The notes below the pieces were generated by a model. The model did not search any database. It saw only the letters and a program-made list of their open reading frames with translations, and had not been told where the DNA came from. A program made the position numbers and the translations under genes. A stretch of 64,000 nucleotides of DNA from Colwellia sp. M166 (GTDB lineage: Bacteria; Pseudomonadota; Gammaproteobacteria; Enterobacterales; Alteromonadaceae), in NCBI RefSeq assembly GCF_024585285.1, contig NZ_CP040755.1, forward strand, positions 4,278,001 to 4,342,000. The letters are read 5' to 3'. Of this stretch, positions 1-64,000 are shown in pieces; the first letter of the stretch is position 1, and every line of letters starts with the position of its first letter.

Positions 1-1962
1 TAAATGATCACCAGAAAGCATGAGGGTTTTAATGTTTTCAGTGTGTAAAAATTTTATTAAATCTGTGGCATCATCACGCAAACCATCATGTAAATAAAAT
101 TCAGCTATTAAGCTTTCATTTTCCATCAGTACGCATTGTGCACTATGAGCTTGTTGGTTGTTATTTTGCAGTAACCATGAGTTTTTACCGATGCGATAAT
201 GCTGTTGATTAATTTCACCGCTAATACCTGCTCCTGGTGCTACAACGACCTGTGAGATTTTTTGATTAAAATCTCGATAACAAGTGAAAGCTTTGGCAAG
301 GGGGTGAGCAGAGTGTGCTTCAAGTGCGGCGGCAATAGCTAAAACTTGCGCTTTACCTTCGGAATTACTCGCTATGGAAAACTTACCATGAGTAACCACT
401 TCTGTGATGGTAAATTCACCGGTGGTAAGCGTCCCTGTTTTATCAAAGGCTATTGCGTCTATTTTAGGCATGGCTTCCAAGACATGACCAGACTTTACCA
501 TGATACCTTCACGATTGAGACGAGTGGTTGCACAAGTTAATGCCGTTGGTGTTGCTAACGATAAAGCACAAGGGCAAGTGACCACTAATACCGATAAAGT
601 AATCCAAAATGCTTCTGCTGGTTGATGTTGAGCCCAGTAAAATGCTGTACAAGAGGCAGTGATCAGAATTAATGCGACAAAGTATTGCGCGATTTTATCT
701 GACAGTTTTGCCAGCTTTGGTTTGTGCGTTTGTGCGTTTTCACTTAAACGAATCAGCTGGCTTAAAAATGACTTTTGATTATTGTGTTTTACTTTTGCCG
801 TTAAGTTGCCATCACCGTTAATGGTGCCGGCATAGATAATATCTTGCTCACTTTTATGCAGAGGTAGTTGCTCACCAGATAACATCGCCTCATTAATTTG
901 GCTGTTACCTGAGATAATTTCACTATCAGCCGGAATGGTTTCGCCAGGCTTGATTAAAATAATATCGTCTGCCTTTAAGTGTGTTGCGGCGATAAAGCTT
1001 TCTTGCTGGTCAACGAGCTTAGTCGCTGTCATCGGCATTAGTTTTAACAAATTTGCTGACACATCTGCGGCTCGGGAGCGAGCGCGAAACTCTAAGAATT
1101 TTCCGATCAACAATAAAAAAGTGAACATTGACACTGATTCAAAATATACCTCACCTTGTTGGGTAAATGTTGCCCAAGCGCTGGCAAGAAAGGCAAGACT
1201 GATGGCAATAGATACCGGTACGTCCATGGAAAGCTGTTTCGCTTTAAGGGCAAAATACGCACTTTTATAAAAAGGGAAAGCGCCATAGGTGACAATTGGT
1301 ATGGTTAAGAAAAAGCTGGTCCAACGTAAATAAACTAAATTGTGTTCAGCCATGTCAGAGAAAGCACCAAAATATAAACCAAAGGCGATCATCATCACTT
1401 GCATCATTAATATGCCTGATATGCCTAAACGTTTGATGAAGTTCTTTGCTTGTTTCTTATTTAGCTCTTCTGCAGTGCTGGCTTTGAAGGGCAGGGCATG
1501 GTAGCCAATTTTTTCTATTAAGCTCAGAATTTCACTTAATTTTACTTGTTCTTCTTGCCATTGCACTGTTGCTCTTTGTGTTGTGGCATTAACATTTATT
1601 TTATTAATTCCAAGATGCTTGCTGACTTGCATTTCTATCAACCAGGCACATGCTGAGCAACTGATACCTTCAATGGTTAATATGGTTTCTTTAAAACCAT
1701 CATGGTAATAAGCAAATTCACTTTGTAAACTTTCTTCGTCGAGAATTTCGTTACGCTGCAATTGCTCCGGGATCAAGGCCTCACCTTTTTGGGCCGGTGC
1801 GCTGCGAAAGCGGTAGTAGTCGGTTAAGTTGTTATCGACAATGGTTTGGGCAACAGCTTGACAACCTATGCAGCACATAGGTTGGCTAATATTTTCAATG
1901 TTTGCTGTTAAATCAATACCACTGGGGACAAGTTCACCGCAATGAAAACAATTTATGCTCAT
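1..1962 (-). CDS. ccoI: Cation-transporting P-type ATPase CcoI (partial, runs off left edge)
   Basis: Copper-exporting P1B-type ATPase that supplies copper for assembly of the cbb3 oxidase; inner membrane. My translation from ATG 1962 gives 654 codons with no stop found in the parts I checked, so the C-terminus lies outside the window. In order: an N-terminal Cys-rich zinc-ribbon-like segment (CFHCGE, then CCIGCQ), a heavy-metal-associated domain with GISCSAC, membrane segments, the ion-binding CPC motif (VVTCPCALSLATP), the phosphorylation site AFDKTGT, and TLMLSGDH at the edge. It lies just downstream of fixH, as in ccoGHIS clusters. The N-terminal Cys-rich extension is typical of CcoI/FixI rather than CopA. 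Confidence 0.95.
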   Translation of the reverse strand, partial: MSINCFHCGELVPSGIDLTANIENISQPMCCIGCQAVAQTIVDNNLTDYYRFRSAPAQKGEALIPEQLQRNEILDEESLQSEFAYYHDGFKETILTIEGISCSACAWLIEMQVSKHLGINKINVNATTQRATVQWQEEQVKLSEILSLIEKIGYHALPFKASTAEELNKKQAKNFIKRLGISGILMMQVMMIAFGLYFGAFSDMAEHNLVYLRWTSFFLTIPIVTYGAFPFYKSAYFALKAKQLSMDVPVSIAISLAFLASAWATFTQQGEVYFESVSMFTFLLLIGKFLEFRARSRAADVSANLLKLMPMTATKLVDQQESFIAATHLKADDIILIKPGETIPADSEIISGNSQINEAMLSGEQLPLHKSEQDIIYAGTINGDGNLTAKVKHNNQKSFLSQLIRLSENAQTHKPKLAKLSDKIAQYFVALILITASCTAFYWAQHQPAEAFWITLSVLVVTCPCALSLATPTALTCATTRLNREGIMVKSGHVLEAMPKIDAIAFDKTGTLTTGEFTITEVVTHGKFSIASNSEGKAQVLAIAAALEAHSAHPLAKAFTCYRDFNQKISQVVVAPGAGISGEINQQHYRIGKNSWLLQNNNQQAHSAQCVLMENESLIAEFYLHDGLRDDATDLIKFLHTENIKTLMLSGDHL

Positions 1963-1989
1963 TAACCTATACCCATTAATAATCTTTTG

Positions 1990-2490
1990 TTAATTTGCGA
2001 CCGCAGGATTTGGCGAAATATCGATATAGTCAGCTTGAGGTAAGGTGATCACAGATTGAATTTTCCAGTGATCTTCAAATGGGCTAAGCGTTACACGCCA
2101 TTTACCTGAAACGTCTTGGCCAGCTTCAAAGTGATGGGTAAAGTTACCATTACCATCTGCTGTTAGTGCTAAATAGAAGTCTCTATCGGCCAGTGTTGGA
2201 TGATAGAAATTAACATTGAGTAATGGGAATTCTTTTTCGATACCGGTTGGACGAATGATCAGTTGATCGTCAACAAGCTTCAAGCCAAAGCGCATGCCCA
2301 ACTTTTGTGCTTGCTTAATTTTGCCTAATTCAAGATTGATCGCTTTACCTTTTTTATAATAATCACCGACCACTAATGTGTCTGGATTGGTATTGGCAAT
2401 AATAAAAGTAGCGATACCGGCAACGACAGCAGTAAAAGGCAATATAAATACAAGCCATGCCCAAGGCTCTTGATACCAAGATGTTTTCAT
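1990..2490 (-). CDS. ccoH: FixH/CcoH family cbb3 oxidase assembly protein
   Basis: Small membrane-anchored protein of 166 aa needed for assembly or stability of cbb3 oxidase. There is one N-terminal membrane segment (about residues 12-32, WLVFILPFTAVVAGIATFII). The conserved VVGDYYKKGKAINLEL stretch that follows is typical of FixH. The rest is a periplasmic beta-rich domain. The stop is 27 bp from the ccoI start on the same strand, so the two are probably cotranscribed. A terminator separates it from ccoP upstream. Confidence 0.9.
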   Translation of the reverse strand: MKTSWYQEPWAWLVFILPFTAVVAGIATFIIANTNPDTLVVGDYYKKGKAINLELGKIKQAQKLGMRFGLKLVDDQLIIRPTGIEKEFPLLNVNFYHPTLADRDFYLALTADGNGNFTHHFEAGQDVSGKWRVTLSPFEDHWKIQSVITLPQADYIDISPNPAVAN

Positions 2491-2596
2491 GAAATTTTCT
2501 TCTTTGCTGATAGTGCAGACATTATACGACTTTTCTTATACGGGAACTATCAAAAAAGTGTTAATTTTATGAACTTTAATTTTCATTTAAATAATA

Positions 2597-2629
2597 AAAA
2601 ACCTTAGTGTAATTAAACACTAAGGTTTT
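2597..2629 (-). terminator. Rho-independent terminator of the ccoNOQP operon
   Basis: A 13-bp stem (AAAACCTTAGTGT and its complement) with a 6-nt loop is followed on the minus strand by a T-rich run. It sits 40 bp after the ccoP stop, so it should end ccoNOQP transcription before fixH-ccoI. Confidence 0.8.
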
Positions 2630-2668
2630 GTTTTTAAGGGCAGATAAACCCGTTAATTTTAGTTGTTG

Positions 2669-3637
2669 TTAATTTTGTGACAAGCTGTAAACATAGGCAC
2701 TGATCACGTGAACTTTTTGTTCACCTAGGATTTTATCCCAAGCAGGCATTACACCAGCACGACCGTTAGCAATTGACGTCTCAACTGCTCGCGGTGAACC
2801 GCCGTATAACCAAACGTTATCAGTTAAGTTTGGAGCACCTAATGGAATGCCCATTTCAGCACTACCTTTACCTTCTGCGCCATGACAAGCAGCACACATA
2901 GCAAATTTAACTTTACCTGCTTCAGCAGCTGTCGTATCAACTTCACGACCACTTAAGCTAAGTACAAAAGCAGCAACTTCTTTAACACCTTGTTCGCCAC
3001 CTAATGCCGCACTCCAAGCCATCATGCCATTAGCCTTACGACCGTGCATAATAGTGGCTTTGATCATTTCAGGTGAACCGCCGTATAACCAATCTTTATC
3101 GGTTAGGTCAGGGAAGCCTGTTGTACCGCGAGCATCAGAGCCATGACACTGTGAACAGTTTTGTAAAAATAGACGTTGGCCTACTTTTAATGCTTCTTCA
3201 TTGCCAGCTAAGGTTTCAATACTTTGTGCAGCATAAGCTTCAAAGATTGGACCATATTTTGCGTCAGCTGCCGCTACTTCACGGTCATACTGAACTAACA
3301 TGCCAGCTTCTTTTGCTTTTGCAACACTCGCTTTTGACTCAGATAAGTTCAATATACCTTGGTTTGAACTCTTCCAGCCTAATAAGCCTTCAAAGTTACC
3401 TAAACCAGGGTAAAGCAATAAGTAACCAAAACCCCAAATGATTGTTAATAAGAAGAACGTACTCCACCATTTTGGTAGTGGATTATTTAATTCTTCAATG
3501 CCGTCGAAGGTATGTCCCATAGACGCACCTTCTTCAACGCCTGCAAAGTTCTTTAAACACCAACGCAACAGTAGGTAACAACCTACTAGTGTGCCTAAGG
3601 TAAGAACGGTAATCCAAATACTCCAGAAGCTAGACAT
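2669..3637 (-). CDS. ccoP: cbb3-type cytochrome c oxidase subunit III (diheme CcoP)
   Basis: Diheme c-type subunit that brings electrons into the cbb3 oxidase; 322 aa, a usual length. There are two N-terminal membrane segments (about residues 5-27 and 57-77), then two cytochrome c domains with heme motifs CSQCHG (about residue 162) and CAACHG (about residue 248). Each is followed by a matching PDLTD/PNLTD..WLYGGSP segment. The start overlaps the ccoQ stop by 8 bp, so translation is probably coupled. Confidence 0.97.
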   Translation of the reverse strand: MSSFWSIWITVLTLGTLVGCYLLLRWCLKNFAGVEEGASMGHTFDGIEELNNPLPKWWSTFFLLTIIWGFGYLLLYPGLGNFEGLLGWKSSNQGILNLSESKASVAKAKEAGMLVQYDREVAAADAKYGPIFEAYAAQSIETLAGNEEALKVGQRLFLQNCSQCHGSDARGTTGFPDLTDKDWLYGGSPEMIKATIMHGRKANGMMAWSAALGGEQGVKEVAAFVLSLSGREVDTTAAEAGKVKFAMCAACHGAEGKGSAEMGIPLGAPNLTDNVWLYGGSPRAVETSIANGRAGVMPAWDKILGEQKVHVISAYVYSLSQN

Positions 3638-3833
3638 TATTATTAGTCTCCTGTTTGTTATTTTTGTCAGAATGTTTTAATTCAGTTTTTGTTGGTTCTT
3701 CAAAAATTGAATTTGCCGCTTCATCAAACGCAGATTTGCGTTTTTTTGAATATGACCAAACCACAATGACAATAAATAATGCCAATATTAATAGGGCAAT
3801 TAGCCCTCTAAGCGTGCCATAGTCCATCATCAT
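3630..3833 (-). CDS. ccoQ: cbb3-type cytochrome oxidase subunit CcoQ
   Basis: Small (67 aa) single-membrane-span subunit that stabilises the oxidase. It has one hydrophobic segment near the N-terminus (TLRGLIALLILALFIVIVVW), then a basic YSKKRKSAFDEAAN motif typical of CcoQ and a charged tail. It sits between ccoO and ccoP with overlapping ends on both sides, the usual gene order. Confidence 0.93.
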   Translation of the reverse strand: MMMDYGTLRGLIALLILALFIVIVVWSYSKKRKSAFDEAANSIFEEPTKTELKHSDKNNKQETNNNV

Positions 3834-4477
3834 TATTTCAACGCATGACCAAGAGACTGAAGATATGCAATTAATGCATCCATTTCTGTTTTACCCTTAA
3901 CTGCTTTTTCTGCACCAGCAATTTCAGTTTCAGAGTAAAGAGGAATAGCATTACCTTGCTCGTCTTTATGACTACGATTACGTGTTAAGAAGTTAAATGT
4001 TGATAACTTTTTCGCTGTTAATTCACCATCAAGGGTATTTTCAGCTAACCATTTAAACGAAGGCATATTTGACTCAGGTACAACAGAACGAGGGTCAAGT
4101 AAATGCGCACGGTGCCAATCGTCACTATAACGACCGCCAACACGGGCTAAATCTGGCCCTGTACGTTTTGAACCCCATAAATGTGGATGTTCCCATACGC
4201 CTTCACCAGCAACTGAGTAATGACCATAGCGCTCTGTTTCCGCACGAAAAGGACGGATCATTTGGCTATGACATACATTACAACCTTCGCGGATATAGAT
4301 ATCACGACCTTCCATTTCTAAAGCGGTATAAGGGCGCAAGTTATCAACCGGTGTGGTGGTTGCTTTTTGGAAGAACAATGGCGTAATTTCAACTAAACCA
4401 CCGATGCTGATAGCAAAAATAGTAAAGATAAAGAATAAGCCAACGCTTTTTTCAACTTTTTCGTGTTTGTTGATCAT
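3833..4477 (-). CDS. ccoO: cbb3-type cytochrome c oxidase subunit II (monoheme CcoO)
   Basis: Monoheme membrane-anchored cytochrome c subunit of the cbb3 oxidase; 214 aa. It has an N-terminal membrane anchor (about residues 12-32), the family motif [21 protein letters not shown] with heme site CNVCH, and the downstream [20 protein letters not shown] block with a later NMPSFKWL Met ligand region. It begins 11 bp after ccoN on the same strand. Confidence 0.97.
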
Positions 4478-4488
4478 GGTCTGGCTCC

Positions 4489-5910
4489 TTAAGCTATTTC
4501 TACAGGTTTAAGACTTCCGTCTTTAGCACCCATAGTTTTAAACATGTTGTAAGCCATTAAAATAAAGCCTGCAACCACTAATACACCACCAATAAAACGG
4601 ATGAAGTAGAATGGGTATGACGCTGTTAAACTTTCAACAAAGCTGTAAGTTAAGGTACCGTCAGTATTAACCGCACGCCACATTAACCCTTGCATTACAC
4701 CTGAAATCCACATAGCAACAATATATAAAACGATACCGGCTGTGTGCATCCAGAAATGAATGTTGATTAAACGAATGCTGTACATACGACCTTGATTAAA
4801 TAGTACTGGAATTAAATGGTACATAGCACCAATTGACACCATTGCAACCCAACCTAGTGCACCTGAGTGAACGTGACCAACAGTCCAGTCAGTGTAATGA
4901 GAAAGTGCATTCACTGATTTAATTGCCATCATCGGGCCTTCAAATGTAGACATACCGTAGAACGATAATGACACAATCAAGAAACGAAGAATTGGATCGT
5001 GGCGAAGTTTATGCCATGCACCTGATAACGTCATAATACCGTTAATCATACCACCCCAAGATGGTAAGAATAATACGATAGACATAACCATACCTACTGA
5101 TTGAGCCCAATCAGGTAAAGCTGTGTAGTGTAAGTGATGAGGACCAGCCCAAATATATAGAGAAACTAGTGCCCAAAAGTGAACAATTGATAAACGGTAA
5201 GAGTAAACCGGACGTTCAGCTTGTTTTGGTACGAAATAATACATCATACCTAGGAAACCAGCGGTTAATAGGAAGCCTACGGCATTATGGCCATACCACC
5301 ACTGCATCATGGCATCGATCGCGCCGGAGTAGATGGAATAGGATTTAAACATTGAGACAGGGATCGCCATGCTATTACCTATATGCAATACCGCCACGGT
5401 AAGTATGAAACCACCGAAGAACCAATTTGCAACATAGATGTGCGAGGTTTTACGTTTCACTAAAGTACCAAAAAATACAATAGCGTAACTGACCCAGACA
5501 ACGGCGATTAAAATATCAATCGGCCATTCTAGCTCTGCGTATTCTTTACTTGATGTGTAACCAAGTGGCAAAGTTATCACGGCAAGAACGATAATGGCTT
5601 GCCAGCCCCAAAATGTAAAAGCTGCTAATTTTCCACCGAAGAGGACAGTTTTACATGTACGTTGTACCACATAATATGAAGTAGCAAACAGTGCACTGGT
5701 ACCAAAAGCAAAAATTACCGCATTGGTATGCAGTGGACGAAGACGAGAATAGGTTAACCAAGGTGTTTCAAAGTTTAATGCAGGCCAAATTAATTGTGCT
5801 GCAATAAGAACACCTACTAGAGTACCAACGATCCCCCAAATAACTGTCATTACGGTGAATTGACGCACCACTTTGAAGTTATAGGACGGATGATCAAGCG
5901 TTGTTGTCAT
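4489..5910 (-). CDS. ccoN: cbb3-type cytochrome c oxidase subunit I (CcoN)
   Basis: Catalytic heme-copper subunit of the high-affinity cbb3 terminal oxidase; about 12 membrane segments in 473 aa. Visible family features are the heme-ligand [13 protein letters not shown] near the N-terminus, the active-site [15 protein letters not shown] with Tyr and His, [15 protein letters not shown] with the paired copper-ligand histidines, and the late HVHSGALGW and HFWMHTAG heme-ligand regions. It is the first gene of ccoNOQP. A perfect FNR box lies about 165 bp upstream, which fits expression at low oxygen. Confidence 0.98.
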
Positions 5911-6074
5911 TTTTATTGTTCCGTTACTAGGTTAAATTTTGCATTTTCTATAAAAAAATAGGCTTTTTTATGAAAAATGCTGAGAAGCCGTGATAATTGT
6001 CACAATCTGTAGTGAGTTGTTTCAAATTCGATGTAATTTTACCTTTCGCCCATGACATAAATCAACCGTAAAGC

Positions 6075-6088
6075 TTGATTTAAATCAA
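6075..6088 (-). promoter_or_regulatory. FNR box upstream of ccoN
   Basis: TTGAT-TTAA-ATCAA, a perfect palindromic match to the FNR/Anr consensus TTGAT-N4-ATCAA. A second, degenerate box (ATGAC-ATAA-ATCAA, 6052-6065) lies 9 bp nearer the gene. No good -10 stands at class II distance from the perfect box, so the transcription start is uncertain. The rest of 5911-6300 shows nothing else clear. Confidence 0.85.
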
Positions 6089-6300
6089 CAAAAAAATTGC
6101 TGGTGCTTTAATCTTGTTAGATAAGTGATTAGTAAGATGGAAATTATTACTACATCAGTGGACGGTTACTATTAAAAGTAGGCTAATTTAGTTAAAACAG
6201 CGATTTAACTTGTGATTGAAATTCACACATTTAGTGACGGCAGGGAAGAGTCATAAAATATTGTATATGCAAGTGTCGCACTGTGAAAAGTGCGACAAAA

Positions 6301-7032
6301 TTAATCATACGCGATATTTTTCAATCCATCTAAGTCTAAGATTTCCATGTCTTTCGCATGAATTGTCAGTAAACCTTTATGCTGGAATTTAGAAAATATG
6401 CGACTGAGAGTTTCCCGACGAAAGCCCAGATGATTGGCAATAACATCGCGGCCAACGGGTAAATGCAATTTGGTTTCACTTTCTTGGTACTGTGCATTAC
6501 GTTTTAGCATATTGAGAATAAACGCGGCTAATAAACTTTCGGCAGTATGTTTTGCTACGACAGATGTAAATTCCTCACGTAGCATGGAATTTTGTTTACT
6601 CAATAAAGAAATTAAGTTCAATTGTAGCTCTGGCATCAGTTTTCCGCATTCATTGAGCTCTTTTAAATCAATTTTACAAACGCTAGTCGTACCAACTGCT
6701 ACCGCATTGTAGTTGTAGTGCTGCGTATGGATAGCATCTTCACCGATTAATTCTCCAGGAAAGCGAAAACCAATGACCTTTTCTTTATTTTCTGGGGTTA
6801 TTTCCGTGAGTTTAAAACTACCTGCGCAAACGGCATAGATTGCATTGGCGCTTTCTTTTTCGTGGAATAGTGGTGTTGAGCTATTGACGATATTGCGCCT
6901 AGACAAGTAACTGTCCATGATCGATACTTCTGTTTTTCCTGCTTTCAACGGTACGCAAATAGGTTGCATTGAGCAATTATCACAGTCTACGTATTTGATG
7001 TTAGGTTCTTTTACCTTAATACATGTTGTCAT
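6301..7032 (-). CDS. fnr: FNR-type oxygen-sensing transcriptional regulator (EtrA/Anr-like)
   Basis: CRP/FNR-superfamily regulator that binds TTGAT-N4-ATCAA when its 4Fe-4S cluster is intact. The N-terminal cysteine cluster CDNCSMQPIC matches the FNR Fe-S ligands, and a further Cys in TSVCKIDL probably supplies the fourth. A cyclic-nucleotide-fold sensor domain follows, then a C-terminal helix-turn-helix with RRETLSRIF, the Glu-Ser-Arg recognition pattern of FNR. I chose ATG 7032; a GTG 18 bp upstream at 7050 is possible but has no clear ribosome site. Candidate targets in this window are ccoN, nirS, the hemerythrin gene and the nor genes. Confidence 0.95.
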   Translation of the reverse strand: MTTCIKVKEPNIKYVDCDNCSMQPICVPLKAGKTEVSIMDSYLSRRNIVNSSTPLFHEKESANAIYAVCAGSFKLTEITPENKEKVIGFRFPGELIGEDAIHTQHYNYNAVAVGTTSVCKIDLKELNECGKLMPELQLNLISLLSKQNSMLREEFTSVVAKHTAESLLAAFILNMLKRNAQYQESETKLHLPVGRDVIANHLGFRRETLSRIFSKFQHKGLLTIHAKDMEILDLDGLKNIAYD

Positions 7033-7118
7033 TTTATTGCCTATGGTCACTTTAAGCGCGGTTGAATATGAAAAATCGGATACGAGATGAATTATAACGA
7101 ATGCAAATTAAAGTAGGT

Positions 7119-7132
7119 TTGTTTCAAATCAA
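7119..7132 (-). promoter_or_regulatory. FNR-like box upstream of fnr (possible autoregulation)
   Basis: TTGTT-TCAA-ATCAA, one mismatch from the FNR consensus, lies about 87 bp upstream of the fnr start in the divergent fnr / lipoprotein intergenic region. It could serve either gene. Confidence 0.5.
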
Positions 7133-7148
7133 AAACAAGGCTTAAAAA

Positions 7149-7164
7149 AGTGATAAATATCACT
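7149..7164. promoter_or_regulatory. Perfect CRP/FNR-family palindrome upstream of the 7213 lipoprotein gene
   Basis: AGTGATA-AA-TATCACT is a perfect 16-bp inverted repeat. It can be read as CRP half-sites GTGA-N6-TCAC or as FNR-family TGAT-N4-ATCA. It lies about 50 bp before the start codon at 7213, consistent with a site at or near that promoter. Confidence 0.45.
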
Positions 7165-7212
7165 GTGTTTTAGGTATCATGGCAATTAATTCCTTATCTG
7201 TGGTCTCTTCTG

Positions 7213-7770
7213 ATGACAAACCGTAAAAAAACACTTGGAAATTTTTCAGTGCTACTGCTAATAACTATGCTCAGTGCTTGTAATGATCAAAGTCAAAGCG
7301 AAAGCCATCAGTTGAATGCTAAGCAACCTCGCGTTATGCAATGCATTGAACAGCAAAGTCAATGTCACTTTGAACTGGCTGGTGGTCGTGTGGAAGTGTT
7401 ATTTGATGTTAACAGAATAACAGCGGAGCAAGCATTTAATATGTCAGTTAACTACACTGGCGCTAATCGTATTAAAGCGGTGAGTGGCTATATGGAGGGT
7501 GTCGACATGTTTATGGGTAAAATTCCTGTATTTTTAGAGCCTAAGGTTGCTACAGATAAGCTGGCTGTAGATAAAATGTCGAGTTTAAAAGCGCAAGCAC
7601 AAAAGAAGGCGTTATTAGCCAATAAGCATAACCAGCAAATATTTCGTGGTGAGCTATTAGTTGGGAGTTGCTCCGCAGCGCAAATGACTTGGCAAGTGTG
7701 GTTGACCTTTACTATGGCTGATAACCAAACACAGACGAAAATGCTAACTATCGTCAGTTATCGTAGTTAA
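7213..7770 (+). CDS. Predicted lipoprotein of unknown function
   Basis: 185 aa. The N-terminus has a basic start, a hydrophobic stretch (FSVLLLITML) and lipobox LSAC, so it is probably an envelope lipoprotein cut before Cys23. The mature part has three further cysteines (MQCIEQQSQCHFE and VGSCSAAQ) and beta-strand-like segments ending in TWQVWLTFTMAD. I recognise no family by name. It is divergent from fnr and convergent with the LysE gene. Its stop codon lies inside the first unit of a pentanucleotide repeat. Confidence 0.75.
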   Translation: MTNRKKTLGNFSVLLLITMLSACNDQSQSESHQLNAKQPRVMQCIEQQSQCHFELAGGRVEVLFDVNRITAEQAFNMSVNYTGANRIKAVSGYMEGVDMFMGKIPVFLEPKVATDKLAVDKMSSLKAQAQKKALLANKHNQQIFRGELLVGSCSAAQMTWQVWLTFTMADNQTQTKMLTIVSYRS

Positions 7771-7800
7771 GTTAAGTTAAGTTAAGTTAAGTTAAGTTAA
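7766..7800. repeat. Pentanucleotide tandem repeat (GTTAA)x7
   Basis: Seven perfect units of GTTAA begin at the stop codon of the lipoprotein gene and are followed by a run of seven G (7806-7812). Arrays like this change length by strand slippage. Every frame of GTTAA repeats contains a TAA, so extra units cannot lengthen the protein. Confidence 0.95.
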
Positions 7801-7880
7801 ATTTTGGGGGGGCCCACCTAAAATGGGGCTATTGAGTCATAGCGACATGCCAATGTTGAAGCCATTAATTAGCGCAATGC

Positions 7881-8501
7881 TCAACTGCTCGCCAACCAAA
7901 TTGCCACTAAAATCATTAAACTGCCGGATATTTTATTGAGCAGTTGCACATTATTACGCTGTGTTAAAACCTTACCAATAGTTTTTCCACCCGTGGCATA
8001 GATCGTCATACAGATAAATTCAGAGGTTAATATTACCGCAACCAAAATGCCTAACTGTGGTGCTAAGGGTAATGTTTGACTAATAAATGGCGGTAATAGT
8101 GAGATCATAAATGCCCAACCTTTCGGGTTAGCAATTGCAGTAAAAAAACCTTGCTGGAATAAACTACGCTTTTTAATGGTTTTTGGCTCTTGATCAGAAC
8201 TTGTCGAAAGCTTACCTTTGGCTCGCCACATATTGAGCCCCACATAGACTAAGTATAATGCTCCTAGCATTTTAAATGCTTGAAATAGTTGGGGGAATTT
8301 AGTCATTATTGTAGCAACACCTAATACCGAAGTAACAGCAACGGTAGCAACACCTAGTAGTTCACCATACATCATCCAAAATGTTCTTCTTACCCCAATA
8401 GTGATCCCCAAGCTCATCGCGAGTGTCATACACATGCCAGGCGTTAAACTGACAATAAAAAATGTTGGAATAAATAGGCTGAGCAAGGTGATATCTATCA
8501 A
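7881..8501 (-). CDS. LysE/RhtB family amino-acid exporter
   Basis: 206-aa inner-membrane exporter with about six membrane segments. The N-terminal PGMCMTLAMSLGITIGVRRTFWMMYGELLG block matches the LysE/RhtB pattern (PGP..........G...G......G). The middle QQGFFTAIANPKGWAFMISLLPPFI carries the NPK motif. The substrate, probably an amino acid or derivative, cannot be read from the sequence. It is convergent with the 7213 gene. Confidence 0.92.
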   Translation of the reverse strand: MIDITLLSLFIPTFFIVSLTPGMCMTLAMSLGITIGVRRTFWMMYGELLGVATVAVTSVLGVATIMTKFPQLFQAFKMLGALYLVYVGLNMWRAKGKLSTSSDQEPKTIKKRSLFQQGFFTAIANPKGWAFMISLLPPFISQTLPLAPQLGILVAVILTSEFICMTIYATGGKTIGKVLTQRNNVQLLNKISGSLMILVAIWLASS

Positions 8502-8580
8502 GAGTATTTTACCTAAATGTTAGTGATTTGATGGAGGGTAGAAAACTTTTAGCTATTTTATCCTAATGAATGTTATAGCG

Positions 8581-8602
8581 TAAGAAAAGATTTCTTTTCT
8601 TA
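8581..8602. promoter_or_regulatory. 10-bp inverted repeat upstream of the TlpA-DUF4266-DUF3570-ApbE genes
   Basis: TAAGAAAAGA and its exact complement TCTTTTCTTA, separated by 2 bp, lie about 72 bp before the TlpA-like start. CTTAAG-N5-CTTAAG follows. Position and symmetry suggest an operator; no regulator is identified. Confidence 0.35.
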
Positions 8603-8673
8603 AACTGTCTTAAGCTTGGCTTAAGAAATAAAAACTATATTGAATAGCCGAATGTCTCTAGATATAAATAATA

Positions 8674-9198
8674 ATGACGAAACAGCTCAGTAGTAGAAAG
8701 CTCAAGTGTTATAGCAAAGTTCGTCAAGACTTAATAAGTCTAACTGTCAGTTTGCTCTTAGGCCTTAGTATACAGGCTCACAGTGCAGAAAATGAAGGTT
8801 TAGCGCAATCACAAGTTGCTTTGCAAGCGATACTGGCGCAGCACAAAGGTGAAGTGGTTTATCTCGATTTTTGGGCTTCATGGTGCGTGCCATGTCGCAA
8901 GTCATTTCCTTGGATGAATAAAATGCAACATCTACATCATCTGCAAGGTTTTGCGGTTGTCAGCGTTAACCTTGATGCTGAGCTAGCACTAGCAAAAGCG
9001 TTTTTAACCCGTAACAACGTAAGTTTTCCGGTGATTTACGACCCTAAGGGCCACATTGCTCGACATTTTAATATTAAGGGTATGCCAAGCAGTATGTTGA
9101 TAGACCGAGAAGGCAAGATACGACAAAGCCACAGTGGCTTTTTCACCAATAGAATTAAAAGTTATGAAGCAGAAATTACTGCTTTATTAAATCAATAG
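8674..9198 (+). CDS. TlpA-like periplasmic thioredoxin
   Basis: 174-aa secreted thioredoxin-fold protein of the TlpA/ResA type, likely a periplasmic disulfide reductase. The N-terminus has a long basic region and a signal peptide ending near QAHSAEN. The domain has DFWASWCVPCRKSF with active-site WCVPC, then the cis-Pro region KGMPSSMLIDREGKI. It is the first of four closely spaced genes (TlpA, DUF4266, DUF3570, ApbE), so it probably serves that system, for example by keeping the DUF4266 cysteines reduced. That role is inference. Confidence 0.93.
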   Translation: MTKQLSSRKLKCYSKVRQDLISLTVSLLLGLSIQAHSAENEGLAQSQVALQAILAQHKGEVVYLDFWASWCVPCRKSFPWMNKMQHLHHLQGFAVVSVNLDAELALAKAFLTRNNVSFPVIYDPKGHIARHFNIKGMPSSMLIDREGKIRQSHSGFFTNRIKSYEAEITALLNQ

Positions 9199-9211
9199 TA
9201 AGGAAATGGTT

Positions 9212-9463
9212 ATGAGCCGATCATATTTAAAGCCTTATCGTGTTAGTCGACTTTGCTACTCGGTAATATTTTTAGCAATATCACTGGTAAGCGGTTGCTC
9301 TTCATTAGGTGTACAACCTTGGGAGCGTGATTTATTGGCAAAAGATGAAATGGCATTAACATCATCTCCTTTAGATGCCGCGCTTGATGATCATATTTAT
9401 TTTAGTAAAGAAGCGTCAAGCGGCGGTAAAAGCTTTGGTGGCGGAGGGTGCGGATGCAATTAA
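9212..9463 (+). CDS. DUF4266-type small lipoprotein with C-terminal GGGGCGCN
   Basis: 83-aa predicted lipoprotein. A hydrophobic signal (YSVIFLAISLVSGC) ends in lipobox VSGC, then PWERDLLAKDEMAL, PLDAALDDHIYFSKEAS and a Gly-rich tail ending GGGGCGCN. The family assignment is from memory of this layout. I start at ATG 9212, since AAGGA at 9200-9204 has good spacing to it, not at ATG 9206. The two C-terminal cysteines next to a TlpA thioredoxin gene suggest a redox, metal-binding or covalently modified tail. Its 3' end contains the ribosome site and start of the next gene. Confidence 0.8.
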   Translation: MSRSYLKPYRVSRLCYSVIFLAISLVSGCSSLGVQPWERDLLAKDEMALTSSPLDAALDDHIYFSKEASSGGKSFGGGGCGCN

Positions 9464-10773
9464 CTCAGAAAAAGAGTCCGGTAAATATTAAGGCGGCATT
9501 AACACTTGCCACGACAACATTGCTCGGTTCTGTATCCGCTGTTGGTTATGCACAAGAGCCACAGCAAGTAACTGAAGAATCATCTTGGGATTTTGATACG
9601 GCGTTTTTGTATTACAGTGAAAGCGATCGGGTATCAGTCGCAGAAGCTATTATCAATGCGAAAAAAACCTTCGAGAATGATGAAGTACTTAACCTGAAGT
9701 TGACTATTGATTCATTAACCGGTGCTTCAGCGAATGGTGCTACCGCGCAACCTAATGTGCAAACCTTTACGCGTCCTTCTGGTAAAGGCAGTTATCAAAC
9801 AGACAAAAACACCACGCCACTCGATGACACCTTTAGAGATACTCGTGTGCAATTTAATGCGCAATGGACTCAACCGTTAGCTGAGAATTATACTGGCAGT
9901 GCGGGGGGACATATTTCCAAAGAATATGACTATTTATCACTAGGCATTAATGGCAACCTGGCCTATGACTTTAATAATAAAAATTCAACATTTTCATTGG
10001 GCTTGAGTTATTTCCAAGACACTTTTGAGCCTGAAGGTGGGATTCCTGTTGCCTTTACTAGCATGCCATCGGCTTACGGTAGTGGTGAAAGTGCGAGTAA
10101 AGAGCTGTTTGATGCTACGCGCCGCACCGATAGCGATGACAAAACCACGACTGATATTATGCTAGGTTTTACTCAAGTGATAAACCGTAGAATGTTAATG
10201 CAGTTTAATTATTCTTATTCAACGGTTGATGGTTATTTAAGTGACCCTTTTAAAGTATTGAGTGTGCTCGACAGTAATGGTTATGCACAAGATTACCTTT
10301 ATGAAAGTCGACCAGATAGCCGGGTTAAGCAAAGTTTATTTGCCCAAACCAAATACCACTTTGAGCAAAATGTAGTTGATGTTTCTTATCGCTATATGTG
10401 GGATGACTGGAAGTTAGACTCTCATACCATTGACTCAAGACTGCGAGTACCGTTAACGAGTACCAGTTACCTTGAGCCACATTTACGTTTCTATCAACAA
10501 AGTGCCGCTGATTTTTATCAGCCTTTTTTAACCCAATCAAGCCCTATGCCTATGTTTGCGAGCGCCGATTATCGTATTGGTGAAATGAGCGCGTACACGA
10601 TTGGTTTGAAATATGGTATGAAGATGAGCGACGGTAATGATTTATCGTTTAGGTTGGAGTATTATCGTCAAAACCCTAAAAACTCAGGTTATCAAGTACC
10701 TGAAGTGCTTGAAAGTGCTGATTTATATGAAAGTGTTGACGCTATTATTGCGCAAGTAAGCTATTCATTTTAA
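9454..10773 (+). CDS. DUF3570 family outer-membrane beta-barrel-like protein
   Basis: About 439 aa, with a signal peptide (ALTLATTTLLGSVSAVGYAQE) and then many alternating beta strands rich in Tyr/Phe. It ends VSYSF, a C-terminal Phe typical of outer-membrane barrels. Family by recollection of gene order and N-terminal LTIDSLTGASANGA / DTRVQF features. I chose ATG 9454 because GGAGGG (9443-9448) stands 5 bp before it; that site also encodes part of the Gly tail of the preceding gene, and the genes overlap by 10 bp. Translation should be coupled. Function is unknown. Confidence 0.85.
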   Translation: MQLTQKKSPVNIKAALTLATTTLLGSVSAVGYAQEPQQVTEESSWDFDTAFLYYSESDRVSVAEAIINAKKTFENDEVLNLKLTIDSLTGASANGATAQPNVQTFTRPSGKGSYQTDKNTTPLDDTFRDTRVQFNAQWTQPLAENYTGSAGGHISKEYDYLSLGINGNLAYDFNNKNSTFSLGLSYFQDTFEPEGGIPVAFTSMPSAYGSGESASKELFDATRRTDSDDKTTTDIMLGFTQVINRRMLMQFNYSYSTVDGYLSDPFKVLSVLDSNGYAQDYLYESRPDSRVKQSLFAQTKYHFEQNVVDVSYRYMWDDWKLDSHTIDSRLRVPLTSTSYLEPHLRFYQQSAADFYQPFLTQSSPMPMFASADYRIGEMSAYTIGLKYGMKMSDGNDLSFRLEYYRQNPKNSGYQVPEVLESADLYESVDAIIAQVSYSF

Positions 10774-10930
10774 TCTCCATTTTAAAGTACTTTGTGCAAG
10801 GACGCACTTATAAGACCATTTCATCTAAATAAGTGAGTACTTAGCGTTATATGAGCGCCGAAAGGGCGATTTTTAAGGCTTAGCTGGATTGGTATAGACA
10901 TTATGCTTAATAGATGCAATAGGACGTGAT

Positions 10931-11833
10931 TTGCCGAAAACGATAAACAGACAAGTTAAAGTACTAGCAACGGAAGATGGTCATAACGTTCGTTTTGATG
11001 CCATGGCCAGCCCTTGTGAAGTAATTGTTGCAGGTAGTGATATAAAGCTAGCACAAACTTTAGGCCAACTTGTTGCTGATGAAGTTTGGCGTATTGAAGA
11101 TAAATATTCACGCTATAAAGCAAGTAGTGTTTGTTCGGCTATTAATCATAGTAGCGGACAATCGCTAGCAATTGATCAAGAAACCTACGCTTTACTCAAT
11201 TTTGCCGATACTTGTTATCAGCTGAGCGAAGGGGTCTTTGATATCACTTCTGGGGTACTTCGCAAAGTTTGGCAGTTTGACGGTAGCGATAATATTCCTA
11301 ACACAGCAAGTGTGCAGAAAGCGCTTAAAAACATTGGTTGGCCAAAAGTACAGTTTGATCAACAGCAAATTATTTTACCGAAAAATATGGAGCTAGACTT
11401 TGGAGGTATTGGTAAAGAATATGCCGTTGATCGAGCGTTGCTTATCGCTAGTCAATCAACTTCGTTACCGGTACTGATCAATTTGGGCGGTGATTTAGCG
11501 GCGAATAAACCTCGTCAAGAGAATGTGCCATGGCAAGTAGGCATTGAACATCCAGGGTTTGTTGATCGTAAGCCCATGGTAGTAAGCTTACTTAAAGGTG
11601 CACTAGCAACCAGTGGCGATGCTAAGCGTTTTCTATTAAAAGCTACTGTGCGCTATAGTCATATTTTAAATGCGAAAACTGGTTGGCCTGTGGAACAAGC
11701 ACCGCGCTCAATCACCGTTGTTGCACCGCAATGTATTCAGGCCGGAATTTTAGCAACATTAGCGTTAATGCAAGGGCAGAACGCAGAAGCATTTCTAACT
11801 GGTCAAGAAATTAAATTCTGGGCAATTCGATAA
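10931..11833 (+). CDS. apbE: ApbE-family FAD:protein FMN transferase
   Basis: 300 aa. ApbE enzymes attach FMN from FAD to Ser/Thr of extracytoplasmic redox proteins. Family blocks are all present: MASPCEVIV near the N-terminus, DFGGIGKEYAVDRA, LINLGGDLA, ATSGDAKRF and HILNAKTGWPV. The start is TTG 10931 with AGGA just upstream; I saw no upstream ATG in frame. This form has no visible signal peptide or lipobox, although ApbE usually acts outside the cytoplasm. It follows DUF3570 after 157 bp and seems to belong to the same unit. No usual flavinylation target (Rnf/Nqr) is present. Confidence 0.92.
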   Translation: MPKTINRQVKVLATEDGHNVRFDAMASPCEVIVAGSDIKLAQTLGQLVADEVWRIEDKYSRYKASSVCSAINHSSGQSLAIDQETYALLNFADTCYQLSEGVFDITSGVLRKVWQFDGSDNIPNTASVQKALKNIGWPKVQFDQQQIILPKNMELDFGGIGKEYAVDRALLIASQSTSLPVLINLGGDLAANKPRQENVPWQVGIEHPGFVDRKPMVVSLLKGALATSGDAKRFLLKATVRYSHILNAKTGWPVEQAPRSITVVAPQCIQAGILATLALMQGQNAEAFLTGQEIKFWAIR

Positions 11834-11839
11834 CAGCAT

Positions 11840-11866
11840 AAAAAACGCGCTATTAGCGCGTTTTTT
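11840..11866. terminator. Bidirectional terminator between apbE and the DUF3083-like gene
   Basis: CGCGCT-ATT-AGCGCG stem-loop with A-run before and T-run after, between two convergent genes, so it can act in both directions. Confidence 0.88.
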
Positions 11867-11900
11867 ATTTTTTAATCACATAGATACAAATGTTTCAACT

Positions 11901-13016
11901 TTATTCTTGATAAAAACCAATGTGTTGGTGGAAACGAACGGTTAACTCTTCTTTGTCGTTAATATATTTCAGCTTTTGAGCAATGGCATGTAAAGCAGAC
12001 TCAATTTGCATTAAAAATTTACCATAACCGTGACTGGTTTTATCTTGCTCACTAGCAACAAAAATAAGCTGCATGCTATCAACAAGTTGATCGGCTACCC
12101 ATTTGCAAACATAGCCACCATTGTTATTTTTAGGATTGTATCCCAACATGTAGAGCTCACCTTTAGCTACAGCCATTTCATCATCACTGCGGCGCACAAT
12201 AGGTACTAAACCATTAGCGATAACAGCGCCATTATGAAGGTTATGTTTTTCAGCTGCATCGACAAAAGCGTCAGAAATAAAACTATATAGCGGGCTGTAA
12301 TTTTCACCCTCACTATGATCTAATGGCACAATATTACGCAAGCGACGGTTAATCGGTAGATCAATAATCGCGTAAGTTAATTCATCAGTATTTTTTGGTA
12401 AAGCAATACCATCAGCAGCGTAGCGATTAGAGATACTACGAAGTTTATGCACTTGATTACCTTGTACACCTTTATCTTTGGCAAATAAATCGTAAGTTAA
12501 ATGCTGATGATCGCTGATACGAACATCTTGAGTATCGAGCCCTGTTTGTTCAGTAAACTGAGTAATGGCTTGTACAACTTTTTGGTGGAATATTGCTGAG
12601 TTATGTCTGACATCATCACCGTTAGACAAAAACACCAAATGTATTTTATTGGCCATTTTTGTGGCATCAAAATAAGCATTTTGACTGTAATGGTAGTGAG
12701 AGTTATAAAGAAATAAAATTTGTTGTGCCGTTTGGGCGGTTAATTTTTCAGGGCTAAAGCGAATACGGGTAAACTTGTCGTTGGCAACAAACTGGCCACT
12801 TTCAATATCAAGCTGGTCATTAATTTTAAAAAATAGTGCAGAGAGCTTTTTATAAAAGGCTAAAAATGGTTGTTCACTCGTATGATCAATAGCACCGGCA
12901 ACATTCTCGATTAATTTATCTGTAATAGTGAACTTAGCAAGTAAATATTGGTTTTCACGTGCTGAAGATGGGATATGAACTTTGTGCTGAACGCTTCTTT
13001 TACGAGATAGTGGCAT
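11901..13016 (-). CDS. Conserved hypothetical protein, probably DUF3083
   Basis: About 371 aa (390 aa if the upstream start at 13073 is used). No signal peptide or clear membrane segment, so likely cytoplasmic. I associate the sequence style (RKRSVQHKVHIPSSARENQYLLAKF, AIIDLPINRRLRNIVPLDH) with the DUF3083 family of Shewanella and Colwellia relatives, from memory only. It is a single gene convergent with apbE. The start is uncertain: neither 13016 nor 13043/13073 has a strong ribosome site. No function is known. Confidence 0.7.
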   Translation of the reverse strand: MPLSRKRSVQHKVHIPSSARENQYLLAKFTITDKLIENVAGAIDHTSEQPFLAFYKKLSALFFKINDQLDIESGQFVANDKFTRIRFSPEKLTAQTAQQILFLYNSHYHYSQNAYFDATKMANKIHLVFLSNGDDVRHNSAIFHQKVVQAITQFTEQTGLDTQDVRISDHQHLTYDLFAKDKGVQGNQVHKLRSISNRYAADGIALPKNTDELTYAIIDLPINRRLRNIVPLDHSEGENYSPLYSFISDAFVDAAEKHNLHNGAVIANGLVPIVRRSDDEMAVAKGELYMLGYNPKNNNGGYVCKWVADQLVDSMQLIFVASEQDKTSHGYGKFLMQIESALHAIAQKLKYINDKEELTVRFHQHIGFYQE

Positions 13017-13298
13017 AACAAGTAACTCATTGATTAAAAACGTTAGCATAGTAACAACATTCAATGTAGGCAAATATGATTTATATCAAAAAGTAAGCTC
13101 GCAACCTCAGCATATTTGTCTAATAAGCACTTCATTAGTATTGGCAAGCCAATAGAATAAATTACTTAAAAATATGGAGTGATTTATCTGTGGCTTATCT
13201 GTGATTTTTTGCCAATATAAATTTATTGCTTAGACCTACCTAATTTCCCCTGTATTTGTTTATAATCGTTGCATCACTCGTAACTTAAGAATAAAAAT

Positions 13299-14933
13299 AT
13301 GAAAAAAACCTTAGCTTTTACCTTACTTACCTCTGCTGTTTTATTTGGCTGTGGGTCTGAAAATGTTGTTAAAAGTAACAGTGCTGCAGATGTAACAGCG
13401 AGTTACAACAGCATTAATAAAGAACAACTCATCGAGCATATTAAAGTGCTGGCCTCTGATGAATTTGAAGGTCGTGCACCGTCGAGCAAAGGTGAAGAAC
13501 TTACGCTTGATTATTTGACTAAACAGTTAACTGCGATAGGTTTCAAGCCAGGTAATGGCGAAAGCTTTTTACAAGCTGTACCTATGGTCTCTATTGAAGC
13601 GTCACCAGAAATGACCTTATCTATAGGTGGTAAAGATTATCAATATGGCCATGATATGGTTATGGGCTCTAGTCGCATTAGTGATTTCGAGCAACTTAAA
13701 GATTCTGAATTAGTCTTTGTGGGCTACGGTGTTAATGCGCCTGAGTATCAATGGAATGATTACGAAGGACTTGACGTTAAAGGAAAAACGGTTGTTATTT
13801 TAGTGAACGACCCAGGTTTTGCTACCAAAGATCCGGCATTATTTAATGGCAATGCCATGACTTATTACGGACGCTGGACATATAAATATGAAGAAGCGAG
13901 CCGTCAAGGTGCTGAAGGGGCGATCATTGTCCATGAAACTGCACCGGCATCATATGGTTGGTCAGTAGTAGAACATTCATGGACAGGTCCACAATTTGGT
14001 TTTGTTCGTGAAGATCTTAATAAAGGACGTGTTGCCGTCGAAGGTTGGGTTAATAATGAAGTTGCAAAAGAGCTTTTTGCAAAAGCAGGCTTAAACTTTG
14101 AAACGGCAAAAGCACAAGCTGCAAAAGGTAGTTATCATCTTGATATGGGGGATTTAACAGCTTCGGTAGCAGTAAAAAATACCGTCAAAAAGTCAACATC
14201 ATATAACTTTATTGCCACTTTACCGGGCAGTACTAAACCTGACGAACATATTCTTTATACTGCCCATTGGGATCATTTAGGTAAAGATAGCAGCAAAGAT
14301 GGCGACCAAATTTATAATGGTGCTGTTGATAATGCTTCAGGTACAGCTGCCCTTATTGAAGTTGCTGAAGCGTTCTCAAAGCTACCGGTGGCACCTGCTC
14401 GCTCAATCACTATTATGGCGGTAACAGCTGAAGAGCAAGGTTTACTCGGCTCTAAGTTTTATGCGGCAAATCCAGTGATCCCTGCGGCTAAAACGGTGGC
14501 CAACATTAATATGGATGCATTAAATGTTAATGGTCGTAGTAAAGATGTTTCCGTTTACGGTTTAGGTCAATCACAGCTTGATGATTACTTAACAGTAGCT
14601 GCTAAAAAACAAGGTCGCGTTATTTCAGGTGACCCTCGTCCAGCAGCCGGTATTTACTATCGTTCTGACCATTTTGCTTTCGCTAATATAGGTGTTCCAG
14701 CACTTTACGCTAAAAGTGGTAAAGAGCCAGTTGATGAAGCAACAAAAGCATTACGAGCGCTTTTAGATCCTATTTTAGCTAAGTGTTATCACAATGCATG
14801 TGATGAATATAATGAACAGTGGGACCTTTCTGGAGCTGTCGAAGATATGCAAGCTTTCTTTGAAATTGGTTATGAATTATCAAATGAAAATGTGTGGCCA
14901 CAGTGGAGCAAAACTTCAGAGTTTAAACGCTAA
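13299..14933 (+). CDS. M28 family zinc metallopeptidase lipoprotein
   Basis: 544-aa envelope aminopeptidase. Signal peptide and lipobox LFGC give lipidation at Cys18. The catalytic domain surrounds a protease-associated insert (about residues 130-260). Zinc and catalytic motifs are in order: TAHWDHLG, GAVDNASGTAAL, VTAEEQGLLGS, NINMDALN and YYRSDHFAFANIGVPAL, the usual H-D-E-E-D-H set of M28. It likely trims peptides taken up or released at the cell surface. It is followed by a terminator and stands alone. Confidence 0.94.
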   Translation: MKKTLAFTLLTSAVLFGCGSENVVKSNSAADVTASYNSINKEQLIEHIKVLASDEFEGRAPSSKGEELTLDYLTKQLTAIGFKPGNGESFLQAVPMVSIEASPEMTLSIGGKDYQYGHDMVMGSSRISDFEQLKDSELVFVGYGVNAPEYQWNDYEGLDVKGKTVVILVNDPGFATKDPALFNGNAMTYYGRWTYKYEEASRQGAEGAIIVHETAPASYGWSVVEHSWTGPQFGFVREDLNKGRVAVEGWVNNEVAKELFAKAGLNFETAKAQAAKGSYHLDMGDLTASVAVKNTVKKSTSYNFIATLPGSTKPDEHILYTAHWDHLGKDSSKDGDQIYNGAVDNASGTAALIEVAEAFSKLPVAPARSITIMAVTAEEQGLLGSKFYAANPVIPAAKTVANINMDALNVNGRSKDVSVYGLGQSQLDDYLTVAAKKQGRVISGDPRPAAGIYYRSDHFAFANIGVPALYAKSGKEPVDEATKALRALLDPILAKCYHNACDEYNEQWDLSGAVEDMQAFFEIGYELSNENVWPQWSKTSEFKR

Positions 14934-14996
14934 TTTTGTCAATACCGCAATAGCACGGTCAATCTAGAGCTTATTAAGCTTTTAGTGTTAATTATC

Positions 14997-15028
14997 AAAG
15001 CAGCAATGATGTAATTGCTGCTTTTTTT
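14997..15028 (+). terminator. Terminator after the M28 peptidase gene
   Basis: AAAGCAGCAAT-GATGTA-ATTGCTGC hairpin followed by a seven-T run, 63 bp after the stop codon. Confidence 0.85.
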
Positions 15029-15117
15029 ATGCCTGAACCGGAAAAACAGTTAATAAAAATAGGGATACACTGAATTTACAGAGGGCAGGTAGCTAAACAA
15101 ACGCTTGTTTTGATAAG

Positions 15118-15192
15118 AGTACAGTCCGTTGCCCTAGCAACTGAGCGGTTGATACGTTTAGCAACTGAGCGGTTGATACGTTTAGCAATTGG
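15118..15192 (-). pseudogene. Remnant of a tRNA-Asn 5' half with a 24-bp tandem duplication
   Basis: Reads acagtccgttgccctagcaa then ctgagcggttga, which matches the anticodon-arm to D-arm part of the intact tRNA-Asn genes next door with several changes. A 24-bp segment (gcaactgagcggttgatacg plus ttta) is then present twice, followed by a third shorter copy. No T-arm or acceptor 3' end is present, so it cannot be a functional tRNA. It lies beyond the array terminator. Confidence 0.65.
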
Positions 15193-15216
15193 GTTGGTTT
15201 CACTAAATTCTAGATG

Positions 15217-15243
15217 AAAAAAAACCTGCTAAAAAGCAGGTTT
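15217..15243 (-). terminator. Terminator of the tRNA-Asn array
   Basis: On the minus strand AAACCTGCT-TTTT-AGCAGG is followed by an eight-T run, 9 bp after the last tRNA gene. Confidence 0.9.
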
Positions 15244-15251
15244 CTTCAATG

Positions 15252-15327
15252 TGGCTCCTCAACCTGGACTTGAACCAGGGACAAACGGATTAACAGTCCG
15301 TTGCTCTACCAACTGAGCTATTGAGGA
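15252..15327 (-). tRNA. tRNA-Asn (GTT), copy 1 of 3 intact
   Basis: 76-nt gene on the minus strand, starting TCCTCAATAGCTCAG and ending GAGGAGCCA with CCA encoded. The acceptor stem pairs TCCTCAA with TTGAGGA. The anticodon loop is CTGTTAATC (GTT, Asn) and the T-arm reads CCTGG-TTCAAGT-CCAGG. Identical to the copies at 15376 and 15705. Confidence 0.98.
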
Positions 15328-15375
15328 ATAAAAATTTTACTTCCTTTATCAAGGAAGAGAGCAAAGCTCTTAATG

Positions 15376-15451
15376 TGGCTCCTCAACCTGGACTTGAACC
15401 AGGGACAAACGGATTAACAGTCCGTTGCTCTACCAACTGAGCTATTGAGGA
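15376..15451 (-). tRNA. tRNA-Asn (GTT), copy 2 of 3 intact
   Basis: 76-nt gene identical to the copy at 15252-15327 with the same GTT anticodon loop and encoded CCA. It is 48 bp from copy 1 in the same transcript. Confidence 0.98.
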
Positions 15452-15508
15452 ATTATTCTTTCTAATATAACCGCTGGTAATTAAATTACTAGCCATTACT
15501 TTTTAATT

Positions 15509-15596
15509 TGGCTTCTCAACCTGGACTTGAACCAGGGACAAACGCTGACATAATAACAGCACAGTCCGTTGCTTTACCAAGCAACATTGAAACCAA
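15509..15596 (-). pseudogene. Degenerate tRNA-Asn copy (disrupted anticodon and D arms)
   Basis: The 3' half (T-arm and acceptor strand with CCA) matches the intact genes apart from one base in the acceptor (TTGAGAAGCCA). The anticodon arm carries extra bases around TGCTGTTATTATGTCAGC, so no normal 7-nt loop forms. The D-arm and 5' acceptor strand are replaced by a sequence that does not pair with the 3' acceptor. Nearly identical to the next copy, 98 bp away. Confidence 0.85.
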
Positions 15597-15606
15597 TATA
15601 TAAATT

Positions 15607-15694
15607 TGGCTCCTCAACCTGGACTTGAACCAGGGACAAACGCTGACATAATAACAGCACAGTCCGTTGCTTTACCAAGCAACATTGAAACCAA
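15607..15694 (-). pseudogene. Second degenerate tRNA-Asn copy
   Basis: The same disruption as the copy at 15509: intact T-arm and 3' acceptor (GAGGAGCCA), extra bases in the anticodon arm, lost 5' acceptor pairing. The 98-bp period shared with its neighbour points to tandem duplication after the damage arose. Confidence 0.85.
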
Positions 15695-15704
15695 TATATA
15701 AATT

Positions 15705-15780
15705 TGGCTCCTCAACCTGGACTTGAACCAGGGACAAACGGATTAACAGTCCGTTGCTCTACCAACTGAGCTATTGAGGA
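15705..15780 (-). tRNA. tRNA-Asn (GTT), copy 3 of 3 intact, first in the transcript
   Basis: 76-nt gene identical to the other two intact copies. It is the gene closest to the promoter at 15817-15845. Confidence 0.98.
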
Positions 15781-15816
15781 ATTGTTTTGAAAGCCGCTAT
15801 TGGCTAACGGGGCGGA

Positions 15817-15845
15817 ATATTAAAGGCAGCTTGTCAGACTGTCAA
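15817..15845 (-). promoter_or_regulatory. Sigma-70 promoter of the tRNA-Asn array
   Basis: Minus strand: -35 TTGACA, 17-bp spacer, -10 TAATAT, then a GC-rich stretch (CCGCCCCG) that fits the discriminator of a stringently controlled stable-RNA promoter. It ends 36 bp before the first tRNA. Confidence 0.92.
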
Positions 15846-15965
15846 CACAAAACTTAGAAAAAAATCATTTTATTGACTGTTTGCTTAAATTGCAGGCAGT
15901 GTTGGGGAAAATCACTCATATTTTGCTGAATAAATACTCAGTGTTATTTTGAGGGGGATATAAAC

Positions 15966-15998
15966 CATAGTTATCCACTTATTCTGTGGATAACTATG
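15966..15998. repeat. 13-bp perfect inverted repeat holding DnaA-box-like sequences
   Basis: CATAGTTATCCAC, a 7-nt loop, then GTGGATAACTATG. The right arm read on the minus strand gives TTATCCACA, a perfect DnaA box with its last base in the loop. The left arm gives TTATCCACT, one mismatch. No T-run follows, so it is not an obvious terminator. The rest of 15846-16297 shows nothing else clear. Confidence 0.6.
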
Positions 15999-16339
15999 TG
16001 AGTTAAAGTGTAAGTTTACGTAATATGAACAGTAGAATGCGGCTTACAGCAAGGTGGACTTTTATTGTGCATGTTTCAAATTTTCTTTAATAACAGCTTG
16101 TTAGTAGCGTATTGTCGTGTTTATGACCATACTCGTGTGTTTTTTGTGCAAGAGTGATATTTGTCACGTTTGTTGTGTATTTCTTTGAACAACCAGCGAA
16201 TTAAATTATTTGTTAACCAAGCATAATTTCTGAGAATGACATTATTCTGCTTCGAAATAAAATATTTACGTAGCGAGTCCTAGCACTATCTTTTACAATG
16301 GTTAAAGCATTCGCTTTATCAGCTATTTTGAAACTATTA

Positions 16340-17713
16340 ATGACCGAAATTAAAAGAAACCGCCAAATTAATCTACTCAAAGATCCAGTTGCTCCAACGT
16401 TGAAGTTAATGACCATTCCGATGATCTACGGCATGATTTTATTGATGACCTTTAATCTTGTTGATACTTTTTTTGTTGGTTTATTAGGCACAGAGCCTTT
16501 AGCTGCCATAAGCTTTACTTTTCCTATTACCTTTACGGTTATTAGTTTAACTATTGGGTTAGGCATAGGAACTTCGGCTGTTATTGCCAAAGCACTGGGA
16601 AAAGGTGATAAAGAATCAGCAAAAAATTTAGCGACCAGTTCTTTATATTTAACGGCGATAATTGTTGGGCTTCTGGCAGTTGTAGGCTATTTGTATATTG
16701 ATGAAACCTTTTTACTTTTGGGCGCAAGTGAAGCGTTGTTACCCTTAATTCATCAATATATGGATATTTGGTTTTTAGGTTGTATTTGTTTAATTGGTCC
16801 TATGATAGGTAATGCAGTTTTACGTGCCTCAGGAGATACCAAAACACCGAGTTTAATTATGGGCAGTGCAGGGTTGATAAACGCGGTATTAGACCCTATT
16901 TTGATTTTTGGTTTTGGCCCGGTACCTGCGATGGGAATTCAAGGTGCTGCTATTGCTACTTCAGTATCGTGGATATTTGGCTCAGGCTATGTGTTATATA
17001 TTTTAGCGCTAAAAAGAGGCTTGATTCATACGCGCTTAATGACCATTAAAGACTTTATTAGCTCAGCACGTGGAATTTTGCACATAGGTTTGCCGGCGGC
17101 TGGCGCCAATATGTTAACCCCAGTGGCTGCTGCCGTACTTACCGCAATCGTGGCAAATTATGGCGCATCAGCGGTTGCTGCATTTGGTGTGGGTTCGAGA
17201 ATTGAATCGATAGCTTGCTTAGTGGTACTGGCGCTGTCTATGACCTTACCACCTTTTATTAGCCAAAACTTAGGTGCCGGTAATATAAAGCGTGTTGAAG
17301 AAGGCTATAAAACATCAATTAAATTTGTTTTAGTTTGGCAGGTGTTTATTTATCTTATCTTAGTGTTAGCTGCGCCGTTTATTGCGCAAGTATTTTCTAA
17401 AGAGCAGGCGGTAGCTGATATTATTAAACTTTTTATTTGGATTTTACCTTTAGGCTATGGTTTTCAAGGGGTGATTATTTTAACAAACTCATCATTTAAT
17501 GCCCTACATAAACCTATGGTGGCGCTTACGCTCAGCATTATTCGTTTATTTGTTTGCTATGTACCTTTGGCTTATGTCGGTAGTTTATGGTTTGGCTTAG
17601 AGGGATTTTTTATCGGCGCTTTACTTGGCAATGTTGTAATGGCAATGATTTCATATAACTTGTTTGATAAACAGTGTAAAAAAGACCGTCTACCGGAAGA
17701 GGTTGTTGTTTGA
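16340..17713 (+). CDS. MATE family multidrug/cation antiporter
   Basis: About 457 aa, inner membrane, with twelve predicted spans in two homologous halves. The N-terminus [22 protein letters not shown] and motifs [25 protein letters not shown] and [15 protein letters not shown] are typical of MATE exporters (NorM/DinF-like). I prefer ATG 16340; ATG 16298 is also open and neither has a strong ribosome site. The stop overlaps the uvrB start (TGATG), so the two are probably coupled. The exported drug is not known. Confidence 0.93.
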
Positions 17714-19713
17714 TGAGAGCATTAAAAATACATTCTGATTATATCCCCAGTGGTGATCAACCTACGGCAATTGCTCAATTGCTTGACGGTATTGAATCAG
17801 GACTAGCGCATCAAACATTATTAGGCGTAACCGGCTCAGGTAAAACTTATACCATTGCCAATGTTATTGAAAAGCTCAATCGCCCAACTATGATGCTAGC
17901 ACCTAATAAAACCTTGGCTGCGCAGCTTTATGGTGAGATGAAAGAGTTCTTTCCAAATAACGCCGTAGAATACTTTGTTTCATATTATGACTACTATCAG
18001 CCAGAAGCTTATGTACCAACAACGGATACCTTTATTGAAAAAGACGCCTCGGTAAACGAGCACATAGAGCAAATGCGTTTATCGGCTACTAAGTCATTAT
18101 TAGAGCGCAGAGACGTTATTATTGTCGCGTCGGTTTCTGCTATTTACGGTTTAGGTGATCCGGATTCATATTTAAAAATGATGTTGCACATCAGTGTTGG
18201 TGACATTATTAACCAACGCGACATTTTAAGACGATTAGCTGAACTACAATATTCGCGTAATGACGTGGCATTTCAGCGAGCGACTTACCGCGTGCGTGGT
18301 GATGTGATTGATATATTTCCAGCAGAATCTGATCGTATGGCTTTACGTGTTGAGCTATTCGATGAAGAAATTGAACGGATTAGTGTTTTTGACCCATTAA
18401 CGGGTGAAGTCGAGCGTACACTCGCGCGAGTCACGGTTTACCCGAAAACTCACTATGCAACACCGAGAGAAAAAATCCTTGCTGCGGTTGAAAATATAAA
18501 AATTGAATTAAAAGATAGATCCGCGCAATTAAAAGAAAACAATAAATTAGTAGAAGAACAGCGAATAGTCCAACGTACACAGTTTGATATTGAAATGATG
18601 ACCGAACTTGGCTATTGCTCAGGCATAGAAAACTATTCTCGCTATTTATCAGGCCGAGGCGCTGGAGAAGCGCCACCAACCTTATTTGATTATTTACCCA
18701 GTGATGGTTTGTTAATTATTGATGAATCGCATGTTACTGTGCCGCAAATTGGCGCTATGTACAAAGGTGACCGTTCACGTAAAGAAAACTTAGTCGAGTA
18801 CGGGTTTAGATTACCTTCTGCACTTGATAACCGTCCGATGAAGTTTGAAGAGTTTGAAGCCTTATCGCCACAAACCATATATGTATCTGCGACGCCAAGC
18901 CATTATGAAATTGAAAAGTCAGCGGGTGAAATTGCTGAACAGGTTGTTCGCCCTACAGGTTTACTTGATCCGCAAATTGAAGTTCGTCCGGTTGAAACCC
19001 AAGTTGATGATTTATTGTCTGAAATTCGCAAACGGGTAAAAATTAATGAACGCGTATTAGCGACGACATTAACCAAACGAATGGCGGAAGATTTAACCGA
19101 TTACTTAGATGAACACCAAGTAAAAACGCGCTACTTACATTCGGACGTTGATACGGTAGAACGAGTCGAAATTATTCGTGACTTTCGTTTAGGCAAGTTT
19201 GATGTGCTGGTTGGCATTAACTTATTACGTGAAGGTTTAGATATGCCAGAAGTGTCTTTAGTTGCTATTCTGGACGCCGATAAAGAAGGTTTTTTACGCT
19301 CAGAACGCTCGCTTATTCAAACCATAGGACGAGCAGCGCGTAATATAAACGGACGAGCAATTTTGTATGCAGGACGCATTACCGGCTCAATGCGTAAAGC
19401 GATTGACGAAACTGACCGTCGTCGTGAGAAACAACATCAATATAATCTTGATAATAATATTACGCCACGCGGCGTTAAACGTATTATTGCTGATGTGATG
19501 GATCTTGATGGTGGTAAAACACGGGCTGCAGCGGCATTAAAAGCGGCAGAGCCGGAAGGTAAATATGATTTGCTAACCACGAAAGAGATTGATACTAAGG
19601 TACAAGAATTAGAAAACATGATGTTTAATCATGCCCAAAATTTAGAATTTGAGCTAGCGGCTTCAGTACGCGATGAAATTAAACAACTACGTGAGCAACA
19701 GTTGGTTAGCTAG
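17713..19713 (+). CDS. uvrB: UvrABC excinuclease subunit B
   Basis: Damage-verifying helicase-like subunit of nucleotide excision repair; 666 aa, a usual length. Walker [17 protein letters not shown], the beta-hairpin region [26 protein letters not shown] (motif II), [10 protein letters not shown], the late [26 protein letters not shown] and QTIGRAARN blocks, and a C-terminal UVR motif ([28 protein letters not shown]) are all present. I start at ATG 17713, which overlaps the MATE stop. Confidence 0.98.
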
Positions 19714-19740
19714 TCTAGGGAATTAACTTTACAAAGTATA

Positions 19741-19782
19741 GCTAACACTTAATGACATTCGCTAGCGTTAAAAAGTGTTAGC
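19741..19782. terminator. Long hairpin after uvrB
   Basis: GCTAACACTT and its exact complement AAGTGTTAGC are separated by 22 nt between convergent genes. There is no strong T-run, so it is only a possible terminator. Confidence 0.35.
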
Positions 19783-19795
19783 ACAAGCTAGATAT

Positions 19796-20008
19796 TTATT
19801 TTATTTCAAACATCATATATCGATTAATAATTCCGGCGACTTCGTCGGAGTTACAATGTTTTAAACGGCTAACATCACTAATGATTTTATCTTGAATATC
19901 AACAGGAAAAAGCATTAACTGCTCTAGGTATAAATGAGCATGGGTTTCATTATTGCTGTTAATTAGTTCAATTAAGCGATCTGCATGGTTTTTCCAAATA
20001 ACACTCAT
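19796..20008 (-). CDS. Small conserved-looking hypothetical protein
   Basis: 70-aa soluble, helical protein (MSVIWKNHADRLIELINSNN, then LYLEQLMLFPVDIQDKII). It has no signal peptide, Cys pair or recognised domain. It is supported as a gene by a plausible ribosome site (GGAGAG about 9 bp before ATG), normal codon use and a free location convergent with uvrB. No function can be assigned. The stretch 20009-20331 upstream contains a TTACTCAC-TACG-GTGAGTAA hairpin (20233-20252) and nothing else I recognise. Confidence 0.6.
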   Translation of the reverse strand: MSVIWKNHADRLIELINSNNETHAHLYLEQLMLFPVDIQDKIISDVSRLKHCNSDEVAGIINRYMMFEIK

Positions 20009-20331
20009 ACAAGCTCTCCACCAATGTAATTACCCTAAATGAATGTAAACAACTTAGGGAAGTATGGTGACAATACTAAATATACTTTGTCACTACTCTA
20101 AGTTTAGAGTATGGGGCGCCAGTCTTTATACATATTAGGAATTAAAATTACTTGTTGGGAATCAAGTAATCTAAACCTGAAACATATTGTGATGAGCTTT
20201 AAAGTAAAAAGTGTGGTTTTGTCTGCTTAGCATTACTCACTACGGTGAGTAACAAAACCGTTTATCAATGGTGTGTTACTCAATTGTATATTAATTGCCG
20301 TTTTGTTTGAACACTGAAGATGCAAAGGTGA

Positions 20332-20814
20332 TTAAAGTATTGCGGCGATATCATTGGCAATGTCGGCCGGTTTAGTTGTTGGACTATAACGCTTTATTAC
20401 CTCACCTTGATTATTAACCAAGAACTTGGTGAAATTCCATTTAATACTTTTACTGCCTAAAATGCCAGGCGCCTGAGTTTTTAAATGTTGGTATAGCGGG
20501 TGTGCGTTGTTGCCATTAACTTCAATTTTACTAAACAGCTCGAATGAAATATTAAAGTTCAGATCACAAAACTTTTTAATCTCACTATTTTCAGCTTTTT
20601 CCTGTTTACCAAATTGGTTACAAGGGAAAGCTAATATTTCAAAGTTTTTGTCTTTATATTCTTGGTATAAAGTTTCTAACCCAGCATATTGTGGTGTAAA
20701 TCCACAAGCACTTGCCGTATTGACGATCAGTAATGTTTTACCTTTATATTTAGTAAAATCAATGGTTTCATTTTTATAATTAGTCGCACCAAACGTGTAA
20801 ATTTTATTTGTCAT
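20332..20814 (-). CDS. Glutathione peroxidase family protein
   Basis: 160-aa thioredoxin-fold peroxidase of the BtuE/GPx type that reduces peroxides. The catalytic Cys is in NTASACGFTPQYAGLETLY (Cys, not selenocysteine). It is followed by LAFPCNQFGKQE with the second Cys and Gln, and by IKWNFTKFLVNNQGEVIKRYSP with the Trp-Asn pair. The Cys in FPCNQF suggests a thioredoxin-dependent two-Cys cycle, as in most bacterial members. It stands alone. Confidence 0.95.
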   Translation of the reverse strand: MTNKIYTFGATNYKNETIDFTKYKGKTLLIVNTASACGFTPQYAGLETLYQEYKDKNFEILAFPCNQFGKQEKAENSEIKKFCDLNFNISFELFSKIEVNGNNAHPLYQHLKTQAPGILGSKSIKWNFTKFLVNNQGEVIKRYSPTTKPADIANDIAAIL

Positions 20815-20949
20815 TATCGTTAACTGGTCGGATCAATGTTAAAAACAGCATAAGGTAAATGCGTGAGATTAACAAGATTCACGCACTAGAATTATTATTC
20901 CATGGTTGCTGGTTGCTGGTTGCTAAGTCTATAGCGACGTGGCTTTTTG

Positions 20950-21810
20950 CTATAGGCGTGTCAGTAAACTTGAAGTGTCCCAACGACTGCCGCCATTTTT
21001 TTGTACATCAGCATAGAATTGATCAACGAGTGCGGTTAATGGCAGTGTAGAGCCGTTGTTTTTGGCTTCGCTCAATGCAATATCAAGATCTTTTCTCATC
21101 CAGTCGACAGCGAAACCAAAATCATATTCGCCTTTTATCATGGTTTTATGGCGATTATCCATTTGCCAAGAGCCTGCTGCACCTTGACTAATAACTTCAA
21201 CGACTTGCTCGCAATCTAATCCTGCGTTTTTACCAAAATGTAAAGCTTCAGCTAAGCCTTGAACAACACCGGCAATACAAATTTGGTTCATCATTTTAGC
21301 TAATTGTCCACTACCGGCCGGGCCAAGTAATTTGCTAAATTTTGCATAGGGTTGCATTGCGCTTTCAGCAAGGGCGTATATATTTTTTTCACCGCCCACC
21401 ATAATGGTTAACTGGCCATTAACGGCACCGGCTTCGCCGCCTGAAACAGGAGCATCGAGAAAAGCTAAATCAATAGCCGCCGCTTTTTGCGCTAGTTCAC
21501 GGGCAACACTTGCTGATGCCGTTGTATGATCAACCAAAATAGCTTTTGCTTTCATGCCTGCAAATGCACCATTTGGTCCTAATACAACTTGACGTAGGTC
21601 GTCGTCATTACCGACACAGACAAAAACAATGTCGCTATCTTTTACTGCTTTGGCCGGAGTACTCGCCATAGCACCGCCATATTGTTTAACCCAATTTTCA
21701 GCTTTATTTTGGCTGCGATTATATACGGTGACTTGATAGCCAGCATTCTGTAAATGACCCGCCATTGGAAAGCCCATAACACCTAAGCCAATAAAAGATA
21801 CTTTGTTCAT
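20950..21810 (-). CDS. Beta-hydroxyacid dehydrogenase (3-hydroxyisobutyrate dehydrogenase / GarR family)
   Basis: 286 aa. An N-terminal Rossmann domain has VSFIGLGVMGFPMAGHL, and VFVCVGNDDDLRQVVLGPNG and LAFLDAPVSGGEAGAVNGQLTIMVGG match the substrate block. The catalytic Lys lies in GPAGSGQLAKMMNQ, and the KDLDIALSEAKNNG motif is at the C-terminal end. The exact substrate (3-hydroxyisobutyrate, tartronate semialdehyde or similar) cannot be told. ATG 21810 is preferred to TTG 21819. GGTTGCT is repeated three times just downstream (around 20902-20922). Confidence 0.9.
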   Translation of the reverse strand: MNKVSFIGLGVMGFPMAGHLQNAGYQVTVYNRSQNKAENWVKQYGGAMASTPAKAVKDSDIVFVCVGNDDDLRQVVLGPNGAFAGMKAKAILVDHTTASASVARELAQKAAAIDLAFLDAPVSGGEAGAVNGQLTIMVGGEKNIYALAESAMQPYAKFSKLLGPAGSGQLAKMMNQICIAGVVQGLAEALHFGKNAGLDCEQVVEVISQGAAGSWQMDNRHKTMIKGEYDFGFAVDWMRKDLDIALSEAKNNGSTLPLTALVDQFYADVQKNGGSRWDTSSLLTRL

Positions 21811-21960
21811 ATTGTTCAATCTACTACAGTTTATGTTGTTAATATTTATAGCATATATTCAATCACTTTTGCTCAAATATAGTCGCTTGTGGCAGATAAA
21901 TTTTATTCGTGACTTAAGGTGTAATAAACCTTAGTAAGGTTGAAATGTTTTGGGATATTA

Positions 21961-22020
21961 AGTTACTTGTAGCTATGCCTAACTATGTCTAGTAATGAAT
22001 TACGACAAGTAACTAGGCAT
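21961..22020. repeat. Nested inverted repeat between the dehydrogenase gene and sbcB
   Basis: AGTTACTTGT pairs with ACAAGTAACT 34 bp away; ATGCCT and AGGCAT occur in the same block. It could form a cruciform or be part of an old mobile repeat. Nothing else is recognised in 21820-22113. Confidence 0.4.
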
Positions 22021-22113
22021 ATTATTTTACTGAAGTAGGGTGGATAATAAGTGTTTTCAGTGATGAGAGGTACAGTGTTGAGTACCTCCCATATCAGCAA
22101 TCGTCTGTTGAGG

Positions 22114-23577
22114 TTATTTATTGATATATTCAAATAATGCTTTCAACAATTGCATTTTTTCGGTGTTGTTCTCATATTCAAATGCCAAGTTCTCTAACTT
22201 CATCATGAACTCATCTGCGCTCAATAAGCCTTTACTACCATGTTGAATACGATTTTGACAATGTGCTTGCCATTTTTTTTGCTCACTATCGGTTAAGGTT
22301 AATGGGAAATTTCGTGCCCGATAACTAAACAATAGCGTACTTAAACGCTCATCTTGAAACTGAAAAGGGTGTGTGCCTAATTGCTCTGGTGGTAGCTGGT
22401 GTAATATATCCATTTGTGCTTTATCGCTATGAGAGAAAAACTTGCCACCATAGAGCGCAAACTCTGCTTCAACGGGTTCATCACCAAAGTCACTCTCAGC
22501 AAACACATCGGTTAACTTATCTCTAAGCTCTGCATGTTGTTTTAAGCGTTTTAAGTTATTTAAACAAAGCTCACGCGGGATCGCTAAGCGTTCAGCGTTT
22601 TCAGGTAACAATGTTTTTGCCGGCGCAACCACAGGGCATTTGTTCAAGTGAATTAACTTAACCGGGATCGGTAACTCGTCTGCTGCTAAGTCGTCATAAC
22701 GGGTATATAAACGTGCTTTGATTTCTTCGCTCGATAACTCAAATAACGGCGTAGGATCACGTGCCAAATCAACCGTAATAACCGCATTTTTGTTTATTGG
22801 ATGATAACAAACCGGCGCAAACCAACTTGTGCAACCATGCGCAGAAGACACTTTACTTGAGGTATGAACAATCGGTGTCATATTATAAACATCAATTAAT
22901 TCAGCTACTTGTTTTTTGTTTTTTAAGTTGAAAATAAAGTCATATAGCTTAGGTTGCTTTTCTTTTATCAACTTTGCCATTGCGATGGTGGCGTAAACAT
23001 CACTCATTGCATCATGGGCAGCTTCATGGCTAATACCATTAGCCTTTGTTAGCAACTCTAAACGAAAACTTACCACTTGTTCGCCATCGCGTTCAACCGT
23101 TGGCCACTCAATACCTTCTGGTCGCAAGGCATAGCAAGCCCTGACCATATCGATAATATCCCAACGGCTGTTACCATTTTGCCATTCACGTGCATACGGG
23201 TCGTAAAAATTGCGATGAAATAAGTAACGTGTCACTTCATCGTCAAAGCGAATACTGTTATAACCGGCAACACAAGTGTCAGGTTGAGAAAATAAACCAT
23301 GAATACGATCAGCAAATTCTGCCTCTGTTAACCCCTCGCGTAATGCTTTTTGTGGTGTAATGCCTGTGACTAAACAGGCCTCGGGTTGCGGCAGATAATC
23401 TTGTGGCGGCTGACAATAAAACATCTCAGGCTCACCAATAATATTTAAATCAAGATCGGTTCTAATACCGGCAAACTGTGATGGCTTGTCAAATTTTGGC
23501 GATATACCCCATGTCTCATAATCGTGCCACAAAATACTAGGTTGTCCGTTGGTGTTCACTGGTGTTTTATTATTCAT
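22114..23577 (-). CDS. sbcB: Exodeoxyribonuclease I
   Basis: 3'-5' single-strand DNA exonuclease used in recombination and mismatch repair; 487 aa, close to E. coli SbcB. DEDDh motifs are ILWHDYETWG (exo I), YNSIRFDDEVTRYLF (exo II) and SHEAAHDAMSDVYATIAMAKLI (exo III with catalytic His and Asp). The RARNFPLTL block near the C-terminus is also typical. Monocistronic, starting at ATG 23577. Confidence 0.97.
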   Translation of the reverse strand: MNNKTPVNTNGQPSILWHDYETWGISPKFDKPSQFAGIRTDLDLNIIGEPEMFYCQPPQDYLPQPEACLVTGITPQKALREGLTEAEFADRIHGLFSQPDTCVAGYNSIRFDDEVTRYLFHRNFYDPYAREWQNGNSRWDIIDMVRACYALRPEGIEWPTVERDGEQVVSFRLELLTKANGISHEAAHDAMSDVYATIAMAKLIKEKQPKLYDFIFNLKNKKQVAELIDVYNMTPIVHTSSKVSSAHGCTSWFAPVCYHPINKNAVITVDLARDPTPLFELSSEEIKARLYTRYDDLAADELPIPVKLIHLNKCPVVAPAKTLLPENAERLAIPRELCLNNLKRLKQHAELRDKLTDVFAESDFGDEPVEAEFALYGGKFFSHSDKAQMDILHQLPPEQLGTHPFQFQDERLSTLLFSYRARNFPLTLTDSEQKKWQAHCQNRIQHGSKGLLSADEFMMKLENLAFEYENNTEKMQLLKALFEYINK

Positions 23578-23994
23578 GATTTTTATTGATTAACATCCAT
23601 GGAATAGATCTATGCTAATCGCGGACTTTACCAGATAACGTATTAATAATCCAAGGCAAGCAAAAAACATTAAATAGGTCAGATACGACAGTGGTGGCGA
23701 AAATAGCCATGGGTATTTTCTGGCGATGTAATTATCGGTAATACTTCCCTATGAAGGATATAGAGTAAAAGTTGTCATGACTTCTATTTTACGTTATCAG
23801 GGGGACTTGATAAGTTGTTCTGCAGATAAGCTTCTTCATTAGTGCTGGCTCTACAAAAGGAAAAGCAGTTTGGCAATACCGCTTTAAATTCAATAAAATG
23901 ACCATAGGATAATAATAGGGCATTACCCTAAGGTCTCAATTAAAGGTGTAATAGATAAGCTTGTTGAGTTGAAAGCTTAAATATATTTACTCGT

Positions 23995-24207
23995 CTAACC
24001 TTCTCCGTTGTCGTTACCATTGTCTTCTGTTTGTTCATCATCGTCGTCATCCATAATATCTGGAGTAACGGCATCGACAACGTCGATAGCTCCACCAATA
24101 GCTGTTGTAGTGACACCTACCGCGGTAGATACAACAGTAACCGCAATGCAGCCAGATAAGCTAAAAACAACGTATAGCAACAAAAAGCCTTGTGCAATTT
24201 TATTCAA
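23995..24207 (-). CDS. Small acidic lipoprotein
   Basis: 70 aa. A signal peptide with lipobox LSGC (Cys20) is followed by a hydrophobic Val/Thr/Ala-rich stretch (IAVTVVSTAVGVTTTAIGGAIDVVDAV) and a very acidic tail (MDDDDDEQTEDNGNDNGEG). The type is common in gammaproteobacteria but has no function I can name. The 417-bp stretch between it and sbcB (23578-23994) shows no gene that I can support. Confidence 0.7.
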   Translation of the reverse strand: MNKIAQGFLLLYVVFSLSGCIAVTVVSTAVGVTTTAIGGAIDVVDAVTPDIMDDDDDEQTEDNGNDNGEG

Positions 24208-24266
24208 AGTAAAGTTTCCAAATAAATAAGTATTTAATTACGCAGAATACGCTAATTTAATGCTGA

Positions 24267-25362
24267 ATCAATCGTTGTTTTAGTGCCATACTCCAAACCT
24301 TGATTAAATTTTTGCTACCAGCATTAACCGTTGTTTCTTTAGGGTTTTTAGCCACACTGCCTTTTACCGGCTTAGACACGCTTTGGCAAACCGGTACCGG
24401 AAGCATGTTAGTCATGTGGCTTCAGGCGTTAACGCTATTTTTTGTCAATACGGTTTATCAAGATGCTTCACATGAACGTCCTTACCATCATATTTTGCAC
24501 CGATTAATTTTTATTGGTGTTGCGGTACTACCTATTTATAGCCTTATTTCATTGTATGGAAATTGGCTTCGTATTGACCAGTATGGCTTAACGGTTGACC
24601 GTTGTTGGGCTGTGCTTATTTGTGTTTTACTGGCGTCGGGTATTTAGTGGGCATTATTAAGCAACGAGATGCTTGGTTAGAGATACTCAGTACAGTGAAT
24701 ATATCTATGGGAATTGTCGTGCTGGTATTTATGCTACTGGTTAACTCACCACTGCTCAATTTTCAAAGCATTGCTGCAGCTAGTCAATGATCAAGGTTGC
24801 ATGATGGCAAAATATCTTATGATAAGTTTGATTATCAATATTTTGATCACTCATTAGGTCGACAAGGCAATTTGGCGTTACAAGAGCTAAAAACAGAGTT
24901 GATAGTTTCCGCACCTGAAAAAGCCGTGATGATCGATAGAATGTTTATTAATCATGAAAACATAGCCGAAGATGATTTAACGCTGAATATTTCAATAAGT
25001 TAGTGACTTATTGGCCTAATAAAAGTGATTTTCCAGAGGCGTTAATTCAGGAGGTTTATGGTGATAAACTTAAAAATGAATGGGCTACTTATCGAGGTAA
25101 TAACTATTACTTTATCGGCCAAGATTTAAATGCTGATAGTGAATTAGACTATATTGTTATTGAAGAAAATAATTATTCTACTTCCGCTACTCTTTGGTTT
25201 TTAGAGGACAATCAGTGGCAGCCACAATATATGCAAACGAGCAACCCAAACGATAGTAAGTTTATAAAAGACTTTCTATTAAATAATGATGTTGAAGTAA
25301 GTCAGCCTAGATGGCAGAACTTAAAAATAGGTGACTTAATTTTTAGATCGGCGTTAGATTAA
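24267..25362 (+). pseudogene. Broken DUF4153-type membrane protein gene (5' truncated, two frameshifts, one stop)
   Basis: Reading frames join into one protein. Frame A, from about 24267, encodes membrane segments up to VDRCWAVLICVLLASG. Near 24640 it continues in another frame as YLVGIIKQRDAWLEILSTVNIS. That frame meets TGA at 24788-24790 and continues after it with HDGKISYDKFDYQYFDHSLG. A further shift near 25000 leads to VTYWPNKSDFPEALIQEVYG and ends FRSALD. The layout resembles DUF4153 proteins with a soluble tail. The N-terminal half is missing and no start signals are seen. The gene is inactive unless these are sequencing errors. Confidence 0.8.
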
Positions 25363-25384
25363 AATCAAAGCTGTCATTATGTAG

Positions 25385-25417
25385 CAAAGGCATTATCTAC
25401 GTTAGATAATGCCTTTG
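25385..25417. terminator. Bidirectional terminator between the DUF4153 remnant and the PL7 gene
   Basis: A 14-bp perfect stem (CAAAGGCATTATCT and complement) with a 5-nt loop lies in a short convergent gap. The T-runs are short. Confidence 0.65.
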
Positions 25418-25435
25418 TTAGCTGTTTCTTTGTTG

Positions 25436-26482
25436 CTAGTTTTTTGTCGCTGTTTCGCTCAATGTCAGTACTGAGAATGATACGCTAGTATAATCGCCGT
25501 TTGCTTTGTCTATTGCCCAATCACCCGTACCGGCACAGCCCGCATACCAAATGCCATCAGCATCTTTGGTTGAGCATTGGTTATAAGCTCCGGCTTTAAA
25601 ATAGAGCCAATCACCGCTGTAACCTGCGCTGTTATCCTTTTCATCTAGCTTGCCATAAGCATCGATATTATTTGAAAGATCAATATCATAGCTAACAGTG
25701 TTTTTATCTTTTTGAGTAAATGTTAGTTTCATGAGATTGCCAACAACGTTTATCGTGTAGCTAAATTCTTCACCTAGCGCGATACCTGAATTTTTTGGAT
25801 CATTTGGGTTTTCCCAAGTGTTACCCCAAATAGGGTAAGCGATGTCAGTTCTATCGGGGTTATCTTTAGCTAGGTTGCGTTCATAGGTCCAAAACACAGA
25901 CCCTGTATTGTGATTTGGCCATTTTTTGTAATAAATTTTTATCGGTTCATTGCCCCAGCCAAAACCCTTGCCTTGTGCAATAACTTCTTTATCTTTTCCG
26001 GCATGAATTTGTCCAACTACCACAGAATAAGCCGGTTTTTTCGGATGTTTGGCGCTTTTAGCAACATGGTTTACTTTTAAGGTTGCGTCTAATCTGCCAC
26101 CTATTTGATTAAAGTAAGCCGCATCTGGATGTGCAGCAATAGCAAAATTGTTGCCGTATGATTTAGTACCAATTGAGGTGTCTAATCCACGGATCATTTG
26201 TCTTAATTCGCTACGGGTGTTAGATGATGCCTGTGTTGTTACCGCTTTATTCGGTGAGGTGAATACAATCTCACCATTGGCATCAATATAGAAAAAATCA
26301 GGGTTTTGATAACTTTGTAATGCCTTAGTGTCGATATCATCAGCCTTACCATTGTTATCTCGGTCTAACGGAATAGTGATTTTCCAATGCGAGAGATCAA
26401 ATTTTCCAGCAGGAACATTAGATGTACTCGCACAGCCGGTTATCAGCAAAGCAAGGGAAAGGGTAGATACAGCTTTAAACAT
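25436..26482 (-). CDS. Alginate lyase, polysaccharide lyase family 7, lipoprotein
   Basis: 348 aa. Beta-elimination lyase for alginate, anchored by lipobox ITGC (Cys17). The PL7 jelly-roll signatures are all present: SNTRSELRQMIRG (catalytic-site Arg and Glu), VVGQIHAGKD (Q-I-H) and LYFKAGAYNQC (YFKAG.YNQ). It opens with FDLSHWKITIPLDRDNNGKADDI, the usual PL7 start. The single catalytic domain is nearly the whole protein. It shares architecture with the second PL7 gene at 29612-31015 and lies at the end of the alginate locus. Confidence 0.95.
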   Translation of the reverse strand: MFKAVSTLSLALLITGCASTSNVPAGKFDLSHWKITIPLDRDNNGKADDIDTKALQSYQNPDFFYIDANGEIVFTSPNKAVTTQASSNTRSELRQMIRGLDTSIGTKSYGNNFAIAAHPDAAYFNQIGGRLDATLKVNHVAKSAKHPKKPAYSVVVGQIHAGKDKEVIAQGKGFGWGNEPIKIYYKKWPNHNTGSVFWTYERNLAKDNPDRTDIAYPIWGNTWENPNDPKNSGIALGEEFSYTINVVGNLMKLTFTQKDKNTVSYDIDLSNNIDAYGKLDEKDNSAGYSGDWLYFKAGAYNQCSTKDADGIWYAGCAGTGDWAIDKANGDYTSVSFSVLTLSETATKN

Positions 26483-26586
26483 AAAGCACTCCTGTATATT
26501 AATTTTATTTATCGTTGTTATTTATCGTGTTTAGTTATTAACAGCTTTAGGCAATTAGCGTTAAATTAAACGTTATCGTTTATGAA

Positions 26587-26613
26587 AAAATAGCGCCATT
26601 AAAGCGCTATTTT
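26587..26613 (-). terminator. Terminator after the large lipoprotein gene
   Basis: AAAATAGCGC-N7-GCGCTATTTT stem-loop followed on the minus strand by a T-run, 25 bp after the stop at 26638. Confidence 0.85.
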
Positions 26614-26637
26614 TATTCTCAACTTAATAACTAAATG

Positions 26638-28884
26638 CTATTTTGCTTTTTTAGCAACAACCGCTTCAGCAGTCGCTGAATTATAAGGTGATGATGCATT
26701 ATCATCATCTAACGAGTCGCCTTCAGCATAACCTTCAAAGTTATCTTCAAATTGTATTGTTGTACCCTCTATATCAGAAAATAATTTAAATTCGTCAAGA
26801 TAATACGCAGCATCGTCAGAAACTGAGCCATCATCACCTAACTTAAAGATAACGGTTTGAACGCCAGTAGCCACATCGCTCAATGATTCAGACACAGAAG
26901 CAAATGGTGAGGTAGTTACACTAGTGCCGTCGATAGTAAGCGTTAACATTGGTGCAACGGTTGCTGAAGCGTTAGTTGCATCCCAGGTTAATTCAATATC
27001 AGTCCATTTGTCAGCAGTAAATGGAATGGTGATATCAACACCTTCATTGTTGCGTATAACAAAGCCGCTGTTTTGAATGCGTAAATCGATCAGCGCATTA
27101 TTGGTGCTGGTTGAAGAGCCAAATAAACCAATGTAAGCATCTTTCACAATCGCGGCTTCTTTTAGGAACGACACAGTTAATTTACCGGCAGCGATAATAT
27201 CACTTGAAGATAGCTTGTAACGTAACTCACCGGCATCATCTGTCATATTGTCGGTAATTCTTGCCGTAAGATTATCAGGGTTGCCGTTGCCGCCGCTAAG
27301 TAATTCAACAAACGCTTCAGCAGTCGATGAATTGTATGGAGAAGCTGGGTTATCAGTATCTAATGACGCGCCATCATCATAACTTTCAAAGTCGTCTTCA
27401 AATTGTACGGTAGTTCCGGCAATATCTGCATAAAGTTTGAAGTTATCAAGGTAGTAAGCGGCATCGCCAGAAACAGAGCCATCATCACCTAACTTAAAGA
27501 TAACGGTTTGAACGCCAGTAGCCACATCGCTCAATGATTCAGACACAGAAGCAAATGGTGAGGTAGTTACACTAGTGCCGTCGATAGTCAGGGTTAACAT
27601 TGGTGCAACGGTTGCAGAAGCGTTAGTTGCATCCCAGGTTAATTCAATATCAGTCCATTTGTCAGCAGTAAATGGAATGGTGATATCAACACCTTCATTG
27701 TTGCGTATAACAAAGCCGCTGTTTTGAATGCGTAAATCGATCAGCGCATTATTGGTGCTGGTTGAAGAGCCAAATAAACCAATGTAAGCATCTTTCACAA
27801 TCGCGGCTTCTTTTAGGAACGACACAGTTAATTTACCGGCAGCGATAATATCACTTGAAGATAACTTGTAACGTAACTCACCGGCATCATCTGTCATGTT
27901 ATCAGTAAGTCTTGCCACTTTTGTTGGTGCTACATCTTCGGCGCCGCTAATGGTATAAACAACTTCTGCCGCAGTACCATCAACAGAGCTAATGGCTACC
28001 GTATCTGTGACAATATCATTGGCATTAACCAATGAAGCCACTGTTGTGTTAGCAGTATCAAGCGTATAAGTCCATTCGCCTGTAGCTAACACAGAAAATG
28101 TCCCGAAGGTTGTGGTTAAGTTAGCTTGAGCTTCCATTGCGTTTTCATTGGCGTCATCATCACTAACGACGACTGTGCCGGTAATCGCACCGCTAACATT
28201 GTTAGCAATTGCTGCTGTTAAATCACCTGAAAATGTTGCTGGCGTATTCGCCGAAGCAGGAGCAATAACGCCAGTCGCTGCAGAAGTAAGCGTTTCTGTA
28301 TAACCGTCAAGATCGCTATAAGCAGCAGTAACAACGACGGTTTTTCCTATTTCATCATCGGTCAGCGCAAAGATAGACTCTGTTGCATCAACAATAGCAA
28401 CATCATCTGCAAGCCAACTATATACTACGCTTTCAGGGTCAAAATCATTGTCATCTAATACGGTCGCAGTCAGTAGCTTACCTGACTCTAAAGTACCTGA
28501 TATTTCTATAGCGCCAATAAAGTTGATTAACACATCGGCTGTAGGGTTAGAGGTAATTACTTCACTATAGTTATCGTTATCTGTGTATGAAACGGTAACT
28601 TTTATATTTGTGCCGGCTTGAGTGTCAGTTAATAACAAAGAGCTCGATGTTGCGCTAGCAATTGCTACGTCGTCTGCCATCCAAGTATAAGAAACGGCTG
28701 ATGCATCTAAGCCATTTGCATCGGTTAACGTTGTTGTGAGTGTTTCACCAACTTTAGCTTCCCCTGATAGCGAAAGTTGACCAAACGAGTTACCTATTTT
28801 GTCAGGCAATGTATCGGTATTACAACCAACCATTGCTAATGCAATGGTTGATATAGCAATCGTTTTATTCATTAACTTTTTCAT
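26638..28884 (-). CDS. Large surface lipoprotein with Ig-like, VCBS and duplicated sugar-binding-like modules
   Basis: About 748 aa from ATG 28884 (AGGAT 8 bp upstream), chosen over an upstream start at 28971 that would bury the signal. Lipobox MVGC near residue 20. In order: two Ig-like repeats of about 85 aa (SYTWMADDVAIA, then YSWLADDVAIV), one VCBS-type repeat (GTFSVLATGEWTYTLD), then two near-identical modules starting ARLTDNMTDDAGELRYKLSS with a 217-residue period. The modules look like jelly-roll lectin domains. Lying between two alginate lyases, it probably binds alginate at the cell surface; this is inference. Confidence 0.85.
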   Translation of the reverse strand: MKKLMNKTIAISTIALAMVGCNTDTLPDKIGNSFGQLSLSGEAKVGETLTTTLTDANGLDASAVSYTWMADDVAIASATSSSLLLTDTQAGTNIKVTVSYTDNDNYSEVITSNPTADVLINFIGAIEISGTLESGKLLTATVLDDNDFDPESVVYSWLADDVAIVDATESIFALTDDEIGKTVVVTAAYSDLDGYTETLTSAATGVIAPASANTPATFSGDLTAAIANNVSGAITGTVVVSDDDANENAMEAQANLTTTFGTFSVLATGEWTYTLDTANTTVASLVNANDIVTDTVAISSVDGTAAEVVYTISGAEDVAPTKVARLTDNMTDDAGELRYKLSSSDIIAAGKLTVSFLKEAAIVKDAYIGLFGSSTSTNNALIDLRIQNSGFVIRNNEGVDITIPFTADKWTDIELTWDATNASATVAPMLTLTIDGTSVTTSPFASVSESLSDVATGVQTVIFKLGDDGSVSGDAAYYLDNFKLYADIAGTTVQFEDDFESYDDGASLDTDNPASPYNSSTAEAFVELLSGGNGNPDNLTARITDNMTDDAGELRYKLSSSDIIAAGKLTVSFLKEAAIVKDAYIGLFGSSTSTNNALIDLRIQNSGFVIRNNEGVDITIPFTADKWTDIELTWDATNASATVAPMLTLTIDGTSVTTSPFASVSESLSDVATGVQTVIFKLGDDGSVSDDAAYYLDEFKLFSDIEGTTIQFEDNFEGYAEGDSLDDDNASSPYNSATAEAVVAKKAK
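26825..27246 (-). repeat. Copy B of a ~420-bp near-identical internal repeat
   Basis: Matches 27476-27897 with only a few base differences, at a 651-bp (217-codon) offset. It encodes the core of the second sugar-binding-like module. Confidence 0.9.
27476..27897 (-). repeat. Copy A of the ~420-bp internal repeat
   Basis: Partner of 26825-27246. Sequence outside this core (for example the FEDDFESYDDGASLD versus FEDNFEGYAEGDSLD tails) is clearly more diverged, so the core may have been homogenised recently. Confidence 0.9.
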
Positions 28885-28964
28885 TATTATAATCCTACTA
28901 TTTTTTTGGTAAAAAAATTTCGCTGCTATTTGGTTTAATCTTAATACTAATTTGTATTGCCACT

Positions 28965-28976
28965 TTGTCAACCAAT
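28965..28976 (-). promoter_or_regulatory. ATTGGTTGACAA motif upstream of the large lipoprotein gene
   Basis: Same 12 bases as at 31442-31453 before the TonB receptor gene. It contains a -35-like TTGACA, so it may be an operator overlapping a promoter. It lies about 80 bp before ATG 28884. Confidence 0.45.
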
Positions 28977-29057
28977 ATGTGAGGATTGCGGTTGGGTTTA
29001 TCAGTTTTTAGCGAGTGACTAATGATGAAAAGGAGGATTTTTTACGTGTTTTATCAC

Positions 29058-29588
29058 TTAAATACCCTTGATCTGTATTGAATCCATACTTGCTCTGGCT
29101 AGGGCTAGCCATTTGTTTTTGTATTTTTTATCGGTAGTGGTAAATGAAATAAAGGTTAATTTTCCGTCTACGGGTAATGCGTAAGTAAGATTGAATTGGT
29201 ATTTACCAATAGCTTTGATCTCGTACTCGAATACAGCAACTTTAGTTCCTAGTCGGTTATATACTTTGTCTTTTTTCCAACGGGCTTTGTCATTAGATTT
29301 ACGCAAGATATTAGATAGCGATTTATGAATTTTATTCATACTTTTCTTATCTGCTGGCGTGGAATACTGCGTAAAAGTAAAGCTGACCGATTTATCTTTA
29401 TCGCTAAATGCAAAAGCGGGAGGATTTTTTTGTTTGCCATAACGCTTGTCTAAAGCGGAGTCAGATAAGGCCTTAAACTCTGTTGACAACTCTATGATCA
29501 GATGGTCGTTGAAAAAGCGCTCAGTGTTAGTTTCTGCAGCCATGCTGGTAAAGCTGAGCAAAAAAAATAGCAAATATAAATTCTTCAT
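29058..29588 (-). CDS. Secreted hypothetical protein
   Basis: 176 aa with a clear signal peptide (LYLLFFLLSFTSMAAET). The mature part is basic, with IIELSTEFKALSDSALDKRYGKQKNPP, a beta strand-rich middle (VSFTFTQYST) and KYQFNLTYALPVDGKLTFISFTTTDKKYKNKW. It reads like a small periplasmic protein, but I cannot name a family. It is flanked by the PL7 gene upstream (23-bp gap) and the large lipoprotein downstream on the same strand, so it is likely cotranscribed with the 29612-31015 lyase. Confidence 0.75.
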   Translation of the reverse strand: MKNLYLLFFLLSFTSMAAETNTERFFNDHLIIELSTEFKALSDSALDKRYGKQKNPPAFAFSDKDKSVSFTFTQYSTPADKKSMNKIHKSLSNILRKSNDKARWKKDKVYNRLGTKVAVFEYEIKAIGKYQFNLTYALPVDGKLTFISFTTTDKKYKNKWLALARASMDSIQIKGI

Positions 29589-29611
29589 GGTTAATCTCTT
29601 ATCTTATTGTT

Positions 29612-31015
29612 TTAGTTTGAATAACCGCTATGGCTATTATCGATTCGATAGAACGTCGCTCGGACAAAATCATGGGCATCGCCGGAATTATTTTGATTAT
29701 AAACCCCAGCTTTAAAATACATATATTGGTTGCCTTGGTCATAGCCGCTTGTCGTCATATCTACGACTTGTTCAAACGCTTTGCCATCAGCTTTGACAAC
29801 TTTTACAGTAAGCGTATGGCCAGAAACCGTTATTGAATAACTAAATTTTTCATCTAGCGGGATACCATCAACGGGGTTACTTGCGGTATTAGTGCGACTG
29901 CCTATGATGTCGTAATAGCTATCGTCACCGCCAAGGGTTTCATGCGCGAGATAAATGCCGCCGTTTGAATTGCCTGGCAATTTTCGATAATAAAGTCGGG
30001 CAGGCTCATCATCATTAGCATGAATTTGACCAATAATAACGCGACCTATTTGATAGGCTTCGCCGGTGATTGTTACGTTATTGACTGCTAGTTCAGCATT
30101 GAGTTCGCCGTCAATACCGCCGGCATTGTCTTGGTCTGCTTGTGGTGCAGTAGAAAATACCCAGTTATTTTTATTAACCCCTTGGGTTTGCTGACTTGTG
30201 TCGCCCCTGCGTAACATTTCTCGTAACTCTGAGCGTACATAGTTAGTATTAGTTGAGGTGCGATAGCCTGAAACTGAGGTGGTAAATACCACGCCGCCAT
30301 CTTTTGACAAAGTAAAAAAGCGCGGATCAGCATAACCACCAACGAGCGCGGTTTCCTTAATACTGTCTGATTTGCCATTGTTGTCTTCATCGGTTGGCAC
30401 ACTTAAGTACCAATCAATTAATTCGATGTTATGACTGACATCTTCTTGACAACCAAAGGCTTCAATTTCCAAAATACTACTTGGCTGAGAAACGTCGTTA
30501 CCAGCGAGATCTATGCGTAAATACAGCGCCGTTTCTGTGTTTAACTGGTCTAAGTTAATTACCCCAGGGAACAGTGAATTCTTTTCGCTTTGGGTTTTGC
30601 TATTAAGTAATTGCCAATTTTTTTGGTCTTTAGAGCCGTAAATATTGAATAAATGCACATAGTCTAGGTTTTTCCAAGTAATAATCAGCTGTTTGAGCAG
30701 GGCTGGCTCTGAAAGCGTTAGTAATAACTTGCTATCGGTTGTGTCGGCCTGCCAGTTGGAAACCTTGGTTTTATTGCTATCGAATAAAGTTGGTAGCTCG
30801 GCATCAGTCGATACATCATTTATAGCTGAAATTTGTAGTGGATAACTCACACCACAGCTGATGTCATCGATAACAGTGGGCGTGGTAACTGGATCAATAA
30901 CTTGCTTTGGGACAGTTGTTGTTACGGTATTGTTACTTGGGCTACCCCCACAGCTAACTATGCCAAATAAGCTAAATAAGGTAACGAAAGTAAAAAAAGT
31001 CTTATGTATTTGCAT
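29612..31015 (-). CDS. Alginate lyase, PL7 with N-terminal F5/8-type (CBM32-like) domain, lipoprotein
   Basis: 467 aa. Lipobox VSCG near residue 22. Residues about 55-190 form a discoidin/CBM32-like domain (FDSNKTKVSNWQADTTDSKLLLTLSEPALLKQLIITW, then FNIYGSKDQKNWQLL and LRIDLAGN). The PL7 catalytic domain follows: NYVRSELREMLRRG, GRVIIGQIHAND and YMYFKAGVYNQNNSGD. It should cut alginate at the cell surface, with the N-terminal domain binding substrate. It is the first gene of the leftward group and divergent from the TonB receptor. Confidence 0.95.
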   Translation of the reverse strand: MQIHKTFFTFVTLFSLFGIVSCGGSPSNNTVTTTVPKQVIDPVTTPTVIDDISCGVSYPLQISAINDVSTDAELPTLFDSNKTKVSNWQADTTDSKLLLTLSEPALLKQLIITWKNLDYVHLFNIYGSKDQKNWQLLNSKTQSEKNSLFPGVINLDQLNTETALYLRIDLAGNDVSQPSSILEIEAFGCQEDVSHNIELIDWYLSVPTDEDNNGKSDSIKETALVGGYADPRFFTLSKDGGVVFTTSVSGYRTSTNTNYVRSELREMLRRGDTSQQTQGVNKNNWVFSTAPQADQDNAGGIDGELNAELAVNNVTITGEAYQIGRVIIGQIHANDDEPARLYYRKLPGNSNGGIYLAHETLGGDDSYYDIIGSRTNTASNPVDGIPLDEKFSYSITVSGHTLTVKVVKADGKAFEQVVDMTTSGYDQGNQYMYFKAGVYNQNNSGDAHDFVRATFYRIDNSHSGYSN

Positions 31016-31189
31016 AATTGTCCTAACGGCTAAGATGAATTGAATCGCACAAACTTGTGTATCTAATGTGGGCTGACGGTATATTTTAAGTAGTGTTTTT
31101 TGTCAGGCTTTTATTCGAGTAAGTTTGTTATTAATAGAATATATCCCGCGAAAAAATGGCCTAACTAAGGTTTTACACTATGTAGTGTG

Positions 31190-31205
31190 TTTTGGTCAAC
31201 CAAAA
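31190..31205. promoter_or_regulatory. Palindrome TTTTGGTTGACCAAAA in the lyase / TonB receptor intergenic region
   Basis: Read on the minus strand: 7-bp arms with a 2-bp centre. It contains the TTGGTTGAC core also found at 28965 and 31442. It is 175 bp upstream of the lyase start and a likely operator for an unidentified regulator of the alginate genes. Confidence 0.45.
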
Positions 31206-31441
31206 ATTAGTTTTGGTAATCTTGTGTATGATGCTTAAGCTTGTGGTAATTGTTTTCTTACCTTGCCGTTACTATAATTATCTCTGTTTATGTCTATTTT
31301 ATTCTACTACACTTAAAAAATAATCGTTAAACTCCACATTAATAATAACTGCAATATTATAGATTAATGTTAATTGGTTATGTTAATTGTATTTATTGGT
31401 AAGTTATGTTTTGGTGGTTTTTAATGTTTTGTATTACCAGA

Positions 31442-31453
31442 TTGGTTGACAAT
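31442..31453 (+). promoter_or_regulatory. ATTGGTTGACAA motif and possible -35 of the TonB receptor gene
   Basis: TTGACA at 31446-31451 is a consensus -35. A TGAATA-like -10 follows at 18-bp spacing, 40-45 bp before the start codon. The motif is identical to the one upstream of the large lipoprotein gene. Confidence 0.45.
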
Positions 31454-31517
31454 TGTGATTTATATTGTTTGAATAAAGCACAACGAGTATAAAAACTATA
31501 ATGAATCGGAAATATCA

Positions 31518-34500
31518 ATGGCTACTTTCAATAAGTTAAATAAAATTAGCAGAGTTGTGCGTAAGCAGGCTAGCTATCCTAGACAATTTTTGTGTGCATC
31601 TACATTACTCTCCTTACTTGCTTTTCCAGCCACGGCTGCAGAAGAAGAAACAGAAAAGAAAGTGGAAGCTGACATTGAAGTAATTGAAGTCAGTGGGGGC
31701 TTACGACGTACTATGACTCGTTCATTGAACGAGAAAAAGCACAGTACGGCAATTGTTGATGCAGTAGCCGCAGCAGACTTTGGCGATTTACCTGGTTTAT
31801 CATTGTCTGATGTTATTGAGAATATTTCTGGTGCATCTGGTCACCGTCTAAAAGGCAGCCAAAACGAAATATCAATTCGTGGTTTAGGCTCTTATTGGGG
31901 TTACTCAACCTTTAACGGCCGAACGATCACCAATGCCGGCGCTGGTCGTGCGGTTAACTTCAAAAAATTCCCATCTGAGCTTGTCGACAAAGTCGTCATT
32001 TATAAATCTCAACAAGCTGATTTAGTTGAAGGTGGCACCTCAGGTACTATCGATGTTAATTCTCTGCGCGCTGTTGACTATGGTGAAGCGCAAACAACGG
32101 TTCAAGCAACAGGCATATACAATTCGTATTATGACGATGTTGAAGGCGGCAGCTCGCCTTGGGGCAAAAAGCTTATTGTCTCGACTGTGCAGCAATGGGA
32201 AACCGATAACCTAGGCGATATGGGGTTTACTTTCGGACTTAGCCATTCTGATTCTTCAAATCCAGAAGAAAACTACGGTGGTAATTCACAAATGGCGGTC
32301 TGTGCGCTTCGTGCTGCTGATGGTTCAAACTTAGTAGGCGGTAGTAATTGTGCTACTGGGCAGCAAGGTGTCAGCTCAGGTCGCGTTGGTCGTGAACCTG
32401 AGTTGGGCATAGATACCGACTTAGCCGATTTTGACCCAAGTAGCATTTTTTATGTACCGAATGACGCTTACTGGCGCACAGGTGAAGATGAAGATGTGCG
32501 TACCGGTGCAGTATTTACTTTTCAGTGGGTACCTCGCGACGACTTAGAAATTAATTTTGACTATGAATACTCTGATTTAGAGTACACTGAAAAACGTATG
32601 GAATTAGCCTTAGATTCTCGCATCGATGATCTCGCTGATCACATTATTGCTGACGATCACACCTTACTTTATTCAACGGGTGAAGCAAGACCAACGTTGC
32701 AGGGCGAAAACCGTAATCAGGTTGATGAATATCGCGGTGGCGGTATCGAAATAGAATATGCACCAACTGAAGATTTAACCCTTGCGCTTGATTTATCATA
32801 CTCTGAATCCTATCGATACCGCTTACGCCAACGAACTAAATTTCGTTCAACAGAGCGTTATAACTATGCGCTAGATTTTCGTGGCCGTAATGTACCAACG
32901 TTAACATGGCTAGATAACAATCGTTTAGGACCTGGTGATGACGGGTTTGCCGCTTCAGAAGTATTTGACGCAAGTGACATGAATAATTTTGTTAATGATG
33001 ATCATGCTTACGTAGAATATCGACGTGCACATGATAATCGTAACGATGATATTTTTGCTATCAATTTAGATGGCGAATATCAACTCGACAATGATTACTT
33101 TTCAAGTGTCAAAGTCGGTGTTCGATACTCGAAAGAGCATCTACTTGATTTTGTCACTAATGATGTCTCGTTAGTGATTGCCGATGGTTCACAAAAATAC
33201 GGCGCTAGTGACAACGAAGATAATAATTGGGATGAACTAAACCCAGAAGCCAACTCAGAACTCATTAATGGCATTATCAATGGTTGCCAAAATGACCATT
33301 CAAATAATATTCAATTTACTGAAGAGCCTGGCAGTGGCGGTGATGCAACGCGCTATGCTACTTATGATCATAAATGTTTTATTGGTCAAGTTTTGGGGCA
33401 ATTACCCGGTGCAACGAGCACAGCTTTTTATGATATAGGTGAACGTGAAGATGGCCGTGATGGTGCTGACCGTGACGTAACTGAAACCATCACAGCTGCC
33501 TATGTTATGGGTAACTTTGATACTGAAATCAGTGGTATACCGGTATACGGTAACGTTGGTGTTCGTGTGGTAAAAACAGAAACGGAATCTCAAGGTTGGG
33601 GTGACAAAGTTTATATCACCACCGATGAAGAAACGGGTACTTACAGTGCACAAATTAACCCAACGGGTGATATTGAACGCGTCAACTTAGCTTCAGAATA
33701 CACCGAAGTATTACCAAGCTTAAACTTAACTTTTCACGTAACTGATGAATTTTATGTTCGAACAGCGGCCTATCGTTCTATGTCTCGTTTTCAATTAAAT
33801 GCGATGTCGGCAGGGGTAAGCTATGAAACATGTGAAGATGAAGATGACACAATTTGTGATCCTAGTACCAATACTGACTATTCGTCTGTTATTCGTAGCG
33901 GTGAAGCCAATGGTAACCATTTAGACCCATACACTGCGATAAACTATGACGTATCTTTTGAATATTATCCGTCAGAAGATGCTGCTTTAACCTTAGCGTT
34001 CTATCATAAATCGTTCACCGGTGGCTATGAAAGCGAAACTGAGCAACGTGACATTATCGTTAATTTAGATGGTGTTGATACAACTTACACCGGCGTTAGC
34101 CACTTAGTTAAACAAACCTCTGACGATAACTCTATTATTAAAGGCGTTGAAATCACCGGTCAAAAGCACTTTGTTGAATTGCCTGAGCCGTTTAATGGTT
34201 TAGGTGCTAAGTTTGCATGGAACTACGCAAGCTCTAACTTTGTCACTGATGAGCCTGCCAGTGCCGGTATTGTGCCAGATGCGAACTTATTTGGCTTTTC
34301 AAAAAATGTCGCCTCAGCATCAGTTTACTGGGAAGGAGACGACACCACTGTTCGTTTACTTTGGAAGTATCGTTCTAAATATTTACAACCTAACGGCTTA
34401 CCTTTTCCAGATCGTTCACACCGATATGTACAAGACGCTATCTACATGAACATGTCTGCTAAGTATAAAGTTAACTCAAGTGTTAGCTTATTCTTAAAAG

Positions 34501-34613
34501 GCCTTAACTTGACCAACGAACCACAAGTGATGACCCGGGGTAACGATACCACTATTGCTGATTACTCTCGCTCAGGCACTAAGTGGGAATTTGGTGTAAA
34601 AGCTAAATTCTAA
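31518..34613 (+). CDS. TonB-dependent outer-membrane receptor (probable alginate oligosaccharide uptake)
   Basis: 1031 aa. A signal peptide ends at FPATAAEEET, followed by an acidic linker, then the plug domain (IEVSGGLRRTMTRSLNEKKHSTAIVDAVAAADFGDLPGLSLSDVIENISG, with NEISIRGLGSYWGYSTFNGR). A 22-strand barrel ends GTKWEFGVKAKF with terminal Phe. The style is that of the carbohydrate-type TonB receptors of alteromonads and caulobacters. Placement beside two PL7 lyases suggests alginate fragments as cargo; substrate is inference. Confidence 0.93.
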   Translation: MATFNKLNKISRVVRKQASYPRQFLCASTLLSLLAFPATAAEEETEKKVEADIEVIEVSGGLRRTMTRSLNEKKHSTAIVDAVAAADFGDLPGLSLSDVIENISGASGHRLKGSQNEISIRGLGSYWGYSTFNGRTITNAGAGRAVNFKKFPSELVDKVVIYKSQQADLVEGGTSGTIDVNSLRAVDYGEAQTTVQATGIYNSYYDDVEGGSSPWGKKLIVSTVQQWETDNLGDMGFTFGLSHSDSSNPEENYGGNSQMAVCALRAADGSNLVGGSNCATGQQGVSSGRVGREPELGIDTDLADFDPSSIFYVPNDAYWRTGEDEDVRTGAVFTFQWVPRDDLEINFDYEYSDLEYTEKRMELALDSRIDDLADHIIADDHTLLYSTGEARPTLQGENRNQVDEYRGGGIEIEYAPTEDLTLALDLSYSESYRYRLRQRTKFRSTERYNYALDFRGRNVPTLTWLDNNRLGPGDDGFAASEVFDASDMNNFVNDDHAYVEYRRAHDNRNDDIFAINLDGEYQLDNDYFSSVKVGVRYSKEHLLDFVTNDVSLVIADGSQKYGASDNEDNNWDELNPEANSELINGIINGCQNDHSNNIQFTEEPGSGGDATRYATYDHKCFIGQVLGQLPGATSTAFYDIGEREDGRDGADRDVTETITAAYVMGNFDTEISGIPVYGNVGVRVVKTETESQGWGDKVYITTDEETGTYSAQINPTGDIERVNLASEYTEVLPSLNLTFHVTDEFYVRTAAYRSMSRFQLNAMSAGVSYETCEDEDDTICDPSTNTDYSSVIRSGEANGNHLDPYTAINYDVSFEYYPSEDAALTLAFYHKSFTGGYESETEQRDIIVNLDGVDTTYTGVSHLVKQTSDDNSIIKGVEITGQKHFVELPEPFNGLGAKFAWNYASSNFVTDEPASAGIVPDANLFGFSKNVASASVYWEGDDTTVRLLWKYRSKYLQPNGLPFPDRSHRYVQDAIYMNMSAKYKVNSSVSLFLKGLNLTNEPQVMTRGNDTTIADYSRSGTKWEFGVKAKF

Positions 34614-34637
34614 CGCATAGTGTATCGAGCCATAAAG

Positions 34638-34664
34638 ATGAGCAGTTTACGCTGCTCATAAAAA
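34638..34664 (+). terminator. Weak terminator after the TonB receptor gene
   Basis: TGAGCAG-TTTACG-CTGCTCA stem-loop followed by an A-rich rather than T-rich tail; moderate evidence only. Confidence 0.45.
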
Positions 34665-34795
34665 TATTGAAACTTTTTAGCATCAATTATTGAAAAATTT
34701 CATCAGTATAATTGAAATAAAAGTTACTTACTTTGTCTAGGCATACGGTTATGAATTAACCGTTAAACTTCAGTGAATACTTTTAGGAGAATATT

Positions 34796-35674
34796 ATGAC
34801 AAAACCAACCATTGGTTTTATCGGATTAGGCCTTATGGGCGGCAACATGGTAGAAAACCTGCAGAAAAAGGGCTACCAACTAACCGTGTTAGATCTAAAT
34901 AAAGACGCAGTTTCAGCCTGTGTTGCCCGTGGTGCTAATGTTGCCAGTTCGGCAAAAGAACTCGCCGCAGCAAGTGATATTGTTATGCTTTGTCTAACCA
35001 CTTCAGCGGTTGTTGAAAGCATTTTTTATGCTGATGATGGCATTCTAGCGGGTATCAAAGCTGGCGCAGTACTGATTGATTTTGGTACTTCAATTCCAGC
35101 ATCAACTAAAAAAATTGGTGCCGACTTAGCAGCTAAAGGCGCAGGCATGATTGACGCACCACTAGGGCGCACACCAGCACATGCTAAAGATGGTTTGCTT
35201 AACATTATGGCTGCCGGTGATCAGGCAACTTTTGACAAAGTTCAGCCAGTTTTACAAGATCAAGGTGAAAATATCTTCTACTTAGGCGCATTGGGTGCAG
35301 GGCACACCACTAAGCTTATTAATAACTTCATTGGCATGACCACGGTTTGTGCTATGTCTCAAGCTTTTGCTGTTGCCGAGCTTGCTGGTGTTGATCGTCA
35401 ACAATTGTTTGAAATTATGTCAACGGGACCATCCAATTCACCTTTCATGCACTTTTGTAAAAACTATGCTGTTGACGGTGTTAGCGACCTTGGTTTCTCA
35501 ATTGCTAATGCCAATAAAGACTTAGGTTATTTTCTAAAAATGCTTGAAGAATTTGACACGCGGTCTGAAATTGCAGAAGGCTCTTCTGCTAATTTACAAG
35601 CGGCATTTGATGCCGGTATGGGCAAAGGTAACGTGCCTGAAATATTTGATTATTTTCTTAAACTGAAAAAATAA
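34796..35674 (+). CDS. NAD(P)-dependent beta-hydroxyacid dehydrogenase family reductase in the alginate locus
   Basis: 292 aa. Rossmann start IGFIGLGLMGGNMVENL, substrate block GMIDAPLGRTPAHAKDGLLNIMAAG, catalytic Lys in GALGAGHTTKLINNFIG, then IANANKDLGYFLKML. The PLGRTPAHA segment replaces the usual DAPVSGG of 3-hydroxyisobutyrate dehydrogenases, so the substrate probably differs. Members of this family act as reductases of 4-deoxy-5-hexoseulose uronate, the end product of alginate lyases, in Vibrio; the context makes this the best guess. A strong ribosome site (AGGAG) precedes the ATG. Confidence 0.85.
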   Translation: MTKPTIGFIGLGLMGGNMVENLQKKGYQLTVLDLNKDAVSACVARGANVASSAKELAAASDIVMLCLTTSAVVESIFYADDGILAGIKAGAVLIDFGTSIPASTKKIGADLAAKGAGMIDAPLGRTPAHAKDGLLNIMAAGDQATFDKVQPVLQDQGENIFYLGALGAGHTTKLINNFIGMTTVCAMSQAFAVAELAGVDRQQLFEIMSTGPSNSPFMHFCKNYAVDGVSDLGFSIANANKDLGYFLKMLEEFDTRSEIAEGSSANLQAAFDAGMGKGNVPEIFDYFLKLKK

Positions 35675-35721
35675 TTCAAGTCAATCATTGTAAAATTTAT
35701 CAGTAAGTTGCTTTAACTAAG

Positions 35722-35951
35722 TAACCCCAGTTCGGGTTAAGCTACTTTACCCAACAATGCCATTTAAACGCTTATCAGCGTTATTTTTACGCCCAATAGC
35801 TCGCTATTGGTTTGTAAAAATTCCTTGCTAAGCGCCTAAACTCCATGATTGCGCTTTTTTTAATCTTTCACTTAAAAATGTCGTGAATAATTTAGCTAAT
35901 AATACTATGAATCAACAGGTTATAAAGTCCATTAACCCAAACTGAGGTTAA
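35722..35951. repeat. Possible MITE-like element with inverted ends and internal palindrome
   Basis: The left end TAACCCCAGTTCGGGTTAA and right end TTAACCCAAACTGAGGTTAA are inverted, imperfect copies about 230 bp apart. Between them are an imperfect palindrome centred on CCAATAG-CTCG-CTATTGG with TTTTTAC/GTAAAAA outer arms (about 35784-35822) and further short inverted pairs. There is no ORF. The remainder of 35675-36337 holds only the terminator at 36285. Confidence 0.4.
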
Positions 35952-36284
35952 GTATAAATTGAAAGTTTCTAAGGCATTATCTTACAAGGAGTTGATAAAG
36001 CCTTAATTTCCTGCAAAACAAGCCTTAAAATTTAGAACGTACATAGACTTGGTATAATGTACAGTCTGGCAGGCTGAAAAACCTTGAGCAATTGCTCGTA
36101 ACAACAGTCTAAATAGTCTTGTTTATTCAGCTTATAGATCCATATTATTTTATTTTTATTAAGCTGGCTTATTGATAAAGGGGGTCAAATAAAGACTTGG
36201 AGATGTACTAGGCGTTTTGCTGAAGTATTTGATAGTCGTTTGTTGCAGTACTTTGTTGCAGTGATTTATTGGAATAGATAATTA

Positions 36285-36319
36285 AAATAAACACCAGCTT
36301 AATGTGCTGGTGTTTATTT
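36285..36319. terminator. Terminator of the SLC13 transporter gene
   Basis: A 14-bp perfect stem (AAATAAACACCAGC and complement) with a 7-nt loop and T-rich tail on the minus strand, 19 bp after the transporter stop codon. Confidence 0.88.
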
Positions 36320-36337
36320 CAGAAATACAGCTAGCGG

Positions 36338-37789
36338 TTATATATTAAACACCATAGGCACGGTAGTTAACATCATGATAACGATTAAAACTACCGCGGT
36401 AATGTTAAGCCAAAAGCCTGCTTTTGCCATATCCGCAATACGCAATTCACCTGAGCTAAATACTACCGCATTAGGTGGTGTTGCCACTGGCATCATAAAG
36501 GCACAACTGGCAGCTAATGCCGCAGGTATCACTAACATTAAAGGTCCATCAGTTAACGTCACAGCAATTGGGCCTAGTAGCGGTAAAAAGCTTGCGGCAG
36601 TTGCTGTATTACTGGTTACTTCTGTTAAAAATAAAATTGTTAACGTAACGATTAACACAGCGGCTATCACCGGAATATTTGACGTTGCTTCAAGCTGAGT
36701 TGCAATGTAACCGGCAAGTCCTGATTTTTTAATCAAACTTGCTAAAGCTAAACCACCACCGAAAAGTAACAATACACCCCACGGTAACTTCTTAGTGTCT
36801 TCCCAGGCTAAAATACGAATGTCTTTTTTACGGTCAACCGGTACTACAAATAACATTAAACCGATAAACATAGCGATGCCAGTATCAGATATCGCTAAGC
36901 CAGTGAAGCTGGCGATTACCGGTCTAAATATCCAACCTAAGGCTGCTAAAGCAAAGAAAAATAGTACGAGCTTCTCGCCTTTATGCATGCGGCCTAATTC
37001 TTTCAGCTTGTCTTTAAACATGCTGTTAGTGTCGATGCGTTCGCCTTCATTAACTTGGTAACAAATCTTGGTTAAAATTACCCAACATAAAGCTAAAAGT
37101 ATTATTGTTAATGGCACGCCGATGATCATCCATTGAGCAAAACCAATTTCAATGTTGTAGCTATCAGCTAAATAAGCTGCCATTAGTGCATTAGGCGGAG
37201 TACCAATTAATGTGGCTAAACCACCAATGCTGGCAGAAAAAGCAATGGCTAAAAGCATCGGTTTTGCAAAGTTACTTGCGTTTTTACCATCTTGTTTTTG
37301 TTTAACCATTTCGATGATTGATAAAGCAATTGGTAGCATCATTACGGCGGTTGCCGTATTTGACATCCACATAGATAAAAATGCGGTAACGAGCATTAGC
37401 CCGCCTATTTGATGGCTAGGCTTAGTGCTACATAACGACATAGCTTTTAAGGCAATGCGTTTATGTAAGTTCCATCTTTCCATCGCAATAGAGATAAAAA
37501 AGCCCCCAAGAAAAAGGAATATCAAAGGGTGGGCATAAGATGATGTAGTTAATTTAATCGGTGCTATGCCAACAATTGGCGCAACGATTAAGGGTAAAAA
37601 GGCGGTAACTGAAACTGGGGTTGCTTCAGAAATCCACCAAGTGGCCATCCATAATGCTAAACCTAAAGTGTGCCAGGCCTCGGCAGACATGCCTTCAAAG
37701 GGACAAGGTACTAATAAGGTGAACAGCATTAATGCTGGTCCTAATATGAGCATACGTAATGGCGTTGCTTTGTCTTTAATATCAGTCAT
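36338..37789 (-). CDS. SLC13/DASS family sodium:anion symporter (probable dicarboxylate carrier)
   Basis: About 483 aa with a dozen membrane segments. DASS signatures are WWISEATPVSVTAFLPLIVAPIVG, FLGGFFISIAMERWNLHKRIAL, MWMSNTATAVMMLPIA (first SNT motif), IGTPPNALMAAYL, the second-half FLTEVTSNTATAASFLPLL (second SNT motif) and MPVATPPNAVVFSSG. I prefer ATG 37789 with GAGAAAG upstream over GTG 37801. It is divergent from dctB-dctD and has a sigma-54 promoter in front, so DctD probably activates it. The cargo may be C4-dicarboxylates; not proven. Confidence 0.92.
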   Translation of the reverse strand: MTDIKDKATPLRMLILGPALMLFTLLVPCPFEGMSAEAWHTLGLALWMATWWISEATPVSVTAFLPLIVAPIVGIAPIKLTTSSYAHPLIFLFLGGFFISIAMERWNLHKRIALKAMSLCSTKPSHQIGGLMLVTAFLSMWMSNTATAVMMLPIALSIIEMVKQKQDGKNASNFAKPMLLAIAFSASIGGLATLIGTPPNALMAAYLADSYNIEIGFAQWMIIGVPLTIILLALCWVILTKICYQVNEGERIDTNSMFKDKLKELGRMHKGEKLVLFFFALAALGWIFRPVIASFTGLAISDTGIAMFIGLMLFVVPVDRKKDIRILAWEDTKKLPWGVLLLFGGGLALASLIKKSGLAGYIATQLEATSNIPVIAAVLIVTLTILFLTEVTSNTATAASFLPLLGPIAVTLTDGPLMLVIPAALAASCAFMMPVATPPNAVVFSSGELRIADMAKAGFWLNITAVVLIVIMMLTTVPMVFNI

Positions 37790-37837
37790 AAACTTTCTCA
37801 CAATGTTGTGTTTTTATAATAATTCTAATTTATGCAT

Positions 37838-37853
37838 AGCAAAGACAACGCCA
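37838..37853 (-). promoter_or_regulatory. Sigma-54 (RpoN) promoter of the SLC13 transporter gene
   Basis: Minus strand TGGCGTTGTCTTTGCT matches TGGCAC-N5-TTGCW with the invariant GG and GC exactly 10 bp apart. The predicted start near 37827 gives a leader of about 38 nt before ATG 37789. The neighbouring DctD is a sigma-54 activator. Confidence 0.75.
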
Positions 37854-38102
37854 TGTTTTTATCTTGTTGTTAATAAAGGTAATTATATTTTTTGTTATTA
37901 TTTTTGATCAGCTTACGTATTGATATCCACCCATGAAAAAGTATAGATATGTGGAGATCCGCCAATTAGCGTCAGTAAAAAATATAGTGAGTTTAATGTT
38001 AGCGTACCTATGTCATTATGGGGCGGTAGCATGTTATGTACTTATATTAGTCACATTCATTATTTAGCTAAATTGCTTAGCTTTAAAGATTAAGTTTGAT
38101 TT

Positions 38103-38137
38103 ATACCAATTTGATTAAATTTCCCAATTCAGAGCGC
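38103..38137. repeat. Partial match to the MITE end found at 60329
   Basis: ATACCAATTTGATTAAATTT, then CCCAATTCAG, resembles ATACCAATGCTACTAAGTTT, then CTTCCCATTCAG, at 60331-60364. No partner inverted end was found nearby, so it may be a truncated copy. Nothing else is recognised in 37860-38379 beyond two more ATACCAA words. Confidence 0.35.
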
Positions 38138-38379
38138 TAAACTGCGACTATCTGGTTTGGCATTTGATATGGAATAATGTATTTGTTTCATACCAAATAG
38201 CTAATGCATGATGGTAAACAACGTTTTGACTGGTAAAAGCTGATAAAATACTATGATACCAACCTTATTGACTCTTCGATTATTTTATCGCGTAGCCCAG
38301 TAAAGCGAGAAATTAAGGGCTCTGGTATGACTCTGGCTTTAGTACGGCTCTAGTATTGGTTTATTCATAAGGTAAAATT

Positions 38380-40215
38380 GTGGCACATCAAGAAAAATCA
38401 AAGCGTAGAAACTATCTAGTTTTCACTTTGGTCATGGCGGGTTTATTACTGACTATTGAACTGACGCAAATGATAGGCATGAGCAAGGCTTATCAGAAGA
38501 TGTATCAACAGTCGAACCAACAATTATCTAATTTAGTTCGTTATATCGATAATATTCTTGCTCGCTTTGACCGAGTACCTACAGTTTTATCGAAACAGCC
38601 GGTATTAGCACAAGCCTTATTATTCCCCCAAGACCAAACAAAACTGGCAAAACTGAATCATTTATTAGCCGATGTGAGAACCATGACTCAGGCGTCTGAT
38701 ATTTACCTAATTGATAAAAATGGTATCACTATTGGTGCGAGCAACTGGCAATCACCAACCTCATTTATTGGCATGAATTTCGTTTTCAGACCTTATTTTC
38801 AAAACGCCTTAAAAGGTAAGCTCTCCGATTACTATGCTGTTGGTTTAAGTAACGGTAAGCGAGGCTTTTATTATGCTTACCCTGTGATAATTGATAATAA
38901 CATTGAGGGTGTTATTGCCTTAAAAATAAGTATCGCTGATATTGAAGAGCAGTATAAAAAAACGGTATTAAATAATAGTTTTAACTTTTTAATTGTTGCT
39001 CCCGATGATGTAGTGTTTATTTCTGACAGACCTGATTGGCGATTAAAAACCATTGGTGATTTATCACAAGTACAGCAACAAAACTTAATGTCAGAAAAAC
39101 GCTATGCCGAGCAAGAAATATCGGCACTAAACATTATTGATATTTCCAATCGTTATTTGCCGCAAAACTTAGGTAATAAACTGTTAGAGGTTGCATCAAA
39201 TAAAGGCACAGAGCAGGTTTTTGCTTTGAGTAAACTGATGACAACCGCAAATTGGCAAGTGCATTTATGGAGCTCAGTAGCGCCGATCAAAAAACAGCAA
39301 AATTTACTTGTTATTCAGAGTGTTAGTGGCTACTTGTTAATGGTGTTTTTATTTTTGTTTGCTAACGAACGGGTTAAAAATGCCCGCAGACTTAAACAGT
39401 CTCAGCAGCTGTTAGAAAATAAAGTTAAAGAGCGCACCGCTGATTTAAGCGCAACCAATACCAAATTACATGAAGAAATAGCGCAACGTCAGCAGGCGCA
39501 AACTCAAGTCAACAAAATGCGAGATGAATTAATTCAATCAGAAAAACTTGCGCTCATTGGTAGTATGTCAGCAAGTATTAATCATGAAATTAATCAGCCG
39601 TTAACGGCTTTACGCAGTTACTCAGAAAATGCCCTAGCTTATCAAGAGCGCAGTATGGCAGACAAAGTAAAAAACAACCTGACACTGATCATTGGATTAG
39701 TTGACAGGCTCAGCGATATTGTCAGTCAATTTAATAGTTTCTCTAAAAAAAGTAAAGGTGCCGCGACTACCGTTGATGTTGAGATGAGCCTAGTTGCAGC
39801 GATGAGTATCGTCAAGCATCAAGCGAAAGCCGCTAAGGTAGAATTTACCAGTAAAACGTGTTTAGATCCCGTGCATGTCTATGGTGATGCCATTCGTTTT
39901 GAACAAGTGTTGGTTAATTTATTGAGCAATGCAATACAAGCGCTTAGTGAACAAGAAGAGAAAAAAATCATGATTTCTGTCGCTGAAGTTAAGCAACGGG
40001 TTATTATTGAAATACGAGACAATGGTCCTGGTATTTTAGTTGATAATATCGACAGAGTTTTCGAGGCCTTTTTTACCACCAAAGATAACTTTGGCCTAGG
40101 CTTAGGGTTGTCTATCTCACACCGAATTATTGAATCAATGCAAGGTAAACTTAACGTCAGCAACCACCCCGATGGCGGCGCTATTTTTACCATTAGCTTG
40201 CCTGTAAACAGGTAA
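38380..40215 (+). CDS. dctB: DctB-type sensor histidine kinase
   Basis: 611-aa membrane kinase of the C4-dicarboxylate sensing type. It has two membrane segments (about residues 11-31 and 310-330) around a periplasmic double-Cache sensor domain with the FRPYFQNALKGKLSDYYAVGLSNGKRGFYYAYPV block. A coiled-coil linker follows, then the H-box IGSMSASINHEINQPLTALRSYSENA with phospho-His, and N and G boxes (NLLSNAIQAL, DNGPGI, FGLGLGLSISHRI). The start is GTG 38380. It is 13 bp upstream of dctD. Which acid it senses is not known. Confidence 0.92.
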   Translation: MAHQEKSKRRNYLVFTLVMAGLLLTIELTQMIGMSKAYQKMYQQSNQQLSNLVRYIDNILARFDRVPTVLSKQPVLAQALLFPQDQTKLAKLNHLLADVRTMTQASDIYLIDKNGITIGASNWQSPTSFIGMNFVFRPYFQNALKGKLSDYYAVGLSNGKRGFYYAYPVIIDNNIEGVIALKISIADIEEQYKKTVLNNSFNFLIVAPDDVVFISDRPDWRLKTIGDLSQVQQQNLMSEKRYAEQEISALNIIDISNRYLPQNLGNKLLEVASNKGTEQVFALSKLMTTANWQVHLWSSVAPIKKQQNLLVIQSVSGYLLMVFLFLFANERVKNARRLKQSQQLLENKVKERTADLSATNTKLHEEIAQRQQAQTQVNKMRDELIQSEKLALIGSMSASINHEINQPLTALRSYSENALAYQERSMADKVKNNLTLIIGLVDRLSDIVSQFNSFSKKSKGAATTVDVEMSLVAAMSIVKHQAKAAKVEFTSKTCLDPVHVYGDAIRFEQVLVNLLSNAIQALSEQEEKKIMISVAEVKQRVIIEIRDNGPGILVDNIDRVFEAFFTTKDNFGLGLGLSISHRIIESMQGKLNVSNHPDGGAIFTISLPVNR

Positions 40216-40228
40216 TCAAGGAAATATT

Positions 40229-41590
40229 ATGGAAACAGAAAAAGTGGGGGTCGTATTTGTTATTGATGACGAAGAGCATATACGTAGCGCCATTGAACAA
40301 ACATTCGAATTACGCAACTTTGAAGTACAAAGCTTTTCACAAGCGCATCAATTACTAAATCAACTCAGTGATACTTGGCCGGGTGTTGTGATCAGCGATA
40401 TTAATATGCCTAAAATGAATGGCCACCAGTTAATGGCTGAGGTGAAAAATATTGACTCAGACATTCCAACTATTCTCCTGACCGGCTTTGGTGATATTTC
40501 AATGGCAGTAAGCGCCATGCGCAATGGGGCTTATGACTTTATTGAAAAGCCCTTTAACAATGACGACTTAGTCGATACGGTGAAAAGAGCATTAGATAAG
40601 CGCGCTTTAGTGCTTGAAAATCGACAACTAAAAATAGAAATAGAAACACACTGCTCACCCGGACCAAGAATTTTAGGCAATGCGCCCAACATTGTACAAA
40701 TGCGTAATATGCTTAATCAAGTAATGGATGCACCGGCAGATATCCTCATTGATGGCGAAACAGGGACCGGAAAAGAGTTAGTTGCTCGCTATTTACACGA
40801 CCATAGCATTCGCAAAGACAGTAATTTTGTTGCGCTTAATTGTGGCGCAATTCCTGAAAATATTATCGAAAGTGAACTATTTGGCGCCGAGAAGGGCGCT
40901 TACACCGGCGCCGATAAAAAACGTATTGGTAAATTTGAATACGCTAATGGTGGCACTTTATTTCTTGATGAAATAGAAAGTACACCTATGGCCTTACAGG
41001 TGAAGCTGTTAAGGGTATTAGAAGAGCGAAAAGTGGTGCGTTTAGGCGCTAATGAAGGCATCGAACTTGATGTTAGAGTGATAGCGGCAACCAAAGTTGA
41101 TTTATTAGAGCTGTGCGAGCAAGGTTTATTTCGTCAAGATTTATATTACCGTTTGAACTTAGTGAAAGTGGATATTCCTCCCTTGCGAGAGCGCATTGAA
41201 GATGTACCTTTGCTGTTTTTGCACTTTGCCAGAATAGCTTCAGCACGTTATAAAAAAGAACTTATTCCATTATCACAAACACATAAAACACAACTATTAA
41301 GTTATGGTTGGCCGGGTAATGTCAGGGAGTTACGTAACTTAGCCGAACGTTATATTTTGCTGGGTGAAGCGGCAGCATTTAACCTAAACCAAAATACGTG
41401 CGCAAACTCAATGCACAGCGATATGGGACTGACCCAGCGAGTTGAATTTTTTGAGAAATTTCTTATTGAAGAAGCGCTGGCAAGCAATGAAGGCTGTATT
41501 AAAGACACCATGGAAGCGCTAAATTTAGCCAGAAAAACCCTTTACGATAAAATGAAAAAATACGAACTTGAACGCACAAGCTATCAATAA
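40229..41590 (+). CDS. dctD: DctD-type sigma-54-dependent response regulator
   Basis: 453 aa. Receiver domain (FVIDDEEHIRSAIEQ, VVISDINMPKMNG with phospho-Asp, ILLTGFGD, Lys in IEKPF), AAA+ domain (Walker A DGETGTGKELVARYLH, sigma-54 loop GAEKGAYTGA, Walker B GGTLFLDEIESTP, arginine fingers RQDLYYRLNLV) and a C-terminal Fis-type helix-turn-helix (DTMEALNLARKTLYDKMKKYEL). The loop reads GAYTGA instead of GAFTGA, a known conservative variant. Its target is probably the divergent SLC13 gene. Confidence 0.95.
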   Translation: METEKVGVVFVIDDEEHIRSAIEQTFELRNFEVQSFSQAHQLLNQLSDTWPGVVISDINMPKMNGHQLMAEVKNIDSDIPTILLTGFGDISMAVSAMRNGAYDFIEKPFNNDDLVDTVKRALDKRALVLENRQLKIEIETHCSPGPRILGNAPNIVQMRNMLNQVMDAPADILIDGETGTGKELVARYLHDHSIRKDSNFVALNCGAIPENIIESELFGAEKGAYTGADKKRIGKFEYANGGTLFLDEIESTPMALQVKLLRVLEERKVVRLGANEGIELDVRVIAATKVDLLELCEQGLFRQDLYYRLNLVKVDIPPLRERIEDVPLLFLHFARIASARYKKELIPLSQTHKTQLLSYGWPGNVRELRNLAERYILLGEAAAFNLNQNTCANSMHSDMGLTQRVEFFEKFLIEEALASNEGCIKDTMEALNLARKTLYDKMKKYELERTSYQ

Positions 41591-41611
41591 TATTAACCTG
41601 TAGTTTAGGCT

Positions 41612-41646
41612 GCATCGTGATTGACGGTTAATGCTAATCACGATGC
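41612..41646 (+). terminator. Hairpin after dctD
   Basis: GCATCGTGATT and its exact complement around a 13-nt loop, 22 bp after the stop; there is no T-run, so the terminator call is weak. Confidence 0.45.
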
Positions 41647-41876
41647 TAAATGATACAACAGCTTGAACATTCATTTTAACCAAGCTGATTTAAGGCTTTA
41701 CAAGGCAAAAGAATAAAGACGAAATACCGCGGCTTACACCCATAGCTATCTTGATTAATATCAACTAAGTTAGTCACTTATCTAATTACTCATTGACAAT
41801 TTATTACACTTAAATCAGTCTTGGTTCGACATAATGTATTTTGAGCTTATGGACGAAGTGTAATTAGGATGATGCA

Positions 41877-43775
41877 GTGACCCCTCAGTTTTATAATGAG
41901 AACGCCAAAGACCTTGCTAGACAATACCTTTCAAAATCATTTGAAGAGGTTCACCAAAGTTGGTCGCAGTTTTTACCTGCCATTTTTAAAAATTCCAATG
42001 CACGTATCTTAGACTTAGGCGCTGGTGCTGGCCGAGATGCTAAGTATTTTGCTGAGCTTGCTGAAAAAACACATAAAACCGCTAACAATATTCAAGTTTT
42101 TGCGGTTGAACCTGCCACTGAACTTGCCGAATTAGGCGCTAAAGTCACCAAAGACTTAAAAGTAAAATGGCTCAACGATGCGTTGCCATCATTAAGCGTT
42201 ATTACTAAACAAGAAGTTAGCTTTGACTTAATCTTGTTAAGTGCGGTGTGGATGCATATTTCGCAAAGTGCTCGTGCTCGTTCAATTCGTAAACTTGCCA
42301 ATTTATTAAAACCCGGCGGTAAAATAGTTATATCACTTCGCCACGGCCAGACCGACGACGACTTTAAACAGCGTAAAATGCATATCGTCTGTGCTGATGA
42401 GTTAAAACGTCTAGCGACTGATGTTGGCCTATTTACCAAGTTAGCAACAGCAAAAGAAACCGATAAACTCGGCAGAAACCACGTTTCTTGGCAAACCCTT
42501 GTGCTGCAAATGCCAGACGATGGCACAGGTGCATTCCCATTCATTCGCCATGTCGCGATTAATGATGGCAAGGCTGCAACTCATAAACTGGCGTTGTTAA
42601 GAGTATTACTGCGCATTGCCGATGGCCACCCCGGTGCAGTTTTGCGAAGAGAATCATCGCCATTTGGCGATCGCGTTATTTTACCTGCGGGTTTAGTCGC
42701 GCTTTATTGGTGTCATCAGTACAAAGACTTAATAGATAGCCATCAGTTATTTCAATCACCGAGTAAAAGCCCAAACATGGGTTTTATGAAAGCTGATGGC
42801 TGGCACAAATTAACCCATCGTAGTGCCTCAGATTATCGCATCGGTAATTTATTCACCGGTGAAGATGCCATTGCACTGCATAAAACCATTTCAGCAGCAG
42901 TCAGTAATATTAAAACCATGCCTTGTCGTTATATTACCTTTCCTAATCAAGAGGCTGGTAGCGGTGCAAAGGTATTTGATATTGCTAGTAAAACCGTTAA
43001 AGCCAAAGCCAGTATCTTTCTTGATTTGCAAACCCTTGAGCAATGGGGTGAGTTCTCATTACCTGAATCAACATGGCTAGCGTTTAATCGTTACGCCTGT
43101 TGGATTGAACCAGTTCTTGTGAGTGAGTGGGTTAAAACCATGGCGAGCTATTCGGGTAATGCTCAATATGCAACGTCTGAAAAGCAGTTTCATTTATACC
43201 AAGCACTGAATTGGTTAGAGCCTAAACGCACAACCACCGAAGTACGAAATCGTTTTGAACAGCTTAAACAGCAACTACCGAAAAGTGAGCAAATTCAGTG
43301 TGTGTGGTCAGCAAAATCGTTACAACAAAAATACGATATTGATCACAGCATGCCATTTGCCCGTTGGCCCAATAACGATTTATGGAATTTACTGCCAACC
43401 GATAGCCAAATTAACAATCAAAAAAGCGATCGCTTGCCGACAGAGCATAAATTAAAAGCCTCGAAAGAAAGAATTCAGCATTGGTGGCAAACAGCTTGGC
43501 TGAATGACAGTAATAACTTGTCTGTTTCAACGCAAAGTAATGAAGTGAATGAAGTGCCAGTGGGCTATAAAATAAGCACTAGATCTTTTATGCCTTCAAC
43601 AGCACTAGAACAAACAACAGCAAGTCTGCCCATACAAAGTAAACGCTTTTTTGCTGAAGCAAATATCGCCTTACCGGGCTTAAGTTCTAACAACGAATCA
43701 ATAGATGATTTGTTTGAGGCGCTGGTGATGCAGCGAGGCCGATTGAAAGAAATGCAGCAGTTGAGAGAGTGGTGA
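41877..43775 (+). CDS. SAM-dependent methyltransferase fused to a C-terminal HNH nuclease domain
   Basis: 632 aa from GTG 41877 (AGGA 7 bp upstream). The N-terminal class I methyltransferase has motif I ILDLGAGAGRDAKYFAE (about residues 44-60), VFAVEPATEL (motif II) and LLKPGGKIVISLRHG. A middle region of about 250 residues contains PFGDRVILPAGLVALYWCHQYK. Residues about 488-520 read IDHSMPFARWPNNDLWNLLP followed by N513 and K516, an HNH nuclease pattern (D489-H490, N504, N513). The target methylated or cut is unknown. It stands alone, next to a toxin-antitoxin operon, and may be a single-protein defence or modification system; this is inference. Confidence 0.85.
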   Translation: MTPQFYNENAKDLARQYLSKSFEEVHQSWSQFLPAIFKNSNARILDLGAGAGRDAKYFAELAEKTHKTANNIQVFAVEPATELAELGAKVTKDLKVKWLNDALPSLSVITKQEVSFDLILLSAVWMHISQSARARSIRKLANLLKPGGKIVISLRHGQTDDDFKQRKMHIVCADELKRLATDVGLFTKLATAKETDKLGRNHVSWQTLVLQMPDDGTGAFPFIRHVAINDGKAATHKLALLRVLLRIADGHPGAVLRRESSPFGDRVILPAGLVALYWCHQYKDLIDSHQLFQSPSKSPNMGFMKADGWHKLTHRSASDYRIGNLFTGEDAIALHKTISAAVSNIKTMPCRYITFPNQEAGSGAKVFDIASKTVKAKASIFLDLQTLEQWGEFSLPESTWLAFNRYACWIEPVLVSEWVKTMASYSGNAQYATSEKQFHLYQALNWLEPKRTTTEVRNRFEQLKQQLPKSEQIQCVWSAKSLQQKYDIDHSMPFARWPNNDLWNLLPTDSQINNQKSDRLPTEHKLKASKERIQHWWQTAWLNDSNNLSVSTQSNEVNEVPVGYKISTRSFMPSTALEQTTASLPIQSKRFFAEANIALPGLSSNNESIDDLFEALVMQRGRLKEMQQLREW

Positions 43776-43817
43776 GTTTTTAAATTTTATGCTAACCATT
43801 TGGTTGAAATTAATGAA

Positions 43818-43855
43818 TAACCCTGAAAGTAGTTTACCACTAACTTTCAGGGTTA
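43818..43855. terminator. Bidirectional hairpin between the methyltransferase-HNH and SecB-like genes
   Basis: A 13-bp perfect stem (TAACCCTGAAAGT and complement) around 12 nt in a short convergent gap. Confidence 0.6.
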
Positions 43856-43862
43856 ACTGTTA

Positions 43863-44270
43863 TTACTGGTGGGGTAATTGAATCGCTTTAAAAGTAGTAT
43901 CAGCTAAAAACCGATTGACAACACTGTGTAAAAATACACCAGCATCTTTCTTAAAAAGCCATTCAGCCTCTTGAGACTGAGACGGGAGTTTGTTTATATC
44001 AAACACGCCAGAGTACTTCATAGAAAACTCAATATGAAGATTCATTACTTTGCTTTCTATCTTTGGTGAAGGCGTTTCCTCTCCTTCAAATGCAGTAACA
44101 GTACCCGTGTAGAGCATTAGTAAACGATCTTTACTAGCTTCTATCTCTTCTTTTCGTACAAGAATTATTTTTAAGAATCCTGAAGTGGATGCTTTTTTGT
44201 TTGAAGATAAATCTTCGTATTTAAAGCTTGTAATATCAGCCGACTGCAACCTTAATTTAGTGAGATCCAT
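43863..44270 (-). CDS. SecB-like chaperone, third gene of the hicAB operon
   Basis: 135 aa from ATG 44270, which has GAGGAGG 6 bp upstream inside the end of hicB. The upstream TTG start at 44318 has no such site. The pattern resembles SecB: LHIEFSMKYSGVFDI (residues 78-92) parallels the SecB strand ending G-I-F-x-I, and LFKKDAGVFLHSVVNRF, then FKAIQLP, parallels the SecB C-terminal helix LFPYAREAISDLVTRG.FPPLNL. It is shorter than housekeeping SecB (about 155). Located after a toxin-antitoxin pair, it is most likely the chaperone of a toxin-antitoxin-chaperone (TAC) system. The assignment is by eye and needs structural comparison. Confidence 0.65.
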   Translation of the reverse strand: MDLTKLRLQSADITSFKYEDLSSNKKASTSGFLKIILVRKEEIEASKDRLLMLYTGTVTAFEGEETPSPKIESKVMNLHIEFSMKYSGVFDINKLPSQSQEAEWLFKKDAGVFLHSVVNRFLADTTFKAIQLPHQ

Positions 44271-44727
44271 GCGAAACCTCCTCGCTTGCGGTCCAAGCAG
44301 TGGATGGTGACAATTCAAAAGGCTGTGTGGTTACGCTTTTATTATCTACATTTTGAACATTTACATTAACATGGTTGTGTATTTCAGTTGCTGAATTAAC
44401 GTATTGCTCTACCGATTTCTTTATCACTTCATTCAAAGTAACACTATCTAACTTGGCACGAACCAAGGCTTTTTTGTGCAGTTCTTCACCAATTCTAATA
44501 TTAAAAGAACCTGTCATCGTCTTATCTGGATCTTTACCAACTTCTTTGCAAAATTCTAGATAATCTTCTATTTCTGATTTGAAAGTAACTTTAAGCTCTG
44601 CAACTGTATCTGCTCCAAATACGATACTGTCATTGATAAACTCTACCTTACCAAATACACATTCATCTTCTACCGATACATTTATAGAGGCATAATAACC
44701 TTTGTATTCAAGTAGCTTACTTTTCAT
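44257..44727 (-). CDS. hicB: HicB-family antitoxin with ribbon-helix-helix domain and extended C-terminal tail
   Basis: 156 aa. Residues 1-65 form the HicB partial RNase-H-like fold (LEYKGYYASINVSVEDECVFGKVEF, then ADTVAELKVTFKSEIEDYLEFCKEVG). Residues 71-110 form a ribbon-helix-helix DNA-binding domain (GSFNIRIGEELHKKALVRAK, then LNEVIKKSVEQYV). Beyond it lies a 46-residue tail, absent from ordinary HicB, with hydrophobic points (TTQPFELSPSTAWTASEEV). The tail may be a chaperone-addiction segment recognised by the SecB-like partner. It overlaps hicA by 11 bp and the next gene by 14 bp. Confidence 0.88.
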   Translation of the reverse strand: MKSKLLEYKGYYASINVSVEDECVFGKVEFINDSIVFGADTVAELKVTFKSEIEDYLEFCKEVGKDPDKTMTGSFNIRIGEELHKKALVRAKLDSVTLNEVIKKSVEQYVNSATEIHNHVNVNVQNVDNKSVTTQPFELSPSTAWTASEEVSHGSH

Positions 44728-44971
44728 CTTTTTGTTCCTTGATTAACACAATCGCCTCGTCGACGACATATTGTAAAACTTCGTTTCCCGGATGTGGTTC
44801 ATGCCATTTTGCAACCTGACCAGTTGTTGGATTGTAGAAGTTCCTACCTGAACCACGTTTAGCGTTCTTCATAATGAAGCCTAAATCTTTCATTACTACC
44901 ACTAAATCTTTCCATTTGAATTTAGCTGGTCGGTTGAGTAATGCTTGTTTGAGTTTTTCCTTTCTGCTCAT
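44717..44971 (-). CDS. hicA: HicA-family toxin (double-stranded RNA-binding-fold mRNA interferase)
   Basis: 84 aa. HicA toxins cut mRNA. The pattern is a short N-terminal helix, WKDLVVVMKDLGFIMKNAKRGSGRNFYNP, then KWHEPHPGNEVLQYVVDEAIVLI, which matches the HicA H.PHP....Y.V...I signature. The usual catalytic His of the GSHxxF motif is not present (GSGRNF here), as in a subgroup of the family I recall, so activity should be tested. It is first in the operon, upstream of hicB. Confidence 0.88.
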   Translation of the reverse strand: MSRKEKLKQALLNRPAKFKWKDLVVVMKDLGFIMKNAKRGSGRNFYNPTTGQVAKWHEPHPGNEVLQYVVDEAIVLIKEQKDEK

Positions 44972-44998
44972 TTCAGATTATAGTCCATATTTTGGATG

Positions 44999-45030
44999 TG
45001 CAACTATATATTAGTTGCAATGTGTGTCAA
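44999..45030 (-). promoter_or_regulatory. hicA promoter with overlapping palindromic operator
   Basis: Minus strand: -35 TTGACA (45025-45030), 16-bp spacer, -10 TATAGT (45003-45008). TGCAACTA and TAGTTGCA, 5 bp apart (44999-45019), form a perfect inverted repeat over the -10, as expected for autorepression by the ribbon-helix-helix antitoxin. The rest of 45031-45224 shows nothing clear. Confidence 0.7.
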
Positions 45031-45224
45031 GCTGTATTTATGTACAGAATATTGTAAATTATGCCAATTTACTAGAATACAATAGTACTTTTTGAAAATA
45101 ATAATCAAGTCCATTTAATTAACTAAAAATATTTAACTTTATAGTCAAATAACTATTGATTATGCTTTTCTAGTGTAAGGAAGGTATCTAGCAACTCCAT
45201 GACTAGAGACTTTATTATGCACTC

Positions 45225-48200
45225 TTAACCTATCGCCAACTTAGCCGTCTCATGCCACAAATATGCTGGCATGGGATGTTTAAGTTTCCAAGTAATATTC
45301 ATCGGTTGACTACCTTCATATTTGACAAAATCAACCGGGCCAAAGTTTACAAAGCCCATGGTTTTTCCATTTTCGTCTTTGGCTTGCTCGCGAACAAATA
45401 AAATGAATGTTTTGTTGTTTTCTTTTTGCTTGATATAGCCTAAACCTCGACCAGATTCTGGCTTAGCACTATTTTGTGTTTGCCAATGAAATAGCGTTGG
45501 GCTCATGGCATAGTCATGGTACATGGTGGTTGCTGAAAACTGATTTTCGTTCTTATTCAAAGTAACAAACAATAATTCTGTATTAGCGTCAGCTATGTTT
45601 AAAACACCTTCGCGGCTTGATGACTTTCTTGAAAAAACACTCTCACCAAAAGCGACAAAAATATGCTCTTTTGGATGGCGGACATGCATTTTTAGCGGTG
45701 ATGTATCTACCATTGGGTTGCCAACTTTTGGCATAGCAAATTCACTTACTTCTAGTTGTTCAATCAGTATATCGATTACTTCGCTGAGTTCTTTTTGAAG
45801 GCTTTTATCTCTGAGAGCTTTAATACTTTCTTCAAGGCGGTTAAAGCCAGCTTGTTTACCCGCTTTGTCCCAAAAGTCGTAATGACACATCAGGGTAAAT
45901 AAATGCTCAGAGTTTACTGTATCGCCTGTAAAGTTAGTTAATGGCAACGCAAAGTTGTTATCACAAAGGGCTTTAATAAAGCGTAAATAAGATATTGAAG
46001 TGCAGATCATTAATCGGTTGTTGATAGCGCGATAGTAAGCCGCATAAAGCGCCTGTTTACTTTCATCTATGGCTTTATTTTTACTTATCGCTATTAGGGC
46101 TTGCCAACCGCCAAACTTTCCAACTTTAACTTTGTAGATATCTTCTAAGGTAATATTAGGGTTGATATGTAAGAAGTTTTTTAATGTTAAAGGTAAATGA
46201 GTAACATGAGGGAAATTAATAATTAAGTTAATTAATCGGCTTTTATTCAGTGTTGCTTGGCTGATGTTTTTTAAGATCATGGTTTGAGTTTTTTCTTGTA
46301 ACTCAATACGACAACCCAAAGGCAAATGAGGAAAGCCTTGTTTAACTTCTTTTGCTATTGCTTGATTGGTTTTGCCAACTAATGCTCTAAACTTATGTGA
46401 AAAGTCGTATTCTGGTCGCGAATTGCCGACAAAATCTAATATTGTGCAACATTCTTTGTTATCGGTTAAACGCAGCCCGCGACCTAGTTGTTGTAAGAAT
46501 ATCGTCAAGCTTTCTGTTGGGCGTAAAAACAGTAAAGTATCAAGCTCTGGAATATCGACACCTTCATTAAAGATATCGACCACAAACAGTACGTTTATTT
46601 GCTTTGATTTTAAGCGTTGCTGCATGATTTCACGATCTTTACTGTTATCGCTGGTTAGCACGCCACAAGCTATATTTTTCAGAGTAAATTTTTTCGCCAT
46701 AAAATTTGCGTGTTCTTTACTGACACAAAATGCCAGCGCGCGCATTTGAGCGATATCAGTAACAATTTCATCAAGACTTTGTAGTATTCGTAAAACACGT
46801 TGGTCGTTATAAGTATAAAGGTTGGTTAATTCAGCAATGTCATAACGGCCTTTAGACCATTTTATTTTGCTCAGATCGGTATCGTCATCGATAGCAAAGT
46901 ATTGAAAGGGTGAAAGGTGGCGTTGGTTAATCGCTTCAGGTAAGCGTATTTCAGCGGCAATTACATGGCAAAAATCACTAAGAATATCTGTACCATCGTG
47001 ACGCTCGGGTGTCGCGGTTAATCCTAATAGTATTTTCGGGCTAAAGTGTTTTAATATTTCGCGGTAGCTTTTGGCTGCAATATGATGAACTTCGTCGATA
47101 ACAATATAATCAAAGTAATCTTCACTTAACGCTAAAGTGTCAATTGGGTTGCTCATTTGTGAATTTAAGCTTTGAATAGAAGCGAAAAGGTGGTGATATT
47201 TGCTTGGTTTGTTATTGCCGACCCATAATTCGCCAAAACTACTATTTTTTAATACGCCACGATATGCGCCTTGTGCCTGCTTTAAAATTTCTTCTCTATG
47301 GGCAATAAATAAGAACTTAGCTTCAGGGTTTTTATCGTAAAAACGAGCAAAGTCGAAAGCTGAAATAATGGTTTTACCTGTACCTGTAGCGGCAACCACT
47401 AAGTTGCGATAACGATTATGTAAATTACGCTCAACCTGTAGTTTTTCTAATATAGTTAGTTGGTGAGAATGAGGTTTTATATCGAAATAAAAGCTCGGCG
47501 CTGCATTGTTAAAACTGCCTTTTGCTGCTTGCAGGGCGTCATGGAGCTTTTCTTTACTCTCTGCTTTGCCATCAAAGTGTTCAAAGTCAGGTGACTGCCA
47601 ATAGGTTTCAAAGGTACTGAGCGACTTTTCAATAATATGGGGGATTTCTTGTGAGGTGATTTTTAAATTCCATTCTAAACCACTGGTTAATGCTGAATGT
47701 GATAAATTAGAAGAGCCAATATAGCCAGTATGAAAGCCTGTGTTTCGCTTAAATAAATAAGACTTCGCGTGTAATCTTTCACGGTTAGTGTTGTAGCTGA
47801 GCTTTACTTCGGTGTTTGGTAGAGAGGCTAAGAACTCAACGGCTTTGGCATCGGTCGCGCCCATGTAAGACGTGGTGATTATTTTTAGCTGTTTGCCACT
47901 ACGGGTAAATGCTTCTAACTCGTTTTTAAATATTCGAATACCAGCCCACTTGATAAAAGACACTAACCAATAAATTTTATCAGATGATTGGATCTCTCTT
48001 TTGATCTCAGTCTCTAGCGAGATACCAACATTACTGCCACAAAATAATTCACTTTGGCTAAGCCCAGTAATCGGCATTATTGATTCAACGTACTTGGGTA
48101 AGTCTGCTGCAATAGGATTGGATTTATCAAATAGTGCGGTAAGAATTTTACCTTGGCTGTCTAACAGGTTTTCACTGATCAGTGCTTCATCGCGAATATG

Positions 48201-48437
48201 CTGACTAAGCCATTGCACGATAGTATTGGCGAGTTTTATTTGCTGATGGATTCTACTATCGCCGTTGGGTACCGAGTCCATGGCAATTTCAATAATTCGC
48301 GTTAAAAATCGTGATAATAGCGTTGCGGCTTCACCAGCTTCTAATGTGCGCTCGCCAACATAAAAGGCATCACGATCTAAATTTTGCTCAACCAACTGTG
48401 TAATGAGTTGTTCATAAATACCCGTTTGAGACATCAA
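45225..48437 (-). CDS. PLD-domain / SF2 helicase / DUF3427 protein
   Basis: 1070 aa. An N-terminal helical region is followed by a phospholipase-D-type nuclease domain with HAK at 223-225 and GSSNLSHSAL. The SF2 helicase has VVAATGTGKTIISAF (Walker A, about 349-357), VIDEVHHIAAKSY (DEVH), LLGLTATPERHDGTD and QQLGRGLRLTDNK (motif VI). The C-terminal region, with FVAFGESVFSRKSSSREGVLN, ATTMYHDYAMSPTLFHWQTQN and LGYIKQKENNKTFILFVREQ, is DUF3427. Proteins with this layout are widespread in accessory DNA and are suspected in phage defence or restriction. It lies next to the hicAB-SecB-like operon. Confidence 0.9.
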   Translation of the reverse strand: MMSQTGIYEQLITQLVEQNLDRDAFYVGERTLEAGEAATLLSRFLTRIIEIAMDSVPNGDSRIHQQIKLANTIVQWLSQHIRDEALISENLLDSQGKILTALFDKSNPIAADLPKYVESIMPITGLSQSELFCGSNVGISLETEIKREIQSSDKIYWLVSFIKWAGIRIFKNELEAFTRSGKQLKIITTSYMGATDAKAVEFLASLPNTEVKLSYNTNRERLHAKSYLFKRNTGFHTGYIGSSNLSHSALTSGLEWNLKITSQEIPHIIEKSLSTFETYWQSPDFEHFDGKAESKEKLHDALQAAKGSFNNAAPSFYFDIKPHSHQLTILEKLQVERNLHNRYRNLVVAATGTGKTIISAFDFARFYDKNPEAKFLFIAHREEILKQAQGAYRGVLKNSSFGELWVGNNKPSKYHHLFASIQSLNSQMSNPIDTLALSEDYFDYIVIDEVHHIAAKSYREILKHFSPKILLGLTATPERHDGTDILSDFCHVIAAEIRLPEAINQRHLSPFQYFAIDDDTDLSKIKWSKGRYDIAELTNLYTYNDQRVLRILQSLDEIVTDIAQMRALAFCVSKEHANFMAKKFTLKNIACGVLTSDNSKDREIMQQRLKSKQINVLFVVDIFNEGVDIPELDTLLFLRPTESLTIFLQQLGRGLRLTDNKECCTILDFVGNSRPEYDFSHKFRALVGKTNQAIAKEVKQGFPHLPLGCRIELQEKTQTMILKNISQATLNKSRLINLIINFPHVTHLPLTLKNFLHINPNITLEDIYKVKVGKFGGWQALIAISKNKAIDESKQALYAAYYRAINNRLMICTSISYLRFIKALCDNNFALPLTNFTGDTVNSEHLFTLMCHYDFWDKAGKQAGFNRLEESIKALRDKSLQKELSEVIDILIEQLEVSEFAMPKVGNPMVDTSPLKMHVRHPKEHIFVAFGESVFSRKSSSREGVLNIADANTELLFVTLNKNENQFSATTMYHDYAMSPTLFHWQTQNSAKPESGRGLGYIKQKENNKTFILFVREQAKDENGKTMGFVNFGPVDFVKYEGSQPMNITWKLKHPMPAYLWHETAKLAIG

Positions 48438-48514
48438 TATTCCTTATTGTGTTAAATGCTTTGTAAGAGTATTCCTAAATCGGAAAATTAATACTTTTAA
48501 GCACTATTTTACTT

Positions 48515-49678
48515 TTACAAATAACTCTTTTCAGCCTTGGTCACTTTTTCTAAATAGCGACGAGACTCTGCTTTTGGGTGTTTCTTTGTCAGTAAATAAT
48601 AAACGTCTTTAGCAGATTTTGTATTGAGCACTTTCATGGCTGTGGTACGGTTGCTATGAAAGGTTTTTAATACATTACCGCTACCACCGTTGTAGGCGGA
48701 AATAATCGAATAGTGGCGGCTGGTGGCATTAGTAACGTCTTTCAAATAGTTATTGTTGAGAATGTGTAAATAGGCTGCGCCAATATCAATATTAAAGGCG
48801 GGATCAAAAAGTTGCTGTTTGGTTGGTGCGCCGGGTTGCTTTTTAATACGTTGATAAACATCAGCACCGGCAGTTTTGGGCACTACTTGCATTAGGCCAT
48901 AAGCATTGGCACTACTGACAGCAAAAGGGTTAAAGCTGCTTTCGGTTTCAATTATTCCGTAGATAAGTTGCGGTGATATTTGATAACGCTTAGCAGAGGC
49001 CAGTACATATTGGCTGTATTTTTCTTCACGTAAATGTTGGTGTTGTTTAACCATGCTAATGCTAACCGCATAAATCTGTTTGCTATTTTTAGTATATTTT
49101 TGCAGCTTAAACTCGGTTAAATATTTCGAAAATCGATTAGCACGCCATTGGTATTGAATGGGCTTTTTGTCTTGGTCTATCACTTGCTGATATAAATAAG
49201 GTTTGCCTGAAAGTGTTGGCGCATCGCTAGAAAATATATCGGTTTTATTTGGATCTGCGCTTGTTAGCAACGTCGTAACGATGGCGCTTTGTAAATTGCT
49301 GATAGTTTTCGCTTGCGAACTGTCGGCGAGTGTTTCAATTAAAATGCGGCCTTTTTCAAAGTCTACAATGGCACGGGCTTTATAATCGTTAGTATATTTA
49401 ACTAGTTTTTTATTGCTGGGAAGCTGTGGTTTATCTTCACCCCAAACGTTATTTATATGCTTGCTTAGTTCATCGAGCAAGGCTTTGATATTGGTGATGT
49501 CTTGTTGAATAAGTTTGTTGGTTTTAATTGCTTGATTGGCAATGCTAACCACATCAGTATCGTCAGATTTTATTTGTTTAATTAAGCTTTCAACACTACG
49601 AATTGAGGCAAGATCGGCTGTACTCTTACAGCTGATTAAACTTATTACGATAAGTAGTAGTAATATTTTTTTAAACAT
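48515..49678 (-). CDS. mltC: Membrane-bound lytic murein transglycosylase (MltC-like)
   Basis: 387 aa. Lipobox ISC (Cys17), then a MltC-type N-terminal domain (about residues 60-200), then an SLT domain with catalytic Glu in YGIIETESSFNPFAVSSANAYGLMQVVPKTAG and AYLHILNNNYL...ISAYNGGSGNVLKTF. It cleaves peptidoglycan glycan strands at the outer membrane. The SRRYLEKV end is also typical. It starts the ordinary chromosomal part to the right of the accessory island. Confidence 0.93.
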   Translation of the reverse strand: MFKKILLLLIVISLISCKSTADLASIRSVESLIKQIKSDDTDVVSIANQAIKTNKLIQQDITNIKALLDELSKHINNVWGEDKPQLPSNKKLVKYTNDYKARAIVDFEKGRILIETLADSSQAKTISNLQSAIVTTLLTSADPNKTDIFSSDAPTLSGKPYLYQQVIDQDKKPIQYQWRANRFSKYLTEFKLQKYTKNSKQIYAVSISMVKQHQHLREEKYSQYVLASAKRYQISPQLIYGIIETESSFNPFAVSSANAYGLMQVVPKTAGADVYQRIKKQPGAPTKQQLFDPAFNIDIGAAYLHILNNNYLKDVTNATSRHYSIISAYNGGSGNVLKTFHSNRTTAMKVLNTKSAKDVYYLLTKKHPKAESRRYLEKVTKAEKSYL

Positions 49679-49762
49679 AAAACTCTGACCTTTAATTTGT
49701 CACGGTTAATTTATTTACGGTAAATTTATAATGGTTAAGTGTTGAGCTCGTACTTTGCTTCA

Positions 49763-50548
49763 TTATTTCAGCTGGCTTTGTCGTTCGTTTTTATGTTCGT
49801 TCGCTGTTAATAATATGCTGAACTGCTCTGCGGCTTGTTTTGCCCAAACATTGTAAGCTAACGTTGATGGATGCATACCGTCTGTTGCCAAAAATTCAGG
49901 GTTAAAGGGTATATCAACCGTTAATACTGAGCACTTGTTGTTAGCGCCTTGATGTTGATTAGCAAGTACCGCGGCCATTAAAGTATTTAGCTTAGTCGCG
50001 CGTAAACCTAACCACCAACGCAGTGGTTGAGGCAGGGCGGTAAATAAATGCATAGGAGGAACGCTGGAAAATAATACCTTGTCGGCGCTAAACTTGCTGC
50101 TCAATATCGTAATCAAAGTATTTATGTTTTCAGTCCATTGCGCTTGGCGGGTGAAATGCGTGACGTCATTGACACCAACTGAAATTAAAACAAGATCAAA
50201 TTTTTGCGCTGGTAATAAGGCAAGTTCGTTAATGATGTCAGTAGATGTTAAGCCGCTACTGGCGATTAACTGCCAGTTTATTGGATGTTGCTTGGTAAGT
50301 AATAGCGGTAACTGTCCTGCCAATGCTTGCTTTTGCTGATTAACACCAACGCCGGCTGCTGCAGAGTCGCCAAGAATCAGTAATTTAATGGCATTGTTTT
50401 TGCCGCTATTTCCTGTGCGTTCGCCTGTCGCTTCAGGTAGTTTTATTATCGTAAGTCGCACCCAAACGGCTTGTAGCAATAACAAAGGCAACAGCAAGGC
50501 AAAAATAGCATAATAAACTACCAGCTCGTAACAGGCTTTTATCTTCAA
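49763..50548 (-). CDS. SGNH/GDSL-family hydrolase
   Basis: 261 aa. An N-terminal membrane anchor (YYAIFALLLPLLLLQAVWV), then SGNH blocks: block I LLILGDSAAAGVGV (catalytic Ser), Gly block SSGLTSTDIINELALL, block III LVLISVGVNDVTHF (Asn) and block V DGMHPSTLAYNVWA (Asp and His). Probably a lipase or esterase on the periplasmic side; substrate unknown. It is 20 bp from the YgjV-like gene on the same strand. Confidence 0.9.
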   Translation of the reverse strand: MKIKACYELVVYYAIFALLLPLLLLQAVWVRLTIIKLPEATGERTGNSGKNNAIKLLILGDSAAAGVGVNQQKQALAGQLPLLLTKQHPINWQLIASSGLTSTDIINELALLPAQKFDLVLISVGVNDVTHFTRQAQWTENINTLITILSSKFSADKVLFSSVPPMHLFTALPQPLRWWLGLRATKLNTLMAAVLANQHQGANNKCSVLTVDIPFNPEFLATDGMHPSTLAYNVWAKQAAEQFSILLTANEHKNERQSQLK

Positions 50549-50568
50549 AACTTTTCCTAACGATTTGT

Positions 50569-51081
50569 TTACGAAGAAAGTTTAACCGTTTTTTTCGCAA
50601 TATAATATCGATAATAACCAATGGCACTACTGCCAACAAAAATCACTTCAACTAATATGCCGACAGGTGTCCATAAAAGCAGGTTATGCAGTAGCCACAA
50701 TGAACCGCCCGTTACCATCATCGCGCGTAAAAATTTATCGTTATGGCTAAATGACCCAACCGTAACGAATACTGTTGCGATAAAGCCAATAATACTTAAA
50801 GCACCGTTGTAGGTGGCTATGGTGATCAGTAGGCTGACGCTAAGTGCTGCCACTGATAGCCATTGAAACTTCCACTTAATTGAAATTAAAAACCGTAAAC
50901 TTGAAAATAAAAATATATAGCCTGCTGTTTGCTGTTCCAGCAATAAATAATGCATGCCATTAAAGAGGCAACTAACGGATAAGGCCGCTAGAATGTAATT
51001 TTTGTTTTTTAGTTGCATGGCACAACACTCAATAATAAGTGTGACGGTAACAAGCAATTGAGAAAGTAAAAAGTCAGGCAT
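50569..51081 (-). CDS. YgjV-family inner-membrane protein
   Basis: 170 aa with about six short hydrophobic segments, for example IIECCAMQLKNKNYILAALSVSCLFNGMHYLLLEQQTAGYIF and GGSLWLLHNLLLWTPVGILVEVIFVGSSAIGYYRYY. This is the pattern of the YgjV (Imp-YgjV) family. Function is not known. It is upstream of the SGNH hydrolase gene and probably cotranscribed with it. Confidence 0.82.
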   Translation of the reverse strand: MPDFLLSQLLVTVTLIIECCAMQLKNKNYILAALSVSCLFNGMHYLLLEQQTAGYIFLFSSLRFLISIKWKFQWLSVAALSVSLLITIATYNGALSIIGFIATVFVTVGSFSHNDKFLRAMMVTGGSLWLLHNLLLWTPVGILVEVIFVGSSAIGYYRYYIAKKTVKLSS

Positions 51082-51424
51082 AATAGTGATTTAAAAATAA
51101 CTTGTTTTATATAGAAATTGTCGGTAACAGCAGCGCTTTAAACGCTGTTTGACATGGAGATTAGTGGTTGTATTGAGCTTAACCACGAAACCTGTAGATA
51201 ATTTTTAAGCTGCTTATAGCTAAATTGTTGCATTACTATACTATCAGCAATCGAATTTAACATCTTAGCTTGCTTTGTTATAAATTGTAACTGCAGTTGA
51301 AAATTTGGCTGATAATTTGGTTTTTATTTTTAATTGCTTTGAAAGTGGCTTTTAAATTGCGGCTAACTTGATTTTAGCTGTTTTTTATTCGAATGCCGAG
51401 TGTGGCACTTAAACGAGGATAAAG

Positions 51425-51571
51425 TGGCGGGTTTTAGCGTTATCCGCCATTTGTTAATGCTTACTACTTTGTTAATGCTTACGAGTGATACTCGCATGAC
51501 TTTTCATCAAGTCAGTTTGCTAGTAAAAAATAAATATTGCTGTATCACTAAAGATTTTAGTAATACAGCAA
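51425..51571. repeat. Cluster of hairpins and a 15-bp direct repeat in a gene-free stretch
   Basis: TGGCGG/CCGCCA arms (51425-51449), a direct repeat TTTGTTAATGCTTAC separated by a few bases (about 51450-51482), CGAGT-GAT-ACTCG (51482-51494) and a 16-bp near-perfect hairpin starting TTGCTGTATCACTAAA (51537-51571). The last could terminate the hemerythrin gene, 57 bp after its stop. No gene is supported in 51082-51627. Confidence 0.45.
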
Positions 51572-51627
51572 GTATACATGGTGGCTAATGACCGGTGTTT
51601 AAGTGTCATTACCTTGGGTCAGCGTAG

Positions 51628-52194
51628 CTATTTAGCGCCTCTTTGGCTTAACAGTTCACTATATTCTTTATCTGTGCCATTGATATGATTTATTAACCAA
51701 TTAGCGAGAAACTCACTAATTTCATTTAATGCTTCATGACCTTTTTCATTGTATAAATCCATAAAACGTTCAACTTGTTTAATCATTTGTTTATGTTGGG
51801 CTTTATGAGCCACTAAGTTAGGATAATCATGTTGTTCTAATAGCTTTTCCTCACGATCAAAGTGGTACTTGGTATAATTGATCAAGTCATTAAGCGCTTC
51901 TCGCTCGAATTCTTCGCTCATTGCATAGTCATAAGCAGTGGTAAAATGGTTAAGTAAACTGATCAGTTTTTTGTGATCATTATCTAAGCTTTCAATACCA
52001 ACACTGTATTCTTCTTTCCATTGTATTTCGTTGGTTTTATTTACTTTCTCATAAAGCACTGGGGTTAACGCCAAGACAACAATGAGTAGCCAAGATATCG
52101 GGTTAGTTATGCTTGATAAGAAGCCTAAAAATATGGCAACAATAATCAACCCAACTATGGCTGCGTATATTAAAGATTTATTGCGACTATTCAT
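51628..52194 (-). CDS. Bacteriohemerythrin with N-terminal membrane anchor
   Basis: 188 aa. Two N-terminal membrane segments (about residues 9-28 and 33-47) are followed by a hemerythrin domain starting WKEEYSVGIESLDNDHKKLISLLN. The di-iron ligands are the His of DNDHKK, HFDREEKLLEQH (His, Glu, His), HKAQHKQ and HINGTDKEY (His, Asp). Such proteins bind oxygen or nitric oxide. It is divergent from nirS and shares a region with two FNR/DNR boxes, so it probably scavenges or senses NO or O2 during denitrification. Confidence 0.93.
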   Translation of the reverse strand: MNSRNKSLIYAAIVGLIIVAIFLGFLSSITNPISWLLIVVLALTPVLYEKVNKTNEIQWKEEYSVGIESLDNDHKKLISLLNHFTTAYDYAMSEEFEREALNDLINYTKYHFDREEKLLEQHDYPNLVAHKAQHKQMIKQVERFMDLYNEKGHEALNEISEFLANWLINHINGTDKEYSELLSQRGAK

Positions 52195-52288
52195 AAGTAG
52201 TACTCAATTAAAGGTTTTGGTTAAGTTATCTTGCTCACGCCGATTCTAATACGAATTACCTGTGATGCGCGTAAAACCTATTTATTTG

Positions 52289-52302
52289 TTGACCTCGATC
52301 AA
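52289..52302. promoter_or_regulatory. FNR/DNR box 1 between the hemerythrin gene and nirS
   Basis: TTGAC-CTCG-ATCAA, one mismatch from TTGAT-N4-ATCAA, about 95 bp upstream of the hemerythrin start; likely serves that gene. Confidence 0.7.
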
Positions 52303-52337
52303 GTTGTAAATCTATTCCGTTCGTAAACTTTTAAAAC

Positions 52338-52351
52338 TTGATCTGCATCAG
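52338..52351. promoter_or_regulatory. FNR/DNR box 2 between the hemerythrin gene and nirS
   Basis: TTGAT-CTGC-ATCAG, one mismatch from consensus, 49 bp (centre to centre) from box 1. A start about 41 bp downstream would give nirS a leader of about 200 nt; no closer box exists. Confidence 0.65.
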
Positions 52352-52587
52352 GTTATTTCTTCGCAAAGTAATGAATAGTTGCACTACTTTATATTTGCGC
52401 TCTGAAGTTGAAATTTATAAGTAAGCAGTTACTCAATTCAGTATTTCAGAACAACATTTTATAAGCAGCTCATTTGTCTAACTATTGTCTGCATTACTAA
52501 GTAGCTGATAGAAATTTTAGATGGATAAAAAAACATAATATTTTAAAAAACATAAAGCTAGTTAATTTTGTAAATGGAGATGATCCT

Positions 52588-54216
52588 ATGAAAACGATTA
52601 AATATAGTCTTTCAGCACTTGGTTTAGCTATCGGTATGGCAGCTACTGGTCTTAGTATGACCGTATCAGCAGCAGAGCCAACGCTATCTAAAGCAGATTT
52701 TGAAAAAGCACAATTACATTACTTCCAGCGTTGTGCTGGTTGTCATGGTGTTTTACGTAAAGGCGCTACCGGTAAAAATCTTGAGCCAGAAAACACGCTT
52801 AAGAAAGGCCAAGCACGTTTAGAGAAAATTATTTCTTTAGGCACAGAAGGCGGCATGAATAACTTTGATGACTTGTTCAATAAAAAAGAAATCAGTGACT
52901 TGGCGACATTTATTCAAATGACTCCGCCAGTACCGCCAGAAATGTCTTTAGAGCAAATGCGTTCTTACACGAAAGAATATATTGCACCAAAAGATTACCC
53001 AACTAAACCTATGCATGGTTTAAATTGGCAAAACTTCTTTGTTGTTATCGAGCGTGACGCAGGTACTGCGGCAATTATTGATGGCGATACGAAAAAAATC
53101 ATTACTCATATCGATACTGGCTATGCGGTTCATGTAATTAAAGGCACTGAGCATCATAAAGTTGATCATGCGAAAGATGTTGGTCGTTTTTGGTACACCA
53201 TTGGTCGTGACGGTAAAGTTAACAAAATCGATTTATGGCAAACACCTGACAAAATGCTAGTTGCTGAAACTAAAATGGCATACGACGCACGTGATATTGC
53301 GGTATCAGGTGACGGTAAATACGTTATTGCTGGCGGTTACTGGCCTGCGCATTTCGTTATCATGGATGCAGAAACATTAAACCCACTTAAAGTGGTTTCA
53401 ACTCGTGGTTATAATACCAAAGGTGAATTTATTAACGAAGCACGTGTAGCGGCAATTTATACTGCGCCAAATACGTCTTCTTTCATCGTTGCGGTTAAAG
53501 AAACCGGTCAAATGTTACAAGTTGATTATAACGATTTAGACAACTTAACCATTACTAGCATTGCTTCTGCAGAATTCTTACATGATGGTTTCTTTGATCC
53601 TACCGGTCGTTACTTCCAAATTGCTGCTAACGCATCAAACGCTATGGTAGTTGTTGATACTAAAGAACGTGCGTTAGAAAAAATCATCAAAGTTGACAGC
53701 TTACCTCATCCAGGTCCAGGTGCTAACTGGGTTGATGAAGAGTGTGGGCCAGTGGGCGGCACAACTCACTTAGGTGTTGGACTAGTATCTGTTTGGGGTA
53801 ATGATCCGATTGGACATCCAGACAATGCATGGAAACTTTGTTATGAAGTTGAAACTGACGGTGCTGGTGTATTCATCCGTACTCACGAAACGTCTGACTA
53901 CGTATGGGCTGATCAACTTAAACACCCTGAGCCAGAAATTCAACAATCTGTACAAGTTTTTGATAAGAAAACCCATGAAATCGTTAAAACTATCCGTGTA
54001 ACAACAGAGCCAGGTAAAGCGGCACTTCACATGGAATTCAATAACGACGGCAGTGAAGTTTGGGTTTCAGTATGGAACCGTAAAGATGCGAAAAACCCAA
54101 CGGGCGAAATCGTAGTTTATGATGCGAAAACACTTAAAGAAAAAACACGTATCAAAGGCTTAACAACGCCAACAGGTAAGTTCAACGTATTTAACCGTAT
54201 GAACCACAAAACCTAA
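52588..54216 (+). CDS. nirS: Cytochrome cd1 nitrite reductase
   Basis: 542-aa periplasmic enzyme reducing nitrite to nitric oxide. Signal peptide to about residue 29 (ATGLSMTVSAAEP). The cytochrome c domain has the heme motif CAGCHG (residues 49-53), then a linker (PPEMSLEQMRSY) and the eight-bladed d1-heme propeller with blocks such as FFVVIERDAGTAAIIDGD, SGDGKYVIAGGYWPAHFVIMD, DGFFDPTGRYFQIAANASN and GTTHLGVGLVSVWGND. Genes for d1-heme synthesis are not in this window. The NapC/NirT-type fusion follows in the same direction. Confidence 0.97.
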   Translation: MKTIKYSLSALGLAIGMAATGLSMTVSAAEPTLSKADFEKAQLHYFQRCAGCHGVLRKGATGKNLEPENTLKKGQARLEKIISLGTEGGMNNFDDLFNKKEISDLATFIQMTPPVPPEMSLEQMRSYTKEYIAPKDYPTKPMHGLNWQNFFVVIERDAGTAAIIDGDTKKIITHIDTGYAVHVIKGTEHHKVDHAKDVGRFWYTIGRDGKVNKIDLWQTPDKMLVAETKMAYDARDIAVSGDGKYVIAGGYWPAHFVIMDAETLNPLKVVSTRGYNTKGEFINEARVAAIYTAPNTSSFIVAVKETGQMLQVDYNDLDNLTITSIASAEFLHDGFFDPTGRYFQIAANASNAMVVVDTKERALEKIIKVDSLPHPGPGANWVDEECGPVGGTTHLGVGLVSVWGNDPIGHPDNAWKLCYEVETDGAGVFIRTHETSDYVWADQLKHPEPEIQQSVQVFDKKTHEIVKTIRVTTEPGKAALHMEFNNDGSEVWVSVWNRKDAKNPTGEIVVYDAKTLKEKTRIKGLTTPTGKFNVFNRMNHKT

Positions 54217-54347
54217 TAAGTACCTTAATTGGTCGGTGGTATGTTGAGCATTAATTTACTTAAATAAATACCACTGTATCAAGTTAAGTAGTGGGTATAG
54301 CTGATGTTATACCCACGTATTTTCGCTTTATTCTGTAAGAGTCAATT

Positions 54348-56141
54348 ATGGTAAATAACACAGTAAGCAAACCCAGCTTTTGGTCTCGTCGACTAATTCT
54401 TGGTACTACGGTTGCCGGAGCGGTGATCTTCTTTGTGGTTGGTATTATCTTTTGGGGTGGCTTTAACACAGCAATGGAAGCAACCAACACCACTGAATTT
54501 TGTATCGGTTGTCATGAAATGGAAGACAACGTTTATCAAGAATATAAACCGACCATACATTATTCCAATAGAACCGGCGTTAGAGCGGGTTGTCCTGATT
54601 GTCATGTGCCAAGACCTTGGATCCACAAAGTGGTGCGAAAAATACAAGCATCAAAAGAAGTATTCTCTTGGTTAACCGGCAAATTAGATACTAAAGAAAA
54701 ATTCAATGAACATCGCTTTACTCTCGCTAAAAGTGTTTGGGGTGCGATGAAAGATACTGATTCACGTGAATGTCGTAACTGTCATAACTTTGAATCGATG
54801 AACCCTGAGTTTCAAAAGCCTCGCGCGCGTAAGCAGCATTTAAATGCCTTTGAAACCGGACAAACCTGTATTGATTGTCATAAGGGTATTGCTCACCATG
54901 GTGTGAGAGATAAATTAACTGATGAAGAGCTTGAAGCACTTGAAGCGCCAAATCCAGATTACATTCGTGAAGTACCACAGCTTTATTTAGACGGTTTAGC
55001 ACGTGTTGAAGCCAAAGAAGCGGCTGAAAAAGCAGAGTTAAAAGCGAGCAAAGAAGCTGAGAAAATAAAAATTCAAGCGCAAATTGAAAAAGCGGTTGCT
55101 GATGCAACAAGTAATATGACTGCGGCGCCAAAAGGCATAGCAAAAGCGGCTAGTAATAGTGCTGCTGCCAACAGCAGTGATATTAATGTTGATTGGAGTA
55201 AGTCTACCGCGACAGATATTGGCGTATTTTATCCAGGTACGGCATCAATGGAATGGATTTTAGGCCGTAACCATGGTGGTAAGCGTGCTTTTACTAAAGG
55301 GGATCGTTGTACTGAATGTCACTCGGAAGAAATTGCTGATATCGGTAATAATATCGCTTCAGGTGAAAGTGAAAAAATTGAAGACCCAGCGTTAATTCCA
55401 GGTAAACGCGGAAGTTTTAATGTCACCATTAATGCTGCCCATGATGCTGAAAACCTTTACTTGAAGTTTAGCTGGCCGGAAACTGACCATACACCAGCAC
55501 CATTTGTTGATGGTGGTAAAATGGACCCAGCTAACTCAATGAAACTTGCCTTTATGTTAGCCACTGATGAAGTTGAATATGCTGACCGTGCTGGCTGTTG
55601 GGGCACATGTCATGCTGATGTAAATGGTATGCCATTTGTACCAGAAAACGAGGTGCTAATGGGCTCTGATTTAGCCAAACGCTTAGACTTTAAAAACGGT
55701 TTAACCAAATATATTACCGAGTCTCGTACTGATCTTGAACTTAAAGGCCGAGGTGGTAAAGCACTTGGCGGTTGGGATAAGTTAAAAGCTGAAGGCGATA
55801 TACAAGCCGCGGTTGATTCAAACAAGTTTATGGATATTGTGCGTTATAAAGCCGGTGAAGGTATCGTTGAAGATGGTTATATTTTAGCTGAACGTCAAAT
55901 GCACGGTGGTCAAGGCGGCGAAGTAAGTGCAAGTCTTGAAAATGGCACTTGGACTGTGATGGTTAAGCGTAAACTTAAGTCTGACAAAGCCGGTGATGTT
56001 AGCATTGAAGCAGGTACCGTATACAACTTCGGTTTTGCTATCCATGATGACTACACTAGCGGTCGTTATCACCATGTTTCATTTGGCTACAAGTTAGCAC
56101 TTGATAATGATGAAGCTGAAATTAATGCAGCAAAACTATAA
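54348..56141 (+). CDS. NapC/NirT-type tetraheme quinol dehydrogenase fused to an ethylbenzene-dehydrogenase-like heme domain
   Basis: 597 aa. One membrane anchor (about 15-38), then a NapC/NirT cytochrome with four CXXCH motifs: CIGCH (52-56), CPDCH (82-86), CRNCH (142-146) and CIDCH (174-178). A charged helical linker rich in Ala, Glu and Lys spans about 190-275. The C-terminal part has a fifth motif CTECH (321-325) and an unusual CWGTCH (417-422), a CX3CH spacing. The C-terminal fold, with MKLAFMLATDEVEYADRAG and FGFAIHDDYTSGRYHHVSFGYKL, is of the ethylbenzene-dehydrogenase / cytochrome c-552 heme-binding type. Next to nirS, it probably carries electrons from quinol to nitrite reductase. 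Confidence 0.88.
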   Translation: MVNNTVSKPSFWSRRLILGTTVAGAVIFFVVGIIFWGGFNTAMEATNTTEFCIGCHEMEDNVYQEYKPTIHYSNRTGVRAGCPDCHVPRPWIHKVVRKIQASKEVFSWLTGKLDTKEKFNEHRFTLAKSVWGAMKDTDSRECRNCHNFESMNPEFQKPRARKQHLNAFETGQTCIDCHKGIAHHGVRDKLTDEELEALEAPNPDYIREVPQLYLDGLARVEAKEAAEKAELKASKEAEKIKIQAQIEKAVADATSNMTAAPKGIAKAASNSAAANSSDINVDWSKSTATDIGVFYPGTASMEWILGRNHGGKRAFTKGDRCTECHSEEIADIGNNIASGESEKIEDPALIPGKRGSFNVTINAAHDAENLYLKFSWPETDHTPAPFVDGGKMDPANSMKLAFMLATDEVEYADRAGCWGTCHADVNGMPFVPENEVLMGSDLAKRLDFKNGLTKYITESRTDLELKGRGGKALGGWDKLKAEGDIQAAVDSNKFMDIVRYKAGEGIVEDGYILAERQMHGGQGGEVSASLENGTWTVMVKRKLKSDKAGDVSIEAGTVYNFGFAIHDDYTSGRYHHVSFGYKLALDNDEAEINAAKL

Positions 56142-56229
56142 TCTTATGGTCTTGTTCAGTTCAGTTCAGTTTAACTAAGCTAAGTTCAGTTCAGTATGAA
56201 GTGATATCGCTTATTTAAGCAAAAATACT

Positions 56230-56260
56230 AAGCCTTTTGTGTAAACAAAAGGCTTTTTTT
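56230..56260 (+). terminator. Terminator of the nirS / NirT-fusion region
   Basis: AAGCCTTTTG-TGTAAA-CAAAAGGCTT followed by a T-run. Just before it (56153-56196) lie repeats of GTTCA (three and two units) around a GTTTAACTAAGCTAA stretch. Confidence 0.9.
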
Positions 56261-56492
56261 ATGTGCTTCCGACATGGATGTAGGATATTAGTTAAATTCA
56301 GCAGCCGTTACCGATAATAAATATTATCTAAATCAATGTTTTGCCTGAAATGGGCAAGCTTAAACTGGATCCTGCATCTTGAAGTGTTATGGCACTATTA
56401 TTTGATATGGCACAATGTTGCGTATTGATAGCGTATTTATTTCTGCTAATTGCGACTATTATTTATTCTCCACAATGAAAGGGCATACAATC

Positions 56493-56873
56493 ATGAGTAC
56501 AACCAAACACGGCATTTCAATTGGCATTGAACGTATTAATAATCATGTTTTTCTTGCACTGAAAGCAGTAGGAAAGCTAACGCATGCTGATTATGAATTG
56601 ATCACGCCGATGCTTGAATCAGCGTTATCACAAGTAACAGCTCCTGAAGTGAAGGTACTTATCGACGGCACAGAACTTGAAGGTTGGGAGCTTAGAGCGG
56701 CGTGGGATGACTTTAAGCTGGGTTTAAAACACAATAATGAATTTCGTAAAATTGCTATTTATGGCAATAAAAACTGGCAAGAAATTGCTGCTAAAATTGG
56801 TGCTTGGTTTATTTCAGGTGAAATTAAGTACTTTGAAAATGTTGCTGATGCAGTGAGTTGGTTATCAGAGTAA
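56493..56873 (+). CDS. SpoIIAA-like / STAS-domain protein
   Basis: 126 aa from ATG 56493 (earlier in-frame starts at 56475 and 56415 are less likely). The domain FLALKAVGKLTHADYELITPMLESAL, KVLIDGTELEGWELRAAWDDFKLGLKH and EFRKIAIYGNKNWQEIAAKIGAWFISGEIKYFENVADAVSWL is the SpoIIAA-like (DUF3478) type common in marine proteobacteria. Soluble; the function is unknown. It lies between the nir and nor groups. Confidence 0.88.
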   Translation: MSTTKHGISIGIERINNHVFLALKAVGKLTHADYELITPMLESALSQVTAPEVKVLIDGTELEGWELRAAWDDFKLGLKHNNEFRKIAIYGNKNWQEIAAKIGAWFISGEIKYFENVADAVSWLSE

Positions 56874-56928
56874 GTGTACGGTTAAATAATACATGAGCCT
56901 TATGGCTGTTTAAACCAAGGGATTTTAT

Positions 56929-57249
56929 ATGCGGATATTTATGGTGATCATTTTACTACTTGGCTGTTTAGGCTCTGTTAATGCCAGAGAAGTGGTAGTT
57001 GAAATATTTAAAAAGCAATTTATTCCTGCTGAAATTACGGTGATGCAAGGAGACACCGTAATTTGGCAGAATGTTGAAAAGCGTCAATACCATAATGTCT
57101 GGTTTAAGCAGTTGGTAAAAGCCGAGCCTGATTATATTTTCCCGGGTGAAAACTACCAGCGCACCTTCTCAGAACTAGGTGAGTTTACCTATGAGTGCGG
57201 CCCTCATCCGAAAATGCTCGGCATGGTTAAAGTGGTTACCCGCAAGTAA
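56929..57249 (+). CDS. Plastocyanin-like cupredoxin
   Basis: 106-aa periplasmic blue-copper protein. A signal peptide ends about residue 20 (GCLGSVNARE). Likely copper ligands are the His of RQYHNVWF and the Cys, His and Met of YECGPHPKMLGM, the C-x2-H-x4-M pattern of type 1 copper. It lies 55 bp after the SpoIIAA-like gene. A role as electron donor to NirS or NorCB is possible but not shown. Confidence 0.9.
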   Translation: MRIFMVIILLLGCLGSVNAREVVVEIFKKQFIPAEITVMQGDTVIWQNVEKRQYHNVWFKQLVKAEPDYIFPGENYQRTFSELGEFTYECGPHPKMLGMVKVVTRK

Positions 57250-57367
57250 ATAAACTGATAGTAGGAAGCGAAAATATCGATTGAACGGGGTTTAAATGTT
57301 TGCTTTGCACGCGATCATTAAGCTTTATAGTATGGTTAATGGATGTTTGAAGGTTATAAGCTAGGGA

Positions 57368-58087
57368 TTATTTTTGAAATAGTAGAGGATTTGTTGTTTT
57401 GATTTTCAACAGTGCTTTATTTACCACGCTAATATCAATGGTGTCTTTTTTAAAGGCTATATATGTTGGCAGTTGATAACGGGTAATATTGGTAATATTT
57501 GCCATAAAATCAGGGTGTTGATTTATTAGGATATGCTCGCCAACAACTTTACTGGTGATAACCGCATCGAGTCTTTCGTTAATTAACATTTTAAATAAAA
57601 CATCATTGGAAGGTAACTTCTTGAAGCTAGCATTTTCTAGTTGATGCAAATGAGCAATGTCTAGATGGAAATTGATTCCTCGGTGTACGCCAACTATTTT
57701 ATTAGTTAAATCTAATTTTTTATTATCTCTAGCTGAAAAAATGGCAATCTTGGTAATATGTGTTGGGGTGTCTGTGTAGTCTAAGAATACTTCTCTGTTT
57801 GGCAATTTTCCTAAGGAAAAATAACAATCATAATGGTTTTTTTTTATTTCTTTTTTTAATCTTGCCCAAGGCAGGTTAACCACTTCCACGTCTAGGTCGA
57901 TATTTTTAAATAACAGCTGTAGTAGTGTTATATCAGAGCCTATAAACTCATTCTTTGACTCGTCAAAAATGGTGTAAGGTGGGTAATGAGTGGTAGCACA
58001 AGTTAATTTTTTGGCTGCTTTGGCGTTTGAACTTGCCATTAAGGAAAATAGTAAAAACAAAGCTAATAATTTAGTTATTTTAAACAT
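57368..58087 (-). CDS. Periplasmic solute-binding-like protein (SBP family 3)
   Basis: 239 aa with a signal peptide (LLALFLLFSLMASSNAKA). The body is the amino-acid-binding-protein fold: CATTHYPPYTIFDESKNEFIGSDITLLQLLFKNIDLDVEVVNLPWARLKKEIK, then DCYFSLGKLPNREVFLDYT and NKIVGVHRGINFHLD. No ABC permease or ATPase lies nearby, so it may sense rather than transport. Ligand unknown. Confidence 0.88.
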   Translation of the reverse strand: MFKITKLLALFLLFSLMASSNAKAAKKLTCATTHYPPYTIFDESKNEFIGSDITLLQLLFKNIDLDVEVVNLPWARLKKEIKKNHYDCYFSLGKLPNREVFLDYTDTPTHITKIAIFSARDNKKLDLTNKIVGVHRGINFHLDIAHLHQLENASFKKLPSNDVLFKMLINERLDAVITSKVVGEHILINQHPDFMANITNITRYQLPTYIAFKKDTIDISVVNKALLKIKTTNPLLFQK

Positions 58088-58458
58088 TGATTGCTCTGTT
58101 TTTGAAAGAGAAATTTTTTATCATGTACTTCAATATCTAGCGCAAATTACTGACTAATATTTATGATAAAGACTATGAAATATAGCTCAAAATGTCCAGT
58201 TGGTATGTCTTTATCTCGCTGACTTTGCACAATATAAAGAGAAATGCAGCTAAACCGGCATTTATACTGCTTTATTTCAAACTTTTTGTACTGCGATGAC
58301 TTAATTAACCTTCAGGTTTGGTGACGCTATTAGTCAAAGGTGACATTATTACTCCTCGATATTACACTTAGTTAATGCTACTAATAGCCATGCGCGGATA
58401 AAACCTATATGCCAGTTATGTGATTTTTCGCACAGAATGTTGAAAGATCCACCTTGGC

Positions 58459-58472
58459 TTGATCGGTATCAA
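58459..58472 (+). promoter_or_regulatory. Perfect FNR/DNR box upstream of norQ
   Basis: TTGAT-CGGT-ATCAA, 117 bp before the norQ start; it allows a start site near 58507. Nothing else is recognised in 58088-58588. Confidence 0.85.
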
Positions 58473-58588
58473 ATAGCCGCCATTCTTCTTTGTATTTCAG
58501 CACTCTTCAATTGCCTTGGCCTGATTTTGAGCGTACTTTAGCGAGTATTATTTCGTTATCCTCTATAGAAAAGTGTAAATAGGAAATT

Positions 58589-59428
58589 ATGGCTACTATG
58601 AATTCAAATGCGTCGGTTGCTATTGCTGCTGACAATACAAAACGCTCACAAGAGCCGCTTTACTATCAAGAACAAGATAATGAGGTCGGGTTATTTGAAT
58701 ACGCTTACAATCACCATTTACCCGTATTGATAAAAGGGCCGACCGGTTGTGGTAAAACACGCTTTGTTGCTCATATGGCAGAAAAACTCAATAAGCCATT
58801 ATATACCGTTGCTTGTCATGATGATTTAACTGCTGCTGATTTAGTTGGCCGACACCTTGTAGGACCTGAAGGCACTTATTGGCAAGATGGTCCATTAACG
58901 AAAGCTGTACGTGAAGGCGGTATTTGTTATTTAGATGAAGTGGTTGAGGCACGTAAAGATACTACAGTAGTGTTGCATCCGCTTGCTGATGATCGGCGCA
59001 TTTTACCACTGGAAAGAACCGGTGAACTCATTGAGGCTGCACCAGGGTTTATGTTGGTGGTTTCTTATAACCCAGGTTATCAAAACCTTTTCAAAGGTAT
59101 GAAACCGAGTACTCGCCAACGTTTTGTTGCTTTACGCTTTGGCTACCCTGAAAGCCAAGTTGAGCAAGATATTATTATCAAGGAAACCGGCGTTGAGCCT
59201 AGTATTGCCTTTAAATTAGTCGAGTTAGCACAAGCACTACGTCGCTTAGAAGAAAACGACTTGGATGAAGTTGCTTCGACAAGACTGCTAATATACGCCG
59301 CCAAAATGATGTCTTCAGGCATGGATCCGATAGAAGTCTGTCGTTGTTGTTTAGCGGAGCCGTTGTCGGATGATTTGCAAACGGTTAATTCAATTATGGA
59401 AGTGGCGAAAATTTATTTTGATGCCTAA
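58589..59428 (+). CDS. norQ: NorQ/CbbQ-type MoxR AAA+ ATPase
   Basis: 279-aa chaperone ATPase needed to activate NO reductase, paired with NorD. Walker A LIKGPTGCGKTRFVAHMAE, TVACHDDLTAADLVGRHLVGPEGTYWQDGPLTKAVREGGICYLDEVVEARKDT (Walker B), VVSYNPGYQNLFKGMKPSTRQRF and the CbbQ C-terminal domain (STRLLIYAAKMMSSGMDPIEVCRCCL) all match NorQ/NirQ. Its stop lies inside the start of the next gene. Confidence 0.95.
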   Translation: MATMNSNASVAIAADNTKRSQEPLYYQEQDNEVGLFEYAYNHHLPVLIKGPTGCGKTRFVAHMAEKLNKPLYTVACHDDLTAADLVGRHLVGPEGTYWQDGPLTKAVREGGICYLDEVVEARKDTTVVLHPLADDRRILPLERTGELIEAAPGFMLVVSYNPGYQNLFKGMKPSTRQRFVALRFGYPESQVEQDIIIKETGVEPSIAFKLVELAQALRRLEENDLDEVASTRLLIYAAKMMSSGMDPIEVCRCCLAEPLSDDLQTVNSIMEVAKIYFDA

Positions 59429-60053
59429 CAATATAACCATGCCTACTGATGTTTCGGGTGCAGAAGTTGCTATGCATATAAATGAGGAAAATAAAAAACT
59501 ACCCGGTGATCTTGCCATGTGGTTTTTTATTTTGGCTGAGTTAACGGTATTTGCGGTATTTTTTATTGGTTTTGCTGTTGCCGAAAACTTAAATTTAACT
59601 ATGTTTGCCGAAGGTAAGGCACAACTTCATAAGGTTGCCGGCCTTATTAATACCATTGCTTTAATTACCAGTAGTTACTTTGTTGCTATATCTTTGCATT
59701 CAATGCGAAAAAATAACGACAAGCAAACGGTTTCACGTTTAGTGTTAGCGTTAATGTTTGCTTTGGTCTATGTGGTTTTAAAATTATGGGAGTATCAAGC
59801 CTTATTTTCTCAAGGTATTGATATTGAAACTAATACCTTTTTTACTTTGTACTTTTTAATCACTGCTTTTCATTTTATGCATATTTTATTAGGCATGGTA
59901 ATTTTGCTTTATATGGCGATAAATGTTTATAAAGGTAAATATCGAGATCCTGAATCAGAAAATGAGTTTTCCGGCTTCGAATCGGGGGCATGCTACTGGC
60001 ATATGGTCGATTTACTTTGGATTATATTATTTCCATTAATATACGTTATTTAG
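59421..60053 (+). CDS. norE: NorE, cytochrome c oxidase subunit III-like protein
   Basis: About 210 aa with five membrane segments. Subunit III marks are LPGDLAMWFFILAELTVFAVFFIGFAVAE near the start, LWEYQALFSQGIDIETNTFFTLYFLITAFHFMHILLGMVIL and ACYWHMVDLLWIILFPLIYVI at the end. I start at ATG 59421, overlapping the norQ stop by 8 bp; ATG 59439 is possible. NorE supports NO reductase activity but is not catalytic. Confidence 0.93.
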   Translation: MPNNITMPTDVSGAEVAMHINEENKKLPGDLAMWFFILAELTVFAVFFIGFAVAENLNLTMFAEGKAQLHKVAGLINTIALITSSYFVAISLHSMRKNNDKQTVSRLVLALMFALVYVVLKLWEYQALFSQGIDIETNTFFTLYFLITAFHFMHILLGMVILLYMAINVYKGKYRDPESENEFSGFESGACYWHMVDLLWIILFPLIYVI

Positions 60054-60064
60054 GGAGTATTAAG

Positions 60065-60331
60065 ATGATGAAAGCTTGGCAGCGCTTTGCAGTAAGCTGG
60101 GGGTGGTTAATCTTATTAACCTTTGTCTCTGTTGCAGTAGGGCAGTACTTTCAATCGAGCTCGTTCAACACATTAGCGTTTATTAGTATTGTTATGCTGA
60201 TTATTGCGATGAAAGGTCAGCAAATTATTGATGTATTTATGGAGTTAAAGCACGCCCCTCGATTTTGGCGCAATATCATGTTGGCTTACGTGATTGTTAT
60301 CCCCATTATTATTACCATTATTTATGTTTAA
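60065..60331 (+). CDS. norF: NorF-like small membrane protein
   Basis: 88 aa from ATG 60065, which follows norE by 11 bp. It has two or three hydrophobic segments (WGWLILLTFVSVAVGQYF, TLAFISIVMLIIAMKGQQIIDVFMELK, NIMLAYVIVIPIIITIIYV) and an MKGQQIIDVFMELKHAPRFWR block, as in NorF and related subunit IV-like proteins. The stop codon TAA is also the first bases of the MITE-like element downstream. Confidence 0.85.
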   Translation: MMKAWQRFAVSWGWLILLTFVSVAVGQYFQSSSFNTLAFISIVMLIIAMKGQQIIDVFMELKHAPRFWRNIMLAYVIVIPIIITIIYV

Positions 60332-60692
60332 TACCAATGCTACTAAGTTTCTTCCCATTCAGTGAAATTTAACAGCTTTAGCGGCACAGGTTCACCGTTC
60401 CAGACTGAACCTAAGTACCTACATCCATGCAGGCAAGGCATTGGTTGAAAATAATGGCTATTCTCGACAACTGTTCCTGCGTTGTTCTAATGACTCACAT
60501 CGCTGTGAGAACCTTATCGAAATCAATAACACGGCCTGTAAGGCTTTTAAAATCACCCTTCGGGAGCTTACCAGCGGTTCGATAACCGCCGATAATTTCC
60601 TTTATATAAAATAACTATATTGACAAAATGATCGTTGTTCTCAAAACGTAGGTAAGCGCTGAGTGGGAACAAACTTAGTCGACTTGGTATTA
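60329..60692. mobile_element. MITE-like element with ~34-bp terminal inverted repeats inserted in the nor cluster
   Basis: The left end TAATACCAATGCTACTAAG, then TTTCTTCCCATTCAGTG, and the right end read inverted, TAATACCAAGTCGACTAAG, then TTTGTTCCCACTCAGCG, agree at about 28 of 36 bases. Length about 364 bp, with no ORF. The outermost TAA/TTA may be a target duplication. It separates norQEF from norCB. The stretch 60693-61279 after it is gene-free, with nothing I recognise. Confidence 0.75.
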
Positions 60693-61279
60693 GTTTGAAA
60701 AAAGCGTTACTTTTGGTTGTTTTATGTGCATTTCGAACAAGCTAACATTACACTAAAGGTCTCGCTAGTTCTCTTTTTCAAGCCGAACAGAGCTATCAGT
60801 AAAAAGAGCAACAACTGCTAGTACAAGGCAACGTTTTGCAGGAAGGATTGAAAATATAAACAAATGCTCATCGTTAAAGCCATTAAAAATTTAACTTGTT
60901 GCTTTAGAAGAGCTATAAATGAGTATGAAAAAGTGAGTTTCTTAATTTTATAACTGACGATTTAGTACTTTAAACGTGGTGATATTTGCACTTTTTACTA
61001 GTGAAAGTTGACTCTTAATTATCAGTAATTTCAAGCATTTTTTACCTCTGTCAAGGCAAATTTTAGTCATGAAATAAGCTGTTTTTAAGCGGCAGAATTT
61101 ATTTTATATACGGGCTATTATTGAACTATACTGTTGAGGTTAGGATTAAAAACCCTACAAAAATTAAGGATTTAGGAAGCTTGATATTATGAAAAAACCG
61201 TTGTTATAAATAAAAAGACAGTATTTTTTTACTTTAATTCAAGCAATTTTGACTTTATTTGTTACACATTTCTAAAAAC

Positions 61280-61321
61280 TTGATTTTCATCAAAGTGAGC
61301 ACGTTGAGATTACCTTATGAT
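61280..61321 (+). promoter_or_regulatory. Class II FNR/DNR-dependent promoter of norC
   Basis: Perfect box TTGAT-TTTC-ATCAA (61280-61293) and a -10 TATGAT (61316-61321) put the box centre about 41.5 bp before a start near 61328, the standard class II layout. That start is 33 bp before the norC ATG. Confidence 0.88.
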
Positions 61322-61360
61322 GAGTTTGCTTTATTACATATTTTTAATAAGGGAAATACC

Positions 61361-63194
<1,834 letters not shown>

Positions 63195-63249
63195 CATTGT
63201 ACTAACAGTTTAAATTCAAGTGGTTGAATGAAAACTGCTATCGTTAATT

Positions 63250-63277
63250 AAAGCCGTGGTAGTAATACCGCGGCTTT
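63250..63277 (+). terminator. Terminator after norB
   Basis: AAAGCCGTGGTA-GTAA-TACCGCGGCTTT with one G-T pair, followed by a short T-rich stretch; it may reduce read-through to the small ORF and norD. Confidence 0.7.
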
Positions 63278-63334
63278 ATTATTGAGTGAAAATAGAATCG
63301 TTAATGTAAACCGGATTAACATGAGGAGAAATGC

Positions 63335-63592
63335 TTGAGTGACTACCAATTAACCCAACGTAAAAATAAGCATATATTGCAACGCACGGCAAAAATTATT
63401 GGCATAATCAGCATTATTGTTGCCTTGATTTGTGCTGGTTATTTGCTGACCTTAACCGACACTGAAGATAAAGTGATGAAAGCCTTTTATGGCTCAATTT
63501 CATTTTTTTGTTTTATGATGGGCTTAGTGCTACAAAGTATTGGTGATGCCGACTTACCTGATTTAACGGTGCCAAAAGACAAAGTAAAATAA
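63335..63592 (+). CDS. Small two-span membrane protein between norB and norD
   Basis: 85 aa starting at TTG 63335; GAGGAG at 63323-63328 gives good spacing and the ATG at 63331 is out of frame. Two hydrophobic segments (IIGIISIIVALICAGYLL and FYGSISFFCFMMGLVLQSIG) and a charged tail (DLTVPKDKVK). I do not recognise a family; its position suggests a role in NO reductase assembly. Confidence 0.75.
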   Translation: MSDYQLTQRKNKHILQRTAKIIGIISIIVALICAGYLLTLTDTEDKVMKAFYGSISFFCFMMGLVLQSIGDADLPDLTVPKDKVK

Positions 63593-63645
63593 GCTGTACT
63601 CGGTGAGAAATAACGAGTTAAATTTATGCGCTTAATTGACCTGGT

Positions 63646-63659
63646 TTGACATACATCAC
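63646..63659 (+). promoter_or_regulatory. Degenerate FNR/DNR-like box upstream of norD
   Basis: TTGAC-ATAC-ATCAC, two mismatches. A TAGCAT at 63682-63687 stands at the same distance as the -10 of norC, so a class II promoter for norD is possible. Confidence 0.4.
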
Positions 63660-63735
63660 AATTCACTTATAAATCTTTTGTTAGCATAGCTGCAAGTAAG
63701 TTGAATAAAACAGTAATCCTTTTGGGAAGAACAAA

Positions 63736-64000
63736 ATGGAAGAGTGGGTAGGCGGTCTTTGGCATAAGTATATTACGCGTAAAGCTAGCACTGAATATGC
63801 TGATGCCGCGGTGCAGTTTTCACAAGTAAGCCACGCGATAGGACTGGTTTATCGTGCTTTAGGTGGTGCAGCCGTTAAGCGTGTTGAAGCTGCAAGTGAT
63901 CGTGACTACATTGTACGTCGCAGTTTTCTTGAAAAAATTGCCGGTGAAAACCAACAAATTAGTCTTGCTTGGCAAGATGATGAAAGCTTACGTTTACCTG
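63736..64000 (+). CDS. norD: NorD, NO reductase activation protein (partial, runs off right edge)
   Basis: The first 88 codons of an open frame from ATG 63736 (GGGAAGA upstream). It starts MEEWVGGLWHKYITRKAS and continues FSQVSHAIGLVYRALGGAA and RRSFLEKIAGENQQISLAWQDDESLRLP. This agrees with the N-terminus of NorD, the von Willebrand-type partner of NorQ, and with the gene order norCB-orf-norD. The VWA domain is beyond the window. Confidence 0.88.
   Translation, partial: MEEWVGGLWHKYITRKASTEYADAAVQFSQVSHAIGLVYRALGGAAVKRVEAASDRDYIVRRSFLEKIAGENQQISLAWQDDESLRLP

Follow-up and report, generated by a model that had tools for sequence, protein, structure and literature searches.

The three overlapping genes on the minus strand at 43863-44971 of the window, the 64,000-nt stretch of the Colwellia sp. 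M166 genome analysed here, very probably form a toxin-antitoxin-chaperone (TAC) module of the HicAB type, in which a C-terminal tail would keep the antitoxin HicB dependent on the SecB-fold product of the third gene. A module of this kind had been proposed in the sequence-only reading, and the proposal gained support from the joint occurrence of tail and third gene across distant relatives. The computed support consists of the three-gene architecture, the tail, the predicted SecB fold of the third protein, the tail/third-gene co-occurrence and a conserved operator.

The genes lie in the order hicA, hicB, third gene (Table 1), with overlaps of 11 nt between the first two frames and 14 nt between the second and third, ie a type II toxin and its antitoxin are encoded in overlapping frames of a single operon. 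The open reading frames bore out the original description of hicA, an extended hicB and a small third gene in one overlapping operon, and the ribosome site claimed for the third gene inside hicB is real, standing 6 nt ahead of the ATG. HicB matched PF05534 of Pfam (E = 6.6e-15, residues 56-103) and, in PHROGs, phrog_9151, 'HicB-like antitoxin' (E = 3e-40, residues 4-119). The Pfam score of HicA was just below the 27-bit gathering score; its assignment in PHROGs was clear.

Table 1. Features of the hicA-hicB-third gene operon and its surroundings (window coordinates; strand given as. where a feature has none).
Feature	Position	Strand	Basis or remark
hicA, toxin	44717..44971	-	84 aa; ORF; PF07927, 26.2 bits; phrog_8887 'toxin', E = 4.7e-21
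hicB, antitoxin	44257..44727	-	156 aa; a HicB core and a DNA-binding domain followed by the tail
HicB C-terminal tail, residues 111-156, putative ChAD-like chaperone-addiction segment	44260..44397	-	tail alignment; missing from 38/69 distinct HicBs
W145 of the HicB tail (STAW)	44293-44295	-	
Third gene, 'HicC'-type SecB-fold protein, putative dedicated chaperone	43863..44270	-	135 aa; ATG at 44270
Ribosome-binding site of third gene, GAGGAGG, within hicB	44277..44283	-	sequence context
Sigma-70-like promoter of the operon, TTGACA-N16-TATAGT	45003..45030	-	11/12 consensus matches
Operator-like perfect palindrome, TGCAACT-N7-AGTTGCA	44999..45019	.	overlaps -10 box of the promoter-like site
Terminator-like hairpin and T run inside third gene	43980-43963	-	2 such sites in the window; shuffle mean 0.7
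13-bp perfect inverted repeat just beyond the stop of the third gene	43818..43855	.	absent from the terminator-scan output
Additional DNA compared with same-genus genome G008	43791..45228	.	flank-aligned blocks 59 bp apart in G008

The reading had been staked beforehand on a SecB fold of the third protein, and such a fold was predicted with good confidence. The AF2 model (pLDDT 85.5; only 36.7 from the single sequence) matched SecB in both Foldseek and VIA structure searches, no weight being given to the lack of other folds among the VIA hits. Its top structural match was 5mtw, SecB-TA of Mycobacterium tuberculosis, a dedicated TAC chaperone; the fold is also common to Streptococcus proteins of unknown function. 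By sequence, the link to SecB profiles was marginal. No family in Pfam or NCBIfam matched the third protein at E <= 1, the SecB profiles (PF02556 and that of NCBIfam) included. The short motifs first quoted as a SecB pattern (VFDI and LFKKDAGV...QLP) are no evidence in themselves and were rejected as proof of kinship. We file the protein as SecB-fold, outside Pfam SecB membership; the case is carried by the predicted fold and not by the motifs. Used as a direct query, the third gene returned its own copy only, in Pfam, NCBIfam, PADLOC, the PDB, plasmids, phages and viral contigs as well as in genome contigs, 98 relatives and 394 genomes of the order. The first lead came from PHROGs (phrog_19522, E = 1.7e-4), and that profile, run over 369 genomes of the class, matched the window alone. 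An HMM from 24 relatives matched the protein over its full length (E = 6.1e-5), and it is homologous, again over its full length, to the third genes of the HicC type found in phage mEp234 and its kin.

The extension of HicB was originally put at 46 residues. The tail is present, and its length varies from 37 to 46 residues with the chosen end of the core, the larger figure applying to one core end (position 110). Tryptophan occurs within the last 25 residues of 25 of 29 tailed HicBs, and also in 18 of 36 short ones, where in our reading it sits within the core; the count alone was therefore discarded as a tail signature. In the M. tuberculosis chaperone-addiction segment (ChAD), W108 is described as a main anchor (PMC6377645). 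Since half of the short HicBs also hold a late Trp, the parallel between W145 and W108 is suggestive only. Many tails have a C-terminal G-x-x-H pattern, which coincides in part with the third gene's ribosome site and may be a coding constraint and not a binding motif. One natural case of tail loss was seen: an E. coli chromosomal locus (L086) has a third gene identical to that of L110, whereas its hicB tail is frameshifted relative to the L110 one.

Co-occurrence was scored in 83 loci, including the window and 15 hand-fetched HicB matches from plasmids (11 records, among the 40 listed of 1098) and phages (4 of 13 records). HicBs equal in length and in their last 30 residues were merged, leaving 69 distinct proteins, and a tail was defined as at least 25 residues beyond position 110. 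Both tail and recognised third gene were found with 29 HicBs, neither with 38, and a tail only with two (L063/L140 and L146), in a sample that is non-random in that one search used an alignment of tailed HicBs as its query. The HMM for HicC-type third genes was built from 26 sequences, the window and L154 among them, and L066, L144, L145 and L081 contributed their third genes to the Firmicutes- and SecB-type detectors, so these positives match by construction. An order-wide HicB search of 394 genomes gave 27 loci besides the window's own, all short-tailed and without a recognised third gene.

Several of these loci merit separate description. In L066, L144 and L145 a Firmicutes-type third gene of 142-143 aa follows a tailed HicB, with the same operator; the third gene of L066 has no Pfam SecB match. 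The third gene of the Eubacterium plasmid, used as a query, found only itself in plasmids and had no match in viral contigs. Two Deinococcus plasmids (L081, L151) carry hicA, an unannotated hicB with a tail (as measured in L081) and a third gene resembling SecB; in D. radiodurans, the annotated plasmid gene that comes next after the hicA-hicB-third gene set is of the McrB family. The viral contig L146 encodes a HicB of 169 aa under the same operator; here a different ORF, of 95 aa, takes the place of the SecB-like gene and is possibly another kind of third partner. The other tail-only HicB (L063/L140, viral contig) has no recognised hicA, an exact operator copy shortly upstream of hicB and, in our reading, a transposase-like ORF downstream; it is possibly a remnant.

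The start of the operon had been described as an autoregulatory-looking promoter and operator. A promoter-like site precedes hicA, but the window contains two such sites against a shuffle mean of 5.8, which is not above chance. The palindrome, with at most one mismatch, is expected 0.05 times per 64 kb. As it was defined from the window itself, its presence there is no test, and recurrence in relatives was used instead. With at most two mismatches it lies upstream of 24 of 27 tailed systems (14 exact) compared with 2 of 38 short ones, the tailed count being restricted to those whose upstream DNA extended to 150 nt or more (4 of 31 left out); mononucleotide shuffles at the same level gave 2/1350 and 1/1900. 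The tailed systems without it upstream are L081, L131 and L063; in the last, the scan began too far from hicB to cover its exact copy. The palindrome also occurs in Eubacterium and in the similar viral contigs L144 and L145. From these sequences it seems that the operator travelled with HicB between phyla.

So close an association of operator and tailed class makes a regulatory role of the third protein conceivable. It could be a co-repressor or a second neutralising subunit, acting on HicA or on DNA, with the tail as an interaction arm rather than a destabiliser, and the occurrence of its fold in the Streptococcus proteins would agree with a function other than that of a chaperone. We consider this improbable, as the closest structure is a dedicated TAC chaperone, and both architecture and tail match those of the HicAB TAC described as experimentally demonstrated in Methylomonas methanica (PMC5105189).

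The operon lies among defence genes. Upstream on the same strand, at 45225-48437, is a gene with helicase, PLD nuclease and DUF3427 domains, which matched the type IV methyl-directed restriction enzyme of PADLOC (E = 1.7e-210). On the other flank, 41877-43775 encodes a 632-aa protein with methyltransferase and HNH_4 domains and a weak PADLOC match to mad2. The inverted repeat between this gene and the operon is possibly a terminator common to the converging genes. In G008 both flank genes adjoin, and the gap between the aligned blocks is 59 bp compared to 1438 bp in the window. In G005 other ORFs come after the methyltransferase-HNH gene, and one of them is ATPase-like in our reading. The site looks like an exchangeable slot within a defence-gene neighbourhood. 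The module was found in 2 of 147 genomes of the family and 2 of 315 of the order, its own genome counted in each; the other order-wide match was weak (E = 7.8e-4, within a 780-aa open frame).

This rarity would fit a degenerate or inactive remnant, as would the terminator-like site within the third gene and the absence of the canonical histidine from HicA. The His of the Gly-Ser-His loop is reported as essential in Burkholderia pseudomallei HicA (PMC3969222). That loop was not found in the window HicA, which has G40-S41-G42-R43 at the position judged equivalent by eye, together with H57-E-P-H60-P. However, Gly-Ser-His occurs in none of the HicA-like partners listed for the compared loci (that of L146 reads GSSH). 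Its absence thus characterises the HicA subclass, whose members, to judge from their sequences, may use the H-x-P-H-P histidines instead. As the operon also retains three intact frames, an intact ribosome site and its promoter and operator sequences, a remnant is very unlikely.

The 38 HicABs that presumably work with neither tail nor third gene might suggest a plain two-gene system in which both are passengers without functional link. We regard that as highly improbable, given that a recognised third gene, in an overlapping or adjoining frame, accompanies 29 of the 31 tailed HicBs and does so across Proteobacteria, Firmicutes and Deinococcota. In spite of the predicted fold, the view that the third gene is a stray secB serving secretion in general can practically be dismissed, since the genome encodes a normal SecB elsewhere (PF02556, E = 7.8e-58), the third protein matches no SecB profile, and those of its relatives that were recovered together with HicB are encoded in hicAB operons. 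The Pfam SecB profile matched 251 of 274 genomes scanned, and 30 of these loci were used solely as ordinary SecBs for a profile.

A HicAB-type TAC thus remains the preferred reading, and TACs of the HicAB, HigBA and MqsRA types are already published, so the module is less novel than was first implied. Its nearest described counterpart is the HicAB-SecB TAC of M. methanica MC09 (Mmet-TAC; Bordes et al. 2016, PMC5105189), which likewise has HicA, a HicB with a C-terminal extension and a SecB-like chaperone gene. In that account the system is functional and its ChAD transferable, with HicB residues 119-159 used as the ChAD. Mmet-SecB is described there as a SecB homologue, 53% identical to the TAC chaperone of Vibrio cholerae, whereas the window protein escapes SecB profiles, a comparison made by description. 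The Escherichia phages mEp506 and mEp234 (PV340542, PV340539; NC_019715) have HicA-HicB-HicC in the same gene order, with a homologous third gene and the operator palindrome. Their HicB is tailed and 43% identical to that of the window, but the third genes are only 15-17% identical, and the phage operon adjoins the cI repressor of a lambdoid phage and not a bacterial defence-gene neighbourhood. The 'HicC chaperone' noted in PV340542 is, as to function, the depositor's label only. HigBA1-SecB-TA of M. tuberculosis (Rv1955-1957; 5mtw; PMC6377645) provides the best structural match and has a tail Trp, a key anchor, that parallels the one in HicB tails, but its toxin and antitoxin are of other families. 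In the anti-phage system CmdTAC (PMC11618068) a SecB-like chaperone is likewise described as keeping stable an antitoxin that has a long C-terminal region; the toxin is an ADP-ribosyltransferase, and triggering by a capsid protein is reported for CmdTAC itself. What is new here is a further HicAB TAC, a chaperone branch missed by the family databases tried, and the shared operator.

By analogy with these systems, HicA would be an RNA-targeting growth inhibitor bound by HicB, which would repress the operon by acting at the palindrome that overlaps the -10 box. The tail would prevent the folding or stability of HicB until the SecB-fold protein binds it. If the chaperone were occupied elsewhere, eg by phage structural proteins or unfolded export clients, or were lost, HicB would be degraded, HicA would act and the operon would be derepressed. 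Toxicity, autorepression, tail-chaperone binding, addiction and trigger are all inferred; for other TACs, a HicAB one included, both the principle of addiction and its transfer with the tail are described as experimental (PMC5105189). A wider proposal, which we hold tentatively and think somewhat doubtful, is that HicABC operons belong together as a single coherent anti-phage class that spreads horizontally, has a divergent SecB-fold chaperone of its own and retains one operator code (TGCAACT-N7-AGTTGCA) across Firmicutes, Proteobacteria and lambdoid phages. Infection would then be sensed by the chaperone, phage structural proteins displacing the HicB tail to free HicA, and phages with the operon beside cI would exclude competitors.

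In the literature searched, mostly without subscription journals, neither the name HicC alongside HicA and HicB nor HicB together with either operator half was found. The plasmid and E. coli annotations examined list the third gene as a 'hypothetical protein', and the words SecB and chaperone occur nowhere in the text of a 2024 survey of HicA contexts or a 2024 HicAB review; HicAB-type TACs are therefore probably undercounted. Tail, third gene and operator together give a sequence signature with which to find them in phages and bacteria. Systems found in this way would test whether chaperone-controlled release, as in CmdTAC, is a general means of phage sensing by toxin-antitoxin systems. If the chaperone-tail pair works, it would also be another portable stability switch, like those that Bordes et al. 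describe grafting onto unrelated proteins.
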